Virus record (IMG/VR): IMGVR_UViG_3300021168_000016
Location: 1-64,000 of that record
Strand: one strand, 5' to 3'
Origin: a virus
DNA length: 64,000 bases
The notes below the pieces were generated by a model. It was not told the origin of the DNA. It saw only the letters and a list, made by a program, of their open reading frames with translations, and did no database searches. Position numbers and translations under genes: made by a program. Positions 1 to 64,000 of the stretch are shown here, piece after piece. Each line of letters starts with the position of its first letter. Position 1 is the stretch's first letter.

Positions 1-544
1 ACACACCAGTCTGCGATACTTGATTTGATTCAAAAGACTGATATACAGTAAAGCCAATTTCCACAGGCCAAGGAGTAGGATCAGCGAGCACACTCATTGC
101 TACCTGTGCACTAACTAATCCATGATATGCCCCTAAAGCAAACAACCGAGCATCAGCATCTTGTTCGGATGTAGGAACTGTAATTGTCCCAGCAATGTAT
201 GGAAATTTTGCTAGTTCACAGCAGCCATTAGCAACAAGCGTCCCGCAGAGTGTAACTCCATCAGAACCTGCATCCTGGGGGAAGGTTCCGTCAACGATTA
301 GTTCCTTTGAATATGTATAAGCAGGAGAGAAAACTACAGTCTTATTGCCGAGATACTTTCTATGAATCCATTCATTAGCAGAAGTTCCGGCATGCGCTGT
401 ACAGGAACCTTCAGCACCTTGGTCCTTAATTGGACCGCAGAACTCTCTTAGATCAACTGTTGGAGGCAGAACAGATGAAACCATACTCAACATACGATGA
501 GCAGGCAGTGGAAGCGGTTTCTTACGACCGTATTTTCGCATCAT
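1..544 (-). CDS. Papain-like (C1 family) cysteine peptidase, 3' end outside window
   Basis: Reading frame from an ATG at 544 (second ATG directly after it) down to base 1 with no stop, so the gene continues beyond the window. The Shine-Dalgarno sequence AAGGAG lies six bases upstream. Residues 39-52 read IKDQGAEGSCTAHA, the oxyanion Gln (Q42) and nucleophile Cys (C48) motif of C1A papain-fold peptidases. Residues near 98-106 (DAGSDGVTL) match the region before the active-site His in bacterial members; the His itself would be off-window. No signal peptide is visible. It is the last late gene seen, downstream of the holin-like and tail-tip genes, so a role in lysis, virion maturation or host-surface digestion is inferred. 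The fold assignment is fairly secure, the role is not. Confidence 0.8.
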   Translation of the reverse strand, partial: MMRKYGRKKPLPLPAHRMLSMVSSVLPPTVDLREFCGPIKDQGAEGSCTAHAGTSANEWIHRKYLGNKTVVFSPAYTYSKELIVDGTFPQDAGSDGVTLCGTLVANGCCELAKFPYIAGTITVPTSEQDADARLFALGAYHGLVSAQVAMSVLADPTPWPVEIGFTVYQSFESNQVSQTGV

Positions 545-671
545 AGTATTCTCCTTTTAGAACGAACTGTGCAACTTATCCCACGCTCTTATAGGCGGGC
601 GAGGGTTGAGGTCCCTATTCCCTTTTTATCTGACCTCATCCGGTGGAACCTGTTGCACAGACTTTTAAAAC
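545..671 (-). promoter_or_regulatory. Structured intergenic leader before the peptidase gene
   Basis: Between two minus-strand genes there is a perfect 9-bp inverted repeat (CTGTGCAAC at 567-575 with GTTGCACAG at 652-660). It encloses a 7-bp inverted repeat (TGAGGTC at 607-613 with GACCTCA at 632-638). The nested stems would form a two-level RNA structure ending about 20 bases before the peptidase ribosome-binding site. No T-run follows, so it is not a standard terminator. Function unknown. Confidence 0.45.
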
Positions 672-1337
672 TTACCAAGCCTTAACTTGGGTCAAAAGGT
701 TAGTGTTCAGTGTAGAAATCATCGGGTTATTACTTTTTACTTTCAAAGCATTCGATACTGCCACCTTGAACTGCTTTGGAGTAATCTTAGGGCTGCTGGC
801 TTTTACTGCCTTTATAGCAGCTTCCTTAGTTCCTCCAGCAGCAAGTACAGTGCTAGTCAACTGTGCAATCTGCTGAATAGAGGACAAGCAAGCGGAAAGG
901 ATTGCTCCCACCTCTCCTGAAATTGCAGGATCACTCACCTTGAATGCAGTAAGCAACCCCTCATATTTCTGATTCAGGACTTGAATTGCCGCTTGAAGCT
1001 GAAGAAGAATTCCAGGCTGTGCTGCAGCCGCAGCTGCTTGCCATTGCTGGAATAGTTGGAGTACTGGGCCCTGAGCTGCGTTGACCAACCCAGCAGCTGC
1101 TGTAGCTGCTAAACAAATAGCAGCATCGATACAGACAAGAGGAAGCGCTATGTTCACAGCCAAAGGAATGTAACCTAGAATCTTTACTCCATCAGCAAGT
1201 ACGTTGCTCCAAGAGCAAGCTGCTGTAAACGATGCAGCGATAAGAATTGGTACGAGAAGAAAAGAGGTGAAAGTCTTTTTCTTCTCAGTTATCTCAATGC
1301 CAAGATTGAGATTTTGTAACGTGATTGCACTAGTCAT
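672..1337 (-). CDS. Membrane-associated hypothetical protein
   Basis: 221 residues. A hydrophobic segment at about residues 24-45 ends at a Cys in a lipoprotein-like context (FTAAC), but the lipobox is imperfect. A second hydrophobic Ala/Leu/Val-rich stretch lies at about 53-85, and an Ala/Gln-rich helical region at 90-170. Lys-rich C-terminus. The ATG overlaps the stop of the upstream gene (ATGA) and has AAGGAG upstream. Adjacent to a holin-like gene and a peptidase, so a lysis or membrane-linked job is possible. I do not recognise the family. Confidence 0.7.
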   Translation of the reverse strand: MTSAITLQNLNLGIEITEKKKTFTSFLLVPILIAASFTAACSWSNVLADGVKILGYIPLAVNIALPLVCIDAAICLAATAAAGLVNAAQGPVLQLFQQWQAAAAAAQPGILLQLQAAIQVLNQKYEGLLTAFKVSDPAISGEVGAILSACLSSIQQIAQLTSTVLAAGGTKEAAIKAVKASSPKITPKQFKVAVSNALKVKSNNPMISTLNTNLLTQVKAW

Positions 1338-1621
1338 ATTGTTGATTCTCCTTGTGTAGATGTTTCATCACATACTACAGGTGGCTTGATTTCTTTCTTC
1401 ATCGGTATTGCTACTGTAGCAACATTCGTCTGCATCCACCGTTTCCAAGCACTCCATAAAGCCTTACCCATCGCGAAAAATACAGCTACCCACGCTGCCT
1501 TTGTTAGCGGTAATCCGCCCGACCATGAAGTACAGAAGCTAACAATAGCTGCTTCTGTAGCTTCTACGAAGCTGTGAAAGTAGGCATTCGTGTTGTAATA
1601 ATTGACGATCTTTTTCCACAT
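1334..1621 (-). CDS. Putative holin-like small membrane protein
   Basis: 95 residues. A hydrophobic stretch at residues 18-55 (EAAIVSFCTSW...AAWVAVFFAMGKALW) could form one or two membrane spans, followed by a basic, hydrophilic tail. Size, topology and position after the tail-tip genes and before the peptidase fit a holin or a membrane-anchored lysis accessory protein. GAGGATCTCTAG precedes the ATG. No family-specific motif is visible, so the holin call is positional inference. Confidence 0.55.
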   Translation of the reverse strand: MWKKIVNYYNTNAYFHSFVEATEAAIVSFCTSWSGGLPLTKAAWVAVFFAMGKALWSAWKRWMQTNVATVAIPMKKEIKPPVVCDETSTQGESTI

Positions 1622-1657
1622 CTAGAGATCCTCTGTATAGATATACCGTAAGTACGA

Positions 1658-4600
1658 TTACGCTTCCATATTAACTGCTGGAAGACTTCCCAAACCATTT
1701 TGTGTAAGACCACCCATAGTAGATGGCAGTGAACCACCCGACATTGGGTTTGTTGCAAATCCTGTACGAGCCTGTCCGGAAGAGTTCCATGCAGTATAAG
1801 ATGTCGCTGGTGCTGTATAACCGCCTTCTGTTTCTGCCAAAGTTGCTACACTACCTCCAATAGCTCCCCAATACAATCCAGGGGGTAATGTTACCGGTGT
1901 GATAGTCGTAGAAAGTGTAGTATTACTATTAGTGATGGGAATGTTAGCCCATTGAAATAGCAAGTGGCCAGTGATATCATACATGCCGTATGCTGCTACA
2001 TCTCCGGCGTGGCCTGTACCCGCATTAACACGAAGATTCATCTTAGAAACCGAAATTGCGTAAGGAAGCCGCATCATCCAAACTCCGACCAGATTAGCAG
2101 TACCATATGTCATTCTTCCAAGTTGTGTTGACCAAACGTAATTGGTCCCATCTCCACTCATCCACCAGTTGGGTGATACTGAGAAACTAGCAGTGGTCCT
2201 GGCGTCTGCTAAAATCTGCCAGTTGGATATTCCATCTGAAATAAGAATTACAGAATCGCCTGCACTGGAAAGAGTCAAAGTAGAAAGACTTTGAATTGTA
2301 TCTCCAGAAAATGGAGTAATAGCTACAGTGTGTGCATCAACCGATTTCTTTGTAACGCCAATAGCAGTATTCTGATTTAGTGACGCTTTTGGAAAGCTAA
2401 CTGTGATATTACCTGAAGTTGTATCACAAATCAAATCATCCCAAGGGAGGGCAGTAATGTTTGCATTAACATTTATAACAAATAGATTAACTACACTCCC
2501 TGAGCCACGACCATCCGCGATGATAGAAGTCCATTGGGGAACTCCTCCGGCAACTGTTGTCCCCATAAGAGCGTAACCATAAGGAATATTCTGAACGCCG
2601 AATGATCCATGAACAGCTGAAAGAGCACTCTCAATATGCGGTACTGCGAAGTTTGGAGTTCCTTGTAATATCGCTCCTGTAGTTTGATCAAATGCCCCGG
2701 GAGCTAGACCGCCTATCCCCACTAAGACTGGAGTTACCTGTGAAAGTGTTTGAAGCTGGTTACCGTAAGCATTAAAGCTTAAGAACTTGAAGTAGAGTGT
2801 TCCTCCTTTAAACGTTGGATCAACTGTATATATGAAAGAGGCTTGGTCTAATCTAGCAAATGCAGCTCCCAGTGGATGATCAAATGGATATGTTCCGTAT
2901 ACACCTCTTCGAAGACTTGTAAGATTATACGTATTTAAACCAGTTAAAGTTGCTGTCTCGTATGAAACCAGTTCTAATGCGTATGTCCCTCCTCCGTAGA
3001 CTGTCATTCTAAAGTTGTCTGTAAAGATAGTATCGCCAAGTACCCCATTTATCTGTACCATGATACCAAACCCATTCGGGCCTTGACTATTGATTTGGTC
3101 TACAGTAAAACTAGGGATCCCCCACATATCGACAGAGGTTCCAAAGGAGACTTGAGCAGCGGGACCAACTGTTGATAAGAAGGATGCAGATCTCGGATTC
3201 CCAATTCGCTGCCCATTATAAAGTAACTGTACTGTAGCAGTAGCGGGAGAACTAACTTGAGCAGCCGCTATTGTAACTGAAATCCCAGTTGTGATAAAAC
3301 CGAACGGTAGTTGAAATCCGAAGTCTGTCCCTTGTATCCAGTTGGTAGTAGTTGTGTTAGTTAAAATAGCAGATGCAAATAATGAAGAAGAATTTACATA
3401 CTGTGTATTAAGCCACTGCGCTCCACTGCCAGCTGCTTGCCAGAATACTGTAAGTTTTACATTCTTGACAAAGATATCAGCTATGTTTGAACTTGAAACT
3501 GTTCCTCCATCTACAGCCTGCATTGCAATACCGAACGTCGGGTCATTTACAATAGCGGGAAGAAGGGATCCTGAAAATATACTCCAACCACTTAGATCTG
3601 TTGAACTTCCCAGAGTCAAAGTTGTAGCAGTACCTGGCATGGGACTAGCAAAGGTTGGGCCACCTGCATAAATACCGCCCCGATAAGCTAACATGAAATT
3701 TAGTCCGGGAGCCGTAGGTTGGAAAGTATCAGTTGCAAAGGCTGTAGCTGTAACCTGTAATCCTAAAATTGGACCAGCTCCATTTGGAATATTAAATCCC
3801 ATCGCAGTAGTAAAGAGAAAATCTGATCCAACTAATCCAGTTGAATTTATAAGATGAGATTGAGAAAATGTTGAAGAACCGAGTACACTGCTTACATTTG
3901 TCCAAGCACCGGTTGATCCAAAGGATGCTACATCAGCTGCAACCGTACCGAGAAACGGTCCTTGCGTCCCAGGAGATCCTGTAGTTGTGGATATGCCAAC
4001 ATTTGCTCCAGTCTGCGCCGTACTTGTTGTAGACGATGGGAGTGAAGCTGAAGGAGAAACAATTCCCGATAATGTTACAAACGCATCTCTATCAGCTGCT
4101 GTTACAGTCTGTAGTGTGGCTCCTGATTGTTGCATGTTAACTGATAATGTATCTGTATTATCAGGATCAGCGTGGGGAGGTAAATCAGCAGTTGTAACAC
4201 CAATACGTCCTGGAGTATCAATTTGATCGTAGAAGGTATAGTCTACTCCATTGAAGGAAACGTAAACCTGGGCTCCTCCCCAATTGCTTTGAGATCCATT
4301 TGCAAAGATATAAATCTTGCCACCTGAGAATTGAGCGGCTCGATTCGGTACTTCAAAGATTAAAGCTGTTGTAGGACCAGGATCTTCCTGAGGTCCATCA
4401 TTCGTATTACTTGGAAGCTGGGCTTGAGCATTGTAAAGAAGTGCTGCACCTACTGACCATGGAAAGTTTTCTGCTTCAATGTCGATCCCTTTTTGGGGAT
4501 CATCTACCATCTTAGTGATGCGACAAGGAGTCCGACCGAACAGCGTTCCCGCTGTTAGAAGTACCCCATCCGTGATAGTAATAATATCGCCAGGACTCAG

Positions 4601-6766
4601 GAAGGCTAAGTTAGATTTAAGTGTGAACTTATAGGTTGTATAGATCGCAGAATAACGCTGCAATCGCATATTTCCTGCAAACTGGGCAGCAGGAAGTGTA
4701 GTTACAAACCCATAATCTTGCGCTGTCTCTGACATTAATCCATATTGCTGGACAGCTGCTTCATCCTGAGTTTGATAAATATCTTGATTGTAATCGTTTG
4801 ATCGTACATCCCAACGAACACCTACTCTATTCCATCTGTTCTGCCAAGGTGTTTGCTCGATAGTAATTGGATCTTTATTAGGATCTACGACGAAATCATT
4901 ATCATCGAGATCAATAATTGGCTGGGTTGGGGGAGAATAAACAGCCCCATGTCCGATAGATGTAGTATCGGATAAGGGAATGAACTTTAGCATTCCTTCA
5001 TCAAATGATATATATGCTTGTCCAGCTTCACACCACTTAGATATCACATTCATTAGAGATGATTGTGAATCAAGTATGTCTGAAATAAAGAAGCTATTGG
5101 ACGACCACATTGCTCTAACGCAGGAAGATATAGGGGGAGAAGTAGGAGTATAAACAGCAGAACTTGTCTGTCCTACCCAAGTTCCGGTACCATTAGCAGG
5201 TCCTGTAATCTGATTTGTCAGTAGAGAGTTGGTACCAGTAACAGTACCAACCATGAGAGCTATAGCTCCTGATGTTGTTTGCTTTACAACCTCTCCGGAT
5301 GTAAAGGTCCCACTTGTAACATTTCCTGTTATTGTATAGTTGCCTAAGAGAGAACTTCCGATGTTGAGAATTGGGAAGTTCAGTTTATAAATCGGGGCAA
5401 CTAGTAAACCGTATATAGCATCCGCTGGATTAGCATCAGGGATGCCTTTCCCAAAAGAATATGGTCCGAGGATTTCGAAGTTGTACTGCGGTAAGACTGG
5501 AGAGTAACCAAGATACAATCCAGAACTTGCTACATATGCTAGTTCACTGTAACCTAGAGCAGCGGAAGGAAAGCCGCTAGTGAGATATGACCAAACAGGT
5601 TGTCCTAACCCGCCCCCAAAGAATGTTAGGTTGATGGTGCCTGAAGTATTGTTGTCAACATTGGGGTCTGCATAGATATAGGAAATTACAACGCCTGCTC
5701 CCTGATCTCCAACAGAGAATGTGTAATGCCCATTGTTGGGATTATACTGTCCGGTTGAAGGAGTACCTGAGGTAGCTGTTAACGCAATTCCTGATGGATA
5801 ATAACTAACACCGTTATCAAATCTGTAAGAAGCTGCATATTGAACTGTAATTACAAAAGGAGTTACAGGAACAACATCTAATTCATCTTCTTGAATATGA
5901 TAACGATATGCTGTATAATTTACTACAATTGTAGAGCCAGTCTGTGCGGCATTAAATACGTAGACAGGAACACTTCCGATTATCAACGCAGTCATTATAG
6001 CTGTATCAGCTATACCGTTCGGATTGTTCAAAGTCAGTGTTGCTGCTGTAGAGGCAGTACATGTAAACTGACCGTTGTTCGCTGGAAAGTTAGAACCTTT
6101 TGTTACGAATACATAATTAGCATACGCGTTAGAAGCTCCTCCTGTAATCGTACCTGTATATACAGTACTCCCAGCAGAAGCATTTGCTACAGATGTAATA
6201 GAAAGAGCACTCTGTCCGCCAGTACCGCCAGTACCCCCTCCCCCTACAGGTCGAGCGTTAATTGTATACTGTCCAGGTGCAGGAGATGGATTTGTAGTGT
6301 ATACGAGCGGGATATAATGGCTACCTGTACGAGTAGTACTCCCGGGAGAACCGTAATCATTAGTGGTTACAGAGTAAGATGTATTGATTCCTACGCCTAA
6401 ATCTTGTTTGAATGCGAACTGATTTAATGGTGTATAGGTTGTACCGGATACTACTGTCGTCTCTGAGAATGTATCCATCGCGTAACGACCGATGGAATCC
6501 CACACAGCTAAGAAATTAACGCAATTACCCAGACATACACTACCGATTACACTTGCTGAATAAACGTATTGAACGCCGCCTTTAGCTAGACCACTGCCTC
6601 CCTGCTGCTTAGCTTGCTTGGATGAGAATGCACCATACCACAACAGTCGCCAAGATAAACGCTGTTGTCCTATAACAATCGGAATAGTAGTTCCTAGTAT
6701 CGATTGGGCTACTCTTAGACCATTAAATCTCGTGACTGGATTACTTGTGTTTCCTTCTAAGCCCAC
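1658..6766 (-). CDS. Tail-tip / host-specificity protein (Phage-tail_3, GTA gp15-like)
   Basis: 1702 residues. The N-terminal segment (residues 10-120, with VAQSILGTTIPIVIGQQRLSW and a region around the assembly-hub fold) and the central segment around residues 560-740 resemble Phage-tail_3/gpJ-type tail hub proteins. Beta-rich, Gly/Thr/Ser-rich repeats separate them. A long beta-structured C-terminus (about 1400-1702) probably forms the receptor-contacting part. It starts 2 bases after the NlpC/P60 gene. The order DUF2460, DUF2163, NlpC/P60, this protein is the classical tail-tip cassette of GTA-like siphoviruses. Expected in the virion baseplate, binding host and capping the tail tube. The hub assignment is strong; the receptor is unknown. 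Confidence 0.88.
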   Translation of the reverse strand: MGLEGNTSNPVTRFNGLRVAQSILGTTIPIVIGQQRLSWRLLWYGAFSSKQAKQQGGSGLAKGGVQYVYSASVIGSVCLGNCVNFLAVWDSIGRYAMDTFSETTVVSGTTYTPLNQFAFKQDLGVGINTSYSVTTNDYGSPGSTTRTGSHYIPLVYTTNPSPAPGQYTINARPVGGGGTGGTGGQSALSITSVANASAGSTVYTGTITGGASNAYANYVFVTKGSNFPANNGQFTCTASTAATLTLNNPNGIADTAIMTALIIGSVPVYVFNAAQTGSTIVVNYTAYRYHIQEDELDVVPVTPFVITVQYAASYRFDNGVSYYPSGIALTATSGTPSTGQYNPNNGHYTFSVGDQGAGVVISYIYADPNVDNNTSGTINLTFFGGGLGQPVWSYLTSGFPSAALGYSELAYVASSGLYLGYSPVLPQYNFEILGPYSFGKGIPDANPADAIYGLLVAPIYKLNFPILNIGSSLLGNYTITGNVTSGTFTSGEVVKQTTSGAIALMVGTVTGTNSLLTNQITGPANGTGTWVGQTSSAVYTPTSPPISSCVRAMWSSNSFFISDILDSQSSLMNVISKWCEAGQAYISFDEGMLKFIPLSDTTSIGHGAVYSPPTQPIIDLDDNDFVVDPNKDPITIEQTPWQNRWNRVGVRWDVRSNDYNQDIYQTQDEAAVQQYGLMSETAQDYGFVTTLPAAQFAGNMRLQRYSAIYTTYKFTLKSNLAFLSPGDIITITDGVLLTAGTLFGRTPCRITKMVDDPQKGIDIEAENFPWSVGAALLYNAQAQLPSNTNDGPQEDPGPTTALIFEVPNRAAQFSGGKIYIFANGSQSNWGGAQVYVSFNGVDYTFYDQIDTPGRIGVTTADLPPHADPDNTDTLSVNMQQSGATLQTVTAADRDAFVTLSGIVSPSASLPSSTTSTAQTGANVGISTTTGSPGTQGPFLGTVAADVASFGSTGAWTNVSSVLGSSTFSQSHLINSTGLVGSDFLFTTAMGFNIPNGAGPILGLQVTATAFATDTFQPTAPGLNFMLAYRGGIYAGGPTFASPMPGTATTLTLGSSTDLSGWSIFSGSLLPAIVNDPTFGIAMQAVDGGTVSSSNIADIFVKNVKLTVFWQAAGSGAQWLNTQYVNSSSLFASAILTNTTTTNWIQGTDFGFQLPFGFITTGISVTIAAAQVSSPATATVQLLYNGQRIGNPRSASFLSTVGPAAQVSFGTSVDMWGIPSFTVDQINSQGPNGFGIMVQINGVLGDTIFTDNFRMTVYGGGTYALELVSYETATLTGLNTYNLTSLRRGVYGTYPFDHPLGAAFARLDQASFIYTVDPTFKGGTLYFKFLSFNAYGNQLQTLSQVTPVLVGIGGLAPGAFDQTTGAILQGTPNFAVPHIESALSAVHGSFGVQNIPYGYALMGTTVAGGVPQWTSIIADGRGSGSVVNLFVINVNANITALPWDDLICDTTSGNITVSFPKASLNQNTAIGVTKKSVDAHTVAITPFSGDTIQSLSTLTLSSAGDSVILISDGISNWQILADARTTASFSVSPNWWMSGDGTNYVWSTQLGRMTYGTANLVGVWMMRLPYAISVSKMNLRVNAGTGHAGDVAAYGMYDITGHLLFQWANIPITNSNTTLSTTITPVTLPPGLYWGAIGGSVATLAETEGGYTAPATSYTAWNSSGQARTGFATNPMSGGSLPSTMGGLTQNGLGSLPAVNMEA

Positions 6767-6768
6767 AT

Positions 6769-7251
6769 CTACTCCTCATCCTTGTCGAATACAGAAAAGA
6801 ATCGACGTTGTCTTTTTACCAGGAATCCTTCGTTATCAGCATGGGAACCTACAACACCTAATTTAACAACTGGATGTAAAACATACTCAGGCCATTTGAT
6901 AATGATACCACCATGTGTCCAGGAGGCAGCTACTTTCCAGATGATAAAGTCTCCCGGTTGTACTTCATCTTCTGTTATTTCTCGCCTAGCAAATCGTAGG
7001 ACTATATCAAGGAATGTTGTATCTTCAAACTTCAGATGAAACTTATCTTTCTGTGATGGGCTGTTAAGCCACTGTTGGGGCGAATAATAAGGGACAGTAA
7101 AGTCTTTAGGGATACGTCCTACAGCTTGATAACATTTTAGTGGAAAAAAGGCACAGTCGACACCGGCATTCTTGATGCCTGCGTGATCGTGATAAGGTGT
7201 CCCGACCCAGCTAATAGCTTCTTTAACGATCTGTTCTCTGATTGAATTCAT
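6769..7251 (-). CDS. NlpC/P60-type peptidoglycan peptidase of the tail tip
   Basis: 160 residues, typical length for GTA gp14-like tail peptidases. Catalytic residues visible: Cys33 in VDCAFF, His113 in SWTHGGI and a third polar residue His126 in VLHP. The N-terminus (REQIVKEAISWVGTPY) is the standard start of the domain. Hydrolyses peptide bonds in the peptidoglycan stem to let the tail tip penetrate. The upstream 145 bases are noncoding and structured, and the Shine-Dalgarno AGGA lies within that structure. Phe in the usual Ser/Gly position after the Cys is a small deviation. Confidence 0.9.
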   Translation of the reverse strand: MNSIREQIVKEAISWVGTPYHDHAGIKNAGVDCAFFPLKCYQAVGRIPKDFTVPYYSPQQWLNSPSQKDKFHLKFEDTTFLDIVLRFARREITEDEVQPGDFIIWKVAASWTHGGIIIKWPEYVLHPVVKLGVVGSHADNEGFLVKRQRRFFSVFDKDEE

Positions 7252-7397
7252 AAAGTAGTCCTACTCGCCGCTAGTGCCATCTGGGTCTCTCGACTTAGGT
7301 AAGCAGTTTTCACTGGAGGCATCATTGCCACGTGCGCCGCCTTAAGGACTGGTTAGCGGTTCTTCCTGGCGGCGAGTTAACTTGTCTAAGTCCTTTG
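7252..7397 (-). promoter_or_regulatory. Structured leader with alternative pairings around the peptidase ribosome-binding site
   Basis: A noncoding gap inside an otherwise tightly packed tail operon. It holds a perfect 9-bp inverted repeat (7263-7271 with 7369-7377), a 7-bp one (7292-7298 with 7386-7392) arranged in pseudoknot order, and three copies of an AGGACT/AGTCCT segment (7257-7262, 7345-7350, 7389-7394). The copy at 7257-7262 is the ribosome-binding site of the NlpC/P60 gene. The middle copy can pair with either outer one, so two mutually exclusive folds are possible. Confidence 0.5.
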
Positions 7398-8936
7398 TTA
7401 TGAAGCAATTTCCGGGTTCGGGACGTACGGCTGTCCCCCGTAATGTATCTGGTTAGCATAAATGATAGTACAGGTACCTAAAGTTTTATCACAACCGGAA
7501 AACAATCTAAATGTATCACCCGCGGCAACTGCGAAAGGAAGAGGCTTAATCAGTTGTAGTTGGAACAGACCACTGGCTACAGCCTGCATCTTTATGGTTG
7601 CTTTAATACCTGTATTCTGTCCTGTCATTCCAAGAACGTAACCCTGAGGAAAAGATTGGTTAGCAGCACTCGTGCCTGCTACTAAACTTCCTAAGGAGGT
7701 GAAGCTAGCGGTCCCGTCTGTAGTAACAGCTCCTCGTGTTGTAGTATAAGCTGGCAGTGATCCTGCAGATGTTCCTTCTGTAGTACACATGTAAACAACA
7801 TTACTTATAACAATCAGATTACCATGGATGTAAGGTGTCCCATTCGTCCTTGCTGTCCCTATAAAGTTTAGATAAAGGGTCGTACTCGATGCATCAAGAG
7901 CGTAAGGAGTACTTCTAACGTTATTAATCTGTAGTGTACAGCCTGAATCACAGAAGGTATGTCTACATACTGATTGGATAAGATGAGGCGGAAAGGGACG
8001 ATTCAAGATATAAGTAAGATCGAATACTTCACAGACGACCTTAGATCGTCCTGTAGTCTTAACATTTCCAATCTGCCCAATCATTAACTGCATTGTACCC
8101 ATTGAGAAGCCGGAGCTAGGGAGGCTACCAAGAGGCCAGTATAGAGATTGGATAATTACTTTAGCTCCATTAAGCGCCCCTTGATTAACGACCTGCATCA
8201 GTGATGTAGTTGTTCCTGGGTAAACAACCGATTCTGGGATGTATGCATTTAACTCCATCGAACCAGCATTCATTGAGAATGAAGCCTCGTTAGAATAAGC
8301 ACCTCTCTCCCATGATCCATACTTCGATATGTAGTATGTAGGAGGTACGATATTCATTACCCAACTACCTGTATTGGTGATAGGATCATACGTATTGGTG
8401 TTCAACCCAAGTAGTAACTGCGTCGTTCCTAAGGGCGCTGGACCGATAGTAAGATTTGTTCCAATGTAGAACGGAGGAGAGATTACCCAACCTGAAGCAT
8501 TCGCGAACGCACCAATTAAACATCCTGCTGCAGGAATGGAGGATCCAATAACATAGTGCCCTGGATAGGTATTATCTGGTGTAAGAAAGGCTCCGGTTGG
8601 ATCATAGATATCAGGACCTACGTTTGTAATTGTACCAGATGCGTAGGATAATGTAATCACCTGTCCTTGCGTCATCGTTACAGAAGTGGGACCAGTTCCA
8701 GTTGCACCTGAGGGAGTAAAGGGATAGGTAGGATCTGTACGACTCCATGGATAAGAAGTTGCAGCGACTGTAACTGTTGCACCTAAACCTGTAGGATATG
8801 TAATCTGTGTTACGTTCGTTCCGTCAAGGACATTCATAACCTGTCCGTTTGGTAGGACGATTGAAATAAGATAAGCCCTCGAGAACGTTGTGTTTCCAAG
8901 AAGAAACGTTGTAAGAGATGAGCTAATTGTCTTCAT
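7398..8936 (-). CDS. Tail-tip protein, DUF2163 / BR0599-like
   Basis: 512 residues. The N-terminus (TISSSLTTFLLGNTTFSRAY) and a C-terminal Cys-rich segment near residues 315-340 (PPHLIQSVCRHTFCDSGC) match the DUF2163 N-terminal plus BR0599 C-terminal arrangement of GTA gp13-like proteins. A beta-rich insertion of roughly 130 residues lies near 60-190, making it longer than the usual 280-300 residues. It overlaps the neighbouring DUF2460 gene by one base. Expected to link tail tube distal protein and hub. Confidence 0.85.
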   Translation of the reverse strand: MKTISSSLTTFLLGNTTFSRAYLISIVLPNGQVMNVLDGTNVTQITYPTGLGATVTVAATSYPWSRTDPTYPFTPSGATGTGPTSVTMTQGQVITLSYASGTITNVGPDIYDPTGAFLTPDNTYPGHYVIGSSIPAAGCLIGAFANASGWVISPPFYIGTNLTIGPAPLGTTQLLLGLNTNTYDPITNTGSWVMNIVPPTYYISKYGSWERGAYSNEASFSMNAGSMELNAYIPESVVYPGTTTSLMQVVNQGALNGAKVIIQSLYWPLGSLPSSGFSMGTMQLMIGQIGNVKTTGRSKVVCEVFDLTYILNRPFPPHLIQSVCRHTFCDSGCTLQINNVRSTPYALDASSTTLYLNFIGTARTNGTPYIHGNLIVISNVVYMCTTEGTSAGSLPAYTTTRGAVTTDGTASFTSLGSLVAGTSAANQSFPQGYVLGMTGQNTGIKATIKMQAVASGLFQLQLIKPLPFAVAAGDTFRLFSGCDKTLGTCTIIYANQIHYGGQPYVPNPEIAS

Positions 8937-9790
8937 TAGAGAAGTACCGAATGGAATTTCAATTCTTCCATGGACCAGATGGCTGCATAATCCTCTGCGA
9001 GATTACTCCATGAATCATCCGTGAATGCGCATCTGTACATGAAGCCGCCAGTCCATGATATATTCTGTCCGCCTGTAGGAATATGTCCCGCAGTAAATGT
9101 TATAGTACCATACTGATCAGGCCCAGTATAATTAGTTACGGGAGTACTCAGACTACCTGCAACGTAGATATTTGGGTTGAAGACAAAGTTCTGCATTAAA
9201 TCCTGTGCTCCTCCACTAACTATTGATCTAACCATTGAGAAGGCTGCTGTCGTTCCATCACCTGTCCCTATAGATTGTGAAGTTGATAGTACAGGTACAG
9301 CAGAAGGCGTGAATACAGCGGCACTAGTTTGTCCTACCCAAGTATGTGAGTTATCTGGAGTCTGTGCAATGTTCCATGGACCAATTGTAAGCTGATTAGC
9401 TGCTACAGTTATTTCTGCTACTGTTGCTCCTGTAGTTGTCTGGATAACGGTTTCACGTGTAATAAAACGTCCGCTAGTTAACGTTCCTGCAACCGTAAAG
9501 CTGCCTTCAATGTTATCATATGGATGTAAGAATAACCAATCAGAAGCAGCGCCCTGTACTCCCATGTAGAAGTTTATCAGTTGCTGCCAAGGGGTATTTA
9601 CTCCTTGATTATCTCCAGCTAAGTATGCTACGTCTATGCTGAAATCCCAGAGAGGGAACTGCATTGTAGGAATACGAATCTGTCCTCTTCCTGACGCTGA
9701 AGTTTGTGTGATCGTATTAAAACGAGGAGTTTGCTTGATTGGAAATCCAACTGCTGATCCGAAAGTAAGCGGGAAAATTAAAAGGCTCAT
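8936..9790 (-). CDS. Distal tail protein, DUF2460-like
   Basis: 284 residues. The pattern FPLTFGSAVGFPIKQTPRFN, then WQQLINFYMGVQGAASDWLF followed by HPYD, is the hallmark of DUF2460 (GTA gp12) distal tail proteins. A beta-rich insertion at about residues 105-175 contains a segment (TWVGQTSAAVFTPS) that closely resembles one in the 1702-residue tail-tip protein (TWVGQTSSAVYTPT), so the two share a duplicated accessory domain. Overlaps the tape measure gene stop by 4 bases. Confidence 0.85.
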   Translation of the reverse strand: MSLLIFPLTFGSAVGFPIKQTPRFNTITQTSASGRGQIRIPTMQFPLWDFSIDVAYLAGDNQGVNTPWQQLINFYMGVQGAASDWLFLHPYDNIEGSFTVAGTLTSGRFITRETVIQTTTGATVAEITVAANQLTIGPWNIAQTPDNSHTWVGQTSAAVFTPSAVPVLSTSQSIGTGDGTTAAFSMVRSIVSGGAQDLMQNFVFNPNIYVAGSLSTPVTNYTGPDQYGTITFTAGHIPTGGQNISWTGGFMYRCAFTDDSWSNLAEDYAAIWSMEELKFHSVLL

Positions 9791-12700
9791 ATGTTGAATC
9801 CTTTCCTTCTCAACTTACTTTGTAGATGGGTAAACATTTCATCTCCATGTTTAGAGACATCAAAGTTACCATTTACTATAGGAGCAAATTGGTACTGTAG
9901 TCTGCCGATAGAGTTGCCTGAAGCTGTATTAGAAGTATTAGTTGAAATACCTCCGCCTGAAATCATACCCTGTAGTCCTTTACTGATATGTGCAGGAAGA
10001 ATCATTTCGTTCTTATGAGCTAGCACGTTCATATCTGACGACAGTACTGCTCCTTTTTCAGCTGCTGCTGCGGGAAGGAAAGCCATTGCTGCTGCAGACA
10101 TGGCTGCACCGAAGCCCGGAGCTCCCATATCGATTGGCCAAGGAGCTCCTGCCCAGGACGCTACGCCGGCTGCTCCAGCCTCAGCTGCGTGCGCTGTGAT
10201 AATGCTAGCAGATGCTACAGACTGTGATATCTTCATTCCAAGCAGTGTCATAAGCCAGTTCTCAAGCATCACAAGACCCATCTTGACGAACTGTTCTGCT
10301 AAGGTTGCTACTAGTTGCGCTCCCATATTCTGCATGGCTCGAACGAAACTGCCACCATGTAGAATCCATTGTCCAACAGAATTACTGAATTGTTGATTAA
10401 CAGATGTAAGAGCATGCTCCCAACTCATTTTGAATTGATCTGTGAAAGACTTCCAAGATAAACCGGCAGTGAGTTCTTTATTCATCATGTCAGTAAAGAA
10501 CCCTTTTGCAGTAATATCTAGTTTGCTAAATGCTTGATTCGTACTTTCTAATAGTTGCTGGTATCTCCGCCATAATGATGTTTGTTGTTCTAAGTCTTTA
10601 TCGAGACCTTGAAGCTTCTGTGCTGAGTTATTAAAATCCTGCGATCCCGGAGCTTGTGTCTGCTGGGTAGCAGCTGTTTTACTAATTTCACCTTCAGTAG
10701 CATCTACTGCTGCCTTGGCAGAAGCGGTTTTCTTCTCAAGTAAGGCTATTGATGCCTGTAAGTTCTTCCTCTCCTGATTACTACCAATATCATGTTCTTC
10801 GAACAGACGTTCATATGCTTTTATCTGTTCCTGTACTCCACGAAGCTCTTCATTTTGTCCCCTGACCTGAAGTGTATCAGCTCTACCACTAGCAGTTTTT
10901 ATAGCTTCATCACGCTTCTTCATTGCTTCATCGAATGCCTTATTAGTCTCATCAAGCATTCGCTTTTCAGCAATGGCTACTGCTTCTTCTTCATCTAGCT
11001 GCTTACTTTTCTCAGCCATCAATCTAGAATGGCCATCACGCTCAATTCTTACTAGTGCTGCTTGATGAGCCGTGTAAGCTAATTCAAGCTCTTTCCTATC
11101 TTCAAAGATTGCTGTACCTTGTTCAGGACCCGGTTTCTTTAATTCATCAGTCTGTTTTTTCCTCTCAAGAGCAGCTACGTGTGCATTATATTGATCGTTT
11201 TCGGCTTTAACCTGATTTAGCGTTTCTGTCGCAAGCAGTGATTGTTTAGTAAACGAATATCTTACATCTGCCTGTGCTTTACTTTCGCCTGCCCTTACGT
11301 GGCTAGCTACTTGGAGCTCAAGTGCCGCCTGTTGCGCGCGGAGTAAACTCTGTGCATTCTCTTTAGCAATCTGAACTGCTTGTTCGCCCTGCTTGTCACT
11401 AATTTTATCTGCAGCTTCACTCTCAGTAAGTGCTGTTGCGCGAGCCACATCCTCCATACCGAGTATTGCTGCTTTTTGCCTGTCCTCATCAGCCTGCTGC
11501 TCTTTCTTTATAGCAAGAATGTGAGCTTCTATGGGAGTGATTGTACCGCTTTCCTGCGCATTTATTTCAGCAAATGCTCCTATTGCTTCAGCTCTCATCT
11601 CCTCGAGAGCTTTGACCATTGCTATCTTCTGCTGTTCGAAAGGAAGATTTTGTAATTCTTTCGGAGTAGGAAGTATGTTTGTCTGTAACGTTCCCGAAAG
11701 TAATTTCTTAGCTTCATCTGCTGATGCACTTATTAAATCATTGAAATTCTTTACTGCTAAGAAATTCTTAGCGGCATTATCATATCGATTATTTAATTCT
11801 TTTAGTTGCCCTTGAGTTAAACCCTGTTCAGAAGTTAGTATCTGAAGCGTTTTGTCTGTATAAGTTTTTACTTCATTATCAGCATCAGCCTTTGCCTTCT
11901 GGGCAGTAGCTAAATCAATTGCGGATGCCTTTTGGGCAGCAGCATCTTTTGCATTGTTATAGTTATCCTGTGCAAGTTGTAACTCTACATTCGCTTGACT
12001 TTGTGCTGCTACTAATACCTCAAGTGTTTTAAGTCTAGGATCAGCCTTCTCTTTGAAATCAGTTGTTTCTTCGTGGCCCGTAAGTGCTGCTCTAAAGAGA
12101 CCAACTTTACCTGTTTCAAGAAGTTCTAACTCTTTTTCAATTGCCCTTTCAAAAGAATCAGTTAACTTATCTACTTCTTGAGCCGACTCAATTATGGCTT
12201 CTGCTAATTTGTTTACAGCTGGACGTCCCTCAAATATAGCAATTTCATCGGTTAGTTTTAAAGTCTGTAGTTCAATGTTCTCGACATTTCTTAGACCTTG
12301 TGTTCCTAGATCATCGAATGCTACATTAGCCTTTCTAAGTGTATTCTCCATCTGCAGGAACTTATCATGCAGACCAGAGATGACTTCAGCTAATAGGATT
12401 AATCCAATAACTGGGAAAGCTGCAACTAAAACGGCGTTAACAGAAGCAATACTTCTTCCTAAGATACCAAAACCAAATCCTAACTGACCTAAACCAAGTT
12501 CATAGGCACCGGCACGACCAGCCAGATAGCCCATCATCTTTGCGTTCTCTGAGAGTCCTTGTGTATTCGCGTTAACAGCGGACGTGTTGATGTTCATCAC
12601 GTTACCGACTGTATTAACCGCGTACCCTGCTTTCTGAGCAGCAGCAGCTACAGCCTGCTGAGCAAAAGCGACAACGTGAGCGTTAGCTCCTCCCTGTAAC

Positions 12701-13428
12701 TGCGCATTAGCTAAGGCTGCTGTCGCTTGTCTCAGTGCGGCTGTTTGAGTAACACCTTGACCTAACGCTACTGTATATCGCTGCGTAGCAGCAGTTGCCA
12801 CATTTGTACTAGCTGCAGCGGCTTGTGTAGCAGCAGCAGCTACAGCCTGCTGAGTAGATACATCAAGTAGGATCTCTTCTTCTTGTGCCTCTGCGATAGC
12901 ACGAGCTTCTATAGCAGCTACACGAGCTTCATCAGCCGCAATCAATCCTGAAGATATTGCTACCAGATTTCCGGTAGCTATTGCGCGCCCTTCTATTGCA
13001 GCAGTTAATTCACCTTCAATCGTTGCTAGCTCATTATCAGAAGTTATTATCTCATCTTGGAGTTCAGCAAGACCCAATTCGGTCGAGATCAATTCTCCAA
13101 TTGAAGCTACATGTCCCCCTATTGAGACAGTCGTCGTATCTACTACATTTCTCCAAGCAGAGAACTGACTAACTGATGTAGCAAGTTCAGTATTTGTTTC
13201 TGTTAGTGCGCCGTATAAAACATTTAGTGCGTCTCCTCCTGTAGTTGCATTTCCCGAGATAGAATTTAGTGATTTCCCTAGATTCCCTATCTCTCCGGCA
13301 GCAGTCGAAGATAATTCTGAAAGGTCATTTAAAGGACTAGCTAGAGCCTGAAATGCACCTTCAGCCGCAGATGTACCTTCAAGGATATCTGAGACGTCGA
13401 ATATCGCACTTATTCTAAGTTCATCCAT
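9787..13428 (-). CDS. Tail tape measure protein
   Basis: 1213 residues, dominated by Ala/Glu/Gln/Lys-rich helical segments (about 100-290 and 440-950). There is a central hydrophobic region (about 295-360, GYLAGRAGAYELGLGQLGFG and following residues) and a second one near 1080-1150, typical of tape measures. By the common ratio of about 1.5 angstrom per residue it would specify a tail of around 180 nm. It starts one base before the end of the T chaperone frame and is followed by the distal tail protein. Confidence 0.88.
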   Translation of the reverse strand: MDELRISAIFDVSDILEGTSAAEGAFQALASPLNDLSELSSTAAGEIGNLGKSLNSISGNATTGGDALNVLYGALTETNTELATSVSQFSAWRNVVDTTTVSIGGHVASIGELISTELGLAELQDEIITSDNELATIEGELTAAIEGRAIATGNLVAISSGLIAADEARVAAIEARAIAEAQEEEILLDVSTQQAVAAAATQAAAASTNVATAATQRYTVALGQGVTQTAALRQATAALANAQLQGGANAHVVAFAQQAVAAAAQKAGYAVNTVGNVMNINTSAVNANTQGLSENAKMMGYLAGRAGAYELGLGQLGFGFGILGRSIASVNAVLVAAFPVIGLILLAEVISGLHDKFLQMENTLRKANVAFDDLGTQGLRNVENIELQTLKLTDEIAIFEGRPAVNKLAEAIIESAQEVDKLTDSFERAIEKELELLETGKVGLFRAALTGHEETTDFKEKADPRLKTLEVLVAAQSQANVELQLAQDNYNNAKDAAAQKASAIDLATAQKAKADADNEVKTYTDKTLQILTSEQGLTQGQLKELNNRYDNAAKNFLAVKNFNDLISASADEAKKLLSGTLQTNILPTPKELQNLPFEQQKIAMVKALEEMRAEAIGAFAEINAQESGTITPIEAHILAIKKEQQADEDRQKAAILGMEDVARATALTESEAADKISDKQGEQAVQIAKENAQSLLRAQQAALELQVASHVRAGESKAQADVRYSFTKQSLLATETLNQVKAENDQYNAHVAALERKKQTDELKKPGPEQGTAIFEDRKELELAYTAHQAALVRIERDGHSRLMAEKSKQLDEEEAVAIAEKRMLDETNKAFDEAMKKRDEAIKTASGRADTLQVRGQNEELRGVQEQIKAYERLFEEHDIGSNQERKNLQASIALLEKKTASAKAAVDATEGEISKTAATQQTQAPGSQDFNNSAQKLQGLDKDLEQQTSLWRRYQQLLESTNQAFSKLDITAKGFFTDMMNKELTAGLSWKSFTDQFKMSWEHALTSVNQQFSNSVGQWILHGGSFVRAMQNMGAQLVATLAEQFVKMGLVMLENWLMTLLGMKISQSVASASIITAHAAEAGAAGVASWAGAPWPIDMGAPGFGAAMSAAAMAFLPAAAAEKGAVLSSDMNVLAHKNEMILPAHISKGLQGMISGGGISTNTSNTASGNSIGRLQYQFAPIVNGNFDVSKHGDEMFTHLQSKLRRKGFNI

Positions 13429-13429
13429 A

Positions 13430-13786
13430 TTAGTTTATTTTCATGAGTTTCTTTTGAGCTTCTGCCCAAAGCATAGCTTCATGGAAGCCTTCAGGAGCTG
13501 ATCCTTCAGGAGGTAACTGTCCAAATTCTTTACTGAAGGTATGCTGGAATTCCACTTCGTCAAATTCCTTCTTCTTATTCAGACGTCCCTTTCTATTAAC
13601 TGTCACACCATGAACGAGAGTGAGTATTTCTGCTGTAGTAGGATGATCTCCCAGAAATTCGAGAAGCTCGACAACCTCGTCCAGAGTGTGTTCTTCTACT
13701 GAACGATAGTCCCAGCCGAAGGCGACACAGAGGCGTCCGTAGATTGCGCCCCACTCGATGTTGCTTCCGGCTGAATTTCCCCCTCT
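13430..13786 (-). CDS. Tail assembly chaperone T domain, read by -1 frameshift as GT fusion
   Basis: Frame -1 relative to the G gene, open from a TAG near 13,815 to a TAA at 13,430-13,432, about 118 codons after the proposed slip site. It has no start codon or ribosome-binding site of its own. The translation from 13,756 begins WGAIYGRLCVAFGWDYRSVEE and continues with a helical domain ending AEAQKKLMKIN. This matches the shape of T-type chaperones (a small domain about recognising the tape measure). The likely slip region is the A6 run (13,786-13,791) followed by GAG and the G5 run (13,779-13,783): in-frame AAA AAA GAG GGG GAA. The predicted fusion has about 208 residues. GT binds the tape measure during tail assembly. 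Confidence 0.72.
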   Translation of the reverse strand, partial: RGGNSAGSNIEWGAIYGRLCVAFGWDYRSVEEHTLDEVVELLEFLGDHPTTAEILTLVHGVTVNRKGRLNKKKEFDEVEFQHTFSKEFGQLPPEGSAPEGFHEAMLWAEAQKKLMKIN

Positions 13787-14055
13787 TTTTTCTGGACAAT
13801 AATACCAGAGGCTCTAAGGGTGAGTTGCCAAGTATTTAGAAACTCTTCGAACGTGAGCTCTTCTAGGAGTTCTTTCTTAAAGTCAGGATCGTTGCCTTGG
13901 ATGGATGCTGTAATATAAGGTGAGTAACGATCAAGCAATACAGCAATTGATCCTGAAGGAGGTTCTTTAAGTGTGTCGTTGATACGACGAAGATGCTTCA
14001 AGCGTAGCGGAGATAGTGTGTACTCTTTTCCATTGATGTTAATCTTTTCAGGCAT
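13696..14055 (-). CDS. Tail assembly chaperone G
   Basis: 119 residues. It begins MPEKININGKEYTLSPLRLK, the tail-tube-adjacent chaperone pattern of siphoviruses (a short beta strand followed by helices binding the tape measure). The last 30 residues are Ser/Thr/Gly-rich and look unlike folded protein, as expected if many ribosomes shift into the T frame before this point. AAAGGA precedes the ATG. Positioned between tail tube and tape measure, separated from the tube by a homing endonuclease and a small gene. Confidence 0.8.
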   Translation of the reverse strand: MPEKININGKEYTLSPLRLKHLRRINDTLKEPPSGSIAVLLDRYSPYITASIQGNDPDFKKELLEELTFEEFLNTWQLTLRASGIIVQKKEGEIQPEATSSGAQSTDASVSPSAGTIVQ

Positions 14056-14070
14056 GACAGGATTCCTTTC

Positions 14071-14769
14071 TTACACGAATACTGGAGTATCTTCAAACGG
14101 TATTCCAGTATAAATTCCTTTACGTTCAAGAGCAAGTCTTGTCTCTTCAGCGCGATGACAAGATGGACAGAGTGTAATACCGTTACTTACTTCGTAGCGA
14201 AGTTTCGGAAACTCTCTCCAAGGTTTAATGTGATGACAATGAAGAAAGCAATTAGCTGTAGTTGAGGATTCAGTTGGTAATTCATCCTGCGTGATACCAC
14301 AGTATTGACATGTATCATTGTCACGTTGTCTAACTGCAAGTTGCCAGACTTGGTACTTCTTTCTATACCGACCTTCGGCCGGGTGCAACTTCCAAAATTC
14401 TTCCCAGTAGGCTGTGTTCGCGGCTTTGATCTTATCTTTTCTTTCTTGTGTATGCCTATAGTTAGAAGGATTACCTCTATTTCCTGATGGCTTTCCCGTA
14501 CTAGCTATACGCATTAACTCTTTTGATTCTTCTGAATGAGTATGACCAAAATGGTTTCGGGTCCGTCTAGCATTATCTGCTTGGATAAGACTTAATTCAG
14601 CTGCTTTTTCTTCTCCAAAGAGTTCAATGTTAGTCTTACCTTTATTCCAAGCAATAATACCTTTTGGTCGTCCTCCCTTGTAAGTTTGACCAAGTGCTTT
14701 CAGAAGTAGATTATATATCTTAATCCCTAAGATATATTCATTTATTTTGGTTGGATCTTTTGGTAGCAT
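14071..14769 (-). CDS. HNH homing endonuclease with NUMOD3-type repeats
   Basis: 232 residues. The N-terminal half has NUMOD3-like DNA-binding motifs (HFGHTHSEESKELMRIASTG near 73-92, and YRHTQERKDKIKAAN near 104-118). The C-terminal HNH domain shows C154-x2-C157, H179-H180 and C201-x2-C204-H205 zinc and catalytic residues. Freestanding between tail genes, not within an intron as far as can be seen. It would cut phage DNA lacking the insertion and promote its own spread. The start codon lacks an adjacent Shine-Dalgarno sequence and lies just behind a hairpin. Confidence 0.9.
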   Translation of the reverse strand: MLPKDPTKINEYILGIKIYNLLLKALGQTYKGGRPKGIIAWNKGKTNIELFGEEKAAELSLIQADNARRTRNHFGHTHSEESKELMRIASTGKPSGNRGNPSNYRHTQERKDKIKAANTAYWEEFWKLHPAEGRYRKKYQVWQLAVRQRDNDTCQYCGITQDELPTESSTTANCFLHCHHIKPWREFPKLRYEVSNGITLCPSCHRAEETRLALERKGIYTGIPFEDTPVFV

Positions 14770-14776
14770 AAGAAGA

Positions 14777-14803
14777 ATGGGCAGGTCCTTTCTACCTACC
14801 CAT
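14777..14803 (-). promoter_or_regulatory. Hairpin in front of the first homing endonuclease
   Basis: A 10-bp stem with one G-T wobble (ATGGGTAGGT at 14,794-14,803 with ACCTGCCCAT at 14,777-14,786 on the minus strand) and a 7-base loop that contains the only AAGG-like sequence nearby. It ends seven bases before the ATG. It could be a weak terminator for the upstream gene or a translational brake on the nuclease. Confidence 0.5.
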
Positions 14804-14871
14804 CCCTATTATGTTATACCCTGAGTTTAAGAACTAAAGGACTACCTTAAAGATTCTTTCTAAGTCACTGA

Positions 14872-15147
14872 TTAGAAAGTATCTCCAAAAATAAGGCCGA
14901 GATTGTTCCCGGCATCTGTATTCGCATCGAAAGCTACATCCGCAATTTTGTTACTCTTTCTGTCTTCTAGAAAGGAGCTAGACATTTCTGCTAGCTTCTT
15001 GCAGTTCAATTCCTGCAATGTTCGGACTATTGCATCACCTGTTCTAGGTGCCCTCTCGCTTAGTCTCTCACGGTGCATGATAGTAACTACTATCGGCTTC
15101 CGCCTCGTTGGCATCTCAGCGTTCGAGTCAATTAGAGTGGGTTTCAT
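14872..15147 (-). CDS. Hypothetical small protein
   Basis: 91 residues, charged, no membrane segment. AGAGGACAAC directly precedes the ATG, which supports real translation. Basic Arg/Lys-rich middle (RERLSERAPRTGDAIVRTLQ) and an acidic C-terminus. It sits between the tail tube gene and the homing endonuclease. No family recognised. It could be a tail or host-takeover accessory. Confidence 0.55.
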   Translation of the reverse strand: MKPTLIDSNAEMPTRRKPIVVTIMHRERLSERAPRTGDAIVRTLQELNCKKLAEMSSSFLEDRKSNKIADVAFDANTDAGNNLGLIFGDTF

Positions 15148-15180
15148 GTTGTCCTCTATATCCCTATAGAGCGATCCCGG

Positions 15181-15891
15181 TTAATTTGTTGAGATCCAAA
15201 AATCCTCCAATTTGCTCGGGTAAGTCCAACTGCCAAACGTCACTGAGTTAAGCTGAATACCAAGGATCTTACTCCGGAAGTTATTCCAGACTTGGACTTG
15301 GCATACAGGAGCAAAACCCATCAACTGATTGGCCATTGTGATAGTCTTACCACGGGTAGAGTTAGTATAAGTATAGCTGATAGACATAGCAATGTTATTA
15401 TCAGCCGAACTAAAGAAATACGCCCCCGTAGAGTTGACAGTGTATACACCTACACCAGATCCAATAGCTGTAACCTGAAGCAACAAGGCTCCCGCTTTTG
15501 CGCCTCCGGCGTATAGTACACCGTTGTTCTGTGTGAAGTTGGCTCCGCCATTAGCTGCGGTTGCATTAGGTAAACCAGTAGCTCCCGTGGTAGGAGTAAT
15601 TGTCTCTCCGTCTATTGGAATTTGCGTACCAGCAGCAATTGATTGTCCCCAGAAGAGTTGATTGATGGGATCAGGATCGTAGTTAGCAATCTTTGCTTTT
15701 CCTGTCACTTCAATCTTACCGCGGGCAGTGGCAATTGGAAACTGGTATTGCGTGAACAGCTTCTTCAAGTCGCCCTTGAACTCAACAGATACTTCCTGCA
15801 AAAGTAGGCGAACAGGACTTGGATTAACAGCGAGGTTACCGGCGTTCGGTGTAGAGTAGAGCAAACCGGTACCAAACTCGATTACGGCCAT
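15181..15891 (-). CDS. Major tail tube protein
   Basis: 236 residues, beta-rich, with Gly/Ala/Thr loops. It begins MAVIEFGTGLLYSTP, and the middle contains VSVEFKGDLKKLFTQYQFP and GKIEVTGKAKIANYDP, as in tube proteins with a beta-barrel core. A strong ribosome-binding site (AAGGAGAATAAT) indicates high expression. It lies after the tail terminator-like gene and before the chaperones. An inserted domain at about 95-165 may decorate the tube surface. Assigned from position, length and fold pattern. Confidence 0.75.
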   Translation of the reverse strand: MAVIEFGTGLLYSTPNAGNLAVNPSPVRLLLQEVSVEFKGDLKKLFTQYQFPIATARGKIEVTGKAKIANYDPDPINQLFWGQSIAAGTQIPIDGETITPTTGATGLPNATAANGGANFTQNNGVLYAGGAKAGALLLQVTAIGSGVGVYTVNSTGAYFFSSADNNIAMSISYTYTNSTRGKTITMANQLMGFAPVCQVQVWNNFRSKILGIQLNSVTFGSWTYPSKLEDFWISTN

Positions 15892-15951
15892 ATTATTCTC
15901 CTTTACAGCAGATTATGTTCAGCCTACTTCGTGACAGGAACGAAGAAAGTT

Positions 15952-16422
15952 TTATACCAAAATCGTGATGGGAACGACGATTACAGCCTGTTGATCGTTG
16001 ATGCCGCTGTCGAAAAAGATTGTGCCATCGATAAAACAATGATAACAGACGCCGCCGAGAGTCAGTCTATTATTAATTGGATCAGTTTGAAAGGCTAGTT
16101 CGAAAGAATCTAACATCTGATCTGTAATCTGATCAGGATAGGTAGAAGCTGTTTTCAGACTATCCGTCCTAAAGTAAATCCAGATCGATGCGTGCCACTC
16201 TTGTTTAGTAACTCCAAAGACATGCTTCTGTTCAGAAATCTGTGGACCTCTATGCAACAACATAGCAGGCTGGCTAACTGCCGGAATCTCATCCCATAGA
16301 ACTAGACTCTGTGTAATTGTCTTCCATACAGTTTGTCCTGGTATAGATGTTGCCGGTATTGTCTTCATCAATGCTAGAAGAGCGTTAAACACTGTAGAAC
16401 GACCTGCGTGAGAGAGAGGCAT
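15952..16422 (-). CDS. Tail completion / terminator protein
   Basis: 156 residues with the layout of tail terminator (gpU-like) proteins: an N-terminal helix (RSTVFNALLALMKTIP), a central beta region with W-x-A-x-I-W-I-Y-F motif, a helix (DQITDQMLDSFELAF), and a C-terminal strand ending VIVVPITILV. The start overlaps the upstream stop by one base. It would cap the tail tube and join it to the neck. Confidence 0.7.
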   Translation of the reverse strand: MPLSHAGRSTVFNALLALMKTIPATSIPGQTVWKTITQSLVLWDEIPAVSQPAMLLHRGPQISEQKHVFGVTKQEWHASIWIYFRTDSLKTASTYPDQITDQMLDSFELAFQTDPINNRLTLGGVCYHCFIDGTIFFDSGINDQQAVIVVPITILV

Positions 16423-16952
16423 TATACAGGTTCTCCTAATACACCGGTAATGGTTTCCTGTAATCCAGTCTTAATATCACTGATGGATTCATCAAGACTA
16501 GTAGACATGAAAGGTCGTTTAACCGCAGGAGGATGCCACACAGCCGCTACTACTACACCTTTGCTGTTTAGTTCTCCCCTGAGTACATCTAATACTTGTG
16601 GACCAGCCATGAAAGCTAATGCTTTCTTATCTACAGGAACAATTCTATACCAGTGGGTGCCTCCTGTTTCGAATACTTGTGCGAAACCTGCATCAGCACC
16701 TCCTGCTGTAACTGCTCCTGTAATAAGAGCACCATCAAAAGTAGTCGGTTGTACCTGAACACTTCTAAATAACGATCCCTCACGATTCTGTAATACTTCT
16801 CCCGACAACTTCTGCTGGATCTTCTGTTGTAACTTAATCATAAGGAACGACATCTTAGCTGTTAAGGCATCAACCATTTTATTTGCTCTCAGCATTAGAG
16901 CACGAACGATTTGTCGATCTGTTCCGTTGAATGAGAACTTTATCGTAGTCAT
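16422..16952 (-). CDS. HK97 gp10-like tail/neck protein
   Basis: 176 residues. Helical N-terminus (RQIVRALMLRANKMVDALTA) followed by a segment GSLFRSVQV, then GFAQVFETGGTHWYRIVP and a C-terminal WHPPAVKRPFMSTSLDESI. The order Y/F-x-x-x-x-E-x-G followed by RPF is the HK97-gp10 family pattern. Sits between adaptor and terminator as expected. It belongs to the neck, where head and tail join. Confidence 0.8.
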   Translation of the reverse strand: MTTIKFSFNGTDRQIVRALMLRANKMVDALTAKMSFLMIKLQQKIQQKLSGEVLQNREGSLFRSVQVQPTTFDGALITGAVTAGGADAGFAQVFETGGTHWYRIVPVDKKALAFMAGPQVLDVLRGELNSKGVVVAAVWHPPAVKRPFMSTSLDESISDIKTGLQETITGVLGEPV

Positions 16953-17951
16953 TTAGTAGGCCAATGCTCTTCGTGAATAGTGTTCAATGATACGCTCAAT
17001 TCCCGGAGGCATAAACCAATCTCTATATCGAGTTGTACCGGCTACACCTTGACCACTGCTTAGTGTCTTGCTGGCAAGATCGATCCAATCTTTGCGTTCG
17101 TAGTTAATAGCTACTGCCTCCATTACTGCCTCTTGGAGATCGAAAGGGACAGATGCATACCCTGCTGTGTAGCTTACCTGTATGTTACCTTGTCCTCTTG
17201 AGAAACGTCCCGGCCATATCGTCTGTGCAGATATTTGGAACCCGGATGTATTCCATCTTAATGCGACTGCCTTAGCTGATGGATCAATATACCAACCTGA
17301 ATTAGTTAGTCCTGCCGATTGAGGAATTGTATAATTTCCAACTATAATCGATAAAATTGATACAATTGGACAGTTTCGAAGGAATAAACGACTTGCATTA
17401 TTCCCGTCATAAATCTCAACATAAGGATTAACTGAAGTAAAAGAAGACTGTCCTGTACGATTGAGAACGTATCGACTGAATGAACTAATTAGAAGTTGAA
17501 GGATACCATCATCATCTGTGTTAGTTGACTCAATTCCTAACCAAGACTTAACATCATCTAATTCGACAAGATCGGATGTTACCTGAGGGAAAACTACTAC
17601 TCCAGGAATAGACCACGTATCAACTAATGTAACGCCACTCGACGCTGTAATAACGACTAAGTAGCCAGTCAATGACTGTGCCGGATTAAATGTTGCTGGA
17701 ACCACTCCTTGATAGATACCGGAAACTCCTGGGATAGTTTCAGGTAAAGCAAGATTGCTGAAACTGGGATCTGCAATTGTTCCCGGTTGCGCTACTGGAT
17801 TTGATCGACTTCTATTTGCATAAAGTGTAGCAACAACAGTCATTCCTGTAATAGGTAAGCCTGTAGGATCAGTTAAGGTCCAGGTAATTTGTGACTGCTG
17901 TAAACATCGAAATGTCATCGAAGTAGGTGGGGCGATTGGAATCGTACTCAT
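16953..17951 (-). CDS. Head-tail adaptor (HK97 gp6-like) with N-terminal beta domain
   Basis: 332 residues, about three times the usual adaptor length. The C-terminal part from residue 126 (LVELDDVKSWLGIESTNTDD and following helices, with NYERKDWIDLASKTLSSGQG near the end) is gp6-like and fits the ring below the portal. The first 120 residues are a beta-sandwich-like domain (TWTLTDPTGLPITGMTVVAT), possibly Ig-like and exposed on the neck. The fusion of an Ig-like domain to an adaptor is uncommon. Confidence 0.78.
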   Translation of the reverse strand: MSTIPIAPPTSMTFRCLQQSQITWTLTDPTGLPITGMTVVATLYANRSRSNPVAQPGTIADPSFSNLALPETIPGVSGIYQGVVPATFNPAQSLTGYLVVITASSGVTLVDTWSIPGVVVFPQVTSDLVELDDVKSWLGIESTNTDDDGILQLLISSFSRYVLNRTGQSSFTSVNPYVEIYDGNNASRLFLRNCPIVSILSIIVGNYTIPQSAGLTNSGWYIDPSAKAVALRWNTSGFQISAQTIWPGRFSRGQGNIQVSYTAGYASVPFDLQEAVMEAVAINYERKDWIDLASKTLSSGQGVAGTTRYRDWFMPPGIERIIEHYSRRALAY

Positions 17952-19039
17952 ATGATATCTCCGTCTACGTCTATAACAAGCTCAACAATTCCCCCCGCTA
18001 GAATAGGTTCACTTATTGCTCCGCCAGTTGCTAACGAAGCAGGGGTAACACCACCTGTTGCTAGGATGAACAAAGTAATTGGAACTTGTGTATAAGCTTC
18101 CGTACCATCAAATGCATCTTGATACCATCTGGGTTGTAAGAATTGTTGCTCTGCATCATTATCCCACGTGAAATCTACAATAGGTATTGGGATAGTAATG
18201 AGTTCTACACCTTCATCCATTAATGTATCGGATGAGAATTGTAGCGGATTAAGCTGTTGCCATTCAGCACTATCATCCCATGAAAAATCGCGAATGGGAA
18301 TTAGTATGATATTTTCTACTCCCGCATCTGTTACATCTCTATCAAGTTGGTATGGCTCCTGTGCTCGTTGTTGATCTGCATCTGTGTCAAAGAATTGGGA
18401 AGGTAAGAAAACCTTTTCTACGCCTTCATCCATTAGATGATCTTTGTAATACTCAGGTTGAGACTTAGACCATTCAGATGCATCATCCCAAGTGAACTGG
18501 AATATACCTGTTAAAATTGTTTCTACTGTTGGATCACTTATTTCTCTATCAAGTAAATAAGGATCCTGTGCAAACTGCTGATCTGCATCTGTATCAAAAG
18601 CAGCAGGAATAACCACGATGTTAATTGACTCAACTTCACCGGAGGAATCTGAACTAAAAGAAGGAGGTCGAAGAAATTGATGCTCTGCATCACTATCCCA
18701 ACCTGTAACTACACCTACAGCGTATTGAGGTAATTCTACAGGAAAAAGTTCCATCATCGCTGCTTTTGGTGCCCAGTATCTTTGCCTCTTAGATATATTG
18801 AGAGTTGCCGCCATTGCTGACGACGGAGCTACAAAATTGGGAATCTGCCATATTACTATAGCATCAACTTCATCATAAGATACTTGCCATTTCTGTAATG
18901 ATAATACATGTTGTTGATCGTATTCCTGTTGCTGTATGATCGGAGCTACAGTCAATCCTACAAAGGCCTCCTGTTCTTGCCGGATTATAATATCCAGCTG
19001 CTTTACGTACTGTTCATCAGGATAGAGGTATTCAAACAT
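17948..19039 (-). CDS. Acidic repeat protein (D-x-D-A-E-Q-Q repeats), shorter copy
   Basis: 363 residues built of about six tandem units of 40-45 residues. Each begins with an aromatic-D-T/N/D-D-A-[ED]-[QW]-Q core (FDTDADQQRAQEPY, FTWDNDAEQQFLQPRWY) and ends with a D-x-G-V-E-x-I-x-[IL]-P strand. Same repeat as the 671-residue protein encoded just upstream. Acidic D-x-D clusters could bind calcium. No known domain recognised. It overlaps the adaptor start by four bases, and location in the structural operon suggests a virion or fibre component. Confidence 0.75.
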   Translation of the reverse strand: MFEYLYPDEQYVKQLDIIIRQEQEAFVGLTVAPIIQQQEYDQQHVLSLQKWQVSYDEVDAIVIWQIPNFVAPSSAMAATLNISKRQRYWAPKAAMMELFPVELPQYAVGVVTGWDSDAEHQFLRPPSFSSDSSGEVESINIVVIPAAFDTDADQQFAQDPYLLDREISDPTVETILTGIFQFTWDDASEWSKSQPEYYKDHLMDEGVEKVFLPSQFFDTDADQQRAQEPYQLDRDVTDAGVENIILIPIRDFSWDDSAEWQQLNPLQFSSDTLMDEGVELITIPIPIVDFTWDNDAEQQFLQPRWYQDAFDGTEAYTQVPITLFILATGGVTPASLATGGAISEPILAGGIVELVIDVDGDII

Positions 19040-19455
19040 TATTGATTATGCCTGATGTAGCTAACCGCTCCACCCACCTGTACAGCCTGACTATTTACTA
19101 AACACAAATCATTTCCTCCGGGAATAACCATATCTATACTAGTCATACCAGTTTGAGCAATTAATGTGAGAGGTCCATCTATCACTGTCGTTCCTGTATC
19201 ACATGGTGTTGATGATGTTGTCCCATATTCTATTGAAACGTTGGTTGTACCGGCTGCCATTAAATGATAACTAAATCTTGTTACAAGCGATCCAGAATGA
19301 GCAACTAGAGATATCGTTGTTGCAGAGGATGTATTGATATCAACTGTCGCTTCTGATCTAATTGGGATTACAGGAGTCAATCCCGGTACGTCGTAAAGGA
19401 ATAGAGTGATAGCAACGAATGCTATGAATAGTTTAAGATACTCTTTAGTTGTCAT
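19039..19455 (-). CDS. Signal-anchored beta protein
   Basis: 138 residues from the ATG at 19,455, chosen because GGAGGTGAGGACGAAA precedes it; a longer frame starting at 19,476 has no such site. An N-terminal hydrophobic segment (LKLFIAFVAITLFLYDVPGL) is followed by a short beta-sandwich with two Cys pairs (TPCDTG, NDLCLV). The start overlaps the repeat-protein gene by 11 bases. It may be exported or membrane-anchored. It lies between the two repeat-protein genes, suggesting a joint function. Confidence 0.65.
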   Translation of the reverse strand: MTTKEYLKLFIAFVAITLFLYDVPGLTPVIPIRSEATVDINTSSATTISLVAHSGSLVTRFSYHLMAAGTTNVSIEYGTTSSTPCDTGTTVIDGPLTLIAQTGMTSIDMVIPGGNDLCLVNSQAVQVGGAVSYIRHNQ

Positions 19456-21460
19456 TTTCGTCCTCACCTCCAGCAACTATTTCGACTATATCGATAAATG
19501 GAGGAAGGGATATAAACTCTACTCCACTATCCATCTGATCGTCACAAGCTAAGAAGACTGGTATGAATTGCTGTTCAGCATCGTTGTCCCAAGTTAACGA
19601 TGACGTAATACCAGAAAATATTATATTTTCCACACCCGCATCTGTTACATCTCTATCTACCTGATATAGTGGTGAGGCGAACTGCTGCTCTGCATCTGTA
19701 TCAAAAGATCGTGCAGGAGCAATAATTATTTCTACGTCTTCGATAGCCGCCTGCAACATCAACGATCTAGGTATACTATAACCTTGATATCCTATTAGGA
19801 TAACATCTGTAGCACCTGATAACCGCGGGAGTACTTCTATCTGTGCATCGAATACGCTTTCATCAAGCTGATAAGGTAGTTGAGATAACTGATTTTCTGC
19901 ATCTGTATCCATCCCTCTAGTAGGAACAGCAGGCGCCAGTGTAATCAATTCTACTTCTTCATCCATTACGGTATCTGTTCCGAAAGGTGATGGATTAAGA
20001 CGTTGTTGATCTGCATCATTATCAATTTCCATCTTCGGGATAATAGGTAATTGATTTCTTTCTTCTACTTGATCTAGATACCAAGGAGCTTGAGGAAGTT
20101 GCTCATTAATATCGTCCCAAGTATGATCGGTTATTATAACGATTACAGTTATTAATTCTACACTATCATCAGCCTGAAGCATCAGAGACTTTGGAATAAA
20201 ATATCCCTTATATCCCATCAATATAGTATCAGTACCTGAAAACAACTGAGGCAGGATTTCTATTCCTTCGTCTGAAAGATGATCCTTAAAGTAATCAGCT
20301 AGCAGCGTTGACTGTTCATTGATATCATCCCATGTCGTTGTTGCAACAATAGCGGGAAGAGTAATCTTTTCCACTCCCTCATCTGCTAGTATATCTGAAC
20401 CAAAACTTACAGGATTCAATTTCTGTTGCTCTGCATCGTCTTGCCATGAGTTAATCGGGATTATAATACGCTCAACTCCCAAATCACTAACTTCCCGTTC
20501 AGGAGTATAGAGATCTCTAGACCAAGCGGCTTGTAAGAACTGATTATCTGTATCGTTGTCCCATGTAAAATCTGTAAGTAACGTGATTATAGTTATCTTT
20601 TCTACACCATCATCTGACTGAAGCATCAGAGACTTTGGAATAAAATATCCTCTATACCCCATTAGGATAGTATCAGATGCTACAGATAACTGAGGCAGAA
20701 TTTCTACGCCCGCATCTGATAGATCTCTATCTGTCAGATATGTAGGCTGTTGGAATTGCTGTTCAGCATCCGTGTCGTAAGCCTGTATTGGAATTACAGG
20801 TTGTTCATTATTATCACCAATCGCAACCTCAGGTATCTGAATTGTTTGTATTCCTGTAAGTCCTAGTTGTTGGTTCTGTTGTTCTGCATCAGTGTCGTAA
20901 GCAACAATAAGTATAATAGGTAGTTCATTACGTTCTTCTATTAAATCTAAATACCAACTGGGTTGTAAGAATTGATTCTCTGCATCTGTATCCCAACCTG
21001 TAATCGGTAAAGTAATCAATTCTACGCCAGTATCTGATAAATCGTCATCATTAGTGAAGAAACTAGCTATATATTGATTCGGTGCCCATAATCTAGAAGG
21101 ATCAGTCTGTTGTTCAGCATCTGTATCAAATGCTTCAGTTGGAATTGTAATCCGTTCTGTACTATCATCAGCCTGCAACATTAGTGATTTTGAAGTCCAG
21201 TAGCCTGTATATCCCATTAATACTATGTTTGATACTACGGCAATTGGCGATGGAAGTTCTGTATTATCCCCCATACTATATTCAGCTAGTTGCAATCCTG
21301 CTATACCTGAAAAGTAATTGAATAGATCTTGTGGGAAATGGTCAGTATCATCATACCAATTTAAAATTATCGGAGGAGGTTGCGAGGGAGGAGGCTGTGT
21401 AAAGAATTCAAACGGGCTTATAGGAAACCCAGTTCCTACACCTCCTATGAAGTTCGGCAT
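19445..21460 (-). CDS. Acidic repeat protein (D-x-D-A-E-Q-Q repeats), long copy
   Basis: 671 residues. About 13 units share the core [WF]D[TND]DAE[QN]Q, a Pro-aromatic pair, and an ending such as SDAGVE-x-I-x-LP. A second repeated segment of about 30 residues (DTILMGYRGYFIPKSLMLQ) occurs four to five times between units at about 90, 270, 420 and 575. The N-terminus is Pro-rich (QPPPSQPPPIIL) and the C-terminus very acidic. No signal peptide. Neither repeat is known to me. Its sibling lies two genes downstream. Probably a long extended fibre or tether. Confidence 0.75.
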   Translation of the reverse strand: MPNFIGGVGTGFPISPFEFFTQPPPSQPPPIILNWYDDTDHFPQDLFNYFSGIAGLQLAEYSMGDNTELPSPIAVVSNIVLMGYTGYWTSKSLMLQADDSTERITIPTEAFDTDAEQQTDPSRLWAPNQYIASFFTNDDDLSDTGVELITLPITGWDTDAENQFLQPSWYLDLIEERNELPIILIVAYDTDAEQQNQQLGLTGIQTIQIPEVAIGDNNEQPVIPIQAYDTDAEQQFQQPTYLTDRDLSDAGVEILPQLSVASDTILMGYRGYFIPKSLMLQSDDGVEKITIITLLTDFTWDNDTDNQFLQAAWSRDLYTPEREVSDLGVERIIIPINSWQDDAEQQKLNPVSFGSDILADEGVEKITLPAIVATTTWDDINEQSTLLADYFKDHLSDEGIEILPQLFSGTDTILMGYKGYFIPKSLMLQADDSVELITVIVIITDHTWDDINEQLPQAPWYLDQVEERNQLPIIPKMEIDNDADQQRLNPSPFGTDTVMDEEVELITLAPAVPTRGMDTDAENQLSQLPYQLDESVFDAQIEVLPRLSGATDVILIGYQGYSIPRSLMLQAAIEDVEIIIAPARSFDTDAEQQFASPLYQVDRDVTDAGVENIIFSGITSSLTWDNDAEQQFIPVFLACDDQMDSGVEFISLPPFIDIVEIVAGGEDENDN

Positions 21461-21461
21461 T

Positions 21462-22055
21462 TTAGTTTAGAGCTTGCATACAAGTATACTGGGCTGTAAC
21501 CGTACTCGCTACTGAAAATGTAATTCCGAAATTAAGCGCACCATAACTGCCCAAAGAACCTGCCCCTGTCGTATCCACACTAACAGCAGCTGTTGAGCTA
21601 AAGGGTATAACAAACGCATATCCAGCTGTACCAGTAACCCCTTGTGCTATGAATTGTCCTACTATCCATGCTGTTGATACTGTGGCCGCATTCGAGATAG
21701 TACGATAAACAAGATCTCCTTCCATCCGCCATGCACCGTTAGTAATACTTGGAGCATATGTAATTGTAGCTGAAGTGGCTAGGACGGTGGCAGCAGTAAG
21801 CGCTACTTGAGCTGTACTAGGACCATGAACAGCAGTAATGATCATAGTACCGGTGGTCCCAGTAGTAAATAGGCCCCCTGCAGTAAATCGAAAGACTTGA
21901 CCAGCAAACGGACCGCCGTTAACACCAAAAGGTAAAGGAAAGAATTGATTTGCTTGTGCTGGTGTAAAAATACCAGTTAATGATGTAATTGATCCCGTAG
22001 AGGCTGAAACTATTGCTGAATCAGCTAAACTAGAATTGAAGTATTGCCTTGCCAT
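21462..22055 (-). CDS. Hypothetical beta-rich structural protein
   Basis: 197 residues, rich in Ala/Thr/Val with few charges, predicted all-beta by pattern (alternating hydrophobic strands such as TGTMIITAVHGPSTAQVALT). No signal peptide. Resembles small decoration or fibre-base proteins. It precedes the 671-residue repeat protein by one base, so they are probably co-translated. Family not recognised. Confidence 0.6.
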   Translation of the reverse strand: MARQYFNSSLADSAIVSASTGSITSLTGIFTPAQANQFFPLPFGVNGGPFAGQVFRFTAGGLFTTGTTGTMIITAVHGPSTAQVALTAATVLATSATITYAPSITNGAWRMEGDLVYRTISNAATVSTAWIVGQFIAQGVTGTAGYAFVIPFSSTAAVSVDTTGAGSLGSYGALNFGITFSVASTVTAQYTCMQALN

Positions 22056-22085
22056 TATTTCCTCTCCTTATACTTCTTCCATTTG

Positions 22086-25000
22086 TTATTGTCCTACACC
22101 TAAAACTGTTAGACCGTGGGGAGTTGGCGGGGGACCACTGCTTTGAACATCAGGGAAAAATCCAGGTGCATTGTACTGATTCCGTGTTTGCGCAGCATCA
22201 ATGGCGGAGATATTTGGCCCCATATCTGTACCGTCTGAAGCTTGCTGCGTGCCCCCTCCCTTGAAGAGACTAGTAGGATCGAGCGCGAAGCTATGATAAT
22301 CAGGCAGTGTGATTGGCATCGAGGCTGCACTCATGGCCCCCGAGAATCCTATGCAATTTGAGTTAGCAATGGCCCCTGAGCAGAATGTAGCTGTTGGGAA
22401 GTACATCGTTACCGGATTGTGGCATCCAGCACCAGTACAGCCCGCGGAGTCAGGATAGTTTGGATTGTTACCATACTCAGTGTAGTTCGACGCCACAGCT
22501 ATTGGCCATACCAGGTGGTGGGCTGCCATAGTAGTCGAGTCGTAATTCAGATTCTCCGTCTGGGTGCCTTCTGTAACTGAGCCACCAAGCCAACCATTAC
22601 CGCCTAGCATAATCGAGTCAAGGACAGCTGCATTCATCTGGAAGTTGAAGCCACCTGACGGGCTGTTGTTACTGGTCAGCGCGGGGCCAGTGTTGTCCGT
22701 AATCTGCGTGACGTGTTGGAGGGTTAGGTTGAATGGTCCTCCTTGTAGACCGCTAATTGTGCAGAAGCCTCCGTTGTCGGTTCCGGTTACCGTGGATGGG
22801 AAGGAGACTGTCAGATTGCCAGCAATTCCAGTACCAGTCCATGGAGCGCTAGCAGCGGTAGCCAGCGGACCTCTCTGACTAGGATTAATGAAGCCGCCGT
22901 TGCTTGAAGTTGTGACATTGTTGAATGCTGGTGTACCGTTACACATCGTGATTGCGACCGGATCTCCAACCTGCATATCGAATACTTCGGCTCCGATGGT
23001 TGGTGCCGTTGGGGAGGTGACCATCGTTACGGTTACGGTGCCTGTCCCGGTAGCCAGAGTAACTGAGGGGGTAGATGTGTAGCCTGTTCCACCTGCCGTG
23101 AGTGTTACCGTCGCTAGCGCTCCACTGGTGCAGGTATACGTTCCCGCGGCCTGAGTGCCGCCTGAGATGTTAGGAGCAGGAATTACTAAGCTTCCTGCCA
23201 CGCATCCAGTTCCTGCGGCGTTTACCGCGATACTCGAGATGTGTCCCGGACAACCACCTTGCTGTACGGAGCAGTTGGCAACGAATGTTGCTGTCGTACC
23301 GTCCCCTTTGATAGTTCCCTGCCAAAGTGTCTTGCTGCCGTTCGACAAGGCTATACCCTTGATGTTTCCGGCAATGGAGCATCCTGGGTTGTGGCCACTG
23401 ATTCCATAAGTAAGTAGGTGCCGCAAGGTCGAGCGGTACACCCCGTAGGCCACTCCATTACCATTACCTATGGCTAGATTAGATCTGTCGAACTCCATGC
23501 CAATGCAGGAATTTCTTAGGATTCCGTACTCGAATATAGCGTCAGTGATGATGGTGTTGTAGTTACTGCACGGCGTAGCCGCTGAGCAATTTCGATCAGT
23601 GACATCTCCCTGAGGTCCACTCTGCCCACCTGAACCATCTATATTCTCCCAAATATATCCGGAGTGCAGAACGCGCTGCCCATTCTTCAGTTCGTTAAAG
23701 TTCTTGAATACGGTACTATTACCTGCAAAGTGGGGATTACCACTTAAATTTCCGCCTAGCCACGTATAAGGTCGGCCCATTTTGTATCTACGAGCCTCTA
23801 CGTCTTGGAATATCTGTTGCAATCCGACCGGTAGTATTCCTCCCGGCCCTCCGGAGAACATCCCAATACTCATCCCCTCTAGCCAATTGTGGTTCATCTT
23901 ATAAGGTCCACAGCCTTCCATAAGAATGATGTGTCCCTCGGCGCCTGGTCGTATGGCCTGTCCTGCCTGCGTGTCGAGAACAGAAACGTAGGAACCATTC
24001 AGGAACATTAAGTTTCCTACAGGATTCAATCCTGACGCAAGACTAGTCCAATCGCTGTGTGACCAGTCTTTTCGGAAGTGTATGTGCTGCGGGTACTGGT
24101 TACAAGCAGTTTCAGCTCCCGAGCCAGTCATCAAGACTGGAGTCGGGGTGCTGCCGTTTACGAATACGGCCTTCGGACGGGCTTCCATGTCCATAATCAG
24201 CCAATGATCAGGCGCGAGCGTCGTGCTAGTGCACTGAGGAGATGGCTGGGCCGTTGTTTGCCCGCCAACCGGGGAGCAGAAGCGGATGGACGAAGCATTA
24301 GCCGCCGTGCTTTCTGCTGTCCACATATGCTGTACGTCGTTGTAGTCAGAAGTATGCACGACAGTACCATTAGCCAGCGTAATTGTTCCTATATCATAAG
24401 TTACCGTCACCCCGCTAGCATGATTAAGCGTGAACACACCATATAGTCCCGTCTGATTTACTCCGCTTACTGCGACCACAGTTTCAGCATTTACGCCAGT
24501 ATCAACCACGTAGGAGTTTCCAGGACTGACATAACCATTAGCAAGCGCAACCAGTTGCGGAGAGGCATTCAGGGTGATAGCGGCCAGTGTTGTCGTGTGC
24601 GCATCAAGAGTGGTGACTCCTGTGATAACGCCACCAATATTCTGCGGCCCTAACTCGTCGTACATATTCAGGCCATCGTTACTCGGATTATGTAGGCCGA
24701 TATCTGTGGTAGTTGTAAAGCTTACATTTGTTTGTGCTCCTGCGCTAGTGGCAAGTGTCAACGTAGTAAAAGGTGTTATAGGAGACCACGATGAGGCAGT
24801 ATTGTAATTGATACCGTTTATATTGACTGGCTGACCAGCACCGACTAAGGATTTAAAGTTAGTTCCACTGACGAAAGTAACCGTAACCCCACTTGTACTA
24901 ACTACAGCAGGATTCCCTGCAACGTCGTCTTGGATGCCGTGCGAGCCGACTGTTCTGCCGATTGGAAGGCTACCGTCCTCCGTCGAGTCGATGACGTTAC

Positions 25001-26948
25001 ATTGCGTAGCTGCGACTGTACTAGTTTGGTTAATCCACGGTCCATTTGCTTCTGAATAAACATATCTAGCAGGGATATGTATCCGTGTCCCCTTACCGGT
25101 TGAGGTACGGTACGTATCCATGTCGAGTAAGGCTTGTTGTACGCCTGCGTCGGTGTTTGCGTAAGGAAGAGCAGTTGGCCAGCCTACCGGAGTAGCACTT
25201 GCCCAACTTGTCGGAAAGGCCAGTGTGTAGGTGAAGTTGGTGTTACATTCGTTATTGTCTACTTTAAGAGCAGGAAGAGCCGATTGTGCTGGATTAATTA
25301 CATATGCTGCTGATCCGACTGCGCTATCCGTGAATCCAGTTCCTCCTGCTATCGCGAATAGAGTCTCAGTGATTGGGACTCCTACAGGCCCGGTGTAGGG
25401 AGTTCCTGTCGTGCAGCCACTAACCCCGTCAGTTGCTGGAGCACCTGCTGTATTCCAACAGATCACACCACCACTAGTTGCATGGAGTGTGACGTTCTGT
25501 GCACCAGAGTATGTTCCTGCACCAGGAGAGAAGGTTGGAGTAGAAGCTGCGCTGCTTATCAAAGGGTGGGGATAAGTGTAAGGCGTGTACCAAACGCCCC
25601 ATGTATTCGTTGACGTACAAGAGTATAGAATTCCCTGCGTACCCTGATCAGTAGCGAAGTAACCTACACCACCTCGTCCTTGATCTGGTGCCAGAACAGA
25701 AGGTGTTGGAGTACAGGTCGAAGGACGTCTCGCTAAAGTACCGAACCCCACGCCAGAAGTTCCATTGAACGGCGATGTAGTAGAGCTTTGCGGACCTGTA
25801 CCCACCTCGTCATACCAATCACGATTGGGAGCAAAGTAAGTGGGAAATCCGGATTCATCAGCTTCCGGCACTTTGTTCCCGTTTATCGTGTCCCGGTTGT
25901 TCCATCCATAGACGGGGTAGAGCAGATGGGCATGGTAGTCCCGCCCCGGCTGATAAATGGTTGGATACGATCCAGTGTACTGCGGAGGATAATTAGCTGC
26001 CAAAGACAAGGCATCAGAGTTGATTGGTTCGGTGAAAGGGGTAAATGTGTTGTTGAAGTACATTTCCTCAAACGATCCCTGATGGTGAATAAGACGATAT
26101 CCGTCAGGAACAGCAGATCCGGAAGTACCAATTACATGATTGTTGTAGACCTCCCAGTTGGCTGCTCCGTTCCCGTGTCCTCCGACTGTTTCGGCAGAGT
26201 GAATTGTTACTAAGGCGTTGGTCACCGTATTGTGACGGAACACTACAGCGGCCATCGGCCCCCAACCGTCCATCGCTCCGGTTCCGCTATCGGTCATGGT
26301 GGTGACGGTGATCGTATTGTCTTCCATGAACATGTTGCTGATTGTTCCCTGCGCACTGGCAGGAGCGCTAGCATCCGCGATCCCGAATACCTGCATAGCA
26401 GCGAAGGAACTGGCGCTCGAGAACGTATTGTGGTCAATGACGCCGTAGACGTACTGTATAGAGGTATTTTCTCCTATGGTGATAACGGTAGCCGAAGCCG
26501 TTATCCCAGTGCAGGTGTTGTGGTCAAAGCGGAATTGGGTGATAGTCCCAGTACACCCTCCAGCGGGACAGGTCCATACCGTACCAGCGGCAGAAGGAAA
26601 CGTAAATCCCGATATACGATATAGTTTAGTGGAACTCCCAGTAGGGAATCCGAAGGCCGCTATAGCACTGGAAGTAACTGTGCAAGTAGCTCCATTTGCG
26701 CAGATAAAAGTAATTCCGGTCGATAGAGAAAAACTGATAGTCGAACTCCACGAGTAAGAGCCGTTAGCGAATGTCACTACCGCCCCGTCCGAGGCTGACC
26801 CGATTACCGTGTTAACCTGAGCGGCAGTACTACCTGAAGTACATGACCATGCAATGCCGCTACCAGAACAAGTTGCGAAACCTGGTAATGATGATGCAAA
26901 CAGTATAAATAAAAATACTGTAAATTTAACCAATTTATTCATCTCCAC
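22086..26948 (-). CDS. Giant secreted beta-helix protein with chitobiase-C-like domain (tailspike/depolymerase-like)
   Basis: 1620 residues. A signal peptide (LVKFTVFLFILFASSLPGFA) is followed by a right-handed beta-helix-like region (about 30-330; parallel repeats with RFDHNTCTG, VIDHNTF, VFRHNTVTN turns as in pectate-lyase folds). A domain at about 485-590 (FSPGAGTYSGAQNVTL ... ICWNTAGAPATDG) resembles CHB_HEX_C_1. A long second beta-helix-like half (about 600-1600) follows. Base composition is clearly more GC-rich than the neighbours, pointing to recent transfer, perhaps from a host. Likely binds or degrades polysaccharide. A Sec signal in a phage structural gene is unexpected. Confidence 0.78.
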   Translation of the reverse strand: MEMNKLVKFTVFLFILFASSLPGFATCSGSGIAWSCTSGSTAAQVNTVIGSASDGAVVTFANGSYSWSSTISFSLSTGITFICANGATCTVTSSAIAAFGFPTGSSTKLYRISGFTFPSAAGTVWTCPAGGCTGTITQFRFDHNTCTGITASATVITIGENTSIQYVYGVIDHNTFSSASSFAAMQVFGIADASAPASAQGTISNMFMEDNTITVTTMTDSGTGAMDGWGPMAAVVFRHNTVTNALVTIHSAETVGGHGNGAANWEVYNNHVIGTSGSAVPDGYRLIHHQGSFEEMYFNNTFTPFTEPINSDALSLAANYPPQYTGSYPTIYQPGRDYHAHLLYPVYGWNNRDTINGNKVPEADESGFPTYFAPNRDWYDEVGTGPQSSTTSPFNGTSGVGFGTLARRPSTCTPTPSVLAPDQGRGGVGYFATDQGTQGILYSCTSTNTWGVWYTPYTYPHPLISSAASTPTFSPGAGTYSGAQNVTLHATSGGVICWNTAGAPATDGVSGCTTGTPYTGPVGVPITETLFAIAGGTGFTDSAVGSAAYVINPAQSALPALKVDNNECNTNFTYTLAFPTSWASATPVGWPTALPYANTDAGVQQALLDMDTYRTSTGKGTRIHIPARYVYSEANGPWINQTSTVAATQCNVIDSTEDGSLPIGRTVGSHGIQDDVAGNPAVVSTSGVTVTFVSGTNFKSLVGAGQPVNINGINYNTASSWSPITPFTTLTLATSAGAQTNVSFTTTTDIGLHNPSNDGLNMYDELGPQNIGGVITGVTTLDAHTTTLAAITLNASPQLVALANGYVSPGNSYVVDTGVNAETVVAVSGVNQTGLYGVFTLNHASGVTVTYDIGTITLANGTVVHTSDYNDVQHMWTAESTAANASSIRFCSPVGGQTTAQPSPQCTSTTLAPDHWLIMDMEARPKAVFVNGSTPTPVLMTGSGAETACNQYPQHIHFRKDWSHSDWTSLASGLNPVGNLMFLNGSYVSVLDTQAGQAIRPGAEGHIILMEGCGPYKMNHNWLEGMSIGMFSGGPGGILPVGLQQIFQDVEARRYKMGRPYTWLGGNLSGNPHFAGNSTVFKNFNELKNGQRVLHSGYIWENIDGSGGQSGPQGDVTDRNCSAATPCSNYNTIITDAIFEYGILRNSCIGMEFDRSNLAIGNGNGVAYGVYRSTLRHLLTYGISGHNPGCSIAGNIKGIALSNGSKTLWQGTIKGDGTTATFVANCSVQQGGCPGHISSIAVNAAGTGCVAGSLVIPAPNISGGTQAAGTYTCTSGALATVTLTAGGTGYTSTPSVTLATGTGTVTVTMVTSPTAPTIGAEVFDMQVGDPVAITMCNGTPAFNNVTTSSNGGFINPSQRGPLATAASAPWTGTGIAGNLTVSFPSTVTGTDNGGFCTISGLQGGPFNLTLQHVTQITDNTGPALTSNNSPSGGFNFQMNAAVLDSIMLGGNGWLGGSVTEGTQTENLNYDSTTMAAHHLVWPIAVASNYTEYGNNPNYPDSAGCTGAGCHNPVTMYFPTATFCSGAIANSNCIGFSGAMSAASMPITLPDYHSFALDPTSLFKGGGTQQASDGTDMGPNISAIDAAQTRNQYNAPGFFPDVQSSGPPPTPHGLTVLGVGQ

Positions 26949-27630
26949 CTAACCAATGAAAGTCTGTTCCTATAACTGAAGCATTACTGAATGTTACACC
27001 GCCACTTCCAAACGCTTTAAACGCTGCCATTATAGCGGTATACGAATCACTATTAGTATTATCACTCCACGTGGCTGCTACTGATCCTGCCACCGTCTGA
27101 ATTAGACTCTCCATGATATCACTAGCAGCAGTTGTAAATCCAGTGCCTGTCGTTAACGTACCTCCTACAACATCACAAAATCCTATAACTAAATCAGCAA
27201 AATTTGTAGTTGCCAGACCTGTTGTAACATTCTGTCCTCCACCAGTACCCGTACTTGCATTACTTCCAGAATTACTTGTAACATCAACTGGATTAGATAA
27301 AGCATTACCAGTCCATTCTTCGACTACTATACGCATGAAACTTGCACTATTTCCTACCTGTGACACTGAAACTGTATTAGATATTGCAGCAGTATTAATA
27401 GTGTAAAACAACTGAATTACGTAAGCACTTCCATTGAACAATAACTGCCCTACACCACAATCAACATAAGTATTTCCTGCTGTATCTGTTGGTACATTAA
27501 ATGTATTAGTTTGTATACTAATTACACCTACCACAATCAGGCTTCCAACTATAGTTGAATTCGTAAGAGAAACAGTAACCGGAGAGCCTGTATTCGTGTT
27601 CGTTACATCGTTATTTTTAGACCAAGCCAT
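26935..27630 (-). CDS. Beta-sandwich fibre/decoration protein with C-terminal W-L-G tag
   Basis: 231 residues, no signal peptide, low charge, all-beta pattern with Thr/Ser/Asn/Val. It belongs to the same fold group as the next two genes upstream (AxWT/EEWTG and a D-x-x-I-x-x motif). It ends FHWLGGDE, a motif shared with three neighbouring reading frames. Overlaps the following gene start by 14 bases. The function is inferred from neighbours only. Confidence 0.65.
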   Translation of the reverse strand: MAWSKNNDVTNTNTGSPVTVSLTNSTIVGSLIVVGVISIQTNTFNVPTDTAGNTYVDCGVGQLLFNGSAYVIQLFYTINTAAISNTVSVSQVGNSASFMRIVVEEWTGNALSNPVDVTSNSGSNASTGTGGGQNVTTGLATTNFADLVIGFCDVVGGTLTTGTGFTTAASDIMESLIQTVAGSVAATWSDNTNSDSYTAIMAAFKAFGSGGVTFSNASVIGTDFHWLGGDE

Positions 27631-28349
27631 TAAGAATTATCCCCAACCCATTGATACTCATCATTTATAGAAGTAATCCCTGAAGGAGTCGTTACTCCCC
27701 CACTAGCAGTAAGTATAAAAGCCATCGCCATTGCTGACCAAGCACCGGAACTCTGGGTGTAATTCACTGCCGTAGCTCCGGATGCAGAACTGAGAATATA
27801 TTCCGCCATGTCGCCAGCAGCAATTGCTCCGTCTGATCCCGTCCATATTCCATTTGTGCTCGATCCGCCAGCAACTGGAGCGCTTATTGTTCCCCCAGCC
27901 GCAGCACCAGAATAAAGTAATTCACCAGCACCGGCCGGAGTTATACTTGGAGTATTAATTGTAACTGCAGAACTTGCAGTACTAGCTGCAATATCTATAT
28001 CGAAACTACAAGTTCCGCCTGTATAGTGAAATTCATCCGCCCACATTGCAGCCGAAGTTACTGTGGTCCAGGTAGCAGTAATGGTCGCACTAGCATTGGC
28101 TGGAGCCGAAAGCAGATAAGCCATGTATATTTGTCCGGCGCCTGATATAAATGTAGAAGGAGAATTACCGCTTATTGCGTAACTATTATTATTAGAATCT
28201 TTTATCGCCAATGAAGATATTGTCGAACCACCCGGAGAAAAAGTTACGCACACTAGGTTTCCCAAAGTAGGCGCCCCGCCAAGAACCACGTTTAGTGTAG
28301 TTACACCCGTCGCGTTGTGAGAATTACCTTGAATATGCGTAAATGCCAT
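27630..28349 (-). CDS. Beta-sandwich fibre/decoration protein with C-terminal W-V-G tag
   Basis: 239 residues of the same fold group as the gene at 26,935-27,630 (GNLVCVTFSPGG, WADEFHYTGG, ...AMAMAFILTASGGV). It ends EYQWVGDNS. No signal peptide. The start codon overlaps the stop of a 16-codon frame (TAATG), so translation is coupled. AT-richer than the gene upstream. Confidence 0.65.
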   Translation of the reverse strand: MAFTHIQGNSHNATGVTTLNVVLGGAPTLGNLVCVTFSPGGSTISSLAIKDSNNNSYAISGNSPSTFISGAGQIYMAYLLSAPANASATITATWTTVTSAAMWADEFHYTGGTCSFDIDIAASTASSAVTINTPSITPAGAGELLYSGAAAGGTISAPVAGGSSTNGIWTGSDGAIAAGDMAEYILSSASGATAVNYTQSSGAWSAMAMAFILTASGGVTTPSGITSINDEYQWVGDNS

Positions 28350-28399
28350 TAAAAATTAGCTCCGCCTAACCACTGGTATTCGTCGCAGATTTTCTTCAT
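28349..28399 (-). CDS. 16-residue micro-ORF carrying the W-L-G-G tag
   Basis: Encodes MKKICDEYQWLGGANF. Its ATG overlaps the stop of the upstream gene (ATGA) and its stop overlaps the next ATG (TAATG), so it is perfectly packed between two genes. The peptide reproduces the C-terminal tag of neighbouring genes. It may be a real micro-protein, or the surviving 3' end of a gene whose body was replaced by the GC-richer 471-residue gene upstream. Confidence 0.45.
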   Translation of the reverse strand: MKKICDEYQWLGGANF

Positions 28400-29811
28400 T
28401 TGTTTACCACTGAAGCACGATGCCGAACAACCCCTCCGCTTCCGAAGATAATTCCCATAGCCATCTGACAGAATCCACTGGTGTCTGAGTTGGTCCAACT
28501 CATCGCTACCGTGCCCCCAGTCCCTAATTTAAATTGTGACAAAGCACTATCCGTTGTACCGTCACTCGACCCTTGGTCGCTAGCCAAACTTTCTATTTCG
28601 GATCCGGTCGGGACAGCCTGATAGGAATAATCAAAGACGCTGGCTATATCTTGCACAACCATTGAAGTAGTCGTAGACGGGACACTTACTGTTACCGTTC
28701 CGGACGCCAAAGAGGTGCTGGCTACAGTGGTGAAGGTCCCGGTAGCAGTGGTCCCGCTAGAGCCTTGATTGACCAGGAACCAAGTCTCTGCCATCCCCAT
28801 GTAGTTATCCATCGTACCTGAGAACGTTGCCACGATATTCGCTGTGGATGCAGTAGGATTCTTGAGATACCAAATTTCTGCTCCATTCCCGCTGGCATTG
28901 GTGCACGTTTGCAACTTGGTTAGATTCGCTGCACCAAAAGTAACGCTGGAAATAGTGTTAGCTGCCGTATCGTAGGTTGCGAGATAGAGTAGCAAACCAT
29001 TAGGACTGCTACTCACTACATAGTTGCTCATCGTTACCTTGAATGGAGTTCCTACTGTAGTTCCTATCGCCTGTGCATAGGTATCAAACGCGGGAATGGT
29101 TGGGATGTCGGTCGTAGGTCGTAAACTGATACAGGTTGCATCCCCGTCACCGGAAGTTTGTGTCCAGATCAATGTGGTTCTTGTCGCAGCGGCAATGTAA
29201 GCAGAAGCCCAACTTGTTGCCTCTCCAGCGCCAAATGCATTTGAAGTAAAAATAGCCGTTTGCGATCCATTCTGCGTAATAGTAGTCTCGTGGCCTTGAG
29301 CAAGACCGACAAGATAATCTCCTGAGATAGCATCCGAACAAGTAGCCGTCAACGTCGCGCTATTCGTTAGTCCTGTATGGAAGAATGAAGGCAGGCGTAC
29401 CGGATAGGATTGATGCACTCCACAAAACGACACAGCAGAACCAGCAATGTATTCGCCACTCAGCGCGCGAGACAGACTTACCAGTATCGCGTGCGTTCCA
29501 GAAGCAGGCGCAACCAGAATCCACTCTAGTATAGCCATCTCAGAGCCGCCATGATCCCTACCACGAATCGCTAACTTTGCGTTGACGCTGTTGAAAGCGA
29601 CCGAACTTACCATCAATGCGTTTGGATCGTTAAGAACTCCGGCGACCTGAATAACGAGGACGCTGTTCGTGCAGCCTGCGCCTACGGTGTGATTCCAGGT
29701 AAACGATGATCCGGACAAAGTAGTTGATCCACTATTGCTAGTTGAGTCAACTGATATGCTCGCCACCGCATGCGCGCATAGAAGAGGAATGAGTAAGAGT
29801 AATCGCCACAT
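28396..29811 (-). CDS. Secreted beta-sandwich protein, duplicated domain
   Basis: 471 residues. Signal peptide WRLLLLIPLLCAHAVAS. Two similar beta-sandwich domains (about 20-230 and 235-460), each with a GAGCTNSVLVIQVAG / SSVTFGAANLTKL type strand pattern and a final motif of C-Q-M-A-M-G-I-I-F type. Related to the two tagged proteins downstream but with a Sec signal and without the tag. More GC-rich than neighbours. The start overlaps the stop of the upstream gene by one base. Confidence 0.65.
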   Translation of the reverse strand: MWRLLLLIPLLCAHAVASISVDSTSNSGSTTLSGSSFTWNHTVGAGCTNSVLVIQVAGVLNDPNALMVSSVAFNSVNAKLAIRGRDHGGSEMAILEWILVAPASGTHAILVSLSRALSGEYIAGSAVSFCGVHQSYPVRLPSFFHTGLTNSATLTATCSDAISGDYLVGLAQGHETTITQNGSQTAIFTSNAFGAGEATSWASAYIAAATRTTLIWTQTSGDGDATCISLRPTTDIPTIPAFDTYAQAIGTTVGTPFKVTMSNYVVSSSPNGLLLYLATYDTAANTISSVTFGAANLTKLQTCTNASGNGAEIWYLKNPTASTANIVATFSGTMDNYMGMAETWFLVNQGSSGTTATGTFTTVASTSLASGTVTVSVPSTTTSMVVQDIASVFDYSYQAVPTGSEIESLASDQGSSDGTTDSALSQFKLGTGGTVAMSWTNSDTSGFCQMAMGIIFGSGGVVRHRASVVNK

Positions 29812-31178
29812 CAGTACGTGTACTCCATGATCAAGGCGATACTGGTCGCATTACCGATAGTTGTCATACCGGGATCGATTCCAGTACCAGTCGTCCATGC
29901 GGCGTTAGTCACTGTACCGGTAGATGAATAAGCGTAGGAGTTGCCGCATGTCACTGTACCGGTAAGGATTGCTGTGCCTGTACCTGCCGAGCCAAATGTA
30001 GGAGTTAGCGCGGTAGTATTCGCGGCATTGTCTGAACGGCACTTGACTGCTGTGATGGTTCGCGTGACGCCGGAGTCGTTGTAGCAGGAATTATTAGAGA
30101 TTGCGTCATCTCCGGCTGCCATTGCGAATGAAGTTCCAGAACCGCCCCATACTTCCGTACACGATCCCTTACTGTACTGCGCAGCAAGCTGAGTCGCAGT
30201 GACTGACGCACTAACAATACCCGCTCCTGGTAATCCCGTACCATTCGTTAAAGTTACCGACGCTGGTGTACCTAGTGTCGGATTGACGAGGGTTGCAGAG
30301 TTTGAGAATACTAAACTACCACTACTGCCCGTTTCATCTGTAACTGCGGACATAAGGTTAGCGCTATTTGGGGTTGCCAAGAATGTTGCCACACCAGTTC
30401 CCAGACCGGATACTCCCGTTGAGATAGGTAGCCCAGTAGCGTTAGTTAACGTCATGGAGGCGGGAGTACTCCCTGTGTCAAATAGAAGCTTTCCTGTCCC
30501 ACTTGCTCCTGTAGAAGTCACGCCTTCGACCGTGAAGTGTCCTGTCACTCCCAATGTACCTGCGAAGAAACCGTCACCAGCACCATCCACGCTGAACACC
30601 TTAGTACCACCTGTGTGAAAGGTATCTGTCCCTGAGACACCAGCGTAAGCTGTAAGGAAGTTGAATCCCGTTCCTGCAGCTGTAGCATTGTTCAACTGGA
30701 TCATATCGCTGGTAGAGGCTGCACTGGCCTCCCAACCGCGAATAAGGGTATGGGCAGCATTGCCAGTCATAAATATGTTTTTCGCAAACGCTGTGGTGTA
30801 GATACTGCCGCACGCTACGGTCGAACCGAAGATGTTGGCTCCAGCAGCACCAGCACCTCCACCGAAGTTACATATCTGGAATTGGCTGAAGCCGTTCGTT
30901 CCAAAGCGCACTGCCCCTTGCTGCGGCCCGCTAGTTCCCATAGGAGTATCGATGTTGAGGACAGGCGCAGTGTTAGAGTCGTTTAAGAAACCTAGGATTG
31001 AGAGGTTAGCTGTACTTCCTCCAAACGCTGATCCGGCCTGAAAGGTATTAATGGTAGAGAATGTCTGACTTGCTGTCCATGTTTGTGGTACATCAAGCAC
31101 GGCCTGCGTATGGGTTTGCGCCACTAAACAATTAGCCGTTAACAGCAATAGCAGAAGTATGAGTATTCTCTTTACCAT
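29811..31178 (-). CDS. Secreted tail-fibre-like repeat protein
   Basis: 455 residues. An N-terminal signal segment (RILILLLLLLTANCLVAQ, possible lipoprotein cleavage at Cys) is followed by fibre-type repeats such as TLTNATGLPISTGVSGLGTG and GTPASVTLTNGTGLP, well known from phage tail-fibre shafts and trimer stalks. The C-terminal 110 residues form a beta domain with Cys pairs ending LIMEYTY. A phage fibre with a Sec signal is odd. GC-richer than neighbours. Confidence 0.7.
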   Translation of the reverse strand: MVKRILILLLLLLTANCLVAQTHTQAVLDVPQTWTASQTFSTINTFQAGSAFGGSTANLSILGFLNDSNTAPVLNIDTPMGTSGPQQGAVRFGTNGFSQFQICNFGGGAGAAGANIFGSTVACGSIYTTAFAKNIFMTGNAAHTLIRGWEASAASTSDMIQLNNATAAGTGFNFLTAYAGVSGTDTFHTGGTKVFSVDGAGDGFFAGTLGVTGHFTVEGVTSTGASGTGKLLFDTGSTPASMTLTNATGLPISTGVSGLGTGVATFLATPNSANLMSAVTDETGSSGSLVFSNSATLVNPTLGTPASVTLTNGTGLPGAGIVSASVTATQLAAQYSKGSCTEVWGGSGTSFAMAAGDDAISNNSCYNDSGVTRTITAVKCRSDNAANTTALTPTFGSAGTGTAILTGTVTCGNSYAYSSTGTVTNAAWTTGTGIDPGMTTIGNATSIALIMEYTY

Positions 31179-31522
31179 CCGTCACTTCCTAACCATTGGC
31201 ACTCTGTAGTAATTACTACAGCATTAAATGTCAAGAATTCCACAAATGTCGTTGTTAACTGTCCTAATGTTGTTATGTTTACACTCCAAATAGCACTATT
31301 AACATCTTGTAAACTAATCACAGTCGATGTTGTAACGCCGACTGATGTTGTAGTTAGTTGTCCACTAGTTGTAATTCCTAGCTGCCAACAATTATTACTA
31401 CTATCTTTTAAGACATAAATCGGGACTGTTACAGCACCGACACCTGTAGTCGTTAACTGTCCAAGAGGGTTAACTCCCATCTGCCAGTTATTCGTTCCCG
31501 CGTCCTGTAAATAATATGGCAT
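31172..31522 (-). CDS. Three-repeat small protein with C-terminal W-L-G tag
   Basis: 116 residues made of three tandem units of about 35 residues, each with [YS]xLxDxxxNxWQxGIT and GQLTTT. It ends ECQWLGSDGW, the tag also seen in two genes and one micro-ORF downstream. No signal. Two hairpins lie immediately upstream. Probably a small trimeric or solenoid decoration protein. Not recognised as a known family. Confidence 0.6.
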   Translation of the reverse strand: MPYYLQDAGTNNWQMGVNPLGQLTTTGVGAVTVPIYVLKDSSNNCWQLGITTSGQLTTTSVGVTTSTVISLQDVNSAIWSVNITTLGQLTTTFVEFLTFNAVVITTECQWLGSDGW

Positions 31523-31597
31523 AGGTAATTCCGGTGCATTTTAACAGGATGCACCAAACCTGGGCCGGGGCCTCCACTTAGCTAACTACAGCTAAGA
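31523..31597 (-). promoter_or_regulatory. Two hairpins between decoration genes
   Basis: On the minus strand a CTTAGCT/AGCTAAG hairpin lies just after the upstream stop. A GGTGCAT/ATGCACC hairpin follows, close to the next start codon. Neither has a T-run, so they may be processing or stability elements rather than terminators. Confidence 0.4.
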
Positions 31598-32062
31598 TTA
31601 TTCAGAGTGAATCAAGTTGACGTTAACGTTGACAGAAGTACCAGTACACTGGTTAACGATTGCTACTTCTGCGTTAGAAGCAGTAGCACCAACACCGGAC
31701 AGGCCTTCATCAGCGTTGAATGCAGCCCACATTGCTGTACCACGTTGGTTAAAAGCTAGCTGGACGTTAGGAACAGCGATCAAAGTTCCCAAGGTCATAC
31801 CAGATTTAACTATGTTAGCAGCAGCTGGCGAGTCAACAGTTTGGGGAGTTGGTACAATAGCCGATCCGGCCGTTGACAGAACAGAAGTTCTGTTAGCGCG
31901 GATCCAGATGGCGTTGTCTGCTGGTGTTGCGTAAGATCCGCACATAATCTTTTGGATCACGTAACGAAGACCAGCGAGACCGAGTGTGCTCAGTGAACTA
32001 GTGTTTGTGTTCGCAGAGCCATTAGAGTTAGCGTTGTAAGCAGTTCCATAATAGTACGGCAT
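31598..32062 (-). CDS. Putative head decoration protein
   Basis: 154 residues, low charge, Ala/Thr/Asn-rich, all-beta by pattern, starting MPYYYGTAYNANSNG. A strong ribosome-binding site AAGGAGAATAATCA suggests high expression, as for capsid and tube genes. The position two to three genes after the major capsid protein fits a capsid decoration protein. No direct motif. Confidence 0.55.
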   Translation of the reverse strand: MPYYYGTAYNANSNGSANTNTSSLSTLGLAGLRYVIQKIMCGSYATPADNAIWIRANRTSVLSTAGSAIVPTPQTVDSPAAANIVKSGMTLGTLIAVPNVQLAFNQRGTAMWAAFNADEGLSGVGATASNAEVAIVNQCTGTSVNVNVNLIHSE

Positions 32063-32065
32063 TGA

Positions 32066-32686
32066 TTATTCTCCTTGAGCTTTAGGCTCTTCGATTTTAA
32101 CTAGTTGCACTGTCTCACACTTCGGACACACATGTTGTACGTGTGTATCTGAATAAGGCTTTACTACACGCCAGACAAGACATCTAAAACACATAGTAGC
32201 GTCTTCAGAAGTCTTCTCTCCTGGATCAATTTCAGGTTCTGGCATAACTTGTACTCCTCCAGTCATCAGTTTAATTCTTTCAGTTTCAAACTCAAATTGA
32301 CCCATTATCATTACTTTCGTATAGAAAGAATTCTTATACACTGTCCAAATTGATCTACACTCGGAACAGTACCAAAAAGGCCCGCAATCTCCCCGATCTA
32401 AAACAGGATCATCTTTCCAAAGTCTATAAGCTAAAGGATGCTGTCTCGGATCTTCTGTAATCCCAAGTACACTCTCTACAACTCCAATCATATGTATATC
32501 AGATCGGATGAATATCTTCTGCGTTGCACGTCGACAATTCTGACAGTTCTCATTCCACTCTTTCTGCCCTTCACGAACCATTTCTGCCCAAGGGTAGAAA
32601 TCTTGCTGTTTCAATGCACCTTCATCGTAGAATGGATCTTTGTGGAAGGGAGCCTTCTCTTTTGGAAATGTTTCGACCGAATTCAT
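32066..32686 (-). CDS. Zinc-ribbon protein (four CxxC knuckles)
   Basis: 206 residues from the ATG at 32,686 (AAAGGA upstream, ATGA overlap with previous gene); an earlier start at 32,746 lacks a ribosome site. Four CxxC knuckles: CQNC, CSEC, CFRC and CPKC, likely two zinc ribbons. Charged, soluble. First of three consecutive zinc-ribbon genes between capsid and decoration genes. Function unknown. Confidence 0.65.
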   Translation of the reverse strand: MNSVETFPKEKAPFHKDPFYDEGALKQQDFYPWAEMVREGQKEWNENCQNCRRATQKIFIRSDIHMIGVVESVLGITEDPRQHPLAYRLWKDDPVLDRGDCGPFWYCSECRSIWTVYKNSFYTKVMIMGQFEFETERIKLMTGGVQVMPEPEIDPGEKTSEDATMCFRCLVWRVVKPYSDTHVQHVCPKCETVQLVKIEEPKAQGE

Positions 32687-32943
32687 AATATTTCCTTTAC
32701 GTCTGCCTTCTCGAGTCCTACGGGTTCTCCATAAGCGAACACACAATCATCACATACATATATAAGGTGAGAAGGACGTATATACTTCGACGATTCCTGA
32801 CTCGAGTAACCACCCTTTTTACCGCAGATCACGCAGTACGCCCTCTCTACCAGATAGATAGGATGTGTTTCAGTAGCAGTCTTCATCCGTGAATCTATCT
32901 TGCCCGTTGACGATAACTTTAAGAATTCTTGTGCGTTAAACAT
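32683..32943 (-). CDS. Small zinc-ribbon protein
   Basis: 86 residues with CVIC near residue 37 and CDDC near residue 64, spaced for one zinc ribbon. The last codons are the ribosome-binding region of the next gene. Overlaps it by four bases and the upstream gene by one, so all three zinc-ribbon genes are translationally coupled. Function unknown. Confidence 0.65.
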   Translation of the reverse strand: MFNAQEFLKLSSTGKIDSRMKTATETHPIYLVERAYCVICGKKGGYSSQESSKYIRPSHLIYVCDDCVFAYGEPVGLEKADVKEIL

Positions 32944-33209
32944 TAGTTCGTCTTTCCTGGCTTCGGAGGAAGAATAGGTTCGTCTGTAGTTATATTCTGT
33001 TGGATGTATGGTTTAGAAGGAGCTACTGTTTGTTCGGCCTTCTTCTCTTGGAAAGCATCCGCTTTATTTAGAGTGACCATCACTACACACTCTACAAGAT
33101 GGCTGTTCTGACAGTTAAAGAGAGAACCGCCGCCTATAGGAAAGATCTTTCCTTTACAATAAGGACATCTAGTCTCAGGACCTAACCGTGCCGGATACAT
33201 CAGTTTCAT
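32943..33209 (-). CDS. Small zinc-ribbon protein
   Basis: 88 residues. CPYC at 15-18, then C33 and C41 with a His between, consistent with one zinc site in the first 45 residues. A Pro/Lys/Gln-rich flexible tail follows. GAAAGGAGAAGCTT precedes the ATG. Function unknown. Confidence 0.6.
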   Translation of the reverse strand: MKLMYPARLGPETRCPYCKGKIFPIGGGSLFNCQNSHLVECVVMVTLNKADAFQEKKAEQTVAPSKPYIQQNITTDEPILPPKPGKTN

Positions 33210-33356
33210 AAGCTTCTCCTTTCTTTCAATCTAAGATAGAGGGAGTTTAATACCCCCTCTTTCCTAGTGTCTTTGGAACTCCGAGCTTTAAGAAAATCTG
33301 CTGAGTGGTCCTTCCTCCTGTCAAAGGAACAACAGAACCACCCAGACAGACGACCA

Positions 33357-34094
33357 TCAAGACTGGCATCCCGATGGAAGGTCTTTTGAACAGCTACAAC
33401 ATTTTATTTCTTCGATACTACAACTTGGGAGAAGGCGTTGACATTTACCACATACTGTAACACCTTCACTTAAGATAATCGTTGGAGGAGTAATGTTATT
33501 CCTCGCCAGTACTCGCAACGTATTCTCTAATCTAGGATGACAGCTATTACAAAGAGTTAAGCCATTCTCTGTAACGAACCTTAGTTCGAGAAATCTTTCC
33601 CAATCCTTAATGTGATGAGCGTACATCGCATCATCATCACCAAATTTGTGTTTTCTTGCTCCGCAATGTTGGCAACGATGATAATCACGATCAAGTACGC
33701 TCTTCGACCATCTGCGATATCTTGCACTAGTACGAGCAATACTAGTTTCTCTTGCTGCTCCTATCCTAGCTTTTGTCAACTCACTGTGAGGAATACCTTG
33801 GTTCCAAGGTGCTCTTCCAGTTAGTTTATCGGAAATACTCTGAGCAATCATCTTTGCTTTTTCTTCTCCATAGTATTCAACGTTAGTTAAATTCTTCTTT
33901 GGAGAAGTATGTCCTTTATTAGGACTAGGTCTGCCTTGTAAAGCTAAACTTCTCTTTCTATTTGATTCCTCTGTTTGAGGACGACTTACAGTCCAATTAA
34001 CACCGGATCGTCCTCTTTTCCAGCCGTCTGGAATAGCAGTATCCTTTGGATGTTTCCTTGATGCTATTCCATCTGTAATCCAGATAAATTCCAT
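33357..34094 (-). CDS. HNH homing endonuclease
   Basis: 245 residues from the ATG at 34,094, chosen for the perfect AGGAGG six bases upstream; a longer frame starts at 34,139. The N-terminus (EFIWITDGIASRKH ... IPDGWKRGRSG) is a NUMOD-type DNA-binding start. The middle has a GYGEEKA-like and HSELTKARIGAA motif. The HNH core is CQHCGARK, HHIKDW and CNSCH. An extra C-terminal zinc knuckle pair (CGKC, CCSC) follows. Inserted directly after the major capsid gene, a typical homing site. Related in layout to the nuclease at 14.1 kb. Confidence 0.9.
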   Translation of the reverse strand: MEFIWITDGIASRKHPKDTAIPDGWKRGRSGVNWTVSRPQTEESNRKRSLALQGRPSPNKGHTSPKKNLTNVEYYGEEKAKMIAQSISDKLTGRAPWNQGIPHSELTKARIGAARETSIARTSARYRRWSKSVLDRDYHRCQHCGARKHKFGDDDAMYAHHIKDWERFLELRFVTENGLTLCNSCHPRLENTLRVLARNNITPPTIILSEGVTVCGKCQRLLPSCSIEEIKCCSCSKDLPSGCQS

Positions 34095-34141
34095 GCTTGG
34101 CCTCCTATAGACGTATATACCTGTACTAGAAGAGGCCAAGC
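34095..34141 (-). promoter_or_regulatory. Hairpin sequestering the homing endonuclease ribosome-binding site
   Basis: A perfect 10-bp inverted repeat (34,095-34,104 with 34,132-34,141). Its 3' arm, read on the minus strand, is GAGGCCAAGC, so it contains most of the AGGAGG ribosome site and the bases up to the ATG. When the capsid transcript reads through, this stem would hide the start signal, keeping nuclease synthesis low. Confidence 0.65.
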
Positions 34142-34149
34142 TAGAATAA

Positions 34150-36150
34150 TTAGACGTATTTCTGTTCTGCCTTCTTTAGAACAGAAGTAAACAACTTGGT
34201 GAAGACCTTCTTCACAAAGCTATTCTTTTTAACCAGTTTTGCTGTTTGCTGCCCATACTTTCGATAGAGGCCCATAACCAACTTGGCTCCAAGTCCAGTA
34301 TTTTCATAAACTTCTGTCAGGTAACGTCGGACCAATTGAGTCTTAGTACCTGTGAAGAAGTTTTCTTCGAATACAGCAGCAGCGATCCAGCAAGGTGCCA
34401 CAAATGGCCCGATTGAAGTCCGGATTGCTGAAACCCACGGCATATAATGCGCGAGTACTTCGTGGATGTAAGTTCCATAGGTCCATTCACGAGTGACTAC
34501 TGGCCACTCAATGGCATAATAGTCGCGCATAGTGAAGAATTCCCTGACAGTCGGGATCCTGCTATGTGGGTAAGGATTGGTGTTAATGTCATAGAACAAA
34601 GTACCTGCGGGCAACATTGGGTGCAGACGAATAGGAATTGCTGTCCCGCCCTCAGGATTTACGCTGTACTTTGATTTATAAGCAGACACCATGAATCCAC
34701 CAAGGATGCTCTGTTGTCCACCCTTATCGTAAGGGAAGATATAGGAGTTGGTTCCAGTGGCGGAGTACACGATTGCAGCATCCAGCTTCTGACGAACATC
34801 AGCTGAACACCAAATCGCATCAGGCTGTGCTTGATATGCGTTCCACAGTGCCAGAAGATCTGCTTCCAGTTCTGCTACTTGCCCGTTACCGGCTGATGTG
34901 AACGAACCGTTGTTCATGTCCGTCCAGATGCCATTCTTAAACGCGTAAGTCAACAGACCATCAAAGTCAGTCGTCTGGAAGCTGCTATCAGTTGATAGAC
35001 CAGTAGCATTAGCGAACTGAGTACCGGCAGGAGTAGCACCAATAACAACCTTTGGTGAACTCGTGATGGCAGCCAATGTCAATGCACTATTGATAGTGAT
35101 CGCACCGGCGTTAGTACCGGCAAATACGTACCACGCGTAGCCAACTGCACCGGCAATCGCAGTCGTTGTCAACGTTACCCATTTGGCAGTAGCGTTAGTC
35201 AGGACGGCTGTTGATACGTTAGACATAGCTGACGTACCACCAGCAACGGCAAGAGTTGTTCCATCAACGTTGGTACGTGTTGAGGTAGGAACAAGACCAG
35301 CTGCTACAGTTGGAGGAGCATTATAACCACCTTGACCACCGGGGTTCATGCCCATGCCGGTAATAGCGATAACAGTAGCAAATACGTTACAGGCAGAGTT
35401 CGGTAATCCAGCAGTAGCGGGACTATTAAACGTGTCTGAAGTAGCAAGTGCGGCTGTTACGTTATTAGCCTGACCAAGAGCGAAACCAAGGTTACCGGCT
35501 GCGGTACCAGAGTTACCAAGCAGAGTCATCGACTCTTCCTGCAACCGGAGACGAGCGAGATTGCGGAAGTGTTCGTCTGCTAGGTTATCTGTATACCCTT
35601 CGCCAGCCCATTGCGATGTGAAAGTATTCCCACCTTCCATACCGAGCTCTTTGTAAGTCGCAAGGTAATCGATTTCGTTCGGAGTTGCGATAGCGTTACG
35701 TTGTCCTTCCTGAACACCTGCATAAATGTAGGTGGAGTTAGGATTACGTGTCGCCTTCCAGTGAGCTGCCGTACCAACGCCTGCGTTGACTTTACCTTTC
35801 TTCGGGATCATCTGAATAAAGGGTGTCAGCAACGGGAATAGGAAGAAGGCAGGTCCACGAAGATCGTAGAAGTTAAAACCAATCCAGGTTCCCATTCCGG
35901 GAGGATTAGTCTTAATCAGTTCCTGCATTGCATCATTCTGTGCTTTGAGCAAGCTCCTGTTAAGAGCAAGTACTTCTGGGTTATTCTGAGTCCAACGCTT
36001 GCTAACTGGGATATTTTCGTCAGTCCTTGGATCAAGATCTCGTACCCTTTTAGCAAGGTCAGCGATTTTAGGATCACTGAGGGCCTTCGCGAGTGCCTGA
36101 CGACCCCTGATGATACCTTGAATATATTCTTCTTGATTAAAACGCGGCAT
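34150..36150 (-). CDS. Major capsid protein with inserted beta domain
   Basis: 666 residues. The HK97-fold signature is in the N-terminal helix and E-loop region (about 60-200, including MGTWIGFNFYDLRGPAFFL) and the C-terminal part (about 410-600, with PDAIWCSADVRQKLDAAIVY and MRDYYAIEWP). A Gly/Ala/Thr-rich beta insertion (about 225-400) probably protrudes as an Ig-like surface domain. The Lys-rich C-terminal tail (about 615-666) is helical. Length is about twice the usual. Strong ribosome site (CAGGAGAATAAAGT). It follows the prohead protease gene as expected. Confidence 0.85.
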   Translation of the reverse strand: MPRFNQEEYIQGIIRGRQALAKALSDPKIADLAKRVRDLDPRTDENIPVSKRWTQNNPEVLALNRSLLKAQNDAMQELIKTNPPGMGTWIGFNFYDLRGPAFFLFPLLTPFIQMIPKKGKVNAGVGTAAHWKATRNPNSTYIYAGVQEGQRNAIATPNEIDYLATYKELGMEGGNTFTSQWAGEGYTDNLADEHFRNLARLRLQEESMTLLGNSGTAAGNLGFALGQANNVTAALATSDTFNSPATAGLPNSACNVFATVIAITGMGMNPGGQGGYNAPPTVAAGLVPTSTRTNVDGTTLAVAGGTSAMSNVSTAVLTNATAKWVTLTTTAIAGAVGYAWYVFAGTNAGAITINSALTLAAITSSPKVVIGATPAGTQFANATGLSTDSSFQTTDFDGLLTYAFKNGIWTDMNNGSFTSAGNGQVAELEADLLALWNAYQAQPDAIWCSADVRQKLDAAIVYSATGTNSYIFPYDKGGQQSILGGFMVSAYKSKYSVNPEGGTAIPIRLHPMLPAGTLFYDINTNPYPHSRIPTVREFFTMRDYYAIEWPVVTREWTYGTYIHEVLAHYMPWVSAIRTSIGPFVAPCWIAAAVFEENFFTGTKTQLVRRYLTEVYENTGLGAKLVMGLYRKYGQQTAKLVKKNSFVKKVFTKLFTSVLKKAEQKYV

Positions 36151-36249
36151 ACTTTATTCTCCTGTTTCGTGATGAAGTTTTCTATTTCCTTTTCCTCATC
36201 GCTGACAGGAAGCGATTGGTAAAGAAATTAGTAGGTCCTTAGGGTCGTC

Positions 36250-37986
36250 TTACTCTACGTGTTCAATGCCAACAAGGTGGGCGAATTGCGGAGGAACTGA
36301 ATCCTTGTCAATGCCGCCAGCTTTTGTCATATCGCCAGTTCGCGGTACCGGAAAGGACCGGGCAATCGGTCCAGAGTTAGTTAGAATCTCAGCAGCACGC
36401 TTTGCGGCTTCAACTCCCTTGTTGTCAACTGCAACAGCAGCAACATTAACCTCAGGTGCCACTACTGGTGCTGGAGCTGACATCTTTTCAATTAATGCTT
36501 TAAGCAGGTTGTTAGTCTCAGTCTGCGCGGCTGCCAACTTACCAAAATCTTCATTGACAATAGCAGCAGAAGCAACATTAACAACTGGCGGAACCACAGC
36601 GATGGTCTTGTCTACAGTTTCCATAAGTTCTCCTTCTTCGATAGTAGCTAGTTTAAGTACCTTTGTTGCATCTTCTGCTGCGCATGAAGCAGCCATCTTG
36701 TGAAGATGTTCCGCATGAGCATTATGGCGTTTAGTCAACGCTACATGATGGTTAGCCATTGACTTATGAAAAGAGGCTTTAATCTTGTGGTGACTAGCAC
36801 CACTGCTATCAGCCTTCATGCACTCTCTCATCATCTCTTCATGATGAGCAGCTGCTCCATCATGTGCTTTTGTCATCTTCTCGTGTGTAGCTGCTATGTG
36901 TTCGTGGTGACTAGCAGCTTTCTTGAAATGAGAAGACATTGAAATTCTTGCCGCCTTTTCAAGATCAGCGGCTTCTGTGGCCATAGCTAGTCCTCCTTCA
37001 AATGCCGCCGCGTTGGCGGTTAATTCTTCTACTTGTTCTTCTGCGTAACTAAGAAATGCTGCTAGCAAGTTGCTAAAGATCTCTTTTACATCGTCAGTAG
37101 CAGGACTTTCATCTCCTTCTACTTCACGTTCATATTCAAGTGAAAGCCATAAATACTTTAACTGCTCAATGATTTCTGCGAAGCAACTAACTGAATACAT
37201 CCCTTTATCAAGTTGGCCGAATGCACGATCATTGATTACATCTACTAATACTTCCTTAATCGACTTGCCTACTCGATCTTGGTTATCTGTTATATATTTC
37301 GCTTTTTCAGCTTTCCCTGCTTCTATAGCAACCTTCTCTTCTTCAGAAGGAATTGTTACAGTCTCTTTTGCTGCTACAAGAGACAGATCAACAGGAGCCA
37401 CTGGATTTACTGGCGTCGGCGTAGCAGGAAGAGCACCGACAGCTGTTGGAATCTCTGCCTCTTTCTTAAAGGCACGCTTTTCAACCGTCCCATCAGCTTT
37501 AACATAATCAAAGTGAGCGCGTGTTAGGCAGGGAAGATCAACAAGACTTACTTCTGATGGTTTAGCCGTATACTTGACATACGCACCATCCTGCCACTTC
37601 TTGATGTATCGTCCCCCTTGCGAGAAGCCTGTATAGACGCACTCTTCAACTTTCTTCCAAGCAGCGTCATCCACTACTTTAAATCCCATGAAAACTTCTT
37701 TAGTGCCTTCACGAAATTCAATTGAGATACCTTTACCAGCAGCAGATAATCCATGCATCTCTCGCAGAGGAAAGATGTTAACTCCATCTGTTGCTTTAGA
37801 CATCTCATCAACTAATGCCTTATAATAAGGAACAGTTGTATCGTAGTCACAAACTTCATCCTCTTTATCAGGAACTTCAGCCGTGACTACACCCCAGACT
37901 TCTCTCTTAGCAACATCCACCTTGACAAGTGGCATGAAGATATGAAGAGCTCCGGGATCTCCGCCTTCTTTTCTAACTTCTTGCAT
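36250..37986 (-). CDS. XkdF-like prohead serine protease fused to scaffold
   Basis: 578 residues from the ATG at 37,986 (GGAGG five bases upstream); a TTG 12 bases earlier is not needed. The protease domain (1-180) shows catalytic His78 (EMHGL) and Ser122 (TGFSQGG) and a DLPCL-type motif near 160. A helical, His-rich region (about 330-440) and an Ala/Val/Pro-rich linker follow, then a C-terminal peptide, together acting as scaffold. It cleaves the capsid delta-domain and itself during prohead maturation. Confidence 0.85.
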   Translation of the reverse strand: MQEVRKEGGDPGALHIFMPLVKVDVAKREVWGVVTAEVPDKEDEVCDYDTTVPYYKALVDEMSKATDGVNIFPLREMHGLSAAGKGISIEFREGTKEVFMGFKVVDDAAWKKVEECVYTGFSQGGRYIKKWQDGAYVKYTAKPSEVSLVDLPCLTRAHFDYVKADGTVEKRAFKKEAEIPTAVGALPATPTPVNPVAPVDLSLVAAKETVTIPSEEEKVAIEAGKAEKAKYITDNQDRVGKSIKEVLVDVINDRAFGQLDKGMYSVSCFAEIIEQLKYLWLSLEYEREVEGDESPATDDVKEIFSNLLAAFLSYAEEQVEELTANAAAFEGGLAMATEAADLEKAARISMSSHFKKAASHHEHIAATHEKMTKAHDGAAAHHEEMMRECMKADSSGASHHKIKASFHKSMANHHVALTKRHNAHAEHLHKMAASCAAEDATKVLKLATIEEGELMETVDKTIAVVPPVVNVASAAIVNEDFGKLAAAQTETNNLLKALIEKMSAPAPVVAPEVNVAAVAVDNKGVEAAKRAAEILTNSGPIARSFPVPRTGDMTKAGGIDKDSVPPQFAHLVGIEHVE

Positions 37987-37998
37987 AGGATCCTCCAA

Positions 37999-38604
37999 TT
38001 AAGAAATTCCTGAAAACTTCGCATACGCAGCTTGAGCAGCCATCTGCGTTCTACCTGTATTCTTATTCGTGTTGTCAGCAACTGTGAGGCTACCTGTTCC
38101 CGGAGGAGTATTGACTAGATTGGTGGTACCGCTAACAAGTCCTGCAAGAATTGTCGCTGTGGTCGGTAGAGCAGAACCACCAATCAAACCAGTAGCAGGC
38201 TCCTGGAAAGCCTGACCAATAATTACGGCTTCATTGATACTACCAATAACCTCAGGAATAACAAGAAGGCTAGTATTCTGCTTTGTCTCTGTATTCGCAG
38301 CACCAGTTGTGATATAGCAATTCCATCCGGTTGCCTGTCCGGGAGCAATCTTTCCATGCAGTGGCTGCGGATATACAGCGACAACATTATTAGCTGGCAC
38401 CTGAATCTTCACTTCAGGAGAAGGAAGTGATTCTCCGGAAGCATTACTATAAGTTATCATCACACGCTCAAAACGTGTGGCTTGCGACCCTGAATGAACA
38501 AGAGTTACTATGGGAGCATTTGTAGGCGCAGCGGGAGGAGTTGCAGTATTAGGTATTGCATCACCTAATTCAATTGTAGCCGCCATAACTGATACTGTAG
38601 GCAT
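37999..38604 (-). CDS. Putative head protein sharing K-N-T-G-R motif
   Basis: 201 residues. A beta-sandwich-like core (about 10-110, TRFERVMITYSNASGE) and an Ala/Thr/Gly-rich part. Near the C-terminus, ADNTNKNTGRTQMAAQ is nearly identical to a segment of the gene at 38,771 and resembles the end of the 52-residue gene between them. Start codon overlaps that gene's stop (TAATG). Probably a head-associated or maturation accessory. No family recognised. Confidence 0.6.
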   Translation of the reverse strand: MPTVSVMAATIELGDAIPNTATPPAAPTNAPIVTLVHSGSQATRFERVMITYSNASGESLPSPEVKIQVPANNVVAVYPQPLHGKIAPGQATGWNCYITTGAANTETKQNTSLLVIPEVIGSINEAVIIGQAFQEPATGLIGGSALPTTATILAGLVSGTTNLVNTPPGTGSLTVADNTNKNTGRTQMAAQAAYAKFSGIS

Positions 38605-38762
38605 TATTTAGTCCTTCCCGTATTCTTGACTGTAAAATCAGGATGCGCTGTCGTTATCGGGGTTACTGGAGGAGTATGTACAGGTGCTATTACAACTCCA
38701 GGAGTTGCCTTATTGATTGTAGTTGCTAGGGCGCAAGTTGTAGCATTCACTGAAACTGACAT
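38604..38762 (-). CDS. 52-residue protein with K-N-T-G-R ending
   Basis: Encodes a 52-residue protein starting MSVSVNATTCALATTI and ending TVKNTGRTK, between two genes that carry the same K-N-T-G-R motif. AAGGGGGATT precedes the ATG and the stop overlaps the next ATG. Conserved motif and tight coupling argue that it is expressed. Function unknown. Confidence 0.6.
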   Translation of the reverse strand: MSVSVNATTCALATTINKATPGVVIAPVHTPPVTPITTAHPDFTVKNTGRTK

Positions 38763-38770
38763 AATCCCCC

Positions 38771-39016
38771 TTACCAGACGTCGTTAGATCCGGTTGCAGT
38801 ATGTGAAGTCTTAGCTGGAGGTGTTCCTCCCCAGTGCTGATCAACCGTCATGTATGACTGCACTGCTAGTTGTGATCGTCCTGTATTCTTATTGGTGTTA
38901 TCAGCAGATACGAGGCTTCCAGTAGGATCAGGATCACTGTTATCACCTACAACTCGATAAGTTACGTTAGGATTAGAAGGACCGTAGTTGTTAGTTCCCG
39001 AATAACTCACTGACAT
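38771..39016 (-). CDS. Small protein sharing K-N-T-G-R motif
   Basis: 81 residues, starting MSVSYSGTNNYGPSNP. SADNTNKNTGRSQLAVQ is closely similar to the 201-residue neighbour, followed by a Trp/Thr-rich tail (QHWGG). No membrane segment. Three adjacent genes with this motif suggest successive duplications. Probably head-linked. Confidence 0.55.
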   Translation of the reverse strand: MSVSYSGTNNYGPSNPNVTYRVVGDNSDPDPTGSLVSADNTNKNTGRSQLAVQSYMTVDQHWGGTPPAKTSHTATGSNDVW

Positions 39017-39025
39017 AAATTCCTC

Positions 39026-39910
39026 CTATTCAGAAATCTCTGTAGCTATGATTACACATTTACATCTAGGATGTCGTGGAACAAAAGGCATATCATCAAT
39101 TGGGTAAGGCCCACCTGCTGCAGCATCGTCGCATTCGTCGACTATATCGTGATCTGCACTAAGCAGGATGCTTACTGTCTTAACAAAACCTGTAAGTTTC
39201 CATACATCGAGATTACCTTGAACCTGAGCAAGCGCGATTTCTGTCTTTGCGATTAGTTCAGCTCTTGCTTCGCTAAATGTACCTGCTTCTTGGATAGCAG
39301 TTGCCAATTCCTGAGACGACATTTTCTGCGTAACAGCCATCTCGATAATATCTTTTAGATCGTCCCTTGTTGTCTCAGCAATTACCCATTCGGCATTAGA
39401 ATCACCGATTAACTCACCATCAATGAACTTCTTGCCTACCATTTCAGCTGCACGTTTCTTTGCGTACTGTTCAGCACTGCTTACTACTTTATCTGTCATA
39501 TCAGGGACTAGATTATGGCTGATAGCTAATTGTGCGATACCATCCTTACCGCCATCTTCATATGCAGTCTTTAGTTCGCTAGTTGTACTATCAACAATCT
39601 CTTCCCAATCAACAGCACCGTTGGCGGCGTAAAGGATCTGCATCAATTCGTCTTCATCAGCCTTGATAACTTCTGCTGCTTTCTGTTCAGCTGCACTAGC
39701 CGCCTTCTTCGCAGCCTTTCTAAGGAAGCTACTTAATACAGCCTGCAATTGCTGACGAACTAACTGGAGTTTCGGACTTGGAGTACCATGATCAATCTGA
39801 AGATGATGAATACCATGCTTAACTCTAATCTTTAGGAGGTCACAGTCACTACAGCCCGCCATCCTATATAAGTGATTAGAGCAGTGGGTACTTGTTAGCA
39901 CTATTTCCAT
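39026..39910 (-). CDS. Phage head morphogenesis protein, Mu gpF-like
   Basis: 294 residues from the ATG at 39,910, which overlaps the portal stop (TAATG); a longer TTG start at 39,943 is less likely. N-terminal Cys knuckle (AGCSDCDLL). A helical middle. The C-terminal segment has RAELIAKTEIALAQVQGNLD, DECDDAAAGGPYP and PRHPRCKC, the Mu F C-terminal signature. Minor head protein associated with the portal. Confidence 0.85.
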   Translation of the reverse strand: MEIVLTSTHCSNHLYRMAGCSDCDLLKIRVKHGIHHLQIDHGTPSPKLQLVRQQLQAVLSSFLRKAAKKAASAAEQKAAEVIKADEDELMQILYAANGAVDWEEIVDSTTSELKTAYEDGGKDGIAQLAISHNLVPDMTDKVVSSAEQYAKKRAAEMVGKKFIDGELIGDSNAEWVIAETTRDDLKDIIEMAVTQKMSSQELATAIQEAGTFSEARAELIAKTEIALAQVQGNLDVWKLTGFVKTVSILLSADHDIVDECDDAAAGGPYPIDDMPFVPRHPRCKCVIIATEISE

Positions 39911-41571
39911 TACTTTACTCTTGCCTCTGTTGAGGCAATGCAATCGGCACAGAATGCTCTTGGGTAGCCATAATGCTTAGTGCAGACGGATGATTTGTGA
40001 TATCCATTTCCGTTTCCATTCGTTGCTGCATCCTTATCGATGCTTGCATAGTTGTCAGAGGTTCGTCCATCCGATCCACCAACCTTTCCCTGTGCTGTAG
40101 TCCTTACCTTAGCCCCACCCCCCGAAGCTCCGCCTGAGCCCTGACTTCTAATGGCCATAGTAGCAAGCTTCTCTGCCATGTTAAGGGGGATAACGCCTGA
40201 ACTTGTGATAACGCTAAGTTCGTCTGCAGCAGGCTCATCACTCGGATCAATACCGCGATCTTCAAGAACTTGGTTGCGTGTCTTTAACCCGATGGAGATA
40301 TCGATCTTATCACCTTCAGCCTGTTTCAATGCATCCAACTCGATAACTGGATCAAAGGCAAATTCATATGCATCGTGGCCCATCTTCACTTGGATAATGA
40401 AATCCATAGCTGCCTTAAGCCAATTCAGCCAAGGCATCGTACCTTCTTCTTCAGCTGACTGTTGCTGTGATTCGCTGCTGCTGCGATTAATCATCCGCAT
40501 CAGTCTAGTAGGCGAAGTACCAAAGGCAAAGCAAATCTTACGGATATGAACTTCATCAAACAAATCCGCTAGTACAGGTTCTTTAGGGAAAGTAAACTGT
40601 TCTGTCTTTCCTTCTTGTTGGAATCCCTGTAGAATCTGAAGTCGGCGTCTCTTAGCTAATTGCCCTGCTAGATCACTGTCTAACCACTGCTGAGCTTCCT
40701 TAATCTTCTCAGGCGGTGTGTTAATGGGAGCGAAGAGGATCCCTCCGGGAATGGTCCCCTCAGAGTAGAAATTGTATACAAACTTTAGACGTTCAATCCC
40801 AATCCTGATCTCATAGGCCATCTGCTCACAAGGACTGTAACCGTACAGATAAGATGAAATCGTGTTCCTGGGAACGATGTTTCGAGGTCGATAGATCAGC
40901 TGGTCTGTTGTGAAATCTAATCTAGGATAGCCTTCATACAACTGTTGATAGGCGGTACTGGGTGGTTGAGGCGTCCATCCATGTTCATCGATCTTTCGTG
41001 TAATAGATGCACCTTCTACCCAACGTAGTCCAGTGATGTTATTCTTCCCATCACGTGTCACGAAGATACTGGCTGCATCAAGTACCAGCATATCTTCTAA
41101 TATAGGACGAAGGAATTGCTCCCAATCCTGTTCTGGGTTGGGACGCGCAAAGAACCTATTCAGCGCCTTAAGTACAGGATCCTTGGAACTCCTCTTTGCT
41201 CTATCTTTAGTAGTTTCTCCCTGAATGGGAGTGAGCTGAATACGCCAAGGCATCCGGGTAAGAATGTCTTTATTATTCTCGATACAGACACGGGCAAGTG
41301 GATACTGTGATAGACGTCTGAGTTCCTCTGTCCCTATCTCAGCATCATACCGTGCCTGTATGTTTAAGTTCTCTCCAAAGTTAAATGGGAAAGATAACGG
41401 CTCCGCTTTCGGCGGACCCATCGGAGTTATCGGCTGGAGAGGATTTGGATAAGCATCATCAGGGATAGTGCTGATAGTTGTCTGTGGCGGCTTATACAGG
41501 GCAGTTCTAGCGTTGTTAAGAGCTATTACCATCGGTCCTAACTGCCTGATAACCCCTGTAAACTTAGCCAT
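39910..41571 (-). CDS. Portal protein
   Basis: 553 residues from the ATG at 41,571 (overlaps the previous stop as TAATG; a GTG lies 12 bases earlier). Contains portal-type features: LRRLSQYPLARVCIENNKD, a wing domain, YGYSPCEQMAYEI, and a stem/clip region with AFGTSPTRLMRMINRSS and EIEDRGIDP-like text (EDRGIDPSDE). A Cys/His knuckle (CTKHYG ... CADC) ends the protein. Twelve copies would form the DNA entry ring. Confidence 0.9.
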   Translation of the reverse strand: MAKFTGVIRQLGPMVIALNNARTALYKPPQTTISTIPDDAYPNPLQPITPMGPPKAEPLSFPFNFGENLNIQARYDAEIGTEELRRLSQYPLARVCIENNKDILTRMPWRIQLTPIQGETTKDRAKRSSKDPVLKALNRFFARPNPEQDWEQFLRPILEDMLVLDAASIFVTRDGKNNITGLRWVEGASITRKIDEHGWTPQPPSTAYQQLYEGYPRLDFTTDQLIYRPRNIVPRNTISSYLYGYSPCEQMAYEIRIGIERLKFVYNFYSEGTIPGGILFAPINTPPEKIKEAQQWLDSDLAGQLAKRRRLQILQGFQQEGKTEQFTFPKEPVLADLFDEVHIRKICFAFGTSPTRLMRMINRSSSESQQQSAEEEGTMPWLNWLKAAMDFIIQVKMGHDAYEFAFDPVIELDALKQAEGDKIDISIGLKTRNQVLEDRGIDPSDEPAADELSVITSSGVIPLNMAEKLATMAIRSQGSGGASGGGAKVRTTAQGKVGGSDGRTSDNYASIDKDAATNGNGNGYHKSSVCTKHYGYPRAFCADCIASTEARVK

Positions 41572-41876
41572 TATTTCAACCACTTATCTGCTTTAATAAG
41601 CACTGGAGTGTAGAACTGAGCTGTACAACGAAGACAGATATGTTGTAAAGCTACTTTCTCAGGTCCAGTGGTTTGGGTACATGTAACAACACAACTCTTC
41701 CTACCCGTTCCCGAGTCTCCTTTAAATCCACAAGCAGGACATAAATCCTTCTCCGGATTATAGACTCTAAGTGATTTTACAATCCGAGCAAACAGATGTA
41801 CTGGTAGAGAGAGTAGCCACGCAATGATAGTAATTGGCGAGTAATAATCTGCGCGTTTCAGGGCTTCTTCTGTCAT
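41571..41876 (-). CDS. Membrane-linked zinc-ribbon protein
   Basis: 101 residues. A hydrophobic segment (ITIIAWLLSLPVHLFARIV, about 15-33) is followed by a zinc-binding part (CPAC, C62, C66, CLRC). Overlaps the upstream glycosyltransferase and the portal gene. A zinc-ribbon protein with a membrane segment between portal and sugar-modifying enzymes has no obvious counterpart. Function unknown. Confidence 0.6.
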   Translation of the reverse strand: MTEEALKRADYYSPITIIAWLLSLPVHLFARIVKSLRVYNPEKDLCPACGFKGDSGTGRKSCVVTCTQTTGPEKVALQHICLRCTAQFYTPVLIKADKWLK

Positions 41877-43531
41877 CTAAGCGAGCCCCCTGCTAATGCC
41901 ACACTCCGCATATCACCTTCAAATAAGTAGCTACCAAGATGCGTGGTCTTCATGAAGGGAGCAATGTATACTTTCATCCCAGCAGCGCGTGCATCCAGGC
42001 AGAATGCATAATCTTCGGAGACATAATGGGGAAGACCGCCTGCATTGAACTTACCTGACTCAGGATCTATCTTTGACTGGAAATACATGTATACAGGAGT
42101 ATTTTCCATTTCTCCCCGCATCGGGAGATGCCATCGACCCTCTGTGTGGAAGTTAGAGAACTTTAGGAAGGCTTCTCTCTTAACCCGCATCAATCCTGTC
42201 CCACCATGCTGTACTTCTAGCAGTTTATCTAAAGCAATCTCTTTAGGAGCATTATCAGGCGGGAAATTGAGTACGTACTCACCGAGAAGGGATTGCATCT
42301 CACCGACTGTGTAATCCTTCTCTGGATGCTGCTTTACTGCCTTCTGAACCCTGTCTAAGCGGAGATTCTTTCTAACACAAGGAGCACAGATAATCTCTTC
42401 ATCGTGGGTTAGGAGAGCAAGTAGATCATTAGGATCAAACCCTATATCTGCATCAATAAAGAAGAAGTCTGTAGCACTTGACTCAGTTAAGTATTTGCTC
42501 ACTAGCGTATTCCGTGCTCTAGTGATTAGACTCTCATTGTACAGGAAAGCAGTTTGGTACTTGATTCCCCAATCAATACAGATTGCCATTAAACTCGTCA
42601 ATGAGTTGACGTAGTTAACAGCCATCATTCCACCATAAGCAGGAGTAGCAATATAGATAGACTTTGTTCTAAGATAGTCTTTCATCGCTTGCTTCTGCTT
42701 ATCTGTAGGTGAAAGACTATATGCAGGGCGTTTTACACTTTCATCTTTCGGCTTTATATCCGTTACAATCCCTGTAGAAGCAATACGTTGAAGTGTATAA
42801 GCATCTACCTTATACTTTGCTGCTAACTTCTCATATGAAGCAATCTGCTGTCTCTGGAACGCATCAAAGCCGATATTCTTCTCGAATGTAGTAGGACCAC
42901 CTTTTGGTCCAGCTTCATGCTGTACTACTACCTTAGCGGCTACAGCGAGCTCATAATCAGCCATTCGTGCTCTTAAGCAGTAGTCAAGATCATCGGACCC
43001 AAAGCTATCAAACTGTTCATCCAGGAAGCCAATCTTATCGATAAGTTCTCTCTTGATGTACACACACGGGAACCACATCTGCATCGGAACAATAGGTTCA
43101 ACCGGGTCTACTACTTGGGAATTAGCCAGTGACGGATTAACTAGCATATAACTCCCTCGACCAACAATACGAGGAGAAAGAATGCCAATCCGAGGATACG
43201 CATAAGCAATCCTCTGAAGATCCTCGATAGTGTTCTTCTGCAGGAATCTGATGTCATCCCCTACGTAGAGTACATCGTGATCTTTCGGTACTGCCTTCAA
43301 GCCTAAGTTCCCGTTTCCAGCCATCGAGAACTTCTCAGGCCCTTTGATTGTAACGACATATGGTTCAAGAGAACCTTGCCACTTCTCCATCGGATCTGGA
43401 CTAGACCCATCAACAACGCAGTAAACAGTATTCTTAACACCAAACTTTCGAAGTGATAAAAGGAAGGGAATGTAAACATCTATATACTTCGCGAGTACAA
43501 CGATAGCGACAGGTCTATCGGGCTTGCTCAT
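41873..43531 (-). CDS. Two-domain glycosyltransferase
   Basis: 552 residues. The N-terminal GT-A domain (about 5-235; AIVVLAKYIDVYIPFLLSLR start, YVGDDI metal site, GFLDEQFDSFGSDDLDYCLR GT2 signature). The second GT-like domain (about 285-552; SIYIATPAYGGMMAVNYV, RARNTLV, FFFIDADIGF with D-x-D, HGGTGLMRV, YVSEDYAFCLDARAAG). Both look intact. Presumed to transfer sugars to a phage or host surface component. Adjacent to another glycosyltransferase and a methyltransferase. Substrate unknown. Confidence 0.82.
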   Translation of the reverse strand: MSKPDRPVAIVVLAKYIDVYIPFLLSLRKFGVKNTVYCVVDGSSPDPMEKWQGSLEPYVVTIKGPEKFSMAGNGNLGLKAVPKDHDVLYVGDDIRFLQKNTIEDLQRIAYAYPRIGILSPRIVGRGSYMLVNPSLANSQVVDPVEPIVPMQMWFPCVYIKRELIDKIGFLDEQFDSFGSDDLDYCLRARMADYELAVAAKVVVQHEAGPKGGPTTFEKNIGFDAFQRQQIASYEKLAAKYKVDAYTLQRIASTGIVTDIKPKDESVKRPAYSLSPTDKQKQAMKDYLRTKSIYIATPAYGGMMAVNYVNSLTSLMAICIDWGIKYQTAFLYNESLITRARNTLVSKYLTESSATDFFFIDADIGFDPNDLLALLTHDEEIICAPCVRKNLRLDRVQKAVKQHPEKDYTVGEMQSLLGEYVLNFPPDNAPKEIALDKLLEVQHGGTGLMRVKREAFLKFSNFHTEGRWHLPMRGEMENTPVYMYFQSKIDPESGKFNAGGLPHYVSEDYAFCLDARAAGMKVYIAPFMKTTHLGSYLFEGDMRSVALAGGSLR

Positions 43532-44178
43532 GCTACTATCTCCTTAGAATTTAGAATACTATCACACTTGTTAAGAAATCTCTCACGAGTATGCTGTTCT
43601 CTGCTACAGAATGAATGATAGAACAAATCCTCGTAAGTAGTACCGTAACCGAATACTTTACCGTCAGTAAGATTCCACATCGGCTGCTCTACAGCTGATG
43701 GCCAGAGAAATCTTACTTTCTTTCTACGTTCTTGCCAGCGATAGGTTAGTTCTTCTCCGCAATCGCCTCTATCTGTTTCATCGAAAGAAGGGCTAGCTAG
43801 AAGCTCATACTGCCACTTACTAAATGCCATGCAGAAAGGACCAACATAAAGATGTTCTTCATTCTGGATGTGACCCGCTCTCTGTACAGCTCCTATGAGT
43901 GTCCCATTATGTGCTCCCCAAACAAGGAAATGAAATGCATTTGAGGTTAAGGGTACACAATCGATATCAAGTAGGATGATATCATCATGCTTAGCTTCTT
44001 TGATACATCTCGCAATAGCAGCTGCATGATGCTTTACTTCAAACTCTTTCGGAGAATGCAGATACTGATGAAACTCCCAATCTGGTGGTAAGAACTTATT
44101 TACAACAGTGTTCTGTGCTTCTACGACTTCATCTGGAATGTTCGACATGTAGACGGAGAAGACGGATGCGTTATACAT
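43528..44178 (-). CDS. Glycosyltransferase-like protein
   Basis: 216 residues from the ATG at 44,178, which overlaps the methyltransferase stop by eight bases; a TTG 24 bases earlier is also possible. GT-A features: N-terminal strand ASVFSVYMSNIPDEVVEAQN, metal-binding DIDCVP near residue 81, and YVGPFCMAFSKWQ downstream. Probably acts with the two-domain enzyme next to it on the same glycan. Confidence 0.68.
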   Translation of the reverse strand: MYNASVFSVYMSNIPDEVVEAQNTVVNKFLPPDWEFHQYLHSPKEFEVKHHAAAIARCIKEAKHDDIILLDIDCVPLTSNAFHFLVWGAHNGTLIGAVQRAGHIQNEEHLYVGPFCMAFSKWQYELLASPSFDETDRGDCGEELTYRWQERRKKVRFLWPSAVEQPMWNLTDGKVFGYGTTYEDLFYHSFCSREQHTRERFLNKCDSILNSKEIVA

Positions 44179-44686
44179 GAGAATACCAGATGTCGGTTCC
44201 AAGAGGCTGTATTACAACTTTCAGCGATTCATTAACTGCTCTACGAACATCTGGGTACGAATAATCGTGTCCAGAAATTATACCGCCTTTAGCAACCCTC
44301 GGCAGCCAGTATTCAATATCTTTCTTAACTCCTGCATACTGGTGATCTGCATCGATGAACACAAAGTTAACTTCGCGGAAAGCTAAGACATCGGTTGATT
44401 TGTAGGGGATTACCTTCTCAGTTACAATTAGATCAAAAAGGTTATCTTGAAACTGCCCAAAGAAGGAAGGGAGTTCTTCCCGTTCGTTAGCTCCCACAGG
44501 ACCAGTCCATGTATCAATAGCTATTACCTTACCTTTAGCATGATCTCCAAGTGCGCGTGTACTACGCCCAAGAAAGGAACCAACCTCTATAATAAGGTCG
44601 TGGTTGGAAGCTTGCTGTGCGAGCCATGTTAATTCAGCATGGCTCATCCAGCCTTGGATACTTTCTGATTTGGAGATGTCAATCAT
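44171..44686 (-). CDS. SAM-dependent methyltransferase (class I, Methyltransf_24-like)
   Basis: 171 residues. Motif I IIEVGSFLGRST, acidic residue in AIDTW, motif near VNFVFIDADHQYAGVKKDIE, and GGIISGHDYSYPDV, as in Methyltransf_24/CmcI-like O-methyltransferases. Forms a three-gene cassette with two glycosyltransferases, so methylation of a sugar is the simplest inference. Not a DNA methyltransferase by motif. Confidence 0.8.
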   Translation of the reverse strand: MIDISKSESIQGWMSHAELTWLAQQASNHDLIIEVGSFLGRSTRALGDHAKGKVIAIDTWTGPVGANEREELPSFFGQFQDNLFDLIVTEKVIPYKSTDVLAFREVNFVFIDADHQYAGVKKDIEYWLPRVAKGGIISGHDYSYPDVRRAVNESLKVVIQPLGTDIWYSHV

Positions 44687-45096
44687 TATTTCATTCCAAT
44701 GCGTAGATAGTACATCGCAATGTTTAACATAACAACAAACCCACTAAGTGCAGCACCTATAGCCCACATCCTACCTTCTAAGTTAGACTTATTAGTTTCT
44801 AGTGCTTTAAGTCTAGTGTCGACCGATTCCTTATTCGAATCTCTTTCAGCTTCGTATCGATCTCTTTGTAGGTAACGTCCTCTCTCTTCATTGATCTGAG
44901 ATCGAAGTTCATTCATTCCTTCGAGCCTGCGATTAACATCATCACGAGCAATATCTAATGCTAACGCATCACCCGTGCGAGCTATTTGTAGAGCGTGTTG
45001 CTCTAGGTCATGTTGGTGCATATGCTGCTTTTGCCACTGCACAACGAGATCGTGATCTGCTTTTATCTCAACAAACCTGTAATCTACATCATTCAT
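44686..45096 (-). CDS. Coiled-coil protein with C-terminal membrane anchor
   Basis: 136 residues. Charged helical coiled coil (about 20-105; NEERGRYLQRDRYEAERDSN) followed by one transmembrane segment (AIGAALSGFVVMLNIAMYYL, about 112-131). Topology like XhlA/DUF-type phage membrane proteins that cooperate with holins. Placed between terminase and the sugar cassette, away from the lysis genes. Confidence 0.65.
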   Translation of the reverse strand: MNDVDYRFVEIKADHDLVVQWQKQHMHQHDLEQHALQIARTGDALALDIARDDVNRRLEGMNELRSQINEERGRYLQRDRYEAERDSNKESVDTRLKALETNKSNLEGRMWAIGAALSGFVVMLNIAMYYLRIGMK

Positions 45097-45335
45097 AGAA
45101 GGCCCAATTCCTTTGCTCTTAAGTACATCAACCTGACTTGCGGACAGAATTCATCTTCGTAGATCTCATACACCATATATATATGGAGGAAATGATTCCG
45201 TAATGTACTTATCTTACACTTGAAATGATCTGCTATCTGATGTCTAATTGGCTTAGCTAAAGTTGTCTTCGGATTAATCATGTAATCGATAATGGCTTTC
45301 TGCTTCTCTGTACACCTGTCGTAGCTCATGATCAA
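45093..45335 (-). CDS. Small helix-turn-helix protein
   Basis: 80 residues (78 if the ATG at 45,329 is used; the first codon is TTG). QKAIIDYMINPKTTLAKPIR followed by HQIADHFKCKISTLRNHFLH resembles a winged or LuxR-like helix-turn-helix that reads DNA. It overlaps the terminase stop. Could regulate late genes or assist packaging. Confidence 0.6.
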   Translation of the reverse strand: MIMSYDRCTEKQKAIIDYMINPKTTLAKPIRHQIADHFKCKISTLRNHFLHIYMVYEIYEDEFCPQVRLMYLRAKELGLL

Positions 45336-47086
45336 TCCATGAATCCAACTTTACGATCCATCTTTTGCAGTACATCAGTACGTGATTGCGTCCTCAAGCC
45401 GATAGGTTGTACTTCTCTTTCTGCTCGAAATTGTAGTCCGCACTGGCCGCAGCGCCATTGTCCCTGAGCACGGCTAATACACGTTGCTTGACATTCGGGA
45501 CAGTTAAGAGGCTTATCAACCTGCATTGGCTTCAGTAAACTCTTCGCTTCCTCTATTTTTCGCATATCCTTAAAGAAGTCCAATGCGCCGTAGACTAAAG
45601 TACGTTCAGCGAATGCGAGCATAATAGATTCTGCTCGATCAGGACTTCTCATTCCCCTTTTGGCTGCATCTTCTTTTGATTCAATCTGAATCTGCCCTTT
45701 TGAAGTAGGCTTATAACGTATACCGGCTAACTGTCCAACTGTCTTCTCATCTGAAAGTCCAGAAATCTCACCGGCCTGGAATCTAAGGCGGAGTCCCCAA
45801 TAGAACTCTGCTTTAAGATTGAAGTACTTATCACCATCGTTACTTATCTCACAGACATTGATAGGAGTAACTGGAAAGCCCATATCTTTAAGATGCTGGC
45901 AAATACCCCAGCCAATACCAATTGAATCAATATTGATATTCTCAATGTTCTCTTTTAGTCTCTCTTGAAGATTTCTTAGGCAGATTACAATATCACCACG
46001 TGGATCTGAATAGTTCCATTGCTTGTGAAGTATGATCTCTCCGCCACGCCTAACTGTAAGAGATGACTCATCTTCCCCAGGACCAGCAACATCTAACCCA
46101 GCCTTAATCTTTCCTACACCGATACCTTGGCTAGCCCCTGCTTCCTCAAGCCAAGTAAGACTCATGAGAGCATCAGGACTCTGTTTCGGGAAGTTTCCTA
46201 GTACACGAGATTCCCAGAGAGGATGTCCTGGACCCCATTCAAAATACTTTTCCTGTACCCATCTTCGAGTTGTTAGATAAGGAAGAGCATTAGTATCAAG
46301 TTCCTCATCTGTAGCATCTAACAGGTCTCCCGGTACTTTCTTTCCTAACCTTTTAGATTCTCCTAGTTGATCTAGGAAGTAGGTTCCTTTCAGGTTAGGC
46401 GTATCAAAGGCAGAGATTGTATACGTCTTCCAACCTGAACGATTATCTGTAAATGCATCATGGAAGGGACCGGATGAGATGGTTGGGTTGCCGATAGCAA
46501 GAATACGTACATTACCACCAGCTCTAGCACCTTCAATGGCTTCCCAGATCTTTGCTTCTACACCGGGTGCTTCATCTAGGATGATTAGTACATGCTCTGC
46601 GTGGATACCTTGAAACTTAACACCTTCATCAGACTTCGTGACTGATGTAGCTAATCCATAAGCGAGGCGCTTAGCTCCACCAGGAAACTGTATCTTGGTT
46701 AAGTTAGCAATGGGAAAAGGATATGTACTCTTAGCTAGGAAGCTGTGAACCTCTCCCCAGAGTAGACGTTCTACCTGTCCCCATGTCGGCGCGGTCGTTA
46801 CCACTACTACTTCCTGATACTTCGCTAGGAACCATAATACTGCTAAAGCTGCGGTAAAGGTCTTTGAAGAAGCATGGCAAGCCTTTACAGCTACACGAGC
46901 TTGAGGTACTGTCAGAGAGTTTAGAATCTCCTTCTGCATGTACCAAAGATTAGTCTGTAGATAAGTCTTTGCGAATAGGTCAGGAAGTTCAAACGATAAC
47001 TTGATACGTTGTGCTGGTGTTAAGGTTGATAGATTTAATCCTTGAGCAACAACATCAGCAACCGGTAATACTGCTTGAGTAGCCAT
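45332..47086 (-). CDS. Terminase large subunit
   Basis: 584 residues. ATPase: Walker A-like KACHASSKT at residues 68-76 (Ser replaces the usual Gly before Lys), Walker B VLIILDEAPG at 166-175, coupling motif near AIGNP. Nuclease: AGLDVAG around residue 330 and a second Asp in DSIGIGW; Asp in PDRAESIMLA. Unusual C-terminal zinc ribbon (CPEC, C, CGQC at about 520-550). Packages DNA into proheads. Confidence 0.92.
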   Translation of the reverse strand: MATQAVLPVADVVAQGLNLSTLTPAQRIKLSFELPDLFAKTYLQTNLWYMQKEILNSLTVPQARVAVKACHASSKTFTAALAVLWFLAKYQEVVVVTTAPTWGQVERLLWGEVHSFLAKSTYPFPIANLTKIQFPGGAKRLAYGLATSVTKSDEGVKFQGIHAEHVLIILDEAPGVEAKIWEAIEGARAGGNVRILAIGNPTISSGPFHDAFTDNRSGWKTYTISAFDTPNLKGTYFLDQLGESKRLGKKVPGDLLDATDEELDTNALPYLTTRRWVQEKYFEWGPGHPLWESRVLGNFPKQSPDALMSLTWLEEAGASQGIGVGKIKAGLDVAGPGEDESSLTVRRGGEIILHKQWNYSDPRGDIVICLRNLQERLKENIENINIDSIGIGWGICQHLKDMGFPVTPINVCEISNDGDKYFNLKAEFYWGLRLRFQAGEISGLSDEKTVGQLAGIRYKPTSKGQIQIESKEDAAKRGMRSPDRAESIMLAFAERTLVYGALDFFKDMRKIEEAKSLLKPMQVDKPLNCPECQATCISRAQGQWRCGQCGLQFRAEREVQPIGLRTQSRTDVLQKMDRKVGFMD

Positions 47087-47373
47087 TAATGTTTTCTAGC
47101 TTCAGCGCAGAGTCCTATAGGAGATTTCCGCCCAACAACTGCAGTAAGTTGAAGCGTACTATAGCCACCACTCCTACGGCCTGTCCAAACGTATCGAAGG
47201 ACACATGTATACATCACAATAGCCCTGAGTTCAGGAATCCAGATAGCTTCATCACCATGCACAGCTTGCTGTGCTTTAGTGAAAGAAGTATGATAGTGAT
47301 ATTTACAGGGAGGACGTATTCCTGATACTTCCCAAGCAGTTACCTGTGAATGTGTCAAAATGCACGTCGCCAC
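47086..47373 (-). CDS. Hypothetical small protein
   Basis: 95 residues, basic, with four Cys and several His (CKYHYHTSF). Start overlaps the previous stop and its stop overlaps the terminase ATG, so it is translated with its neighbours. No domain recognised. Confidence 0.55.
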   Translation of the reverse strand: MATCILTHSQVTAWEVSGIRPPCKYHYHTSFTKAQQAVHGDEAIWIPELRAIVMYTCVLRYVWTGRRSGGYSTLQLTAVVGRKSPIGLCAEARKH

Positions 47374-47627
47374 TAAAGCACATCCTCCGGCTTTATACCT
47401 TTAAGGATTAATGTAGGACTTACAGCCAACATCATCCTAGCTGTTTGTAATCCCAGCATATAACCTATCCTAAGATCACTGGATATACCCTTAGCTCCTA
47501 TCTCCTGTGCTCGTACATCTCCAAATGACTTTAGCTCAGCCTCTTGGCTAGCCAGCATCCTTGGATCTGCATTATGCAGACTATCTTGAGCCATTTCTAT
47601 AAACATTACGGACGGTGCTACCCACAT
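47373..47627 (-). CDS. Hypothetical small protein
   Basis: 84 residues, mostly helical (ASQEAELKSFGDVRAQE; LRIGYMLGLQTARMMLAVSP), no signal peptide. Its helical pattern and final GIKPEDVL tail are not diagnostic. It overlaps the gene on its 3' side by one base. Confidence 0.55.
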   Translation of the reverse strand: MWVAPSVMFIEMAQDSLHNADPRMLASQEAELKSFGDVRAQEIGAKGISSDLRIGYMLGLQTARMMLAVSPTLILKGIKPEDVL

Positions 47628-47629
47628 AA

Positions 47630-48337
47630 TTACCGCACCACCGTCGTCGTCGCAACTACTATGTTGCTAGGACCAGAAGTAACGAATACGCCAGCAATAG
47701 TATCATGAGCCTTTACATCAAACCAGCATGTCTTCTTTACATTCGGTGCAACTGGCGTGCAGGTTGCAGTATAGGACTTTTGGCTTGCGGGAACAATAGC
47801 AACTCGTGGAGGTGAAGGACACCTTGAATCACCACATCGATAAATCCAATAGTTATCAACTACTACGCCTGCCTGCTGGATAGGAGCCTTCCACATTAAA
47901 GGAACATTGTTCTTTGCGATTGTACCGACAGTCAAGCCGGTTGGAGTTGCTGGTTGGCCATCAGCTGGGATAACTACAGGGCCAACTTCATCAGGACCAG
48001 ACAAGCTAGGATTACAGGTAGAGCAGTATGCTTTAACTGAGTAGTAATAACTTCCTAATGCCATCACTCCAGTATCTGTGTAACTGCATGTGGCTAATGG
48101 AGAGGCATTCAAAGGAGTTGTACTTTCCTGTCCTTGGATTGATCCTCGATAGAAGTTGAACATAACTCCTGCGGTTGTATCCGTACAACCACCGAGGGTA
48201 ACAGAATGGACAGTAGCACCAGCAAGGGTGCTTGTATTAACTGTAGCTCTTGGAGCTACTTTTGGTTGTGTACGAGGCTTCGTTTGTCCGAAGCTAAGAC
48301 AGGATCCAAGCATTACAAATAAAATGAGACTTTTCAT
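47630..48337 (-). CDS. Secreted fibronectin type III-like protein
   Basis: 235 residues. Signal peptide KSLILFVMLGSCLSFGQ. Two FN3-like beta-sandwich domains (about 40-115 and 118-232) recognised by strand pattern, PATPTGLTVGTIAKNNVPLMW and ...NIVVATTTV; Cys pairs suggest disulfides outside the cytoplasm. Strange position, between the terminase subunits. Likely acts in the periplasm or at the host surface. Confidence 0.7.
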   Translation of the reverse strand: MKSLILFVMLGSCLSFGQTKPRTQPKVAPRATVNTSTLAGATVHSVTLGGCTDTTAGVMFNFYRGSIQGQESTTPLNASPLATCSYTDTGVMALGSYYYSVKAYCSTCNPSLSGPDEVGPVVIPADGQPATPTGLTVGTIAKNNVPLMWKAPIQQAGVVVDNYWIYRCGDSRCPSPPRVAIVPASQKSYTATCTPVAPNVKKTCWFDVKAHDTIAGVFVTSGPSNIVVATTTVVR

Positions 48338-48346
48338 CGTAACTCC

Positions 48347-48535
48347 TTAGAATACCTGACATGTGAATATTGGTAACTCGATACCGTGCTGCTGGAGATG
48401 CTCGAAAAGAGACGATATTAGTTGATTTGTCTCTTCAGGTAAGATCCATACGCCTTCCCACTGGCACTCTTCACACTTGATAGATTGTGGTCCAGCGACG
48501 AAGTTCGGGACAGGATCGGACTTCTTTACCGGCAT
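48347..48535 (-). CDS. Small zinc-finger protein
   Basis: 62 residues with CEECQWEGVW (residues 21-30) and H45/H49 in SLFEHLQQHGIEL, a C2H2-like zinc site. Stop lies 10 bases before the next gene. Function unknown. Confidence 0.55.
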   Translation of the reverse strand: MPVKKSDPVPNFVAGPQSIKCEECQWEGVWILPEETNQLISSLFEHLQQHGIELPIFTCQVF

Positions 48536-48620
48536 GTTTCCCCACTTCTGTTACTGCTGAAAAGGGAATACCTGTTAGAGTTCTATAGGACTGATGAAAA
48601 CCTTCTCTACTAGGGCGTCT

Positions 48621-49376
48621 TCAAGAACCCTTTTGGGATTGTGTATCATCTACTAAGATCTTACCTTCAAGGACAGGATGCTTATCTTCGAGCTTCTCTC
48701 TATCCGGACTTACTACTCGAACATTTTGGACATTGATAGTAGTGTTCATGATAATCTGATCAAATGCTTGAATAGTTGATGGTGATCCATCTTTTCCATC
48801 TGATTCAAATCTGTTATCTGAAAGCATACCCTTTAGACGTGTTTCTAATGCGACGTATGCTGCTTTAGGTACAAACGTAATTCGAGGACGACCTGCTGCA
48901 TCATAGTAGAGTTCTTGAATAGCTTCAGCTGCTTCTCTTGACGGCATATTATTAAGGTTAAGCTGGAAGTTGCCATCAGGAAGAATATCGTAGTAATCAA
49001 GTGGATTTGAATGGGCGCAAGCAGAAACTCGATTTAATACATCTTCTGTAGTTAGCTGCATCTTCTCGAAATGAACTCTTGCTCGCTTCTGAATTTCTTG
49101 GAATATCCGCGGTCTGCGGTAAACATCGGTACCGGTAACACTTTCCTTAAACCCAGCTAAAGTTTTTGCTTCCTTTAGACTCTTACCCTGCAGAAAGAAT
49201 TCAATGAAGGTCATTTCCTTAGTAGTAAGACCTCTATTTGTGGGAAGCGGTGTATTACTAATCTTTTCTACTTGCTCAATAGAGAGACTACTGTTAGGTC
49301 TAAGAGGTAATACTGGAGTCTTTCTAATTGGTAGGAGGTCAACGTCTTTCTTTTCAATTGGAGGAGACGTGGACAT
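48621..49376 (-). CDS. Terminase small subunit
   Basis: 251 residues. A helix-turn-helix region with LTTKEMTFIEFFLQGKSLKEAKTLAGFKESVTG and YRRPRIFQEIQKRARVHFEK is the Terminase_2 family signature. The oligomerisation helices and an acidic C-terminus follow. Recognises the packaging site. First gene of the late operon, directly behind a sigma70-like promoter. AAGG three bases before the ATG. Confidence 0.85.
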   Translation of the reverse strand: MSTSPPIEKKDVDLLPIRKTPVLPLRPNSSLSIEQVEKISNTPLPTNRGLTTKEMTFIEFFLQGKSLKEAKTLAGFKESVTGTDVYRRPRIFQEIQKRARVHFEKMQLTTEDVLNRVSACAHSNPLDYYDILPDGNFQLNLNNMPSREAAEAIQELYYDAAGRPRITFVPKAAYVALETRLKGMLSDNRFESDGKDGSPSTIQAFDQIIMNTTINVQNVRVVSPDREKLEDKHPVLEGKILVDDTQSQKGS

Positions 49377-49385
49377 GTACCTTAA

Positions 49386-49414
49386 GTTGTATTGGATTCT
49401 CTACAGTATGTCAA
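49386..49414 (-). promoter_or_regulatory. Sigma70-like promoter of the late operon
   Basis: On the minus strand TTGACA (49,409-49,414) and TACAAC (49,386-49,391) are separated by 17 bases, and the terminase small subunit ATG follows ten bases later. The -35 is perfect; the -10 matches at four of six positions. Confidence 0.6.
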
Positions 49415-49566
49415 GACAAACCTTTAACAGACGATTAATAAGGCAGATTACCAATAATATCTACTTGACTTCTTTCGAACGTTAATATACATTAGTAATG
49501 TCTTCGGACTCCCCGCCCAGAGGAAATGTATCTGGGCATCGCTTTATACAATTAATTCATAAAAAT

Positions 49567-49593
49567 CTCCCCCACCAACTAAAAGTGGGGGAG
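49567..49593 (-). terminator. Hairpin terminator after the Cys-rich gene
   Basis: A perfect 9-bp GC-rich stem (CTCCCCCAC with GTGGGGGAG) with a 9-base loop is followed on the minus strand by ATTTTTATG. It insulates the late operon from transcription of the Cys-rich gene. Confidence 0.75.
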
Positions 49594-49618
49594 AACTTTT
49601 GTGCTTAACTTTTTCCTC

Positions 49619-49879
49619 CTAGCAAGAGATTGTAGAGCCATCCCCTCCTGTTGTTATAGCTCCAGTTGTGGTTCCCGTATATATAATCGTATTTGTTGGG
49701 TACACTACTGGATACGTAGGCATGACCCAATACGGCTGTGGATAGATATATGGTGCAAAATAAACAGGTTGCCATGGAAGAGCTACGTACTTTCCGCAGT
49801 TTCTACAGCAACCGCAATGAGAGCAACGATCACAGTTGGCGCAAGCGCCACACTGTTTACATCCTGCTCTTTTACTCAT
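49619..49879 (-). CDS. Cys-rich periodic protein with Tyr/Pro-rich tail
   Basis: 86 residues. Residues 7-28 hold nine Cys in a near-perfect CxxC walk (C7, 10, 13, 16, 19, 22, 24, 25, 28), enough for two to three metal ions. The rest is Tyr/Pro/Thr-rich (YFAPYIYPQPYW), low in charge. The ribosome site AAGGAGGTGTA is the best in the region. Bracketed by two similar hairpins, so probably an independently expressed cassette. No family recognised. Confidence 0.65.
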   Translation of the reverse strand: MSKRAGCKQCGACANCDRCSHCGCCRNCGKYVALPWQPVYFAPYIYPQPYWVMPTYPVVYPTNTIIYTGTTTGAITTGGDGSTISC

Positions 49880-50015
49880 TACACCTCCTTAGAAACATCC
49901 CCACCCCCGAAAGAGTGGGGATATTTTTGCTTTACCTTACCCCACCGGACCTCACCACAACGTACCTAACCCCGCCAGACCTCACCAGACCAGACCCTGC
50001 CGTGTCATTTCAAAA
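49880..50015 (-). repeat. Hairpin plus C-rich direct repeats in front of the Cys-rich gene
   Basis: A hairpin at 49,897-49,922 (ATCCCCAC with GTGGGGAT) resembles the one after the gene. Beyond it, 49,930-50,000 holds imperfect direct repeats rich in ACC(C)C and ACCTCACCA on the plus strand (GGT and GG runs on the minus strand). The strand asymmetry could support weak quadruplexes or a protein-binding array. Confidence 0.4.
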
Positions 50016-50282
50016 TCATGCGGCCTGTTTAGCCTTGACTACAGCACGCTTCCCAGTAAAATCACCGTTTGCTTCAGATTGGAAAGTGTACATGCCATCA
50101 ATTCCAGTTTGGACTGTTCCATCAAGAGTATGGTAAGCTTTTAGCCGACCTCGCTTCGTCTTCTTGACGAAAATTGGTCGGTAGACAACAGCGATGACCT
50201 CTAGACCGTTAGCATCCTTTTCTCCATGACCTGGCTCGATAGTAAAACCTAATCCGAGCAGGCTATTTGATTTCTCTGCCAT
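50016..50282 (-). CDS. Hypothetical small protein
   Basis: 88 residues, basic at the C-terminus (GKRAVVKAKQAA), beta-rich by pattern (HGEKDANGLEVIAVVYRPIF). AAAGGAGAAATT precedes the ATG, with a GGTATA promoter a few bases earlier. Function unknown. Confidence 0.65.
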   Translation of the reverse strand: MAEKSNSLLGLGFTIEPGHGEKDANGLEVIAVVYRPIFVKKTKRGRLKAYHTLDGTVQTGIDGMYTFQSEANGDFTGKRAVVKAKQAA

Positions 50283-50297
50283 AATTTCTCCTTTTAT

Positions 50298-50320
50298 AGT
50301 ATATACCGCTAGTTTAGACG
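50298..50320 (-). promoter_or_regulatory. GGTATA-type promoter
   Basis: On the minus strand the motif ACTAGCGGTATATACT ends in -10-like TATACT (50,298-50,303). The ribosome site of the next gene starts just six bases later, giving a very short leader. The same ACTAGCGGTATA string occurs upstream of the regulator gene. Confidence 0.55.
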
Positions 50321-50335
50321 AAGTAGCAATAAAAT

Positions 50336-51022
50336 TTAACCTTTCTTCTGTATCACAAAAGACATGGAATCATTTTCTTTATAAAGATCTTCTCCACAAG
50401 AACACTTGAGTCTAGCATAATCAAACTGATCGCCTCCACATTTCCAGCAGCGCAGTGGTAAGTGAGAACGTCTAATCATATGAAGATCTTCGATTGAATA
50501 GAATAGCTCAGCAATCTCCTTTCCTGTGAAGTAGTAATCAAGGGATTCCTGGATATGCTTTGTAGGATGTTCTCCCGTAGACTTAAGATGCTTGATCATC
50601 AGCAGTACGTGAAAGATTGTAGGAGAACCTAATCTTATAAAGGATGCGTGGATATCCTCTACGATGTAGAAGCCACCCTTCCTTACATGAGGGAATCCCT
50701 CGAGTAGACAGATAGCCTGATGCTCTGGTTGATGACTGCCGTCATCGATTATCAGATCAAACTTAATGTCTAATCGTTGGAACATCTCCCTTACTTCTAG
50801 TCGCTTCCCTTGATCCTGATGTAAATAGATAAATCTAGGATCCTTGATTGCATCAAATATCCCGAAGATATCAACACCTAATACATCAGCATGAGGAAAG
50901 CGTTCTAGAAGGAATCGTATCGAAGCTCCTTGGAGCACACCGAATTCAAGGATATTCTTTGGTGGATCGATACGGGTGAATATGAGTCTCTCATAATCAC
51001 CCATGTACTGATGCCAGTACAC
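50336..51022 (-). CDS. SAM-dependent methyltransferase with zinc-ribbon insert
   Basis: 228 residues (first codon GTG at 51,022; an ATG at 51,004 is possible). Motif I ILEFGVLQGASIRFL, LGVDIFG, motif II FDLIIDDGSHQPEHQ and GGFYIVEDIHASF, as in macrolide/sugar O-methyltransferases of the TylF/MycE type. A zinc ribbon near the end (CWKCGG ... CSCGEDL). May modify a sugar; distinct from the methyltransferase at 44.2 kb. Confidence 0.75.
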   Translation of the reverse strand: MYWHQYMGDYERLIFTRIDPPKNILEFGVLQGASIRFLLERFPHADVLGVDIFGIFDAIKDPRFIYLHQDQGKRLEVREMFQRLDIKFDLIIDDGSHQPEHQAICLLEGFPHVRKGGFYIVEDIHASFIRLGSPTIFHVLLMIKHLKSTGEHPTKHIQESLDYYFTGKEIAELFYSIEDLHMIRRSHLPLRCWKCGGDQFDYARLKCSCGEDLYKENDSMSFVIQKKG

Positions 51023-51209
51023 CTTTCACTTTCCTAATTTTGTCTCTACCGGGTACATTCTTGTTGTCTCCGTATCGTGTCGGTTGCTGTTTCAGTGCCG
51101 CCCAACTCGATCCACTTTTAAATGCTCCAGTCCAACCTGCTGGAATCGAAGCTTCTTTCTTAACAGCAGCTTTATCAGCAATATGCTTATCTTTCTGTTT
51201 CTGAGTCAT
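50997..51209 (-). CDS. Hypothetical Lys-rich protein
   Basis: 70 residues from the ATG at 51,209, chosen because GAGGGAAAA precedes it; a longer frame from 51,269 overlaps a well-supported small gene. Basic (QKQKDKHIADKAAVKK), no membrane segment. It overlaps the methyltransferase start. Function unknown. Confidence 0.5.
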   Translation of the reverse strand: MTQKQKDKHIADKAAVKKEASIPAGWTGAFKSGSSWAALKQQPTRYGDNKNVPGRDKIRKVKGVLASVHG

Positions 51210-51330
51210 TTTTCCCTCGTAGCCATCTGCAGAGAAAGCAGGGTCTAATATCAGTACATGTAACGACATCGTAAGCAGAGACGGCTAGCAGTGTGATAAC
51301 CAAGCCAGTGATAACCCCCCAAGATATCAT
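51187..51330 (-). CDS. Small single-span membrane protein
   Basis: 47 residues: MISWGVITGLVITLLAVSAY membrane span, then DVVTCTDIRPCFLCRWLRGK with three Cys. Its ATG overlaps the stop of the MerR-type regulator (ATGA), strong evidence of coupled translation. It overlaps the next gene by about 20 bases. Function unknown. Confidence 0.55.
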   Translation of the reverse strand: MISWGVITGLVITLLAVSAYDVVTCTDIRPCFLCRWLRGKNDSETER

Positions 51331-51989
51331 AATATACCTCGTCCGCCAATAGATCGTATCCTTGTAGCGACAGCGCGTTCAGCCCTCCCAAAGTTCTTGC
51401 TAGATAGCTTGGCTGCTCGTTCGACAGGGGTGCGCTGTTGAGTTACCTGCTGTTCAGCATAATCGACTATCTTGTGAAAGATCTCTTCCGTGTAGACGTA
51501 TTGGTTGTTGTAGATATCAGGCTTTGGGGTAGCACCTTTAGCTTCCCACCGAGCGATAGTCGAATGACTGACGCCTAATAGGTTAGCTACTTCATTCCTG
51601 CTGTAGTACTTTTGGCCAGCCTGCAATACAGTAGTATCAGATCCTATGAACTCGTTCTGTGGAAGGGTATCACGGAGAGATTCCTTGAATCGGTTTATCG
51701 AACAGCGAGAACAGATGGATGAATTACGACGTGCTTTCCTTCTTTTACAGATACTGCAGAGTTCACTCTCGTCGTATGCTGGCTGTTGATGTGCGATTGC
51801 GACTTCTTTTATGCGCTGTAGTTCCTCTTCCGTATACAAGGACATACCATTGTAGCGGGTAGCTGAAGTAATTATCCCTTTCTTTTCCCAGCGACTGATA
51901 GTAGAGTGATCCACACCAGCGAGTTCAGCCACTTGCTTACGTGTGTATAGGTTCGGTGCAGCGTTGATTGGAATAGGTGTATCAGCCAT
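51327..51989 (-). CDS. Regulator with two MerR-type helix-turn-helix domains around a zinc ribbon
   Basis: 220 residues. HTH1 at about 14-63 (LYTRKQVAELAGVDHSTISR) and HTH2 at about 128-172 (YYSRNEVANLLGVSHSTIAR) are clearly duplicated. Between them is a zinc ribbon (C78, C81, C93, C96). The C-terminus (ERAVATRIRSIGGRGIL) is basic. No ligand domain. It is the first gene of the minus arm at the divergent junction, preceded by its own GGTATA promoter, and probably reads operator-like repeats nearby. Confidence 0.82.
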   Translation of the reverse strand: MADTPIPINAAPNLYTRKQVAELAGVDHSTISRWEKKGIITSATRYNGMSLYTEEELQRIKEVAIAHQQPAYDESELCSICKRRKARRNSSICSRCSINRFKESLRDTLPQNEFIGSDTTVLQAGQKYYSRNEVANLLGVSHSTIARWEAKGATPKPDIYNNQYVYTEEIFHKIVDYAEQQVTQQRTPVERAAKLSSKNFGRAERAVATRIRSIGGRGIL

Positions 51990-52009
51990 TTTATTCTGCC
52001 TGTAAGTTA

Positions 52010-52031
52010 TTATACCGCTAGTATAGGACGG
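52010..52031 (-). promoter_or_regulatory. GGTATA-type promoter of the regulator gene
   Basis: Minus-strand CGTCCTATACTAGCGGTATAAT; TATAAT (52,010-52,015) is a perfect -10. It shares CGTC...A-ACTAGCGGTATA with the promoter at 50.3 kb, so both are likely co-regulated. Confidence 0.6.
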
Positions 52032-52121
52032 AATGAAATATTTTTATATAACAACCTTTGCAGACATCCTTAGTAGTTAAGATTTTCATTAAAATCAAGA
52101 TGATGATATCAGCAGTAACGG

Positions 52122-52127
52122 TATACT
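52122..52127 (+). promoter_or_regulatory. GGTATACT promoter of the first rightward gene
   Basis: AACGGTATACT lies 18 bases before the ATG at 52,145 and ends six bases before the AAAGGAG ribosome site, mirroring the two leftward promoters. No clear -35. Confidence 0.5.
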
Positions 52128-52144
52128 AGGTAAAGGAGATTTAT

Positions 52145-52648
52145 ATGAAAAGTTTAGCAGCAGTACTAATGCTGATGATTTTATCTGCAGCAGCACAAAA
52201 GGTATGGGTAGGTACTGTCAAGGATGCTCCCTGTACTGAGATTAAAGACTTCTCGATAGGAGCTCCTACGTGGCAGGGATATCCTGAATCTGACTATACA
52301 AAGTATATGGAAGATACAACTGTGAGGGACGACTTTCAGATAGGACCAACCGTAGTTTGGTTTCCACCAGCACCGAAGGATGCTCCTGGCTGGGAATATG
52401 AGAATGTAGGTGACGGTACAGACAGTGGACCGCTTAAAGACTTTGAACCGCCTATGGATGTACCTGCCCTCACTGAAACTAAGAGTTGTTTCGATACTTT
52501 TTCTTTAGCATATTCAACTGGGTGGTCTATTTCTGAAGATGCAAAACATGGTTGTAAAATAACGTTTGCTACCTGTGCTGATAAGTCTCGTATACTGTTA
52601 ACTGCAGAAGATGGTTCTAAGCACTGTGTAAAGTTTCCTCAGATGTAG
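52145..52648 (+). CDS. Secreted hypothetical protein
   Basis: 167 residues. Signal peptide KSLAAVLMLMILSAAAQ. The mature part is acidic, Trp/Tyr/Pro-rich (YENVGDGTDSGP) with six Cys that could form disulfides (DAPCTEI, KSCFDTF, KHGCKI, ATCADK, KHCVKF). First gene of the rightward arm, with its own promoter. No family recognised. May act in the periplasm, e.g. in exclusion of other phages, but this is speculation. Confidence 0.65.
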   Translation: MKSLAAVLMLMILSAAAQKVWVGTVKDAPCTEIKDFSIGAPTWQGYPESDYTKYMEDTTVRDDFQIGPTVVWFPPAPKDAPGWEYENVGDGTDSGPLKDFEPPMDVPALTETKSCFDTFSLAYSTGWSISEDAKHGCKITFATCADKSRILLTAEDGSKHCVKFPQM

Positions 52649-52960
52649 ATGTATAGGAAGTTTATGGCAGTTTAGCAGAATTTGCTAATAACTGAAGATT
52701 AGTAGTTAGGATTTTCGGAAAGTAGAACCATATCTGAAGATACCATTGGATGTGGTTACCAGTTAAGATTTTCGGAAAGTATAGTTCTAGATGAAGATAC
52801 CAGTCCCCGTCGTCACAAAAATAAATTCGAAAATTGGCTCATAATGGCCCTTGAATTGCAAGGGATTGCAAACTACGCCGAGTCCCTGTGCGCGCTAGTG
52901 CGCCGAGTCTGTGCTCACAATGCAACCAAATTGTATACAATATACGTGCAATTGGGACGT
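52649..52960. repeat. Noncoding region with two 42-bp direct repeats
   Basis: No gene. Two near-identical copies at 52,704-52,745 and 52,760-52,802 share AGTTARGATTTTCGGAAAGTA and TGAAGATACCA; a related GTTAAGATTTTC lies at 52,075. After 52,850 the composition changes to repeats of ATTGCAA, GCCGAGT and TGCAATTGGGA, with a perfect palindrome ATTGTATACAAT at 52,930-52,941. Confidence 0.5.
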
Positions 52961-52990
52961 AAGAAAAGGCCAGTGCGTTATGCACTGGCC
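52961..52990 (-). terminator. Rho-independent terminator of the leftward two-gene module
   Basis: Stem GGCCAGTGC (52,968-52,976) with GCACTGGCC (52,982-52,990), loop of five, followed on the minus strand by TTTTCTT. It ends transcription of the two minus-strand genes at 53.0-53.8 kb. Confidence 0.85.
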
Positions 52991-52997
52991 GAGTAGC

Positions 52998-53249
52998 CTA
53001 CGCTGTGTGTGTGGGTTGAATGTTAGCCTCGACTGTCATACCTGCGATGAGCAGGGCAGCCTGTAGCTTAGGTCCGCTTAAACCGCTAATCTCGATAACG
53101 ATTGCTAGATGCTCCTTTGCATCCTCGACAGTGAACCCGACCGAAAGCATTTGGAAACAATCCCAGACCCCATGTACTACTACATGGACGTCAGCGAATG
53201 AGCCGCTATAGTGGCAGCACTTGCAAGGCTCCAATCTGAAGTTACGCGC
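52998..53249 (-). CDS. Hypothetical small protein of the inserted module
   Basis: 83 residues from the ATG at 53,249 (AAAGGA upstream); a longer frame starts at 53,291 in a dinucleotide-repeat stretch. N-terminal PCKCCHYSGSFADVHVVVHG with three Cys and two His may bind metal. The C-terminal half is hydrophobic/helical (GPKLQAALLIAG). GC content exceeds the neighbours. Function unknown. Confidence 0.55.
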   Translation of the reverse strand, partial: ARNFRLEPCKCCHYSGSFADVHVVVHGVWDCFQMLSVGFTVEDAKEHLAIVIEISGLSGPKLQAALLIAGMTVEANIQPTHTA

Positions 53250-53306
53250 CATTGTTTTGTTCCTTTCAGTGTGTGTGTGTAGTTCGTGCAAATAGGCTTG
53301 CGCCTA

Positions 53307-53353
53307 GGGTATGCCATGCACCGCTGTACTAGCGGTAAGGCACCATACCCTAG
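53307..53353 (-). promoter_or_regulatory. Extended hairpin between the two module genes
   Basis: CTAGGGTATG (about 53,304-53,313) pairs with CATACCCTAG (about 53,344-53,353), and an inner ACCGCT/AGCGGT stem lies between them. A TACTAGCGGTA string inside it resembles the shared promoter motif on the other strand. May be an intercistronic processing or regulatory hairpin. Confidence 0.45.
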
Positions 53354-53373
53354 ACGCAAACTACGTGTACCAA

Positions 53374-53787
53374 CTAGACGGTTGCTGAACCATCCTTACC
53401 CTTTCCCTTTGCGGGAATTGGGGTTGGCATCTTGGCCTTGAGTTCTTCCATCTTGGCCTTGACAGTAGCCAATTGCGCCTTGAGTGTGTCCGGCGGGGTT
53501 GGCATGGTTGCCCCACGTCCCCTACCGGAACGTTCCTTGCGGACAATATCCTCAGTCGCAAGGACTCGGAATGCATCCGTGCCGATATACTCAAGTACAC
53601 CGTCCCCGTATGCATCCTTACCGCGCGGTACGAATCCCTCATTCGTCCGAACGTATGCAACGTCGGAAGGGTAGATACCACCCTTCCATTCAGGGGAAGA
53701 TTCGCGGACTAGGAACTTAATCTGTTCCCCTGTCAACGTAGCGCCAACATATTCGCGGGTTGCCTTCTCAATTCGGGTATCGTTTGC
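53374..53787 (-). CDS. Hypothetical protein of the inserted module
   Basis: 137 residues from the ATG at 53,787 (AGGAGA ten bases upstream); a longer frame to 53,880 is unlikely. A folded part (1-100; TREYVGATLTGEQIKFLVRE, YPSDVAYVRTNEGFVP) is followed by a coiled, Lys/Pro-rich tail (LKAQLATVKAKMEELKAKMP). GC-rich codon use. Partner of the 83-residue gene in a small leftward operon. Function unknown. Confidence 0.6.
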   Translation of the reverse strand, partial: ANDTRIEKATREYVGATLTGEQIKFLVRESSPEWKGGIYPSDVAYVRTNEGFVPRGKDAYGDGVLEYIGTDAFRVLATEDIVRKERSGRGRGATMPTPPDTLKAQLATVKAKMEELKAKMPTPIPAKGKGKDGSATV

Positions 53788-54321
53788 CATGATGTGTGTA
53801 TCTCCTGTGCATAGGGGTTTACCCTTATGCCTGTGCTCAGGTATCAGGTTACCCTGTATACCCTGTCCCTTTTGCTGCATACAGGTGAGCCATGCGAACT
53901 GCTAGGGCCTGTATGGTTGGTCGGACTAACCTTTGTACCCTGTCTTGGGTTAGCCTACGGCTCACCTGTCGGGTACGTTTCGCCATTCGATCCAAGGGGC
54001 AGGATTCGGGAAACCCTGCTCGGGGCTGGTACGCGCGTACGGGGTGCGAAACCCGAGCCGCGCCAATTGCAACCAACCGCCAACCGAACGACTACTTAAT
54101 CACTGTAACATGAGTGTTATAACGTAGGCTTGCATATGGGGTTTATACGCTTGTAAGTACCTTTGCTTGCAATACGAAAATAATTATCTTGACATGTTTG
54201 CAATTGGGGAATCTTGCACAGCAATTGTGTGCAATTTACACACACTTGGCCTTGATCGTGCGCCGAGTGCTGGCTTGATCGGTGCGCCTATAGTAAGGAT
54301 GCGTCTAAACCCTAGATTCTA
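53788..54321. other. GC-rich noncoding region with many inverted repeats, then AT-rich iteron-like part
   Basis: No convincing gene. GGTGAGCC at about 53,884 pairs with GGCTCACC at about 53,959. GCTCGGG at about 54,019 pairs with CCCGAGC at about 54,052, around a GTACGCGCGTAC palindrome (about 54,029-54,040). From 54,160 on, several TTGCAAT/GCAATTG copies and TTGACA occur, with a GTGCGCCGAGT copy near 54,258. Could be a regulatory region or origin-like segment. Confidence 0.4.
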
Positions 54322-54485
54322 ATGGCCTTATGCTATGTGTATGAAAATAAAGGGTTTAGCAAATTGGGCATTTTGACGACGAGCCGGCGGAGGGCAGCCG
54401 ACGACGAAGATGTATATAGAGCCATAATAGGAGCTGGAGGACGTAGAGCAGGTAAATATAGAACAAAAAGAAGAAAACGAAGCTG

Positions 54486-54505
54486 TAGATTCTACCTCAT
54501 AGAAT
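54486..54505 (-). terminator. Hairpin downstream of a 31-residue frame
   Basis: AGATTCT pairs with AGAATCT around a six-base loop. On the minus strand it is followed by a T-rich stretch after a short spacer, and on the plus strand by TAATATTT. Could work in both directions. Confidence 0.45.
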
Positions 54506-54506
54506 C

Positions 54507-54602
54507 TTAATATTTAACAACGACGCAGAGGAGGATGTAGAACGCTCTTGCTCTGCTAATAAAGATGTATCTTACTCCTATTAGGATGTTGTTTCCTGTC
54601 AT
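54507..54602 (-). CDS. Possible 31-residue membrane peptide
   Basis: ATG at 54,602 with AGGAGG eight bases upstream, encoding MTGNNILIGVRYIFISRARA then FYILLCVVVKY. Hydrophobic, basic, stop followed by a hairpin. A gene-like arrangement in a gap between plus-strand genes, but the short length makes the call uncertain. Toxin-like size only. Confidence 0.35.
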   Translation of the reverse strand: MTGNNILIGVRYIFISRARAFYILLCVVVKY

Positions 54603-54650
54603 AACAGATTCCTCCTAGCTAAAAAGAGGTGAAATATTTTTCTGGCATAA

Positions 54651-54682
54651 CTGCTATAGAACTGAGGTATATACTATAGCAG
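54651..54682 (+). promoter_or_regulatory. Promoter with flanking operator-like inverted repeat
   Basis: GAGGTATATACT (TATACT at 54,670-54,675) is bracketed by a perfect 9-bp inverted repeat CTGCTATAG (54,651-54,659) and CTATAGCAG (54,674-54,682). Ideal layout for a repressor covering the -10, ahead of the gene at 54,702. Confidence 0.55.
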
Positions 54683-54701
54683 GAGGAAAGAGGAGGTAGC
54701 C

Positions 54702-55139
54702 ATGATTAAACCTACTATAGACTATCCCAAAGAATATCAAGCCTATTGTGACGCTAAGTTCAGATGTAATAATCCAAACAACAATGAGTATCCTTACTAT
54801 GGCGGACGAGGCATCGCGTTCCTATATAGAAGTTTCGAGCAGTTCATAGAGGACCTTGGCAAGCGTCCAGAGGGAATGACGCTTGATAGAATTGATAATG
54901 ATGGACACTATCAGCCTGGCAACTGTAGATGGGCTACAAGGATAGAGCAAGCAGGCAATAGAAAGAGGAGGATTGCTCCTAGGAGGATTGTCACGTGCGA
55001 ACTGCCATTGGAAATGTTCATTAGATTAGAAGCAGCTAGGAGAAAGATTAATATGCCAATGAATCAGCTGCTGAAAGGGATGATCCTGGAGAAAGTAGAG
55101 GAGATAGAAAGAATTCTTACTGCAGATATCGCTGTATAA
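54702..55139 (+). CDS. HNH-like DNA-binding protein with C-terminal ribbon-helix-helix
   Basis: 145 residues. The pattern [60 protein letters not shown] then EQAGNRKR is a widespread phage HNH-related family. The C-terminal 55 residues ([20 protein letters not shown]) resemble a ribbon-helix-helix. Possibly a mobile nuclease or regulator. AGGAGG precedes the ATG. Confidence 0.75.
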
Positions 55140-55396
55140 CCGTAGTTGAGGAGGAAGTTAGATGACGACTATGTTGTAATCATATGTATCGCGATATTTC
55201 TGAATCTTTCATGATTTAATAGCTCTAAACATCTTCAATACGTCTTGTAGAGCAATAGATTACTAATCACCTCCGTATACTGACGATGTTATTTATACTG
55301 ATCCTACGGTATTACCTATAGCTAGCATACTCTTCATAGAATCTCACAGGCTTACGGGTATACAATCCGGGGTATATAAGCATATAGGAGGCTTAT
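55140..55396 (+). promoter_or_regulatory. Noncoding region with GGTATA promoter
   Basis: Mostly AT-rich with no gene of note (a 5-codon frame at 55,161 follows GAGGAGG). At 55,371-55,380 GGTATATAAG lies 17 bases before the next start, and AGGAGG follows at once, giving a short leader as in other rightward genes. Confidence 0.45.
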
Positions 55397-55684
55397 ATGC
55401 TAAGGCATTCTCTCGTAGGTATCCTACTTGCTGTCGGCTACACAATACTCTCTCGATATGTACTCCACAGCAAAACTCTCATCATTACATCATTCCTTGG
55501 CTTCCTATTCGGCTGGTTCCTATATGATGTCATTAGGCTGATGATACGTCGTAGGAGGATAAAGATCTGCACACGACCTTTTCCTCACATCTGTAGAGTA
55601 AACGGACCTTGTAACGGTCTCCCAAACGATTCACCCGATGACGTAGATGAATTGAAATCGGATGCTTGGAGAGAGGCAGACTGA
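55397..55684 (+). CDS. Two-span membrane protein
   Basis: 95 residues. Two hydrophobic spans (LVGILLAVGYTILSRYVL, about 5-24; LIITSFLGFLFGWFLYDVI, about 28-47), then a basic loop RRRRIK and an acidic tail with three Cys (ICTR, HICRV, PCNG). AGGAGG precedes the ATG. Function unknown; placed in a run of small rightward genes. Confidence 0.65.
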   Translation: MLRHSLVGILLAVGYTILSRYVLHSKTLIITSFLGFLFGWFLYDVIRLMIRRRRIKICTRPFPHICRVNGPCNGLPNDSPDDVDELKSDAWREAD

Positions 55685-55698
55685 CAGGATTATAAAGA
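55681..55698 (+). repeat. 18-bp direct repeat, left copy
   Basis: CTGACAGGATTATAAAGA also occurs at 56,046-56,063. Each copy ends a gene and supplies the ribosome-binding region of the next. Together they bracket two small genes, hinting at their insertion or duplication. Confidence 0.5.
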
Positions 55699-55716
55699 AA
55701 TAAGGGTTATAAAGAA

Positions 55717-55890
55717 ATGAAAGAGGAAATTAGACAAGCATTTGAGGCTTCCTATCCACTAGCTAATTGGGAGATAAAACAGCTCGGTGAGCCTGTAGCT
55801 CGCGCTATCATGGATCAGCATACAAAACGCGAGTGGGAAGCCTTCCAAAAAGGTTGGGAGGCAGCTAAAGAGAGGTTTATAAAGAAATGA
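55717..55890 (+). CDS. Small helical protein
   Basis: 57 residues, MKEEIRQAFEASYPLANWEI then two further charged helices (HTKREWEAFQKGWEAAKERF). Its stop overlaps the next ATG (ATGA). This helical pattern is common in small phage accessory proteins, with no assigned function. Confidence 0.6.
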   Translation: MKEEIRQAFEASYPLANWEIKQLGEPVARAIMDQHTKREWEAFQKGWEAAKERFIKK

Positions 55891-56060
55891 AAGTATTCTT
55901 GCTTATATTCATTGGAGCTAGCCTATATATCAGTTGGGTGTTCTTCTGGATGGGCAGAAATGTAAATCATAACTGGCCATTTCTCCCATGCTTTATCATG
56001 GGATTTGTCTTCCCAATCTCTCTAGCCATTGCTATAGCAATTAAGCTGACAGGATTATAA
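55887..56060 (+). CDS. Two-span small membrane protein
   Basis: 57 residues: KVFLLIFIGASLYISWVFFW span, a short NVNHNW loop, and a second span CFIMGFVFPISLAIAIAI. Translation coupled to the previous gene by ATGA. Function unknown. Confidence 0.6.
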   Translation: MKVFLLIFIGASLYISWVFFWMGRNVNHNWPFLPCFIMGFVFPISLAIAIAIKLTGL

Positions 56061-56063
56061 AGA
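56046..56063 (+). repeat. 18-bp direct repeat, right copy
   Basis: Identical to 55,681-55,698 (CTGACAGGATTATAAAGA). Confidence 0.5.
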
Positions 56064-56064
56064 T

Positions 56065-56271
56065 ATGCTAGTTGAAATCACGATTAAAAGAGATGATGGC
56101 ACCGTCGTAATTAAAGCAGGAGGGAATGCTTTCGGTCAGATCGAATGGAGAGCTCCTCTGGATAATGGCTTAATCGATATGCAAGCCAGTAAAGTTCTAC
56201 AGGGATTTGTATTCATCTCTGATTTTACTTATCTAGATGTAGGAGAAATAGAATATGAGACAAGAGATTAA
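56065..56271 (+). CDS. Hypothetical small protein
   Basis: 68 residues, beta-rich, acidic (LVEITIKRDDGTVVIKAGGN; EIEYETRD). Its last codons overlap the next gene's start. Function unknown. Confidence 0.55.
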   Translation: MLVEITIKRDDGTVVIKAGGNAFGQIEWRAPLDNGLIDMQASKVLQGFVFISDFTYLDVGEIEYETRD

Positions 56272-56416
56272 ATCTTGGATGTATACAGCAGCACATGCTT
56301 GTAAGACGCTAGATAGAGATATGCAGGATCGATTAGGTCGTCAAGCAGACATAGCTGACCTAGCTGTTGTCATAGCTCGTGCCTACTATCAGGAGAATGA
56401 TAGCAATGAAGATTAA
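56255..56416 (+). CDS. Small helical protein
   Basis: 53 residues, MRQEIKSWMYTAAHACKTLD then DMQDRLGRQADIADLAVVIA. Overlaps the preceding gene by 17 bases and the next by 11. Soluble. Function unknown. Confidence 0.55.
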   Translation: MRQEIKSWMYTAAHACKTLDRDMQDRLGRQADIADLAVVIARAYYQENDSNED

Positions 56417-56659
56417 AGAAGTTAGATTCATAGAGGGTTAGGCATAATCCTTAGGGCAGCAATAGAGTCTCAGAGATTCGTAGCCAAAACTAAAGCAACG
56501 GGTAAGAGATTAGCGATACTAGATGGCCTCTACCAAGTTACTACTTCCTATTTATGTGCAGGATTCGTGATTAAGGATGGGCTGATTACATTCTGTGCTC
56601 CTATCCTAAGGAATAAGCTATCTTATTGGATGTCGATTGCACAGAGGATAGGAGATTAG
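56406..56659 (+). pseudogene. Frameshifted small gene
   Basis: An ATG at 56,406 opens MKIKEVRFIEG then a stop. The -1 frame continues for about 72 codons with a credible protein (GLGIILRAAIESQRFVAKTK ... YWMSIAQRIGD) to 56,659 but has no start codon. The two parts join into a normal-looking 84-residue protein if one base is lost at the GAGGG run. This is either a real mutation, a sequencing error or programmed shifting. Confidence 0.5.
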
Positions 56660-56660
56660 A

Positions 56661-56816
56661 ATGTATAAAATACTGGTGATAGTGCTTTATCAAGGGAATG
56701 TAGCTGTGACTACAGTTGGATACGATGAAAGGGATAGAGCAGATATCGCTTACGATAAGATAGCATCTACCAATAACGTCTTCATTGGAGATTTCAAAGT
56801 CATCAAGCTGTATTAG
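56661..56816 (+). CDS. Small hypothetical protein
   Basis: 51 residues, MYKILVIVLYQGNVAVTTVG then DERDRADIAYDKIASTNNVF. A common small phage-type alpha/beta peptide. Its 3' end overlaps the end of the convergent minus-strand gene by four bases. Confidence 0.55.
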   Translation: MYKILVIVLYQGNVAVTTVGYDERDRADIAYDKIASTNNVFIGDFKVIKLY

Positions 56817-57196
56817 GTCCTTCCCTTCCCTTGATCGTTACAAGCACGATTTCTGATGAATTTAAGACTTCTGCTCTGTATATCATGATAGGCATCAATC
56901 TCAGCAGCAGTCCTTAGATTATCAGCAGCTGAAGGATAGCCCCACTGTGAAGCACGATCACCATCAAAGAAAGGCTTTAGCTCAGGATTACGTTCATAGA
57001 GGACAAGGATAGCTAAACGAACACTAGGTACATGTACAGCGTAATCGATATCATAGAGGACAAATGCTCTACTGAGGTGAGCCTTAACTGTACGTCTAGC
57101 CATATCAAGTGCTTTGCCAATCTGTTGGTTAGAGTATCCTAGAATCAAGAGATTGAGTACCTGTATAGCTCGCGATCCTAGGATTCTTTGTTTCAT
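56813..57196 (-). CDS. LuxR/GerE-type helix-turn-helix regulator
   Basis: 127 residues. SRAIQVLNLLILGYSNQQIGKALDMARRTVKAHLSRAFV (about 8-45) fits the GerE helix-turn-helix, including the N-Q-Q-I-x-x-x-L ... T-V-x-x-H pattern. No receiver domain. Only leftward gene between plus genes, divergent from the HNH gene at 57,281, so it may control that promoter. Confidence 0.75.
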   Translation of the reverse strand: MKQRILGSRAIQVLNLLILGYSNQQIGKALDMARRTVKAHLSRAFVLYDIDYAVHVPSVRLAILVLYERNPELKPFFDGDRASQWGYPSAADNLRTAAEIDAYHDIQSRSLKFIRNRACNDQGKGRT

Positions 57197-57250
57197 ACTG
57201 TGTTGACAGTATATAGGTAAGATTCATGTATATATAGGATAAAAGACAGC

Positions 57251-57260
57251 GGTATATAAA
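57251..57260 (+). promoter_or_regulatory. GGTATA-type promoter
   Basis: CAGCGGTATATAAAG sits 10 bases before AGGAGG and 20 before the ATG at 57,281. It matches the AGCGGTATA core of the promoters at 50.3 and 52.0 kb. Confidence 0.5.
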
Positions 57261-57280
57261 GAATAGGAGGAATATAGAAT

Positions 57281-57709
57281 ATGCCACTAATCGCGAAGCA
57301 AAAAGAAAGAAGTATGAGTCCGCAGAAAGCTACAGCCATCACCTTGAAGATGCAAGGACTTACATATGAAGAAGTAGCGGAAAGAATGAACTGCACTCCT
57401 GCAAATGTTTCGCAATTGTGTCGGCCATCTAAGAACATTGCTTGGGAACTCAAAAGGAAAGCTAAATTCAGATGTCAGCACTGTAATACACCGATAAGAA
57501 CTGGGCATGTCCATCATATTGATTACAACGTTTCAATAGAGATATTCAATTCTATTTCGAATCTACTGTACTTATGTGATGCATGCCATAGCAAGTTACA
57601 CTGGGAAGGAGAGAAAGGAGTTAAATGGAATAAACAGGAAAGAATTAGATGGAATGAACAGAGGGTAAGAAAAGCAAAGCAACTTTATTATGTTAATAAT
57701 CATTATTAA
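57281..57709 (+). CDS. HNH endonuclease with N-terminal helix-turn-helix
   Basis: 142 residues. HTH-like segment (about 13-45; SPQKATAITLKMQGLTYEEV, then CTPANVSQLCR). HNH core: C65-x2-C68, GHVHHID with H78/H79, C99-x2-C102-H103, and a basic tail (KQERIRWNEQRVRKAK). Compact, freestanding; a mobile nuclease or repurposed DNA-binding protein. AGGAGG lies ten bases before the ATG; an internal ATG (residue 12) is also possible. A perfect inverted repeat GTTAATAAT/ATTATTAAC spans its stop. Confidence 0.82.
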   Translation: MPLIAKQKERSMSPQKATAITLKMQGLTYEEVAERMNCTPANVSQLCRPSKNIAWELKRKAKFRCQHCNTPIRTGHVHHIDYNVSIEIFNSISNLLYLCDACHSKLHWEGEKGVKWNKQERIRWNEQRVRKAKQLYYVNNHY

Positions 57710-57867
57710 CTTACTTGGGATTATGCAAATCACTTTGCAAAACAAAGAACTTTATAAAAAGGTGTTGAAAACAAAGGTAATTCTCCAGATGCAAAGGGAC
57801 GTGCGATAGGGTAAACTGGTAACGGTGTCCGTCCTGAGCAAAACGCGATGCAAGGCGGGTGGTGGGC

Positions 57868-57883
57868 CGAGCGCCCCCGCTCG
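57868..57883 (+). promoter_or_regulatory. GC-rich hairpin in a 215-bp leader
   Basis: CGAGCG with CGCTCG around a C4 loop, within a GC-rich leader (57,710-57,924) that otherwise holds a TGCAAA/TTTGCA inverted repeat and no gene. Precedes the small gene at 57,925. Confidence 0.4.
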
Positions 57884-57924
57884 CAAAACCTTCCGTGTCA
57901 ACAAAATTCTAAAGGAGACAATGA

Positions 57925-58062
57925 ATGAAGATACCAACAATAAAAGGTTGGAACAAAGTTCATTTAAACTATCACCGAATGCCGGCAGAAAGGACGGCGG
58001 ACAAACAAACCAAAGTCGACTGGAGAAAGGTAGTCAGGAAACAATTCTACAAATCACGCTAG
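57925..58062 (+). CDS. 45-residue basic protein
   Basis: MKIPTIKGWNKVHLNYHRMP then a basic C-terminus (DWRKVVRKQFYKSR). AGGAG lies seven bases before this ATG; a second ATG four bases earlier leads into a long frame of odd composition that I reject. Basic, nucleic-acid-binding type. It is the last coding unit before the structured region. Confidence 0.55.
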   Translation: MKIPTIKGWNKVHLNYHRMPAERTADKQTKVDWRKVVRKQFYKSR

Positions 58063-59180
58063 ATACGATACGACATAGTGGGGTTGGGATTCTATATTCC
58101 AACCCCAGTTTGATGTATCGCATATACATCAGTGGAGATAGGAATAGCGCGAGCCGGTGGACATCACCTTATACCGGTGGACAGGATGGGATGTCACATT
58201 CCTTCGGGAATGGGGCGCAACAGATAGGACAATCCAGCTATACCGAATTAGACCATAGCAGTCTAATCAACCCATGTGGATCCTATCGCAAACTAACCTC
58301 CTGTGGCCCAAAAATCTACGGTAGCGGCGTTAAAGACTTCAAATTTAACAGCTTACCCAACCCGCTACTATCAAAAGTCGATGCCAGAATCGAAAGACGG
58401 TCGACGGGCGATCAAGACCAAAAGAGAGTGGCACTCCTATCGATAAGGACCCAAAAGCGGAGCAATGGGAAGGCTAGCAGAATATGCGAAATGGCTAGCC
58501 AGACAGTCTTAACAATCAACAAAAATCACTGTCAATTCCCCGCCCGGCGAAGTAGGCATCAAGTTCATATCTATATGAACTTGGTCTAGTCAAGAGGCCA
58601 GAAGCCAATTTGACCCAAACAATCCTTGCTGTATCCCAGGTGTCCATCAACATAGAGTTGAACGGCAGTCATTAAATCAGCGTGACAGGTTGATTTAATG
58701 GTTGCTGTTAAGGAAGACGGGGACGGACAGAGCTTAACTGGATTGGAGTAGGTCATCTGAGGTGAATCTGCAAGGCAGAAGACAACGCGAAGTTGTCGAT
58801 ATTACTGCTCATCAAGATAATACAACTTGATGGCTATGGGTAGACTAGGCGTTATGTCCAAAATCCAACGTCACATGGATTTAGTCCACAAAGACGAGAG
58901 AGAACCGAATGGAGTAGTTACTCCATACGTGAGAGACCCAATTTGTGGTATGTGACGTAAGATTTTGGTGTAGCCGAGGCGCAAATACATCCAGCAAGAG
59001 TCGATAGAGTTGGTAATGTAGTTAACAACGCTAGACCTTGAAATCGCATGTGACATTTCTTGAATAATCGACAGCGGTCTAGTATTTGGAATGTCGATAG
59101 CTAGAGAGAAAGAGACTAATCGATTACATGATTTGGTGGATGGATTTGCTCCTTACGATACACCAAGCTCTTGAAAACAA
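58063..59180 (+). ncRNA. Candidate large structured noncoding RNA (about 1.1 kb)
   Basis: No credible gene, but many perfect hairpins: 58,079-58,107 (9 bp), 58,111-58,131 (8 bp), 58,197-58,212 (6 bp with a C-UUCG-G tetraloop), 58,247-58,267 (7 bp), 58,321-58,368 (7 bp enclosing a 6-bp hairpin), 58,472-58,500 (7 bp), 58,560-58,583 (10 bp), 58,670-58,700 (10 bp), 58,781-58,797 (6 bp), 58,810-58,832 (7 bp), 58,858-58,968 (8 + 9 bp across a 2x2 internal loop, containing a 7-bp and another 7-bp stem), and 59,031-59,082 (7 bp). Such density is far beyond that of coding DNA here. Size and phage context recall GOLLD and ROOL RNAs; no sequence match is claimed. Strand follows flanking genes. Confidence 0.55.
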
Positions 59181-59206
59181 ATCAGATTGTACTGGAGGAT
59201 AACAAT
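59181..59206 (+). repeat. Repeated translation leader (copy 1)
   Basis: ATCAGATTGTACTGGAGGAT then AACAAT directly precedes the ATG at 59,207. Near copies occur at 59,686-59,709 and 60,519-60,542, and a shortened form at 61,505-61,522, each holding the GGAGG ribosome site. Confidence 0.7.
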
Positions 59207-59632
59207 ATGAAAACACGGACGGTAGCTGAGTACATCGACAATTGCAGTAGCTGGATAGATTCAGACAAAAAGAAGCATGTGCAAGAACACGTCAAGAAGC
59301 TATGGGAACAATTCTGGCAAATGGCAGGGATAAAGGAAGGCGAAACGATCACAGAAGTTGGCGATTTCGACTGCATGGGATCGCAAGAAGCGGAAATCAA
59401 GGCTAGGAAGATCGCCGGTTGGACAGAATGGCTTGGTGAAGAGTCGACCTTAATCTGGAAAGATGGTCGGCTAGTGGCTGAGGTGATATGCTGCCGAGGG
59501 AGCTGGGACATGGTACTGAATGGAAAGAAGTATTACGAAAGTCTGAGGGAGCCGGTCTGGGTGGAAAGAGAGGTATGGCTGGCCGAAGTCAATGCACGGG
59601 CAGCTCTGTCAGGACTTGACAAATTGTCGTAA
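59207..59632 (+). CDS. Hypothetical protein
   Basis: 141 residues from the ATG at 59,207 (GGAGG in the repeated leader). Charged, Trp-rich (EQFWQMAGIKEGETI; GWTEWLG; WKDGRLVAEVI). No membrane segment or zinc motif. First gene after the structured RNA region. Family not recognised. Confidence 0.65.
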   Translation: MKTRTVAEYIDNCSSWIDSDKKKHVQEHVKKLWEQFWQMAGIKEGETITEVGDFDCMGSQEAEIKARKIAGWTEWLGEESTLIWKDGRLVAEVICCRGSWDMVLNGKKYYESLREPVWVEREVWLAEVNARAALSGLDKLS

Positions 59633-59682
59633 TCAGCGACATAGAGTGGATGGCTAACCAGCGTCCACTACTTGATGTTGAT
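59632..59682 (+). repeat. Intergenic hairpin element A
   Basis: ATCAGCGACATAGAGTGGAT ... TCCACTACTTGATGTTGAT. An AGTGGA/TCCACT stem with conserved flanks (GCGACATAGA and TGATGTTGAT) that themselves can pair partly. Same flanks at 61,445-61,497; the last element (63,091 on) is related. Confidence 0.65.
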
Positions 59683-59709
59683 TACAAACAGATTGTATTG
59701 GAGGATAAC

Positions 59710-59988
59710 ATGGCAGGCAGATTCGTTAGTCCCGATGAAATGCTCCGGGCTGCTAAAGACATGCAGCTTGAGGGTCGTGAACCAATCACAACTCGTGATT
59801 GGCAGCTGATAATCAACTTCATAGCTGCTAACACAGCAGATGGTCTTGAGAAGGCTGTCTGCAAGATGGCCAAACTGATATACAGCATCCCACTCAGCGA
59901 TTCAGACATAGAAGAAATTGCTGTATTCCAGCACAATCACAAGAATCCTTCAAGCCCGGAAGACGAAATGGAAAGGGCAAGGAGATAG
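59710..59988 (+). CDS. Hypothetical small protein
   Basis: 92 residues from the ATG at 59,710, after the second repeated leader; the longer frame from 59,650 would begin inside the hairpin element. Helical (TTRDWQLIINFIAANTADGL; EKAVCKMAKLIYS), acidic/basic C-terminus. Not recognised. Confidence 0.62.
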   Translation: MAGRFVSPDEMLRAAKDMQLEGREPITTRDWQLIINFIAANTADGLEKAVCKMAKLIYSIPLSDSDIEEIAVFQHNHKNPSSPEDEMERARR

Positions 59989-59990
59989 AG

Positions 59991-60512
59991 ATGGCGCGCG
60001 GATATAACCCGCAGCGGTTGACAATGACGGAAAGATTGGCTTTCTCGATGTCTAAGGACAAGAAGAAGGTCATATCTTTCCGTCACTCAAACAAAGGATG
60101 TCTGCCGTGGCAACGACATTTAGTTGTCACGTCATTTGCCAAGCAGAAAGAGAAGCCAACGGAGAGGAAAGTAATCCTCCCAATCAAGACAGGAGATAAG
60201 GTCCTGCATTCAGCTGGCGGGATAGGATTTGTGAGGAAAGTTGACAGCCGCGGAATCTGGGTGAACATGGATCCGAAGCATGGCGACAACCTATTCAACC
60301 ATAATCAAGTCTGCCGCCAATGTAAGATGATATTCGCGTCAGCAGACATTAATCGACTACATCGAGAGCATGGTCATAGACGTGAATATCCATACGTCAC
60401 ACAATCGCGGAAGATTAGCAAGAGCGAAGAAAGATATATGGAAGCCAAGGAAAGACGGACAGTCGCGCAATATGTTGGCGACAATCGGGAATTGATTCAG
60501 GTCGAGGAGTAA
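59991..60512 (+). CDS. Basic protein with C2H2-like zinc finger
   Basis: 173 residues. CRQCKMIFASADINRLHREH (from residue about 107) is a C2H2-type zinc finger. A KOW/SH3-like segment precedes it (KTGDKVLHSAGGIGFVRKVD). Basic overall. Likely binds nucleic acid. Starts two bases after the previous stop. Confidence 0.65.
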   Translation: MARGYNPQRLTMTERLAFSMSKDKKKVISFRHSNKGCLPWQRHLVVTSFAKQKEKPTERKVILPIKTGDKVLHSAGGIGFVRKVDSRGIWVNMDPKHGDNLFNHNQVCRQCKMIFASADINRLHREHGHRREYPYVTQSRKISKSEERYMEAKERRTVAQYVGDNRELIQVEE

Positions 60513-60542
60513 AATTCAATCAGATTGTACTGGAGGAACAAA

Positions 60543-61226
60543 ATGGCAACACGAAGGCAATTTGGGAAGTTAGTCGCGGGAGCGATAAGCACATCGCTAC
60601 TACCGAAGTCCAGCGAAAGTCAACCAGCAAAAGTGGTAACTCCAAAGGCGCCAGTTGTTGGGCAGAACAAACTCACAGTTGATTTGACCTTCAAGACAAT
60701 TGAAGAGACTGGCTACGATTCTCACTTCATGGGAGTTGAGGTAAATGGAGTCCATGTCATCCCTGAAAGATTTGATGGGCACGAGACTGTACATCTACAG
60801 GAGCTTCCAGACAGCGAAGTCTTCCTGGTCAGACAGTCCAAGGATGATGGTAGCAATTGGCAGCGAGCTTCAGAGATTGTAACTGGTGTCCCCTGTGATG
60901 GAATGTATACAGCCAACGAAGATGATATCAACTTCGCACGAATTGAAATCATGACTGGGATGCCAACAGACGATGTGATTGTCTCCCGATTGTGGATGAT
61001 TGGCGACGGCTATCTAGCAGTTGTCAGCGGCTGCGTCGGTTATAGAATTGGCGAGCACATCGTCAAAGACGCCTTAGCATGGTGCGAAATGTCACATGGG
61101 ACAGATGGATTCTTAATCGCGCATGTCAGCTTCACGCGGACAATCGCGGATTGGAAGCAGGTAATTGAAGAGTTGGGAGACATCTACCCAGCCGTGAAAG
61201 GTAGTTCAGACAACTTTGGCTGGTAG
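60543..61226 (+). CDS. Putative Tat-exported protein
   Basis: 227 residues from the ATG at 60,543 in the third repeated leader. N-terminus ATRRQFGKLVAGAISTSLLP has the twin-arginine pattern R-R-x-F-x-K followed by a hydrophobic core; the next ~25 residues are Pro/Lys/Ser-rich linker. The rest is alpha/beta and acidic, no known domain. A Tat signal in a phage gene is rare; a cytoplasmic protein with a chance match is the alternative. Confidence 0.6.
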   Translation: MATRRQFGKLVAGAISTSLLPKSSESQPAKVVTPKAPVVGQNKLTVDLTFKTIEETGYDSHFMGVEVNGVHVIPERFDGHETVHLQELPDSEVFLVRQSKDDGSNWQRASEIVTGVPCDGMYTANEDDINFARIEIMTGMPTDDVIVSRLWMIGDGYLAVVSGCVGYRIGEHIVKDALAWCEMSHGTDGFLIAHVSFTRTIADWKQVIEELGDIYPAVKGSSDNFGW

Positions 61227-61235
61227 GGAGTCAAT

Positions 61236-61445
61236 ATGAAAGTCAAGGAGTTAATCAAGCATCTCGAAGCCATTGACAACAATGACTTAGAAGTCGTTCT
61301 TGTCAGTGACGTAGAAGCATCTCCGGAAGTAATTAAGCAGCCTGAGATGTCCCATGAATTCCACCATCGTGAAGAAAAGATTATATTTGTCGGATTTACT
61401 GACAAAGCAGTCTTCATTCACGCCGAAGCTCACGCGATTTATTAA
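61236..61445 (+). CDS. Small phage protein
   Basis: 69 residues, beginning MKVKELIKHLEAIDNNDLEV, the layout of a widespread family of small phage proteins (helix, then beta strands with acidic residues). Function unknown. Confidence 0.62.
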   Translation: MKVKELIKHLEAIDNNDLEVVLVSDVEASPEVIKQPEMSHEFHHREEKIIFVGFTDKAVFIHAEAHAIY

Positions 61446-61497
61446 TCAGCGACATAGAGTAGACAAACGTGACAGTTGTCTACTCTTTGATGTTGAT
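61445..61497 (+). repeat. Intergenic hairpin element B
   Basis: ATCAGCGACAT then a perfect AGAGTAGACAA/TTGTCTACTCT stem and TTGATGTTGAT. Its flanks equal those of element A while the stem sequence differs, a sign of structural rather than sequence conservation. Confidence 0.68.
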
Positions 61498-61522
61498 ATA
61501 AATCAATCAGATAGGAGATGTT

Positions 61523-61900
61523 ATGCGTCAGATTGGATCTGATCTTCGTGAAGTATATGGTTCGCACTATCGTCCCGAGCTAGTTGGTCAGCTTGGATCG
61601 GTTGTTAATGTTCAAACCCTTAGGGTAGCAATGGGTCTACCGGCAGGCAAACTGCCAGTCGGCGCTGTTGATGCTCAGCTGATAGGTGATACCTATGTGG
61701 GTATTTCCAGCAGAGCAGTCGCGGAATTGATGGCACCTAACTCACACAGGCCACATAGAATGTTTGCCCGTTGTAATCACTGTGGCCGTTGGATACCTGT
61801 CGGACGCTTTGGACAGCATCTCGGCTTATACCGAATTGGTGGAAGAACTGCTGATGGCAAGCCACGATATGGCAAGCCATGTAAGGAGCGTGTATCATGA
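61523..61900 (+). CDS. Hypothetical protein with zinc-knuckle
   Basis: 125 residues. ARCNHCGRWIPVGRFGQHLG shows CxxC followed by His; a second Cys (KPCKERVS) ends it. AGGAG precedes the ATG. Stop overlaps the next gene by four bases. Function unknown. Confidence 0.6.
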   Translation: MRQIGSDLREVYGSHYRPELVGQLGSVVNVQTLRVAMGLPAGKLPVGAVDAQLIGDTYVGISSRAVAELMAPNSHRPHRMFARCNHCGRWIPVGRFGQHLGLYRIGGRTADGKPRYGKPCKERVS

Positions 61901-62412
61901 CATCAGGACGCAGATTTTTCTGGTCACCTAAAACCTCAATAGAACACATCAAACAGACAATAGGTGGCTCCACAATCAGCCATGAAGAGATGGAAAAGCT
62001 GAAGCAAGAACAGAAGACTGACATCGAGAAAGGAGCGGCTGAGGCTAGCCGCCAGCATCTCCGACTAATCGGGCTATTCCAGGAGATTGGAATGCATCCG
62101 ACAGGTATTCACATCGGCATTGAAAAAGGAGGAACACTCCTTTCGGATGATGGAGAGGAGCTTTGGAATGGAGCTATCTCCGCAGAATCATTCGAAGATA
62201 CCATGATTGACTATCTCGAATCCATGCCTGAATCAATAGATCAGACCATCGAGTATGTCAGGCAGAAGTTGCAAGAGAAAAGAGACAAGGTAGCAGGTTG
62301 GAACAAGAAGGCACGCGCCGCTGTTGATACAGCAACTTGTCCTGATTGCGGACACAAACTGCATACAGGAGTCTCTTGTCTGGAATCTGATTGCTGTGGG
62401 TGCGGAGAGTGA
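61897..62412 (+). CDS. Hypothetical protein with C-terminal zinc ribbon
   Basis: 171 residues. Charged helical N-terminal half (HEEMEKLKQEQKTDIEKGAA), a middle alpha/beta part, and a C-terminal zinc-binding end (CPDCGHKLHTGVSC ... CCGCGE). Overlaps its neighbours (ATGA start, GTGA with the next gene). Function unknown. Confidence 0.6.
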   Translation: MTSGRRFFWSPKTSIEHIKQTIGGSTISHEEMEKLKQEQKTDIEKGAAEASRQHLRLIGLFQEIGMHPTGIHIGIEKGGTLLSDDGEELWNGAISAESFEDTMIDYLESMPESIDQTIEYVRQKLQEKRDKVAGWNKKARAAVDTATCPDCGHKLHTGVSCLESDCCGCGE

Positions 62413-62567
62413 TATCAACTCCGCTTTCACTCCTGTTTGTATGTCTAGTTGCTTCAACGATCCGAGCATTCTGTGAGGGTGCTGTGAAAGGAGTATACAA
62501 GCTCGTGCTATTGTTGGTATTTGTGAAATGTTTGATTATGTTAGCGGCACTAACGTCTGGGCAGTAG
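62409..62567 (+). CDS. Small membrane protein with GTG start
   Basis: 52 residues: ISTPLSLLFVCLVASTIRAF and a second span YKLVLLLVFVKCLIMLAAL. GTG start overlaps the preceding TGA (GTGA). Small hydrophobic protein, perhaps holin-like or inner-membrane; no motif. Confidence 0.45.
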   Translation: MISTPLSLLFVCLVASTIRAFCEGAVKGVYKLVLLLVFVKCLIMLAALTSGQ

Positions 62568-62582
62568 AAGTGAGGTCTGGCC

Positions 62583-62780
62583 ATGCATGTTACACAAAGC
62601 GTTGACCGTGCTCCAATCACCAACATCACAATCAATTGCGATTGTGATGATTTACGTATGGAGACATTTTCTCTCTACGTGGAGATGTTGAATATATATG
62701 ATGTTTGCGCCGCTGCTATTCCTGAATGGAGAAGGAGTCAACGCAGACATCAAAATCCAAATCCTAACTGGAAGAACTAA
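62583..62780 (+). CDS. Hypothetical small protein
   Basis: 65 residues, MHVTQSVDRAPITNITINCD then a C-terminal RRSQRRHQNPNPNWKN basic tail. Weak ribosome site (GAGG then TCTGGCC). Function unknown; could be spurious. Confidence 0.4.
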   Translation: MHVTQSVDRAPITNITINCDCDDLRMETFSLYVEMLNIYDVCAAAIPEWRRSQRRHQNPNPNWKN

Positions 62781-62781
62781 A

Positions 62782-62830
62782 ACATCTGCGACATAGATCA
62801 GCCAGTCTGATATAGGCTGGCTGATGTTTG
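62782..62830 (+). repeat. Intergenic hairpin element C
   Basis: CTGCGACATAGATCAGCCAG with CTGGCTGATGTT. Perfect ATCAGCCAG/CTGGCTGAT stem with the shared GCGACATAGA flank. Confidence 0.6.
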
Positions 62831-62863
62831 TTTCATGTGTTAAATCCAATAGAGGAGTTGTAA

Positions 62864-63088
62864 ATGACAACGACAGAACAACCTGACCAAAAATTCAGCT
62901 CAGCCGATGAAATAGCAAAGACGCTATTACAGAAGCATCCCAACTGGAACGCCAGCCAAAATGAACTAAAGAACACAATCCTGGCAAGTCCGAAAGACTC
63001 CGGCACCGACGAAGCTCCAGTCTATGACGTCCAAAAGACGATGAAGAACATGGAGAAAATGAGCGAGCGCTGGGAGAAAGCTGCTTAA
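62864..63088 (+). CDS. Hypothetical small acidic/basic protein
   Basis: 74 residues: TTTEQPDQKFSSADEIAKTL, then amphipathic helices to WEKAA. AGAGGAG precedes the ATG. Soluble; family not recognised. Confidence 0.58.
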   Translation: MTTTEQPDQKFSSADEIAKTLLQKHPNWNASQNELKNTILASPKDSGTDEAPVYDVQKTMKNMEKMSERWEKAA

Positions 63089-63090
63089 TA

Positions 63091-63160
63091 CTGTTGTCGA
63101 TCGATGACAAAAGGCTGATGCAGAATATAGCATCAGCCTTTTGATGTGGATCGTCAATCA
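63091..63160 (+). repeat. Intergenic hairpin element D
   Basis: A perfect 13-bp stem AAAAGGCTGATGC (63,109-63,121) with GCATCAGCCTTTT (63,130-63,142), flanked by GTCGATCGATGA and GATGTGGATCG. Related to elements A to C. Confidence 0.65.
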
Positions 63161-63174
63161 AGGGAGACTACAAA

Positions 63175-63363
63175 ATGCTTGGAGATTTGACTAGGCTGAC
63201 AGATACACAACTGCTTGAATTCTTCATGTTGATCTTAAGCAAACCAGACAAAGAAATCTCACCATTCGATCACAGTGAAATGACTCAAATCAATGATGAA
63301 TTCCTTAGACGGGGATTTGTTAGGGAAGCATACGCTGATTTACTGGCCAGTAAGGAGAAATAA
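63175..63363 (+). CDS. Hypothetical small protein
   Basis: 62 residues, LGDLTRLTDTQLLEFFMLIL helix then a charged C-terminus. Followed one base later by the zinc-ribbon gene. Function unknown. Confidence 0.55.
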   Translation: MLGDLTRLTDTQLLEFFMLILSKPDKEISPFDHSEMTQINDEFLRRGFVREAYADLLASKEK

Positions 63364-63364
63364 G

Positions 63365-63535
63365 ATGGACGAATGGTATTGCATGAATTGTGGGAAGCAA
63401 CTAGTAAAAGTAAAGCTGGATGAAGGTGATTTTCCTTGCTGCCTGGATTGTGCAATTAAGTATACAATTCATGGGACGGGAGTAGGCGATTCACTGTTCG
63501 TCGTAGGGGCTGACTCCCTTAAGATTACATTCTAA
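63365..63535 (+). CDS. Small zinc-ribbon protein
   Basis: 56 residues. CMNCG (residues 6-10) and CCLDC (about 26-30) form a zinc site. AAGGAGAAATAAG precedes the ATG at 63,365; an earlier in-frame ATG at 63,293 lies inside the previous gene. Function unknown. Confidence 0.58.
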   Translation: MDEWYCMNCGKQLVKVKLDEGDFPCCLDCAIKYTIHGTGVGDSLFVVGADSLKITF

Positions 63536-63592
63536 GGTTGCCCTATAGAAGCAGTGATAACCCCAGCCATTCGTAGCGATCTTGGTCGCAAC
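63535..63592 (+). promoter_or_regulatory. Long inverted repeat between small genes
   Basis: AGGTTGC (63,535-63,541) pairs with GCAACCT (63,586-63,592) across the noncoding gap. No T-run. Confidence 0.4.
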
Positions 63593-63616
63593 CTAGATAA
63601 GAAAGGAGGATAGCCA

Positions 63617-63835
63617 ATGCGGGAAAAGATGGTCATAGAAATTACTCCTGATCGCATAGAAAAGATGAAAAAGGTAGCAGTAGCCGTAGTCGAACTTATA
63701 GGTGCAAGCGACCTCACAGTGATAGAAAAGTATCTCTGTCTTAAGTATCTGTCTGAGACGTTCACTGACACATATAAGATAGAGGCTGAAGTCTTTGAAG
63801 TCTCTACTGCAACTGATAGCAAAACTGCGAATTGA
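63617..63835 (+). CDS. Hypothetical small protein
   Basis: 72 residues, helical: MREKMVIEITPDRIEKMKKV followed by hydrophobic and acidic stretches. AAAGGAGGATAGCC precedes the ATG. Function unknown. Confidence 0.58.
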   Translation: MREKMVIEITPDRIEKMKKVAVAVVELIGASDLTVIEKYLCLKYLSETFTDTYKIEAEVFEVSTATDSKTAN

Positions 63836-63842
63836 GGGACAA

Positions 63843-64000
63843 ATGAAAAAAGAAGACGAACAGTTGAATAAACTTCAAGCAGCGGGAAATGATGTCGTCT
63901 CCCTCCTTAATGAAAGGGGATTAACCCCAATTGAAATGCTGCTAGTCATCACAGCGCTCTACACCTCCATGGCACAGGCTCTTGGAGTAGTAGATCCCGT
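63843..64000 (+). CDS. Hypothetical protein, 3' end outside window
   Basis: ATG at 63,843 with GAGGG upstream; open to the window edge. Starts MKKEDEQLNKLQAAGNDVVS and continues with an amphipathic helix (NERGLTPIEMLLVITALYTS). Function unknown. Confidence 0.6.
   Translation, partial: MKKEDEQLNKLQAAGNDVVSLLNERGLTPIEMLLVITALYTSMAQALGVVDP

Follow-up and report, generated by a model that had tools for sequence, protein, structure and literature searches.

The polycistronic early mRNA of T7 carries five RNase III sites (PMC4858673). A different kind of element, the HK022 put RNA, is located downstream of an early promoter and consists of two stem-loops that lie side by side and together measure about 70 nt (PMC9378689). 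On a larger scale, GOLLD and ROOL are often found near tRNA islands, which is a frequent rather than an obligatory association (PMC12286853). Here, we describe a segment of the virus record IMGVR_UViG_3300021168_000016, which is 125,421 bp long and whose first 64 kb constitute the window (64,000 nucleotides). An earlier note had portrayed positions 58063-59180 as gene-free, packed with nested hairpins, and a candidate giant phage RNA reminiscent of GOLLD and ROOL. A structured and probably untranslated stretch is indeed present, but the segment is not one unit, and about 0.7 kb is left as a candidate. We favor, with a probability of roughly 0.5, a reading of the segment as a composite portion of a rightward operon, comprising a hairpin (A), an unstructured part, and a structured 0.7 kb, with the hairpins acting as processing signals. 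It is not regarded as a single unit because hairpin A, its first and in appearance its strongest element, belongs to a dispersed family and the next 330 nt have no structure beyond chance.

Results

Genome setting of the segment

The ends of the 125,421-bp record carry 202-bp repeats that are 93.6% identical. Leftward genes, the terminase and portal genes among them, occupy most of 0.7-52 kb, rightward genes predominate from about 54.7 kb on, and replication genes are found near 105-122 kb of the record. The segment lies close to where the rightward genes begin; from gene content and order, these probably form an early operon. Its left and right neighbors are an HNH endonuclease gene and a 141-aa gene, respectively (Table 1). 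The 141-aa gene is preceded by a leader with an extended ribosome-binding site, and a leader alignment places similar leaders ahead of 59710 and 60543. At the other end, hairpin A begins where a 45-aa frame stops, and the other four hairpins likewise come after a stop codon. This short frame is probably a real gene, as its start is served by a well-spaced ribosome-binding site, AAAGGAG (duplex energy -8.7), and its codon score of +0.128 per codon is coding-like. As a separate observation, TTATAAAGA occurs immediately 5' of the start codons at 55717, 55887, and 56065 (window 55690-56063), with 6 matches in the window versus 1.0 expected, and is a possible promoter or translation-start motif.

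Table 1. Features in and around the segment (window coordinates). Bit scores and E-values of the hairpins come from a covariance model that was built from copies A-E themselves.
Feature	Coordinates	Strand	Evidence or remark
Candidate divergent sixth hairpin copy	54512-54600	+	13.9 bits; E 1.9 in genome, 0.18 in 12 kb
HNH endonuclease gene	57281-57709		left neighbor of segment
254-aa open frame, judged not a gene	57825-58589	+	codon score, no match of weight
45-aa gene (MKIPTIKGWNKV...FYKSR), probable	57925-58062	+	ends at beginning of hairpin A
Hairpin A	58062-58126	+	65.4 bits, E 1e-12
Gene-free stretch without excess structure	58127-58460	+	z -0.41; 17/60 shuffles fold equally well
Gene-free stretch with strong structure; leader or non-coding RNA candidate	58461-59172	+	z -5.15; 0/60 shuffles as good
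Local helices in 58461-59172, examples	58472-58500, 58560-58583, 58662-58708, 58781-58797, 58810-58832, 58868-58958, 58909-58926, 58988-59142
Leader of the 141-aa gene	59173-59206	+	extended ribosome-binding site ATCAGATTGTACTGGAGGATAAC (motif search)
141-aa gene	59207-59632	+	right neighbor of segment
Hairpin B	59628-59688	+	59.9 bits
Hairpin C	61441-61504	+	71.1 bits
Hairpin D	62780-62846	+	64.6 bits
Hairpin E	63096-63159	+	63.9 bits

Hairpin A belongs, with high probability, to a family of intercistronic hairpins

The recurrence of hairpin A was found by a search for other strong hairpins. Its five copies (A-E) all lie on the + strand between 58.06 and 63.16 kb, and their 5' and 3' arms contain CGACAUAG and UUUGAUGU, respectively, with deviations in E and D. 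The exact CGACATAG together with a near-exact TTTGATGT was observed 4 times versus 0.10 expected, a count reached in none of 400 shuffled genomes. If one mismatch per side is allowed, the arm-motif pair occurs 2.7 times per shuffled genome, which is not rare in itself; therefore, the weight rests upon the exactness of the motifs, the stems, and the positions. The helix is roughly 20-27 bp long, with 18-21 consensus pairs broken by conserved mismatches low down, while the upper stems diverge in sequence and retain their pairing. Changes on both sides affect 13 of 18 pairs, and the covariation score of 0.82 (versus 0.29 in shuffles) was matched in 0/500 shuffles and abolished by sliding the partner, a pairing signal that is partly built in, as the copies had been picked as hairpins. 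Thus, the independent evidence consists of the shared motifs and the constant place. RNAalifold, run unguided, gives the same fold.

That place is indeed constant. Measured from the end of a stop codon, the hairpin model starts at -4 to +8 nt in 5/5 copies, and in all but A the next start codon follows 15-21 nt downstream. Copies B-E directly precede the leader of the next gene, while in the leader alignment hairpin A is followed by the leader-like sequence ATCAGTGGAGATAGGAATAG, which lacks a start codon. We are highly confident that A-E constitute one family of intercistronic RNA hairpins, and this is the best supported of our findings. Covariation had been put forward as support for the stems of a large RNA; the one stem with counterparts for such a comparison is hairpin A, and there the covariation points to an element of a different kind, part of a dispersed family. 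A possible sixth copy is located 2 nt past the stop codon of a 62-aa frame. A genome-wide scan for further hairpins with similar flanks yielded A-E, a tandem repeat at 83.6 kb, and otherwise pairs at chance level. The tandem repeat (record 83580-83802) has a unit of about 110 nt, with copies 74.6% identical, and is made of short units resembling GATAAGAT and GATTTGAT. Beyond this phage, the hairpin model had no match in 52 related loci, and the motif had 12 matches in GTDB genomes, which is about the chance number by our own estimate; the best of these scored 14.4 bits (E 1) with the hairpin model, and none were convincing.

The single orientation of the family and its tie to stop codons fit a role in RNA, which argues against the stems acting as DNA, for example within a replication origin located close to where the divergent gene blocks meet. 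The minimum of the cumulative GC skew does lie a few kb off, at about 51-52 kb, but this is 6-7 kb distant and tracks gene direction, and the segment is devoid of iterons and tandem repeats. We consider a DNA role very unlikely.

The hairpins as candidate processing signals

The hairpins invite comparison with the RNase III signals of T7, such as R1.1. In both cases, lone imperfect hairpins occur in five copies between genes of an early operon, just 3' of one gene and just 5' of the leader of the next. As with T7-type signals, the hairpins form imperfect double-stranded RNA that spans about two helical turns, and they have an intercistronic place in a polycistronic transcript, whose earliness is here deduced from gene order. 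Unlike the T7 sites, they carry arm motifs (CGACAUAG/UUUGAUGU) that appear peculiar to this phage, and their cleavage is a prediction. By this analogy, RNase III of the host, or a similar nuclease, would cut the hairpins, as at the five T7 early mRNA sites, and split a long transcript into separate messages. No recognizable RNase III gene was found in the phage itself, so the nuclease would need to be the host's. We put the odds that A-E are mRNA processing signals at slightly short of even.

The hairpins could instead act as partial terminators, or in antitermination in the manner of HK022 put, and so tune the relative levels of the operon genes. Similar to an intrinsic terminator, each follows a gene and has a U-rich stretch behind the upper stem. 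The upper stems are GC-rich and followed by UUUGAUGU, and a loose terminator scan passes A and D. However, the same scan fails B, C, and E and also flags sites in shuffles. Furthermore, the U-run is short and lies paired within the long lower helix, and both arms are conserved, including GACAUAG in the other arm, for which a terminator would have no need. As for antitermination, put RNAs likewise are hairpin elements that function in early phage transcripts (PMC9378689), but they are paired stem-loops near a promoter, whereas here single hairpins recur at five intercistronic places. A terminator or antiterminator role thus seems doubtful, and we prefer to read the hairpins as processing signals. 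If they are, the phage would have reached a T7-like segmentation of its early transcript by means of a repeated signal of its own; the five copies would be ready substrates for a direct nuclease test.

In the favored composite reading, the transcript remaining after cuts at both hairpin A and hairpin B would consist of a 1-kb untranslated stretch followed by the gene at 59207. Its structured 0.7 kb would then serve as a long leader of the 59207 mRNA, or would be trimmed further into a non-coding RNA that is free of it.

The segment is largely gene-free

The claim that the segment contains no convincing gene was essentially right. The 254-aa frame that overlaps its left half scores as non-coding: it has -0.033 per codon, whereas the called early genes (n=86) have a median of 0.109 and go no lower than +0.030, a comparison that is somewhat biased, as a similar model had served to call these genes. 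Pfam gave no match to the frame and PHROGs none of weight, and hairpin A falls inside it. From 58070 to the gene at 59207, there is no start codon with a ribosome-binding site matching that of most neighboring genes. As a result, about 1.08 kb after hairpin A is without a recognizable gene, the segment is largely gene-free, and 58127-59172 is probably untranslated. The long frame had also been dismissed as having random composition, which agrees with its codon usage but not with its length, as none of 2000 dinucleotide shuffles reached it and chance does not explain it. AlphaFold2 gave a poor model of a 222-aa frame, and a control orphan was equally poor.

The length of the frame raises the question of whether part of the segment is an orphan or decayed protein gene, in frame 57825-58589, that has lost its start after hairpin A. 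Such a loss would accord with the leader-like sequence behind hairpin A and with the lack of excess structure in 58127-58460. Conversely, its codon score is below those of all called genes, neither Pfam nor PHROGs provides a match of weight, it contains hairpin A, and 58590-59172 is without any frame. We therefore consider an orphan or decayed gene improbable.

Folding of the segment

The abundance of perfect stems was borne out. With the span limited to 130 nt, positions 58063-59180 contain 19 perfect Watson-Crick stems of ≥7 bp, compared with a mean of 5.0 and a maximum of 10 in 60 dinucleotide shuffles. The longest are 10 bp, and none are 17 bp; a stem described as a two-level 17-bp one is really an interrupted stem of 8 bp (58858-58865/58961-58968) and 9 bp (58868-58876/58950-58958). 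A reported UUCG tetraloop is present as a C(UUCG)G hairpin at 58198-58211 (ATTCC-TTCG-GGAAT). As a whole, 58200-59180 folds with a z of -5.8. Yet, stems do not fill the segment as had been supposed, because 58127-58460, which begins with the leader-like sequence, folds no better than chance, whereas 58461-59172 is strongly structured (Table 1). The local helices tested within the latter have probabilities of ≥0.9 in all five contexts folded. We give even odds to 58461-59172 being a structured untranslated RNA.

These features also bear upon a trimmed form of the earlier idea, in which 58127-59172, or just 58461-59172, makes a large non-coding RNA that is stable and free, represents a new class, works like GOLLD or ROOL, and is possibly cut from the early transcript at hairpin A. 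The stretch is gene-free and structured, it occupies a gene slot between two leaders, and when folded alone it forms three abutting domains (58133-58867, 58868-58958, and 58959-59172). In isolation, end-to-end closing helices appeared attractive as well, but these outer helices vanish once flanking sequence is included (0.99 to 0.11 and 0.0), and we rejected them. Confident long-range pairs are no commoner than in shuffles (35 versus a mean of 19 and a maximum of 61), and 58127-58460 lacks excess structure. We accordingly consider a free large RNA unlikely, and equally so the specific scheme of an RNA gene at 58127-59172 that sits in a gene slot of the early operon and is cut at hairpin A to give a discrete 0.7-1.05-kb RNA of a class outside Rfam. 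Were the 0.7-kb stretch to exist as a free RNA, the short list of known large structured phage RNAs would grow.

The degree of folding was also compared across the genome. Ranked by mean local z, the segment comes first, by a narrow margin, among 1.1-kb stretches of the 125-kb genome (-2.91 versus -2.88 at 90.5 kb), while among 34 windows of 1.05 kb it ranks second (z -6.5) behind a window at 90.4 kb (z -8.4). This top-folding stretch (record 90400-91450) is mostly protein-coding, with two frames whose products start with a signal-peptide-like sequence, one of them having a protease-family match. Since a coding stretch outfolds the segment relative to shuffles, folding energy is weak and non-specific evidence for an RNA gene, and the structure seen in the 0.7 kb may be of little significance. 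The case shows that folding energy alone can mislead.

Search for known RNA families and relatives

The earlier note had seen no motif that would prove identity with GOLLD or ROOL, and Rfam agrees. The whole genome gave no match at the gathering threshold, and 57600-59300 searched up to E 10 gave no GOLLD, ROOL, OLE, HEARO, or group I/II intron. By eye, GACTA/TAGTC (near 58844 and 58882) had suggested a possible group I core, which was dropped, as no model matched. The segment resembles GOLLD and ROOL in being phage-encoded, of the 0.6-1 kb scale, highly structured, and gene-free. It differs from them in that no Rfam match and no homologues were found, part of the claimed length is unstructured, and no tRNA genes are found in the record; these absences likewise count against a free RNA of that kind.

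A BLAST search of the segment against phages and plasmids returned short chance matches or none, exact and degenerate patterns from it retrieved no relative in IMG/VR, and no homologue of 58127-59172 was found in any collection searched. Relatives of the phage were sought via its terminase, polymerase, and ATPase, which yielded one contig of the same species and otherwise terminases of ≤55% identity. None of the loci of these terminase relatives have the RNA, and three related records that were inspected closely contain no counterpart of the segment. By sequence comparison, the collections searched appear to contain no close relatives of this phage lineage. The second contig of the species, the only other one in IMG/VR (44,154 bp), is ≥99.99% identical where compared. 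Its end falls exactly on position 57830 of the window, shortly before the segment begins, which may reflect chance or a strain-variable junction.

HNH endonuclease matches were also observed elsewhere in the record, in the middle of a QueE-like gene (record 111825-113375) and of a GTP-cyclohydrolase-like gene (record 113415-115058). As a match lies inside both of these adjoining deazaguanine-pathway genes, their sequences suggest that each contains an HNH-bearing intein.
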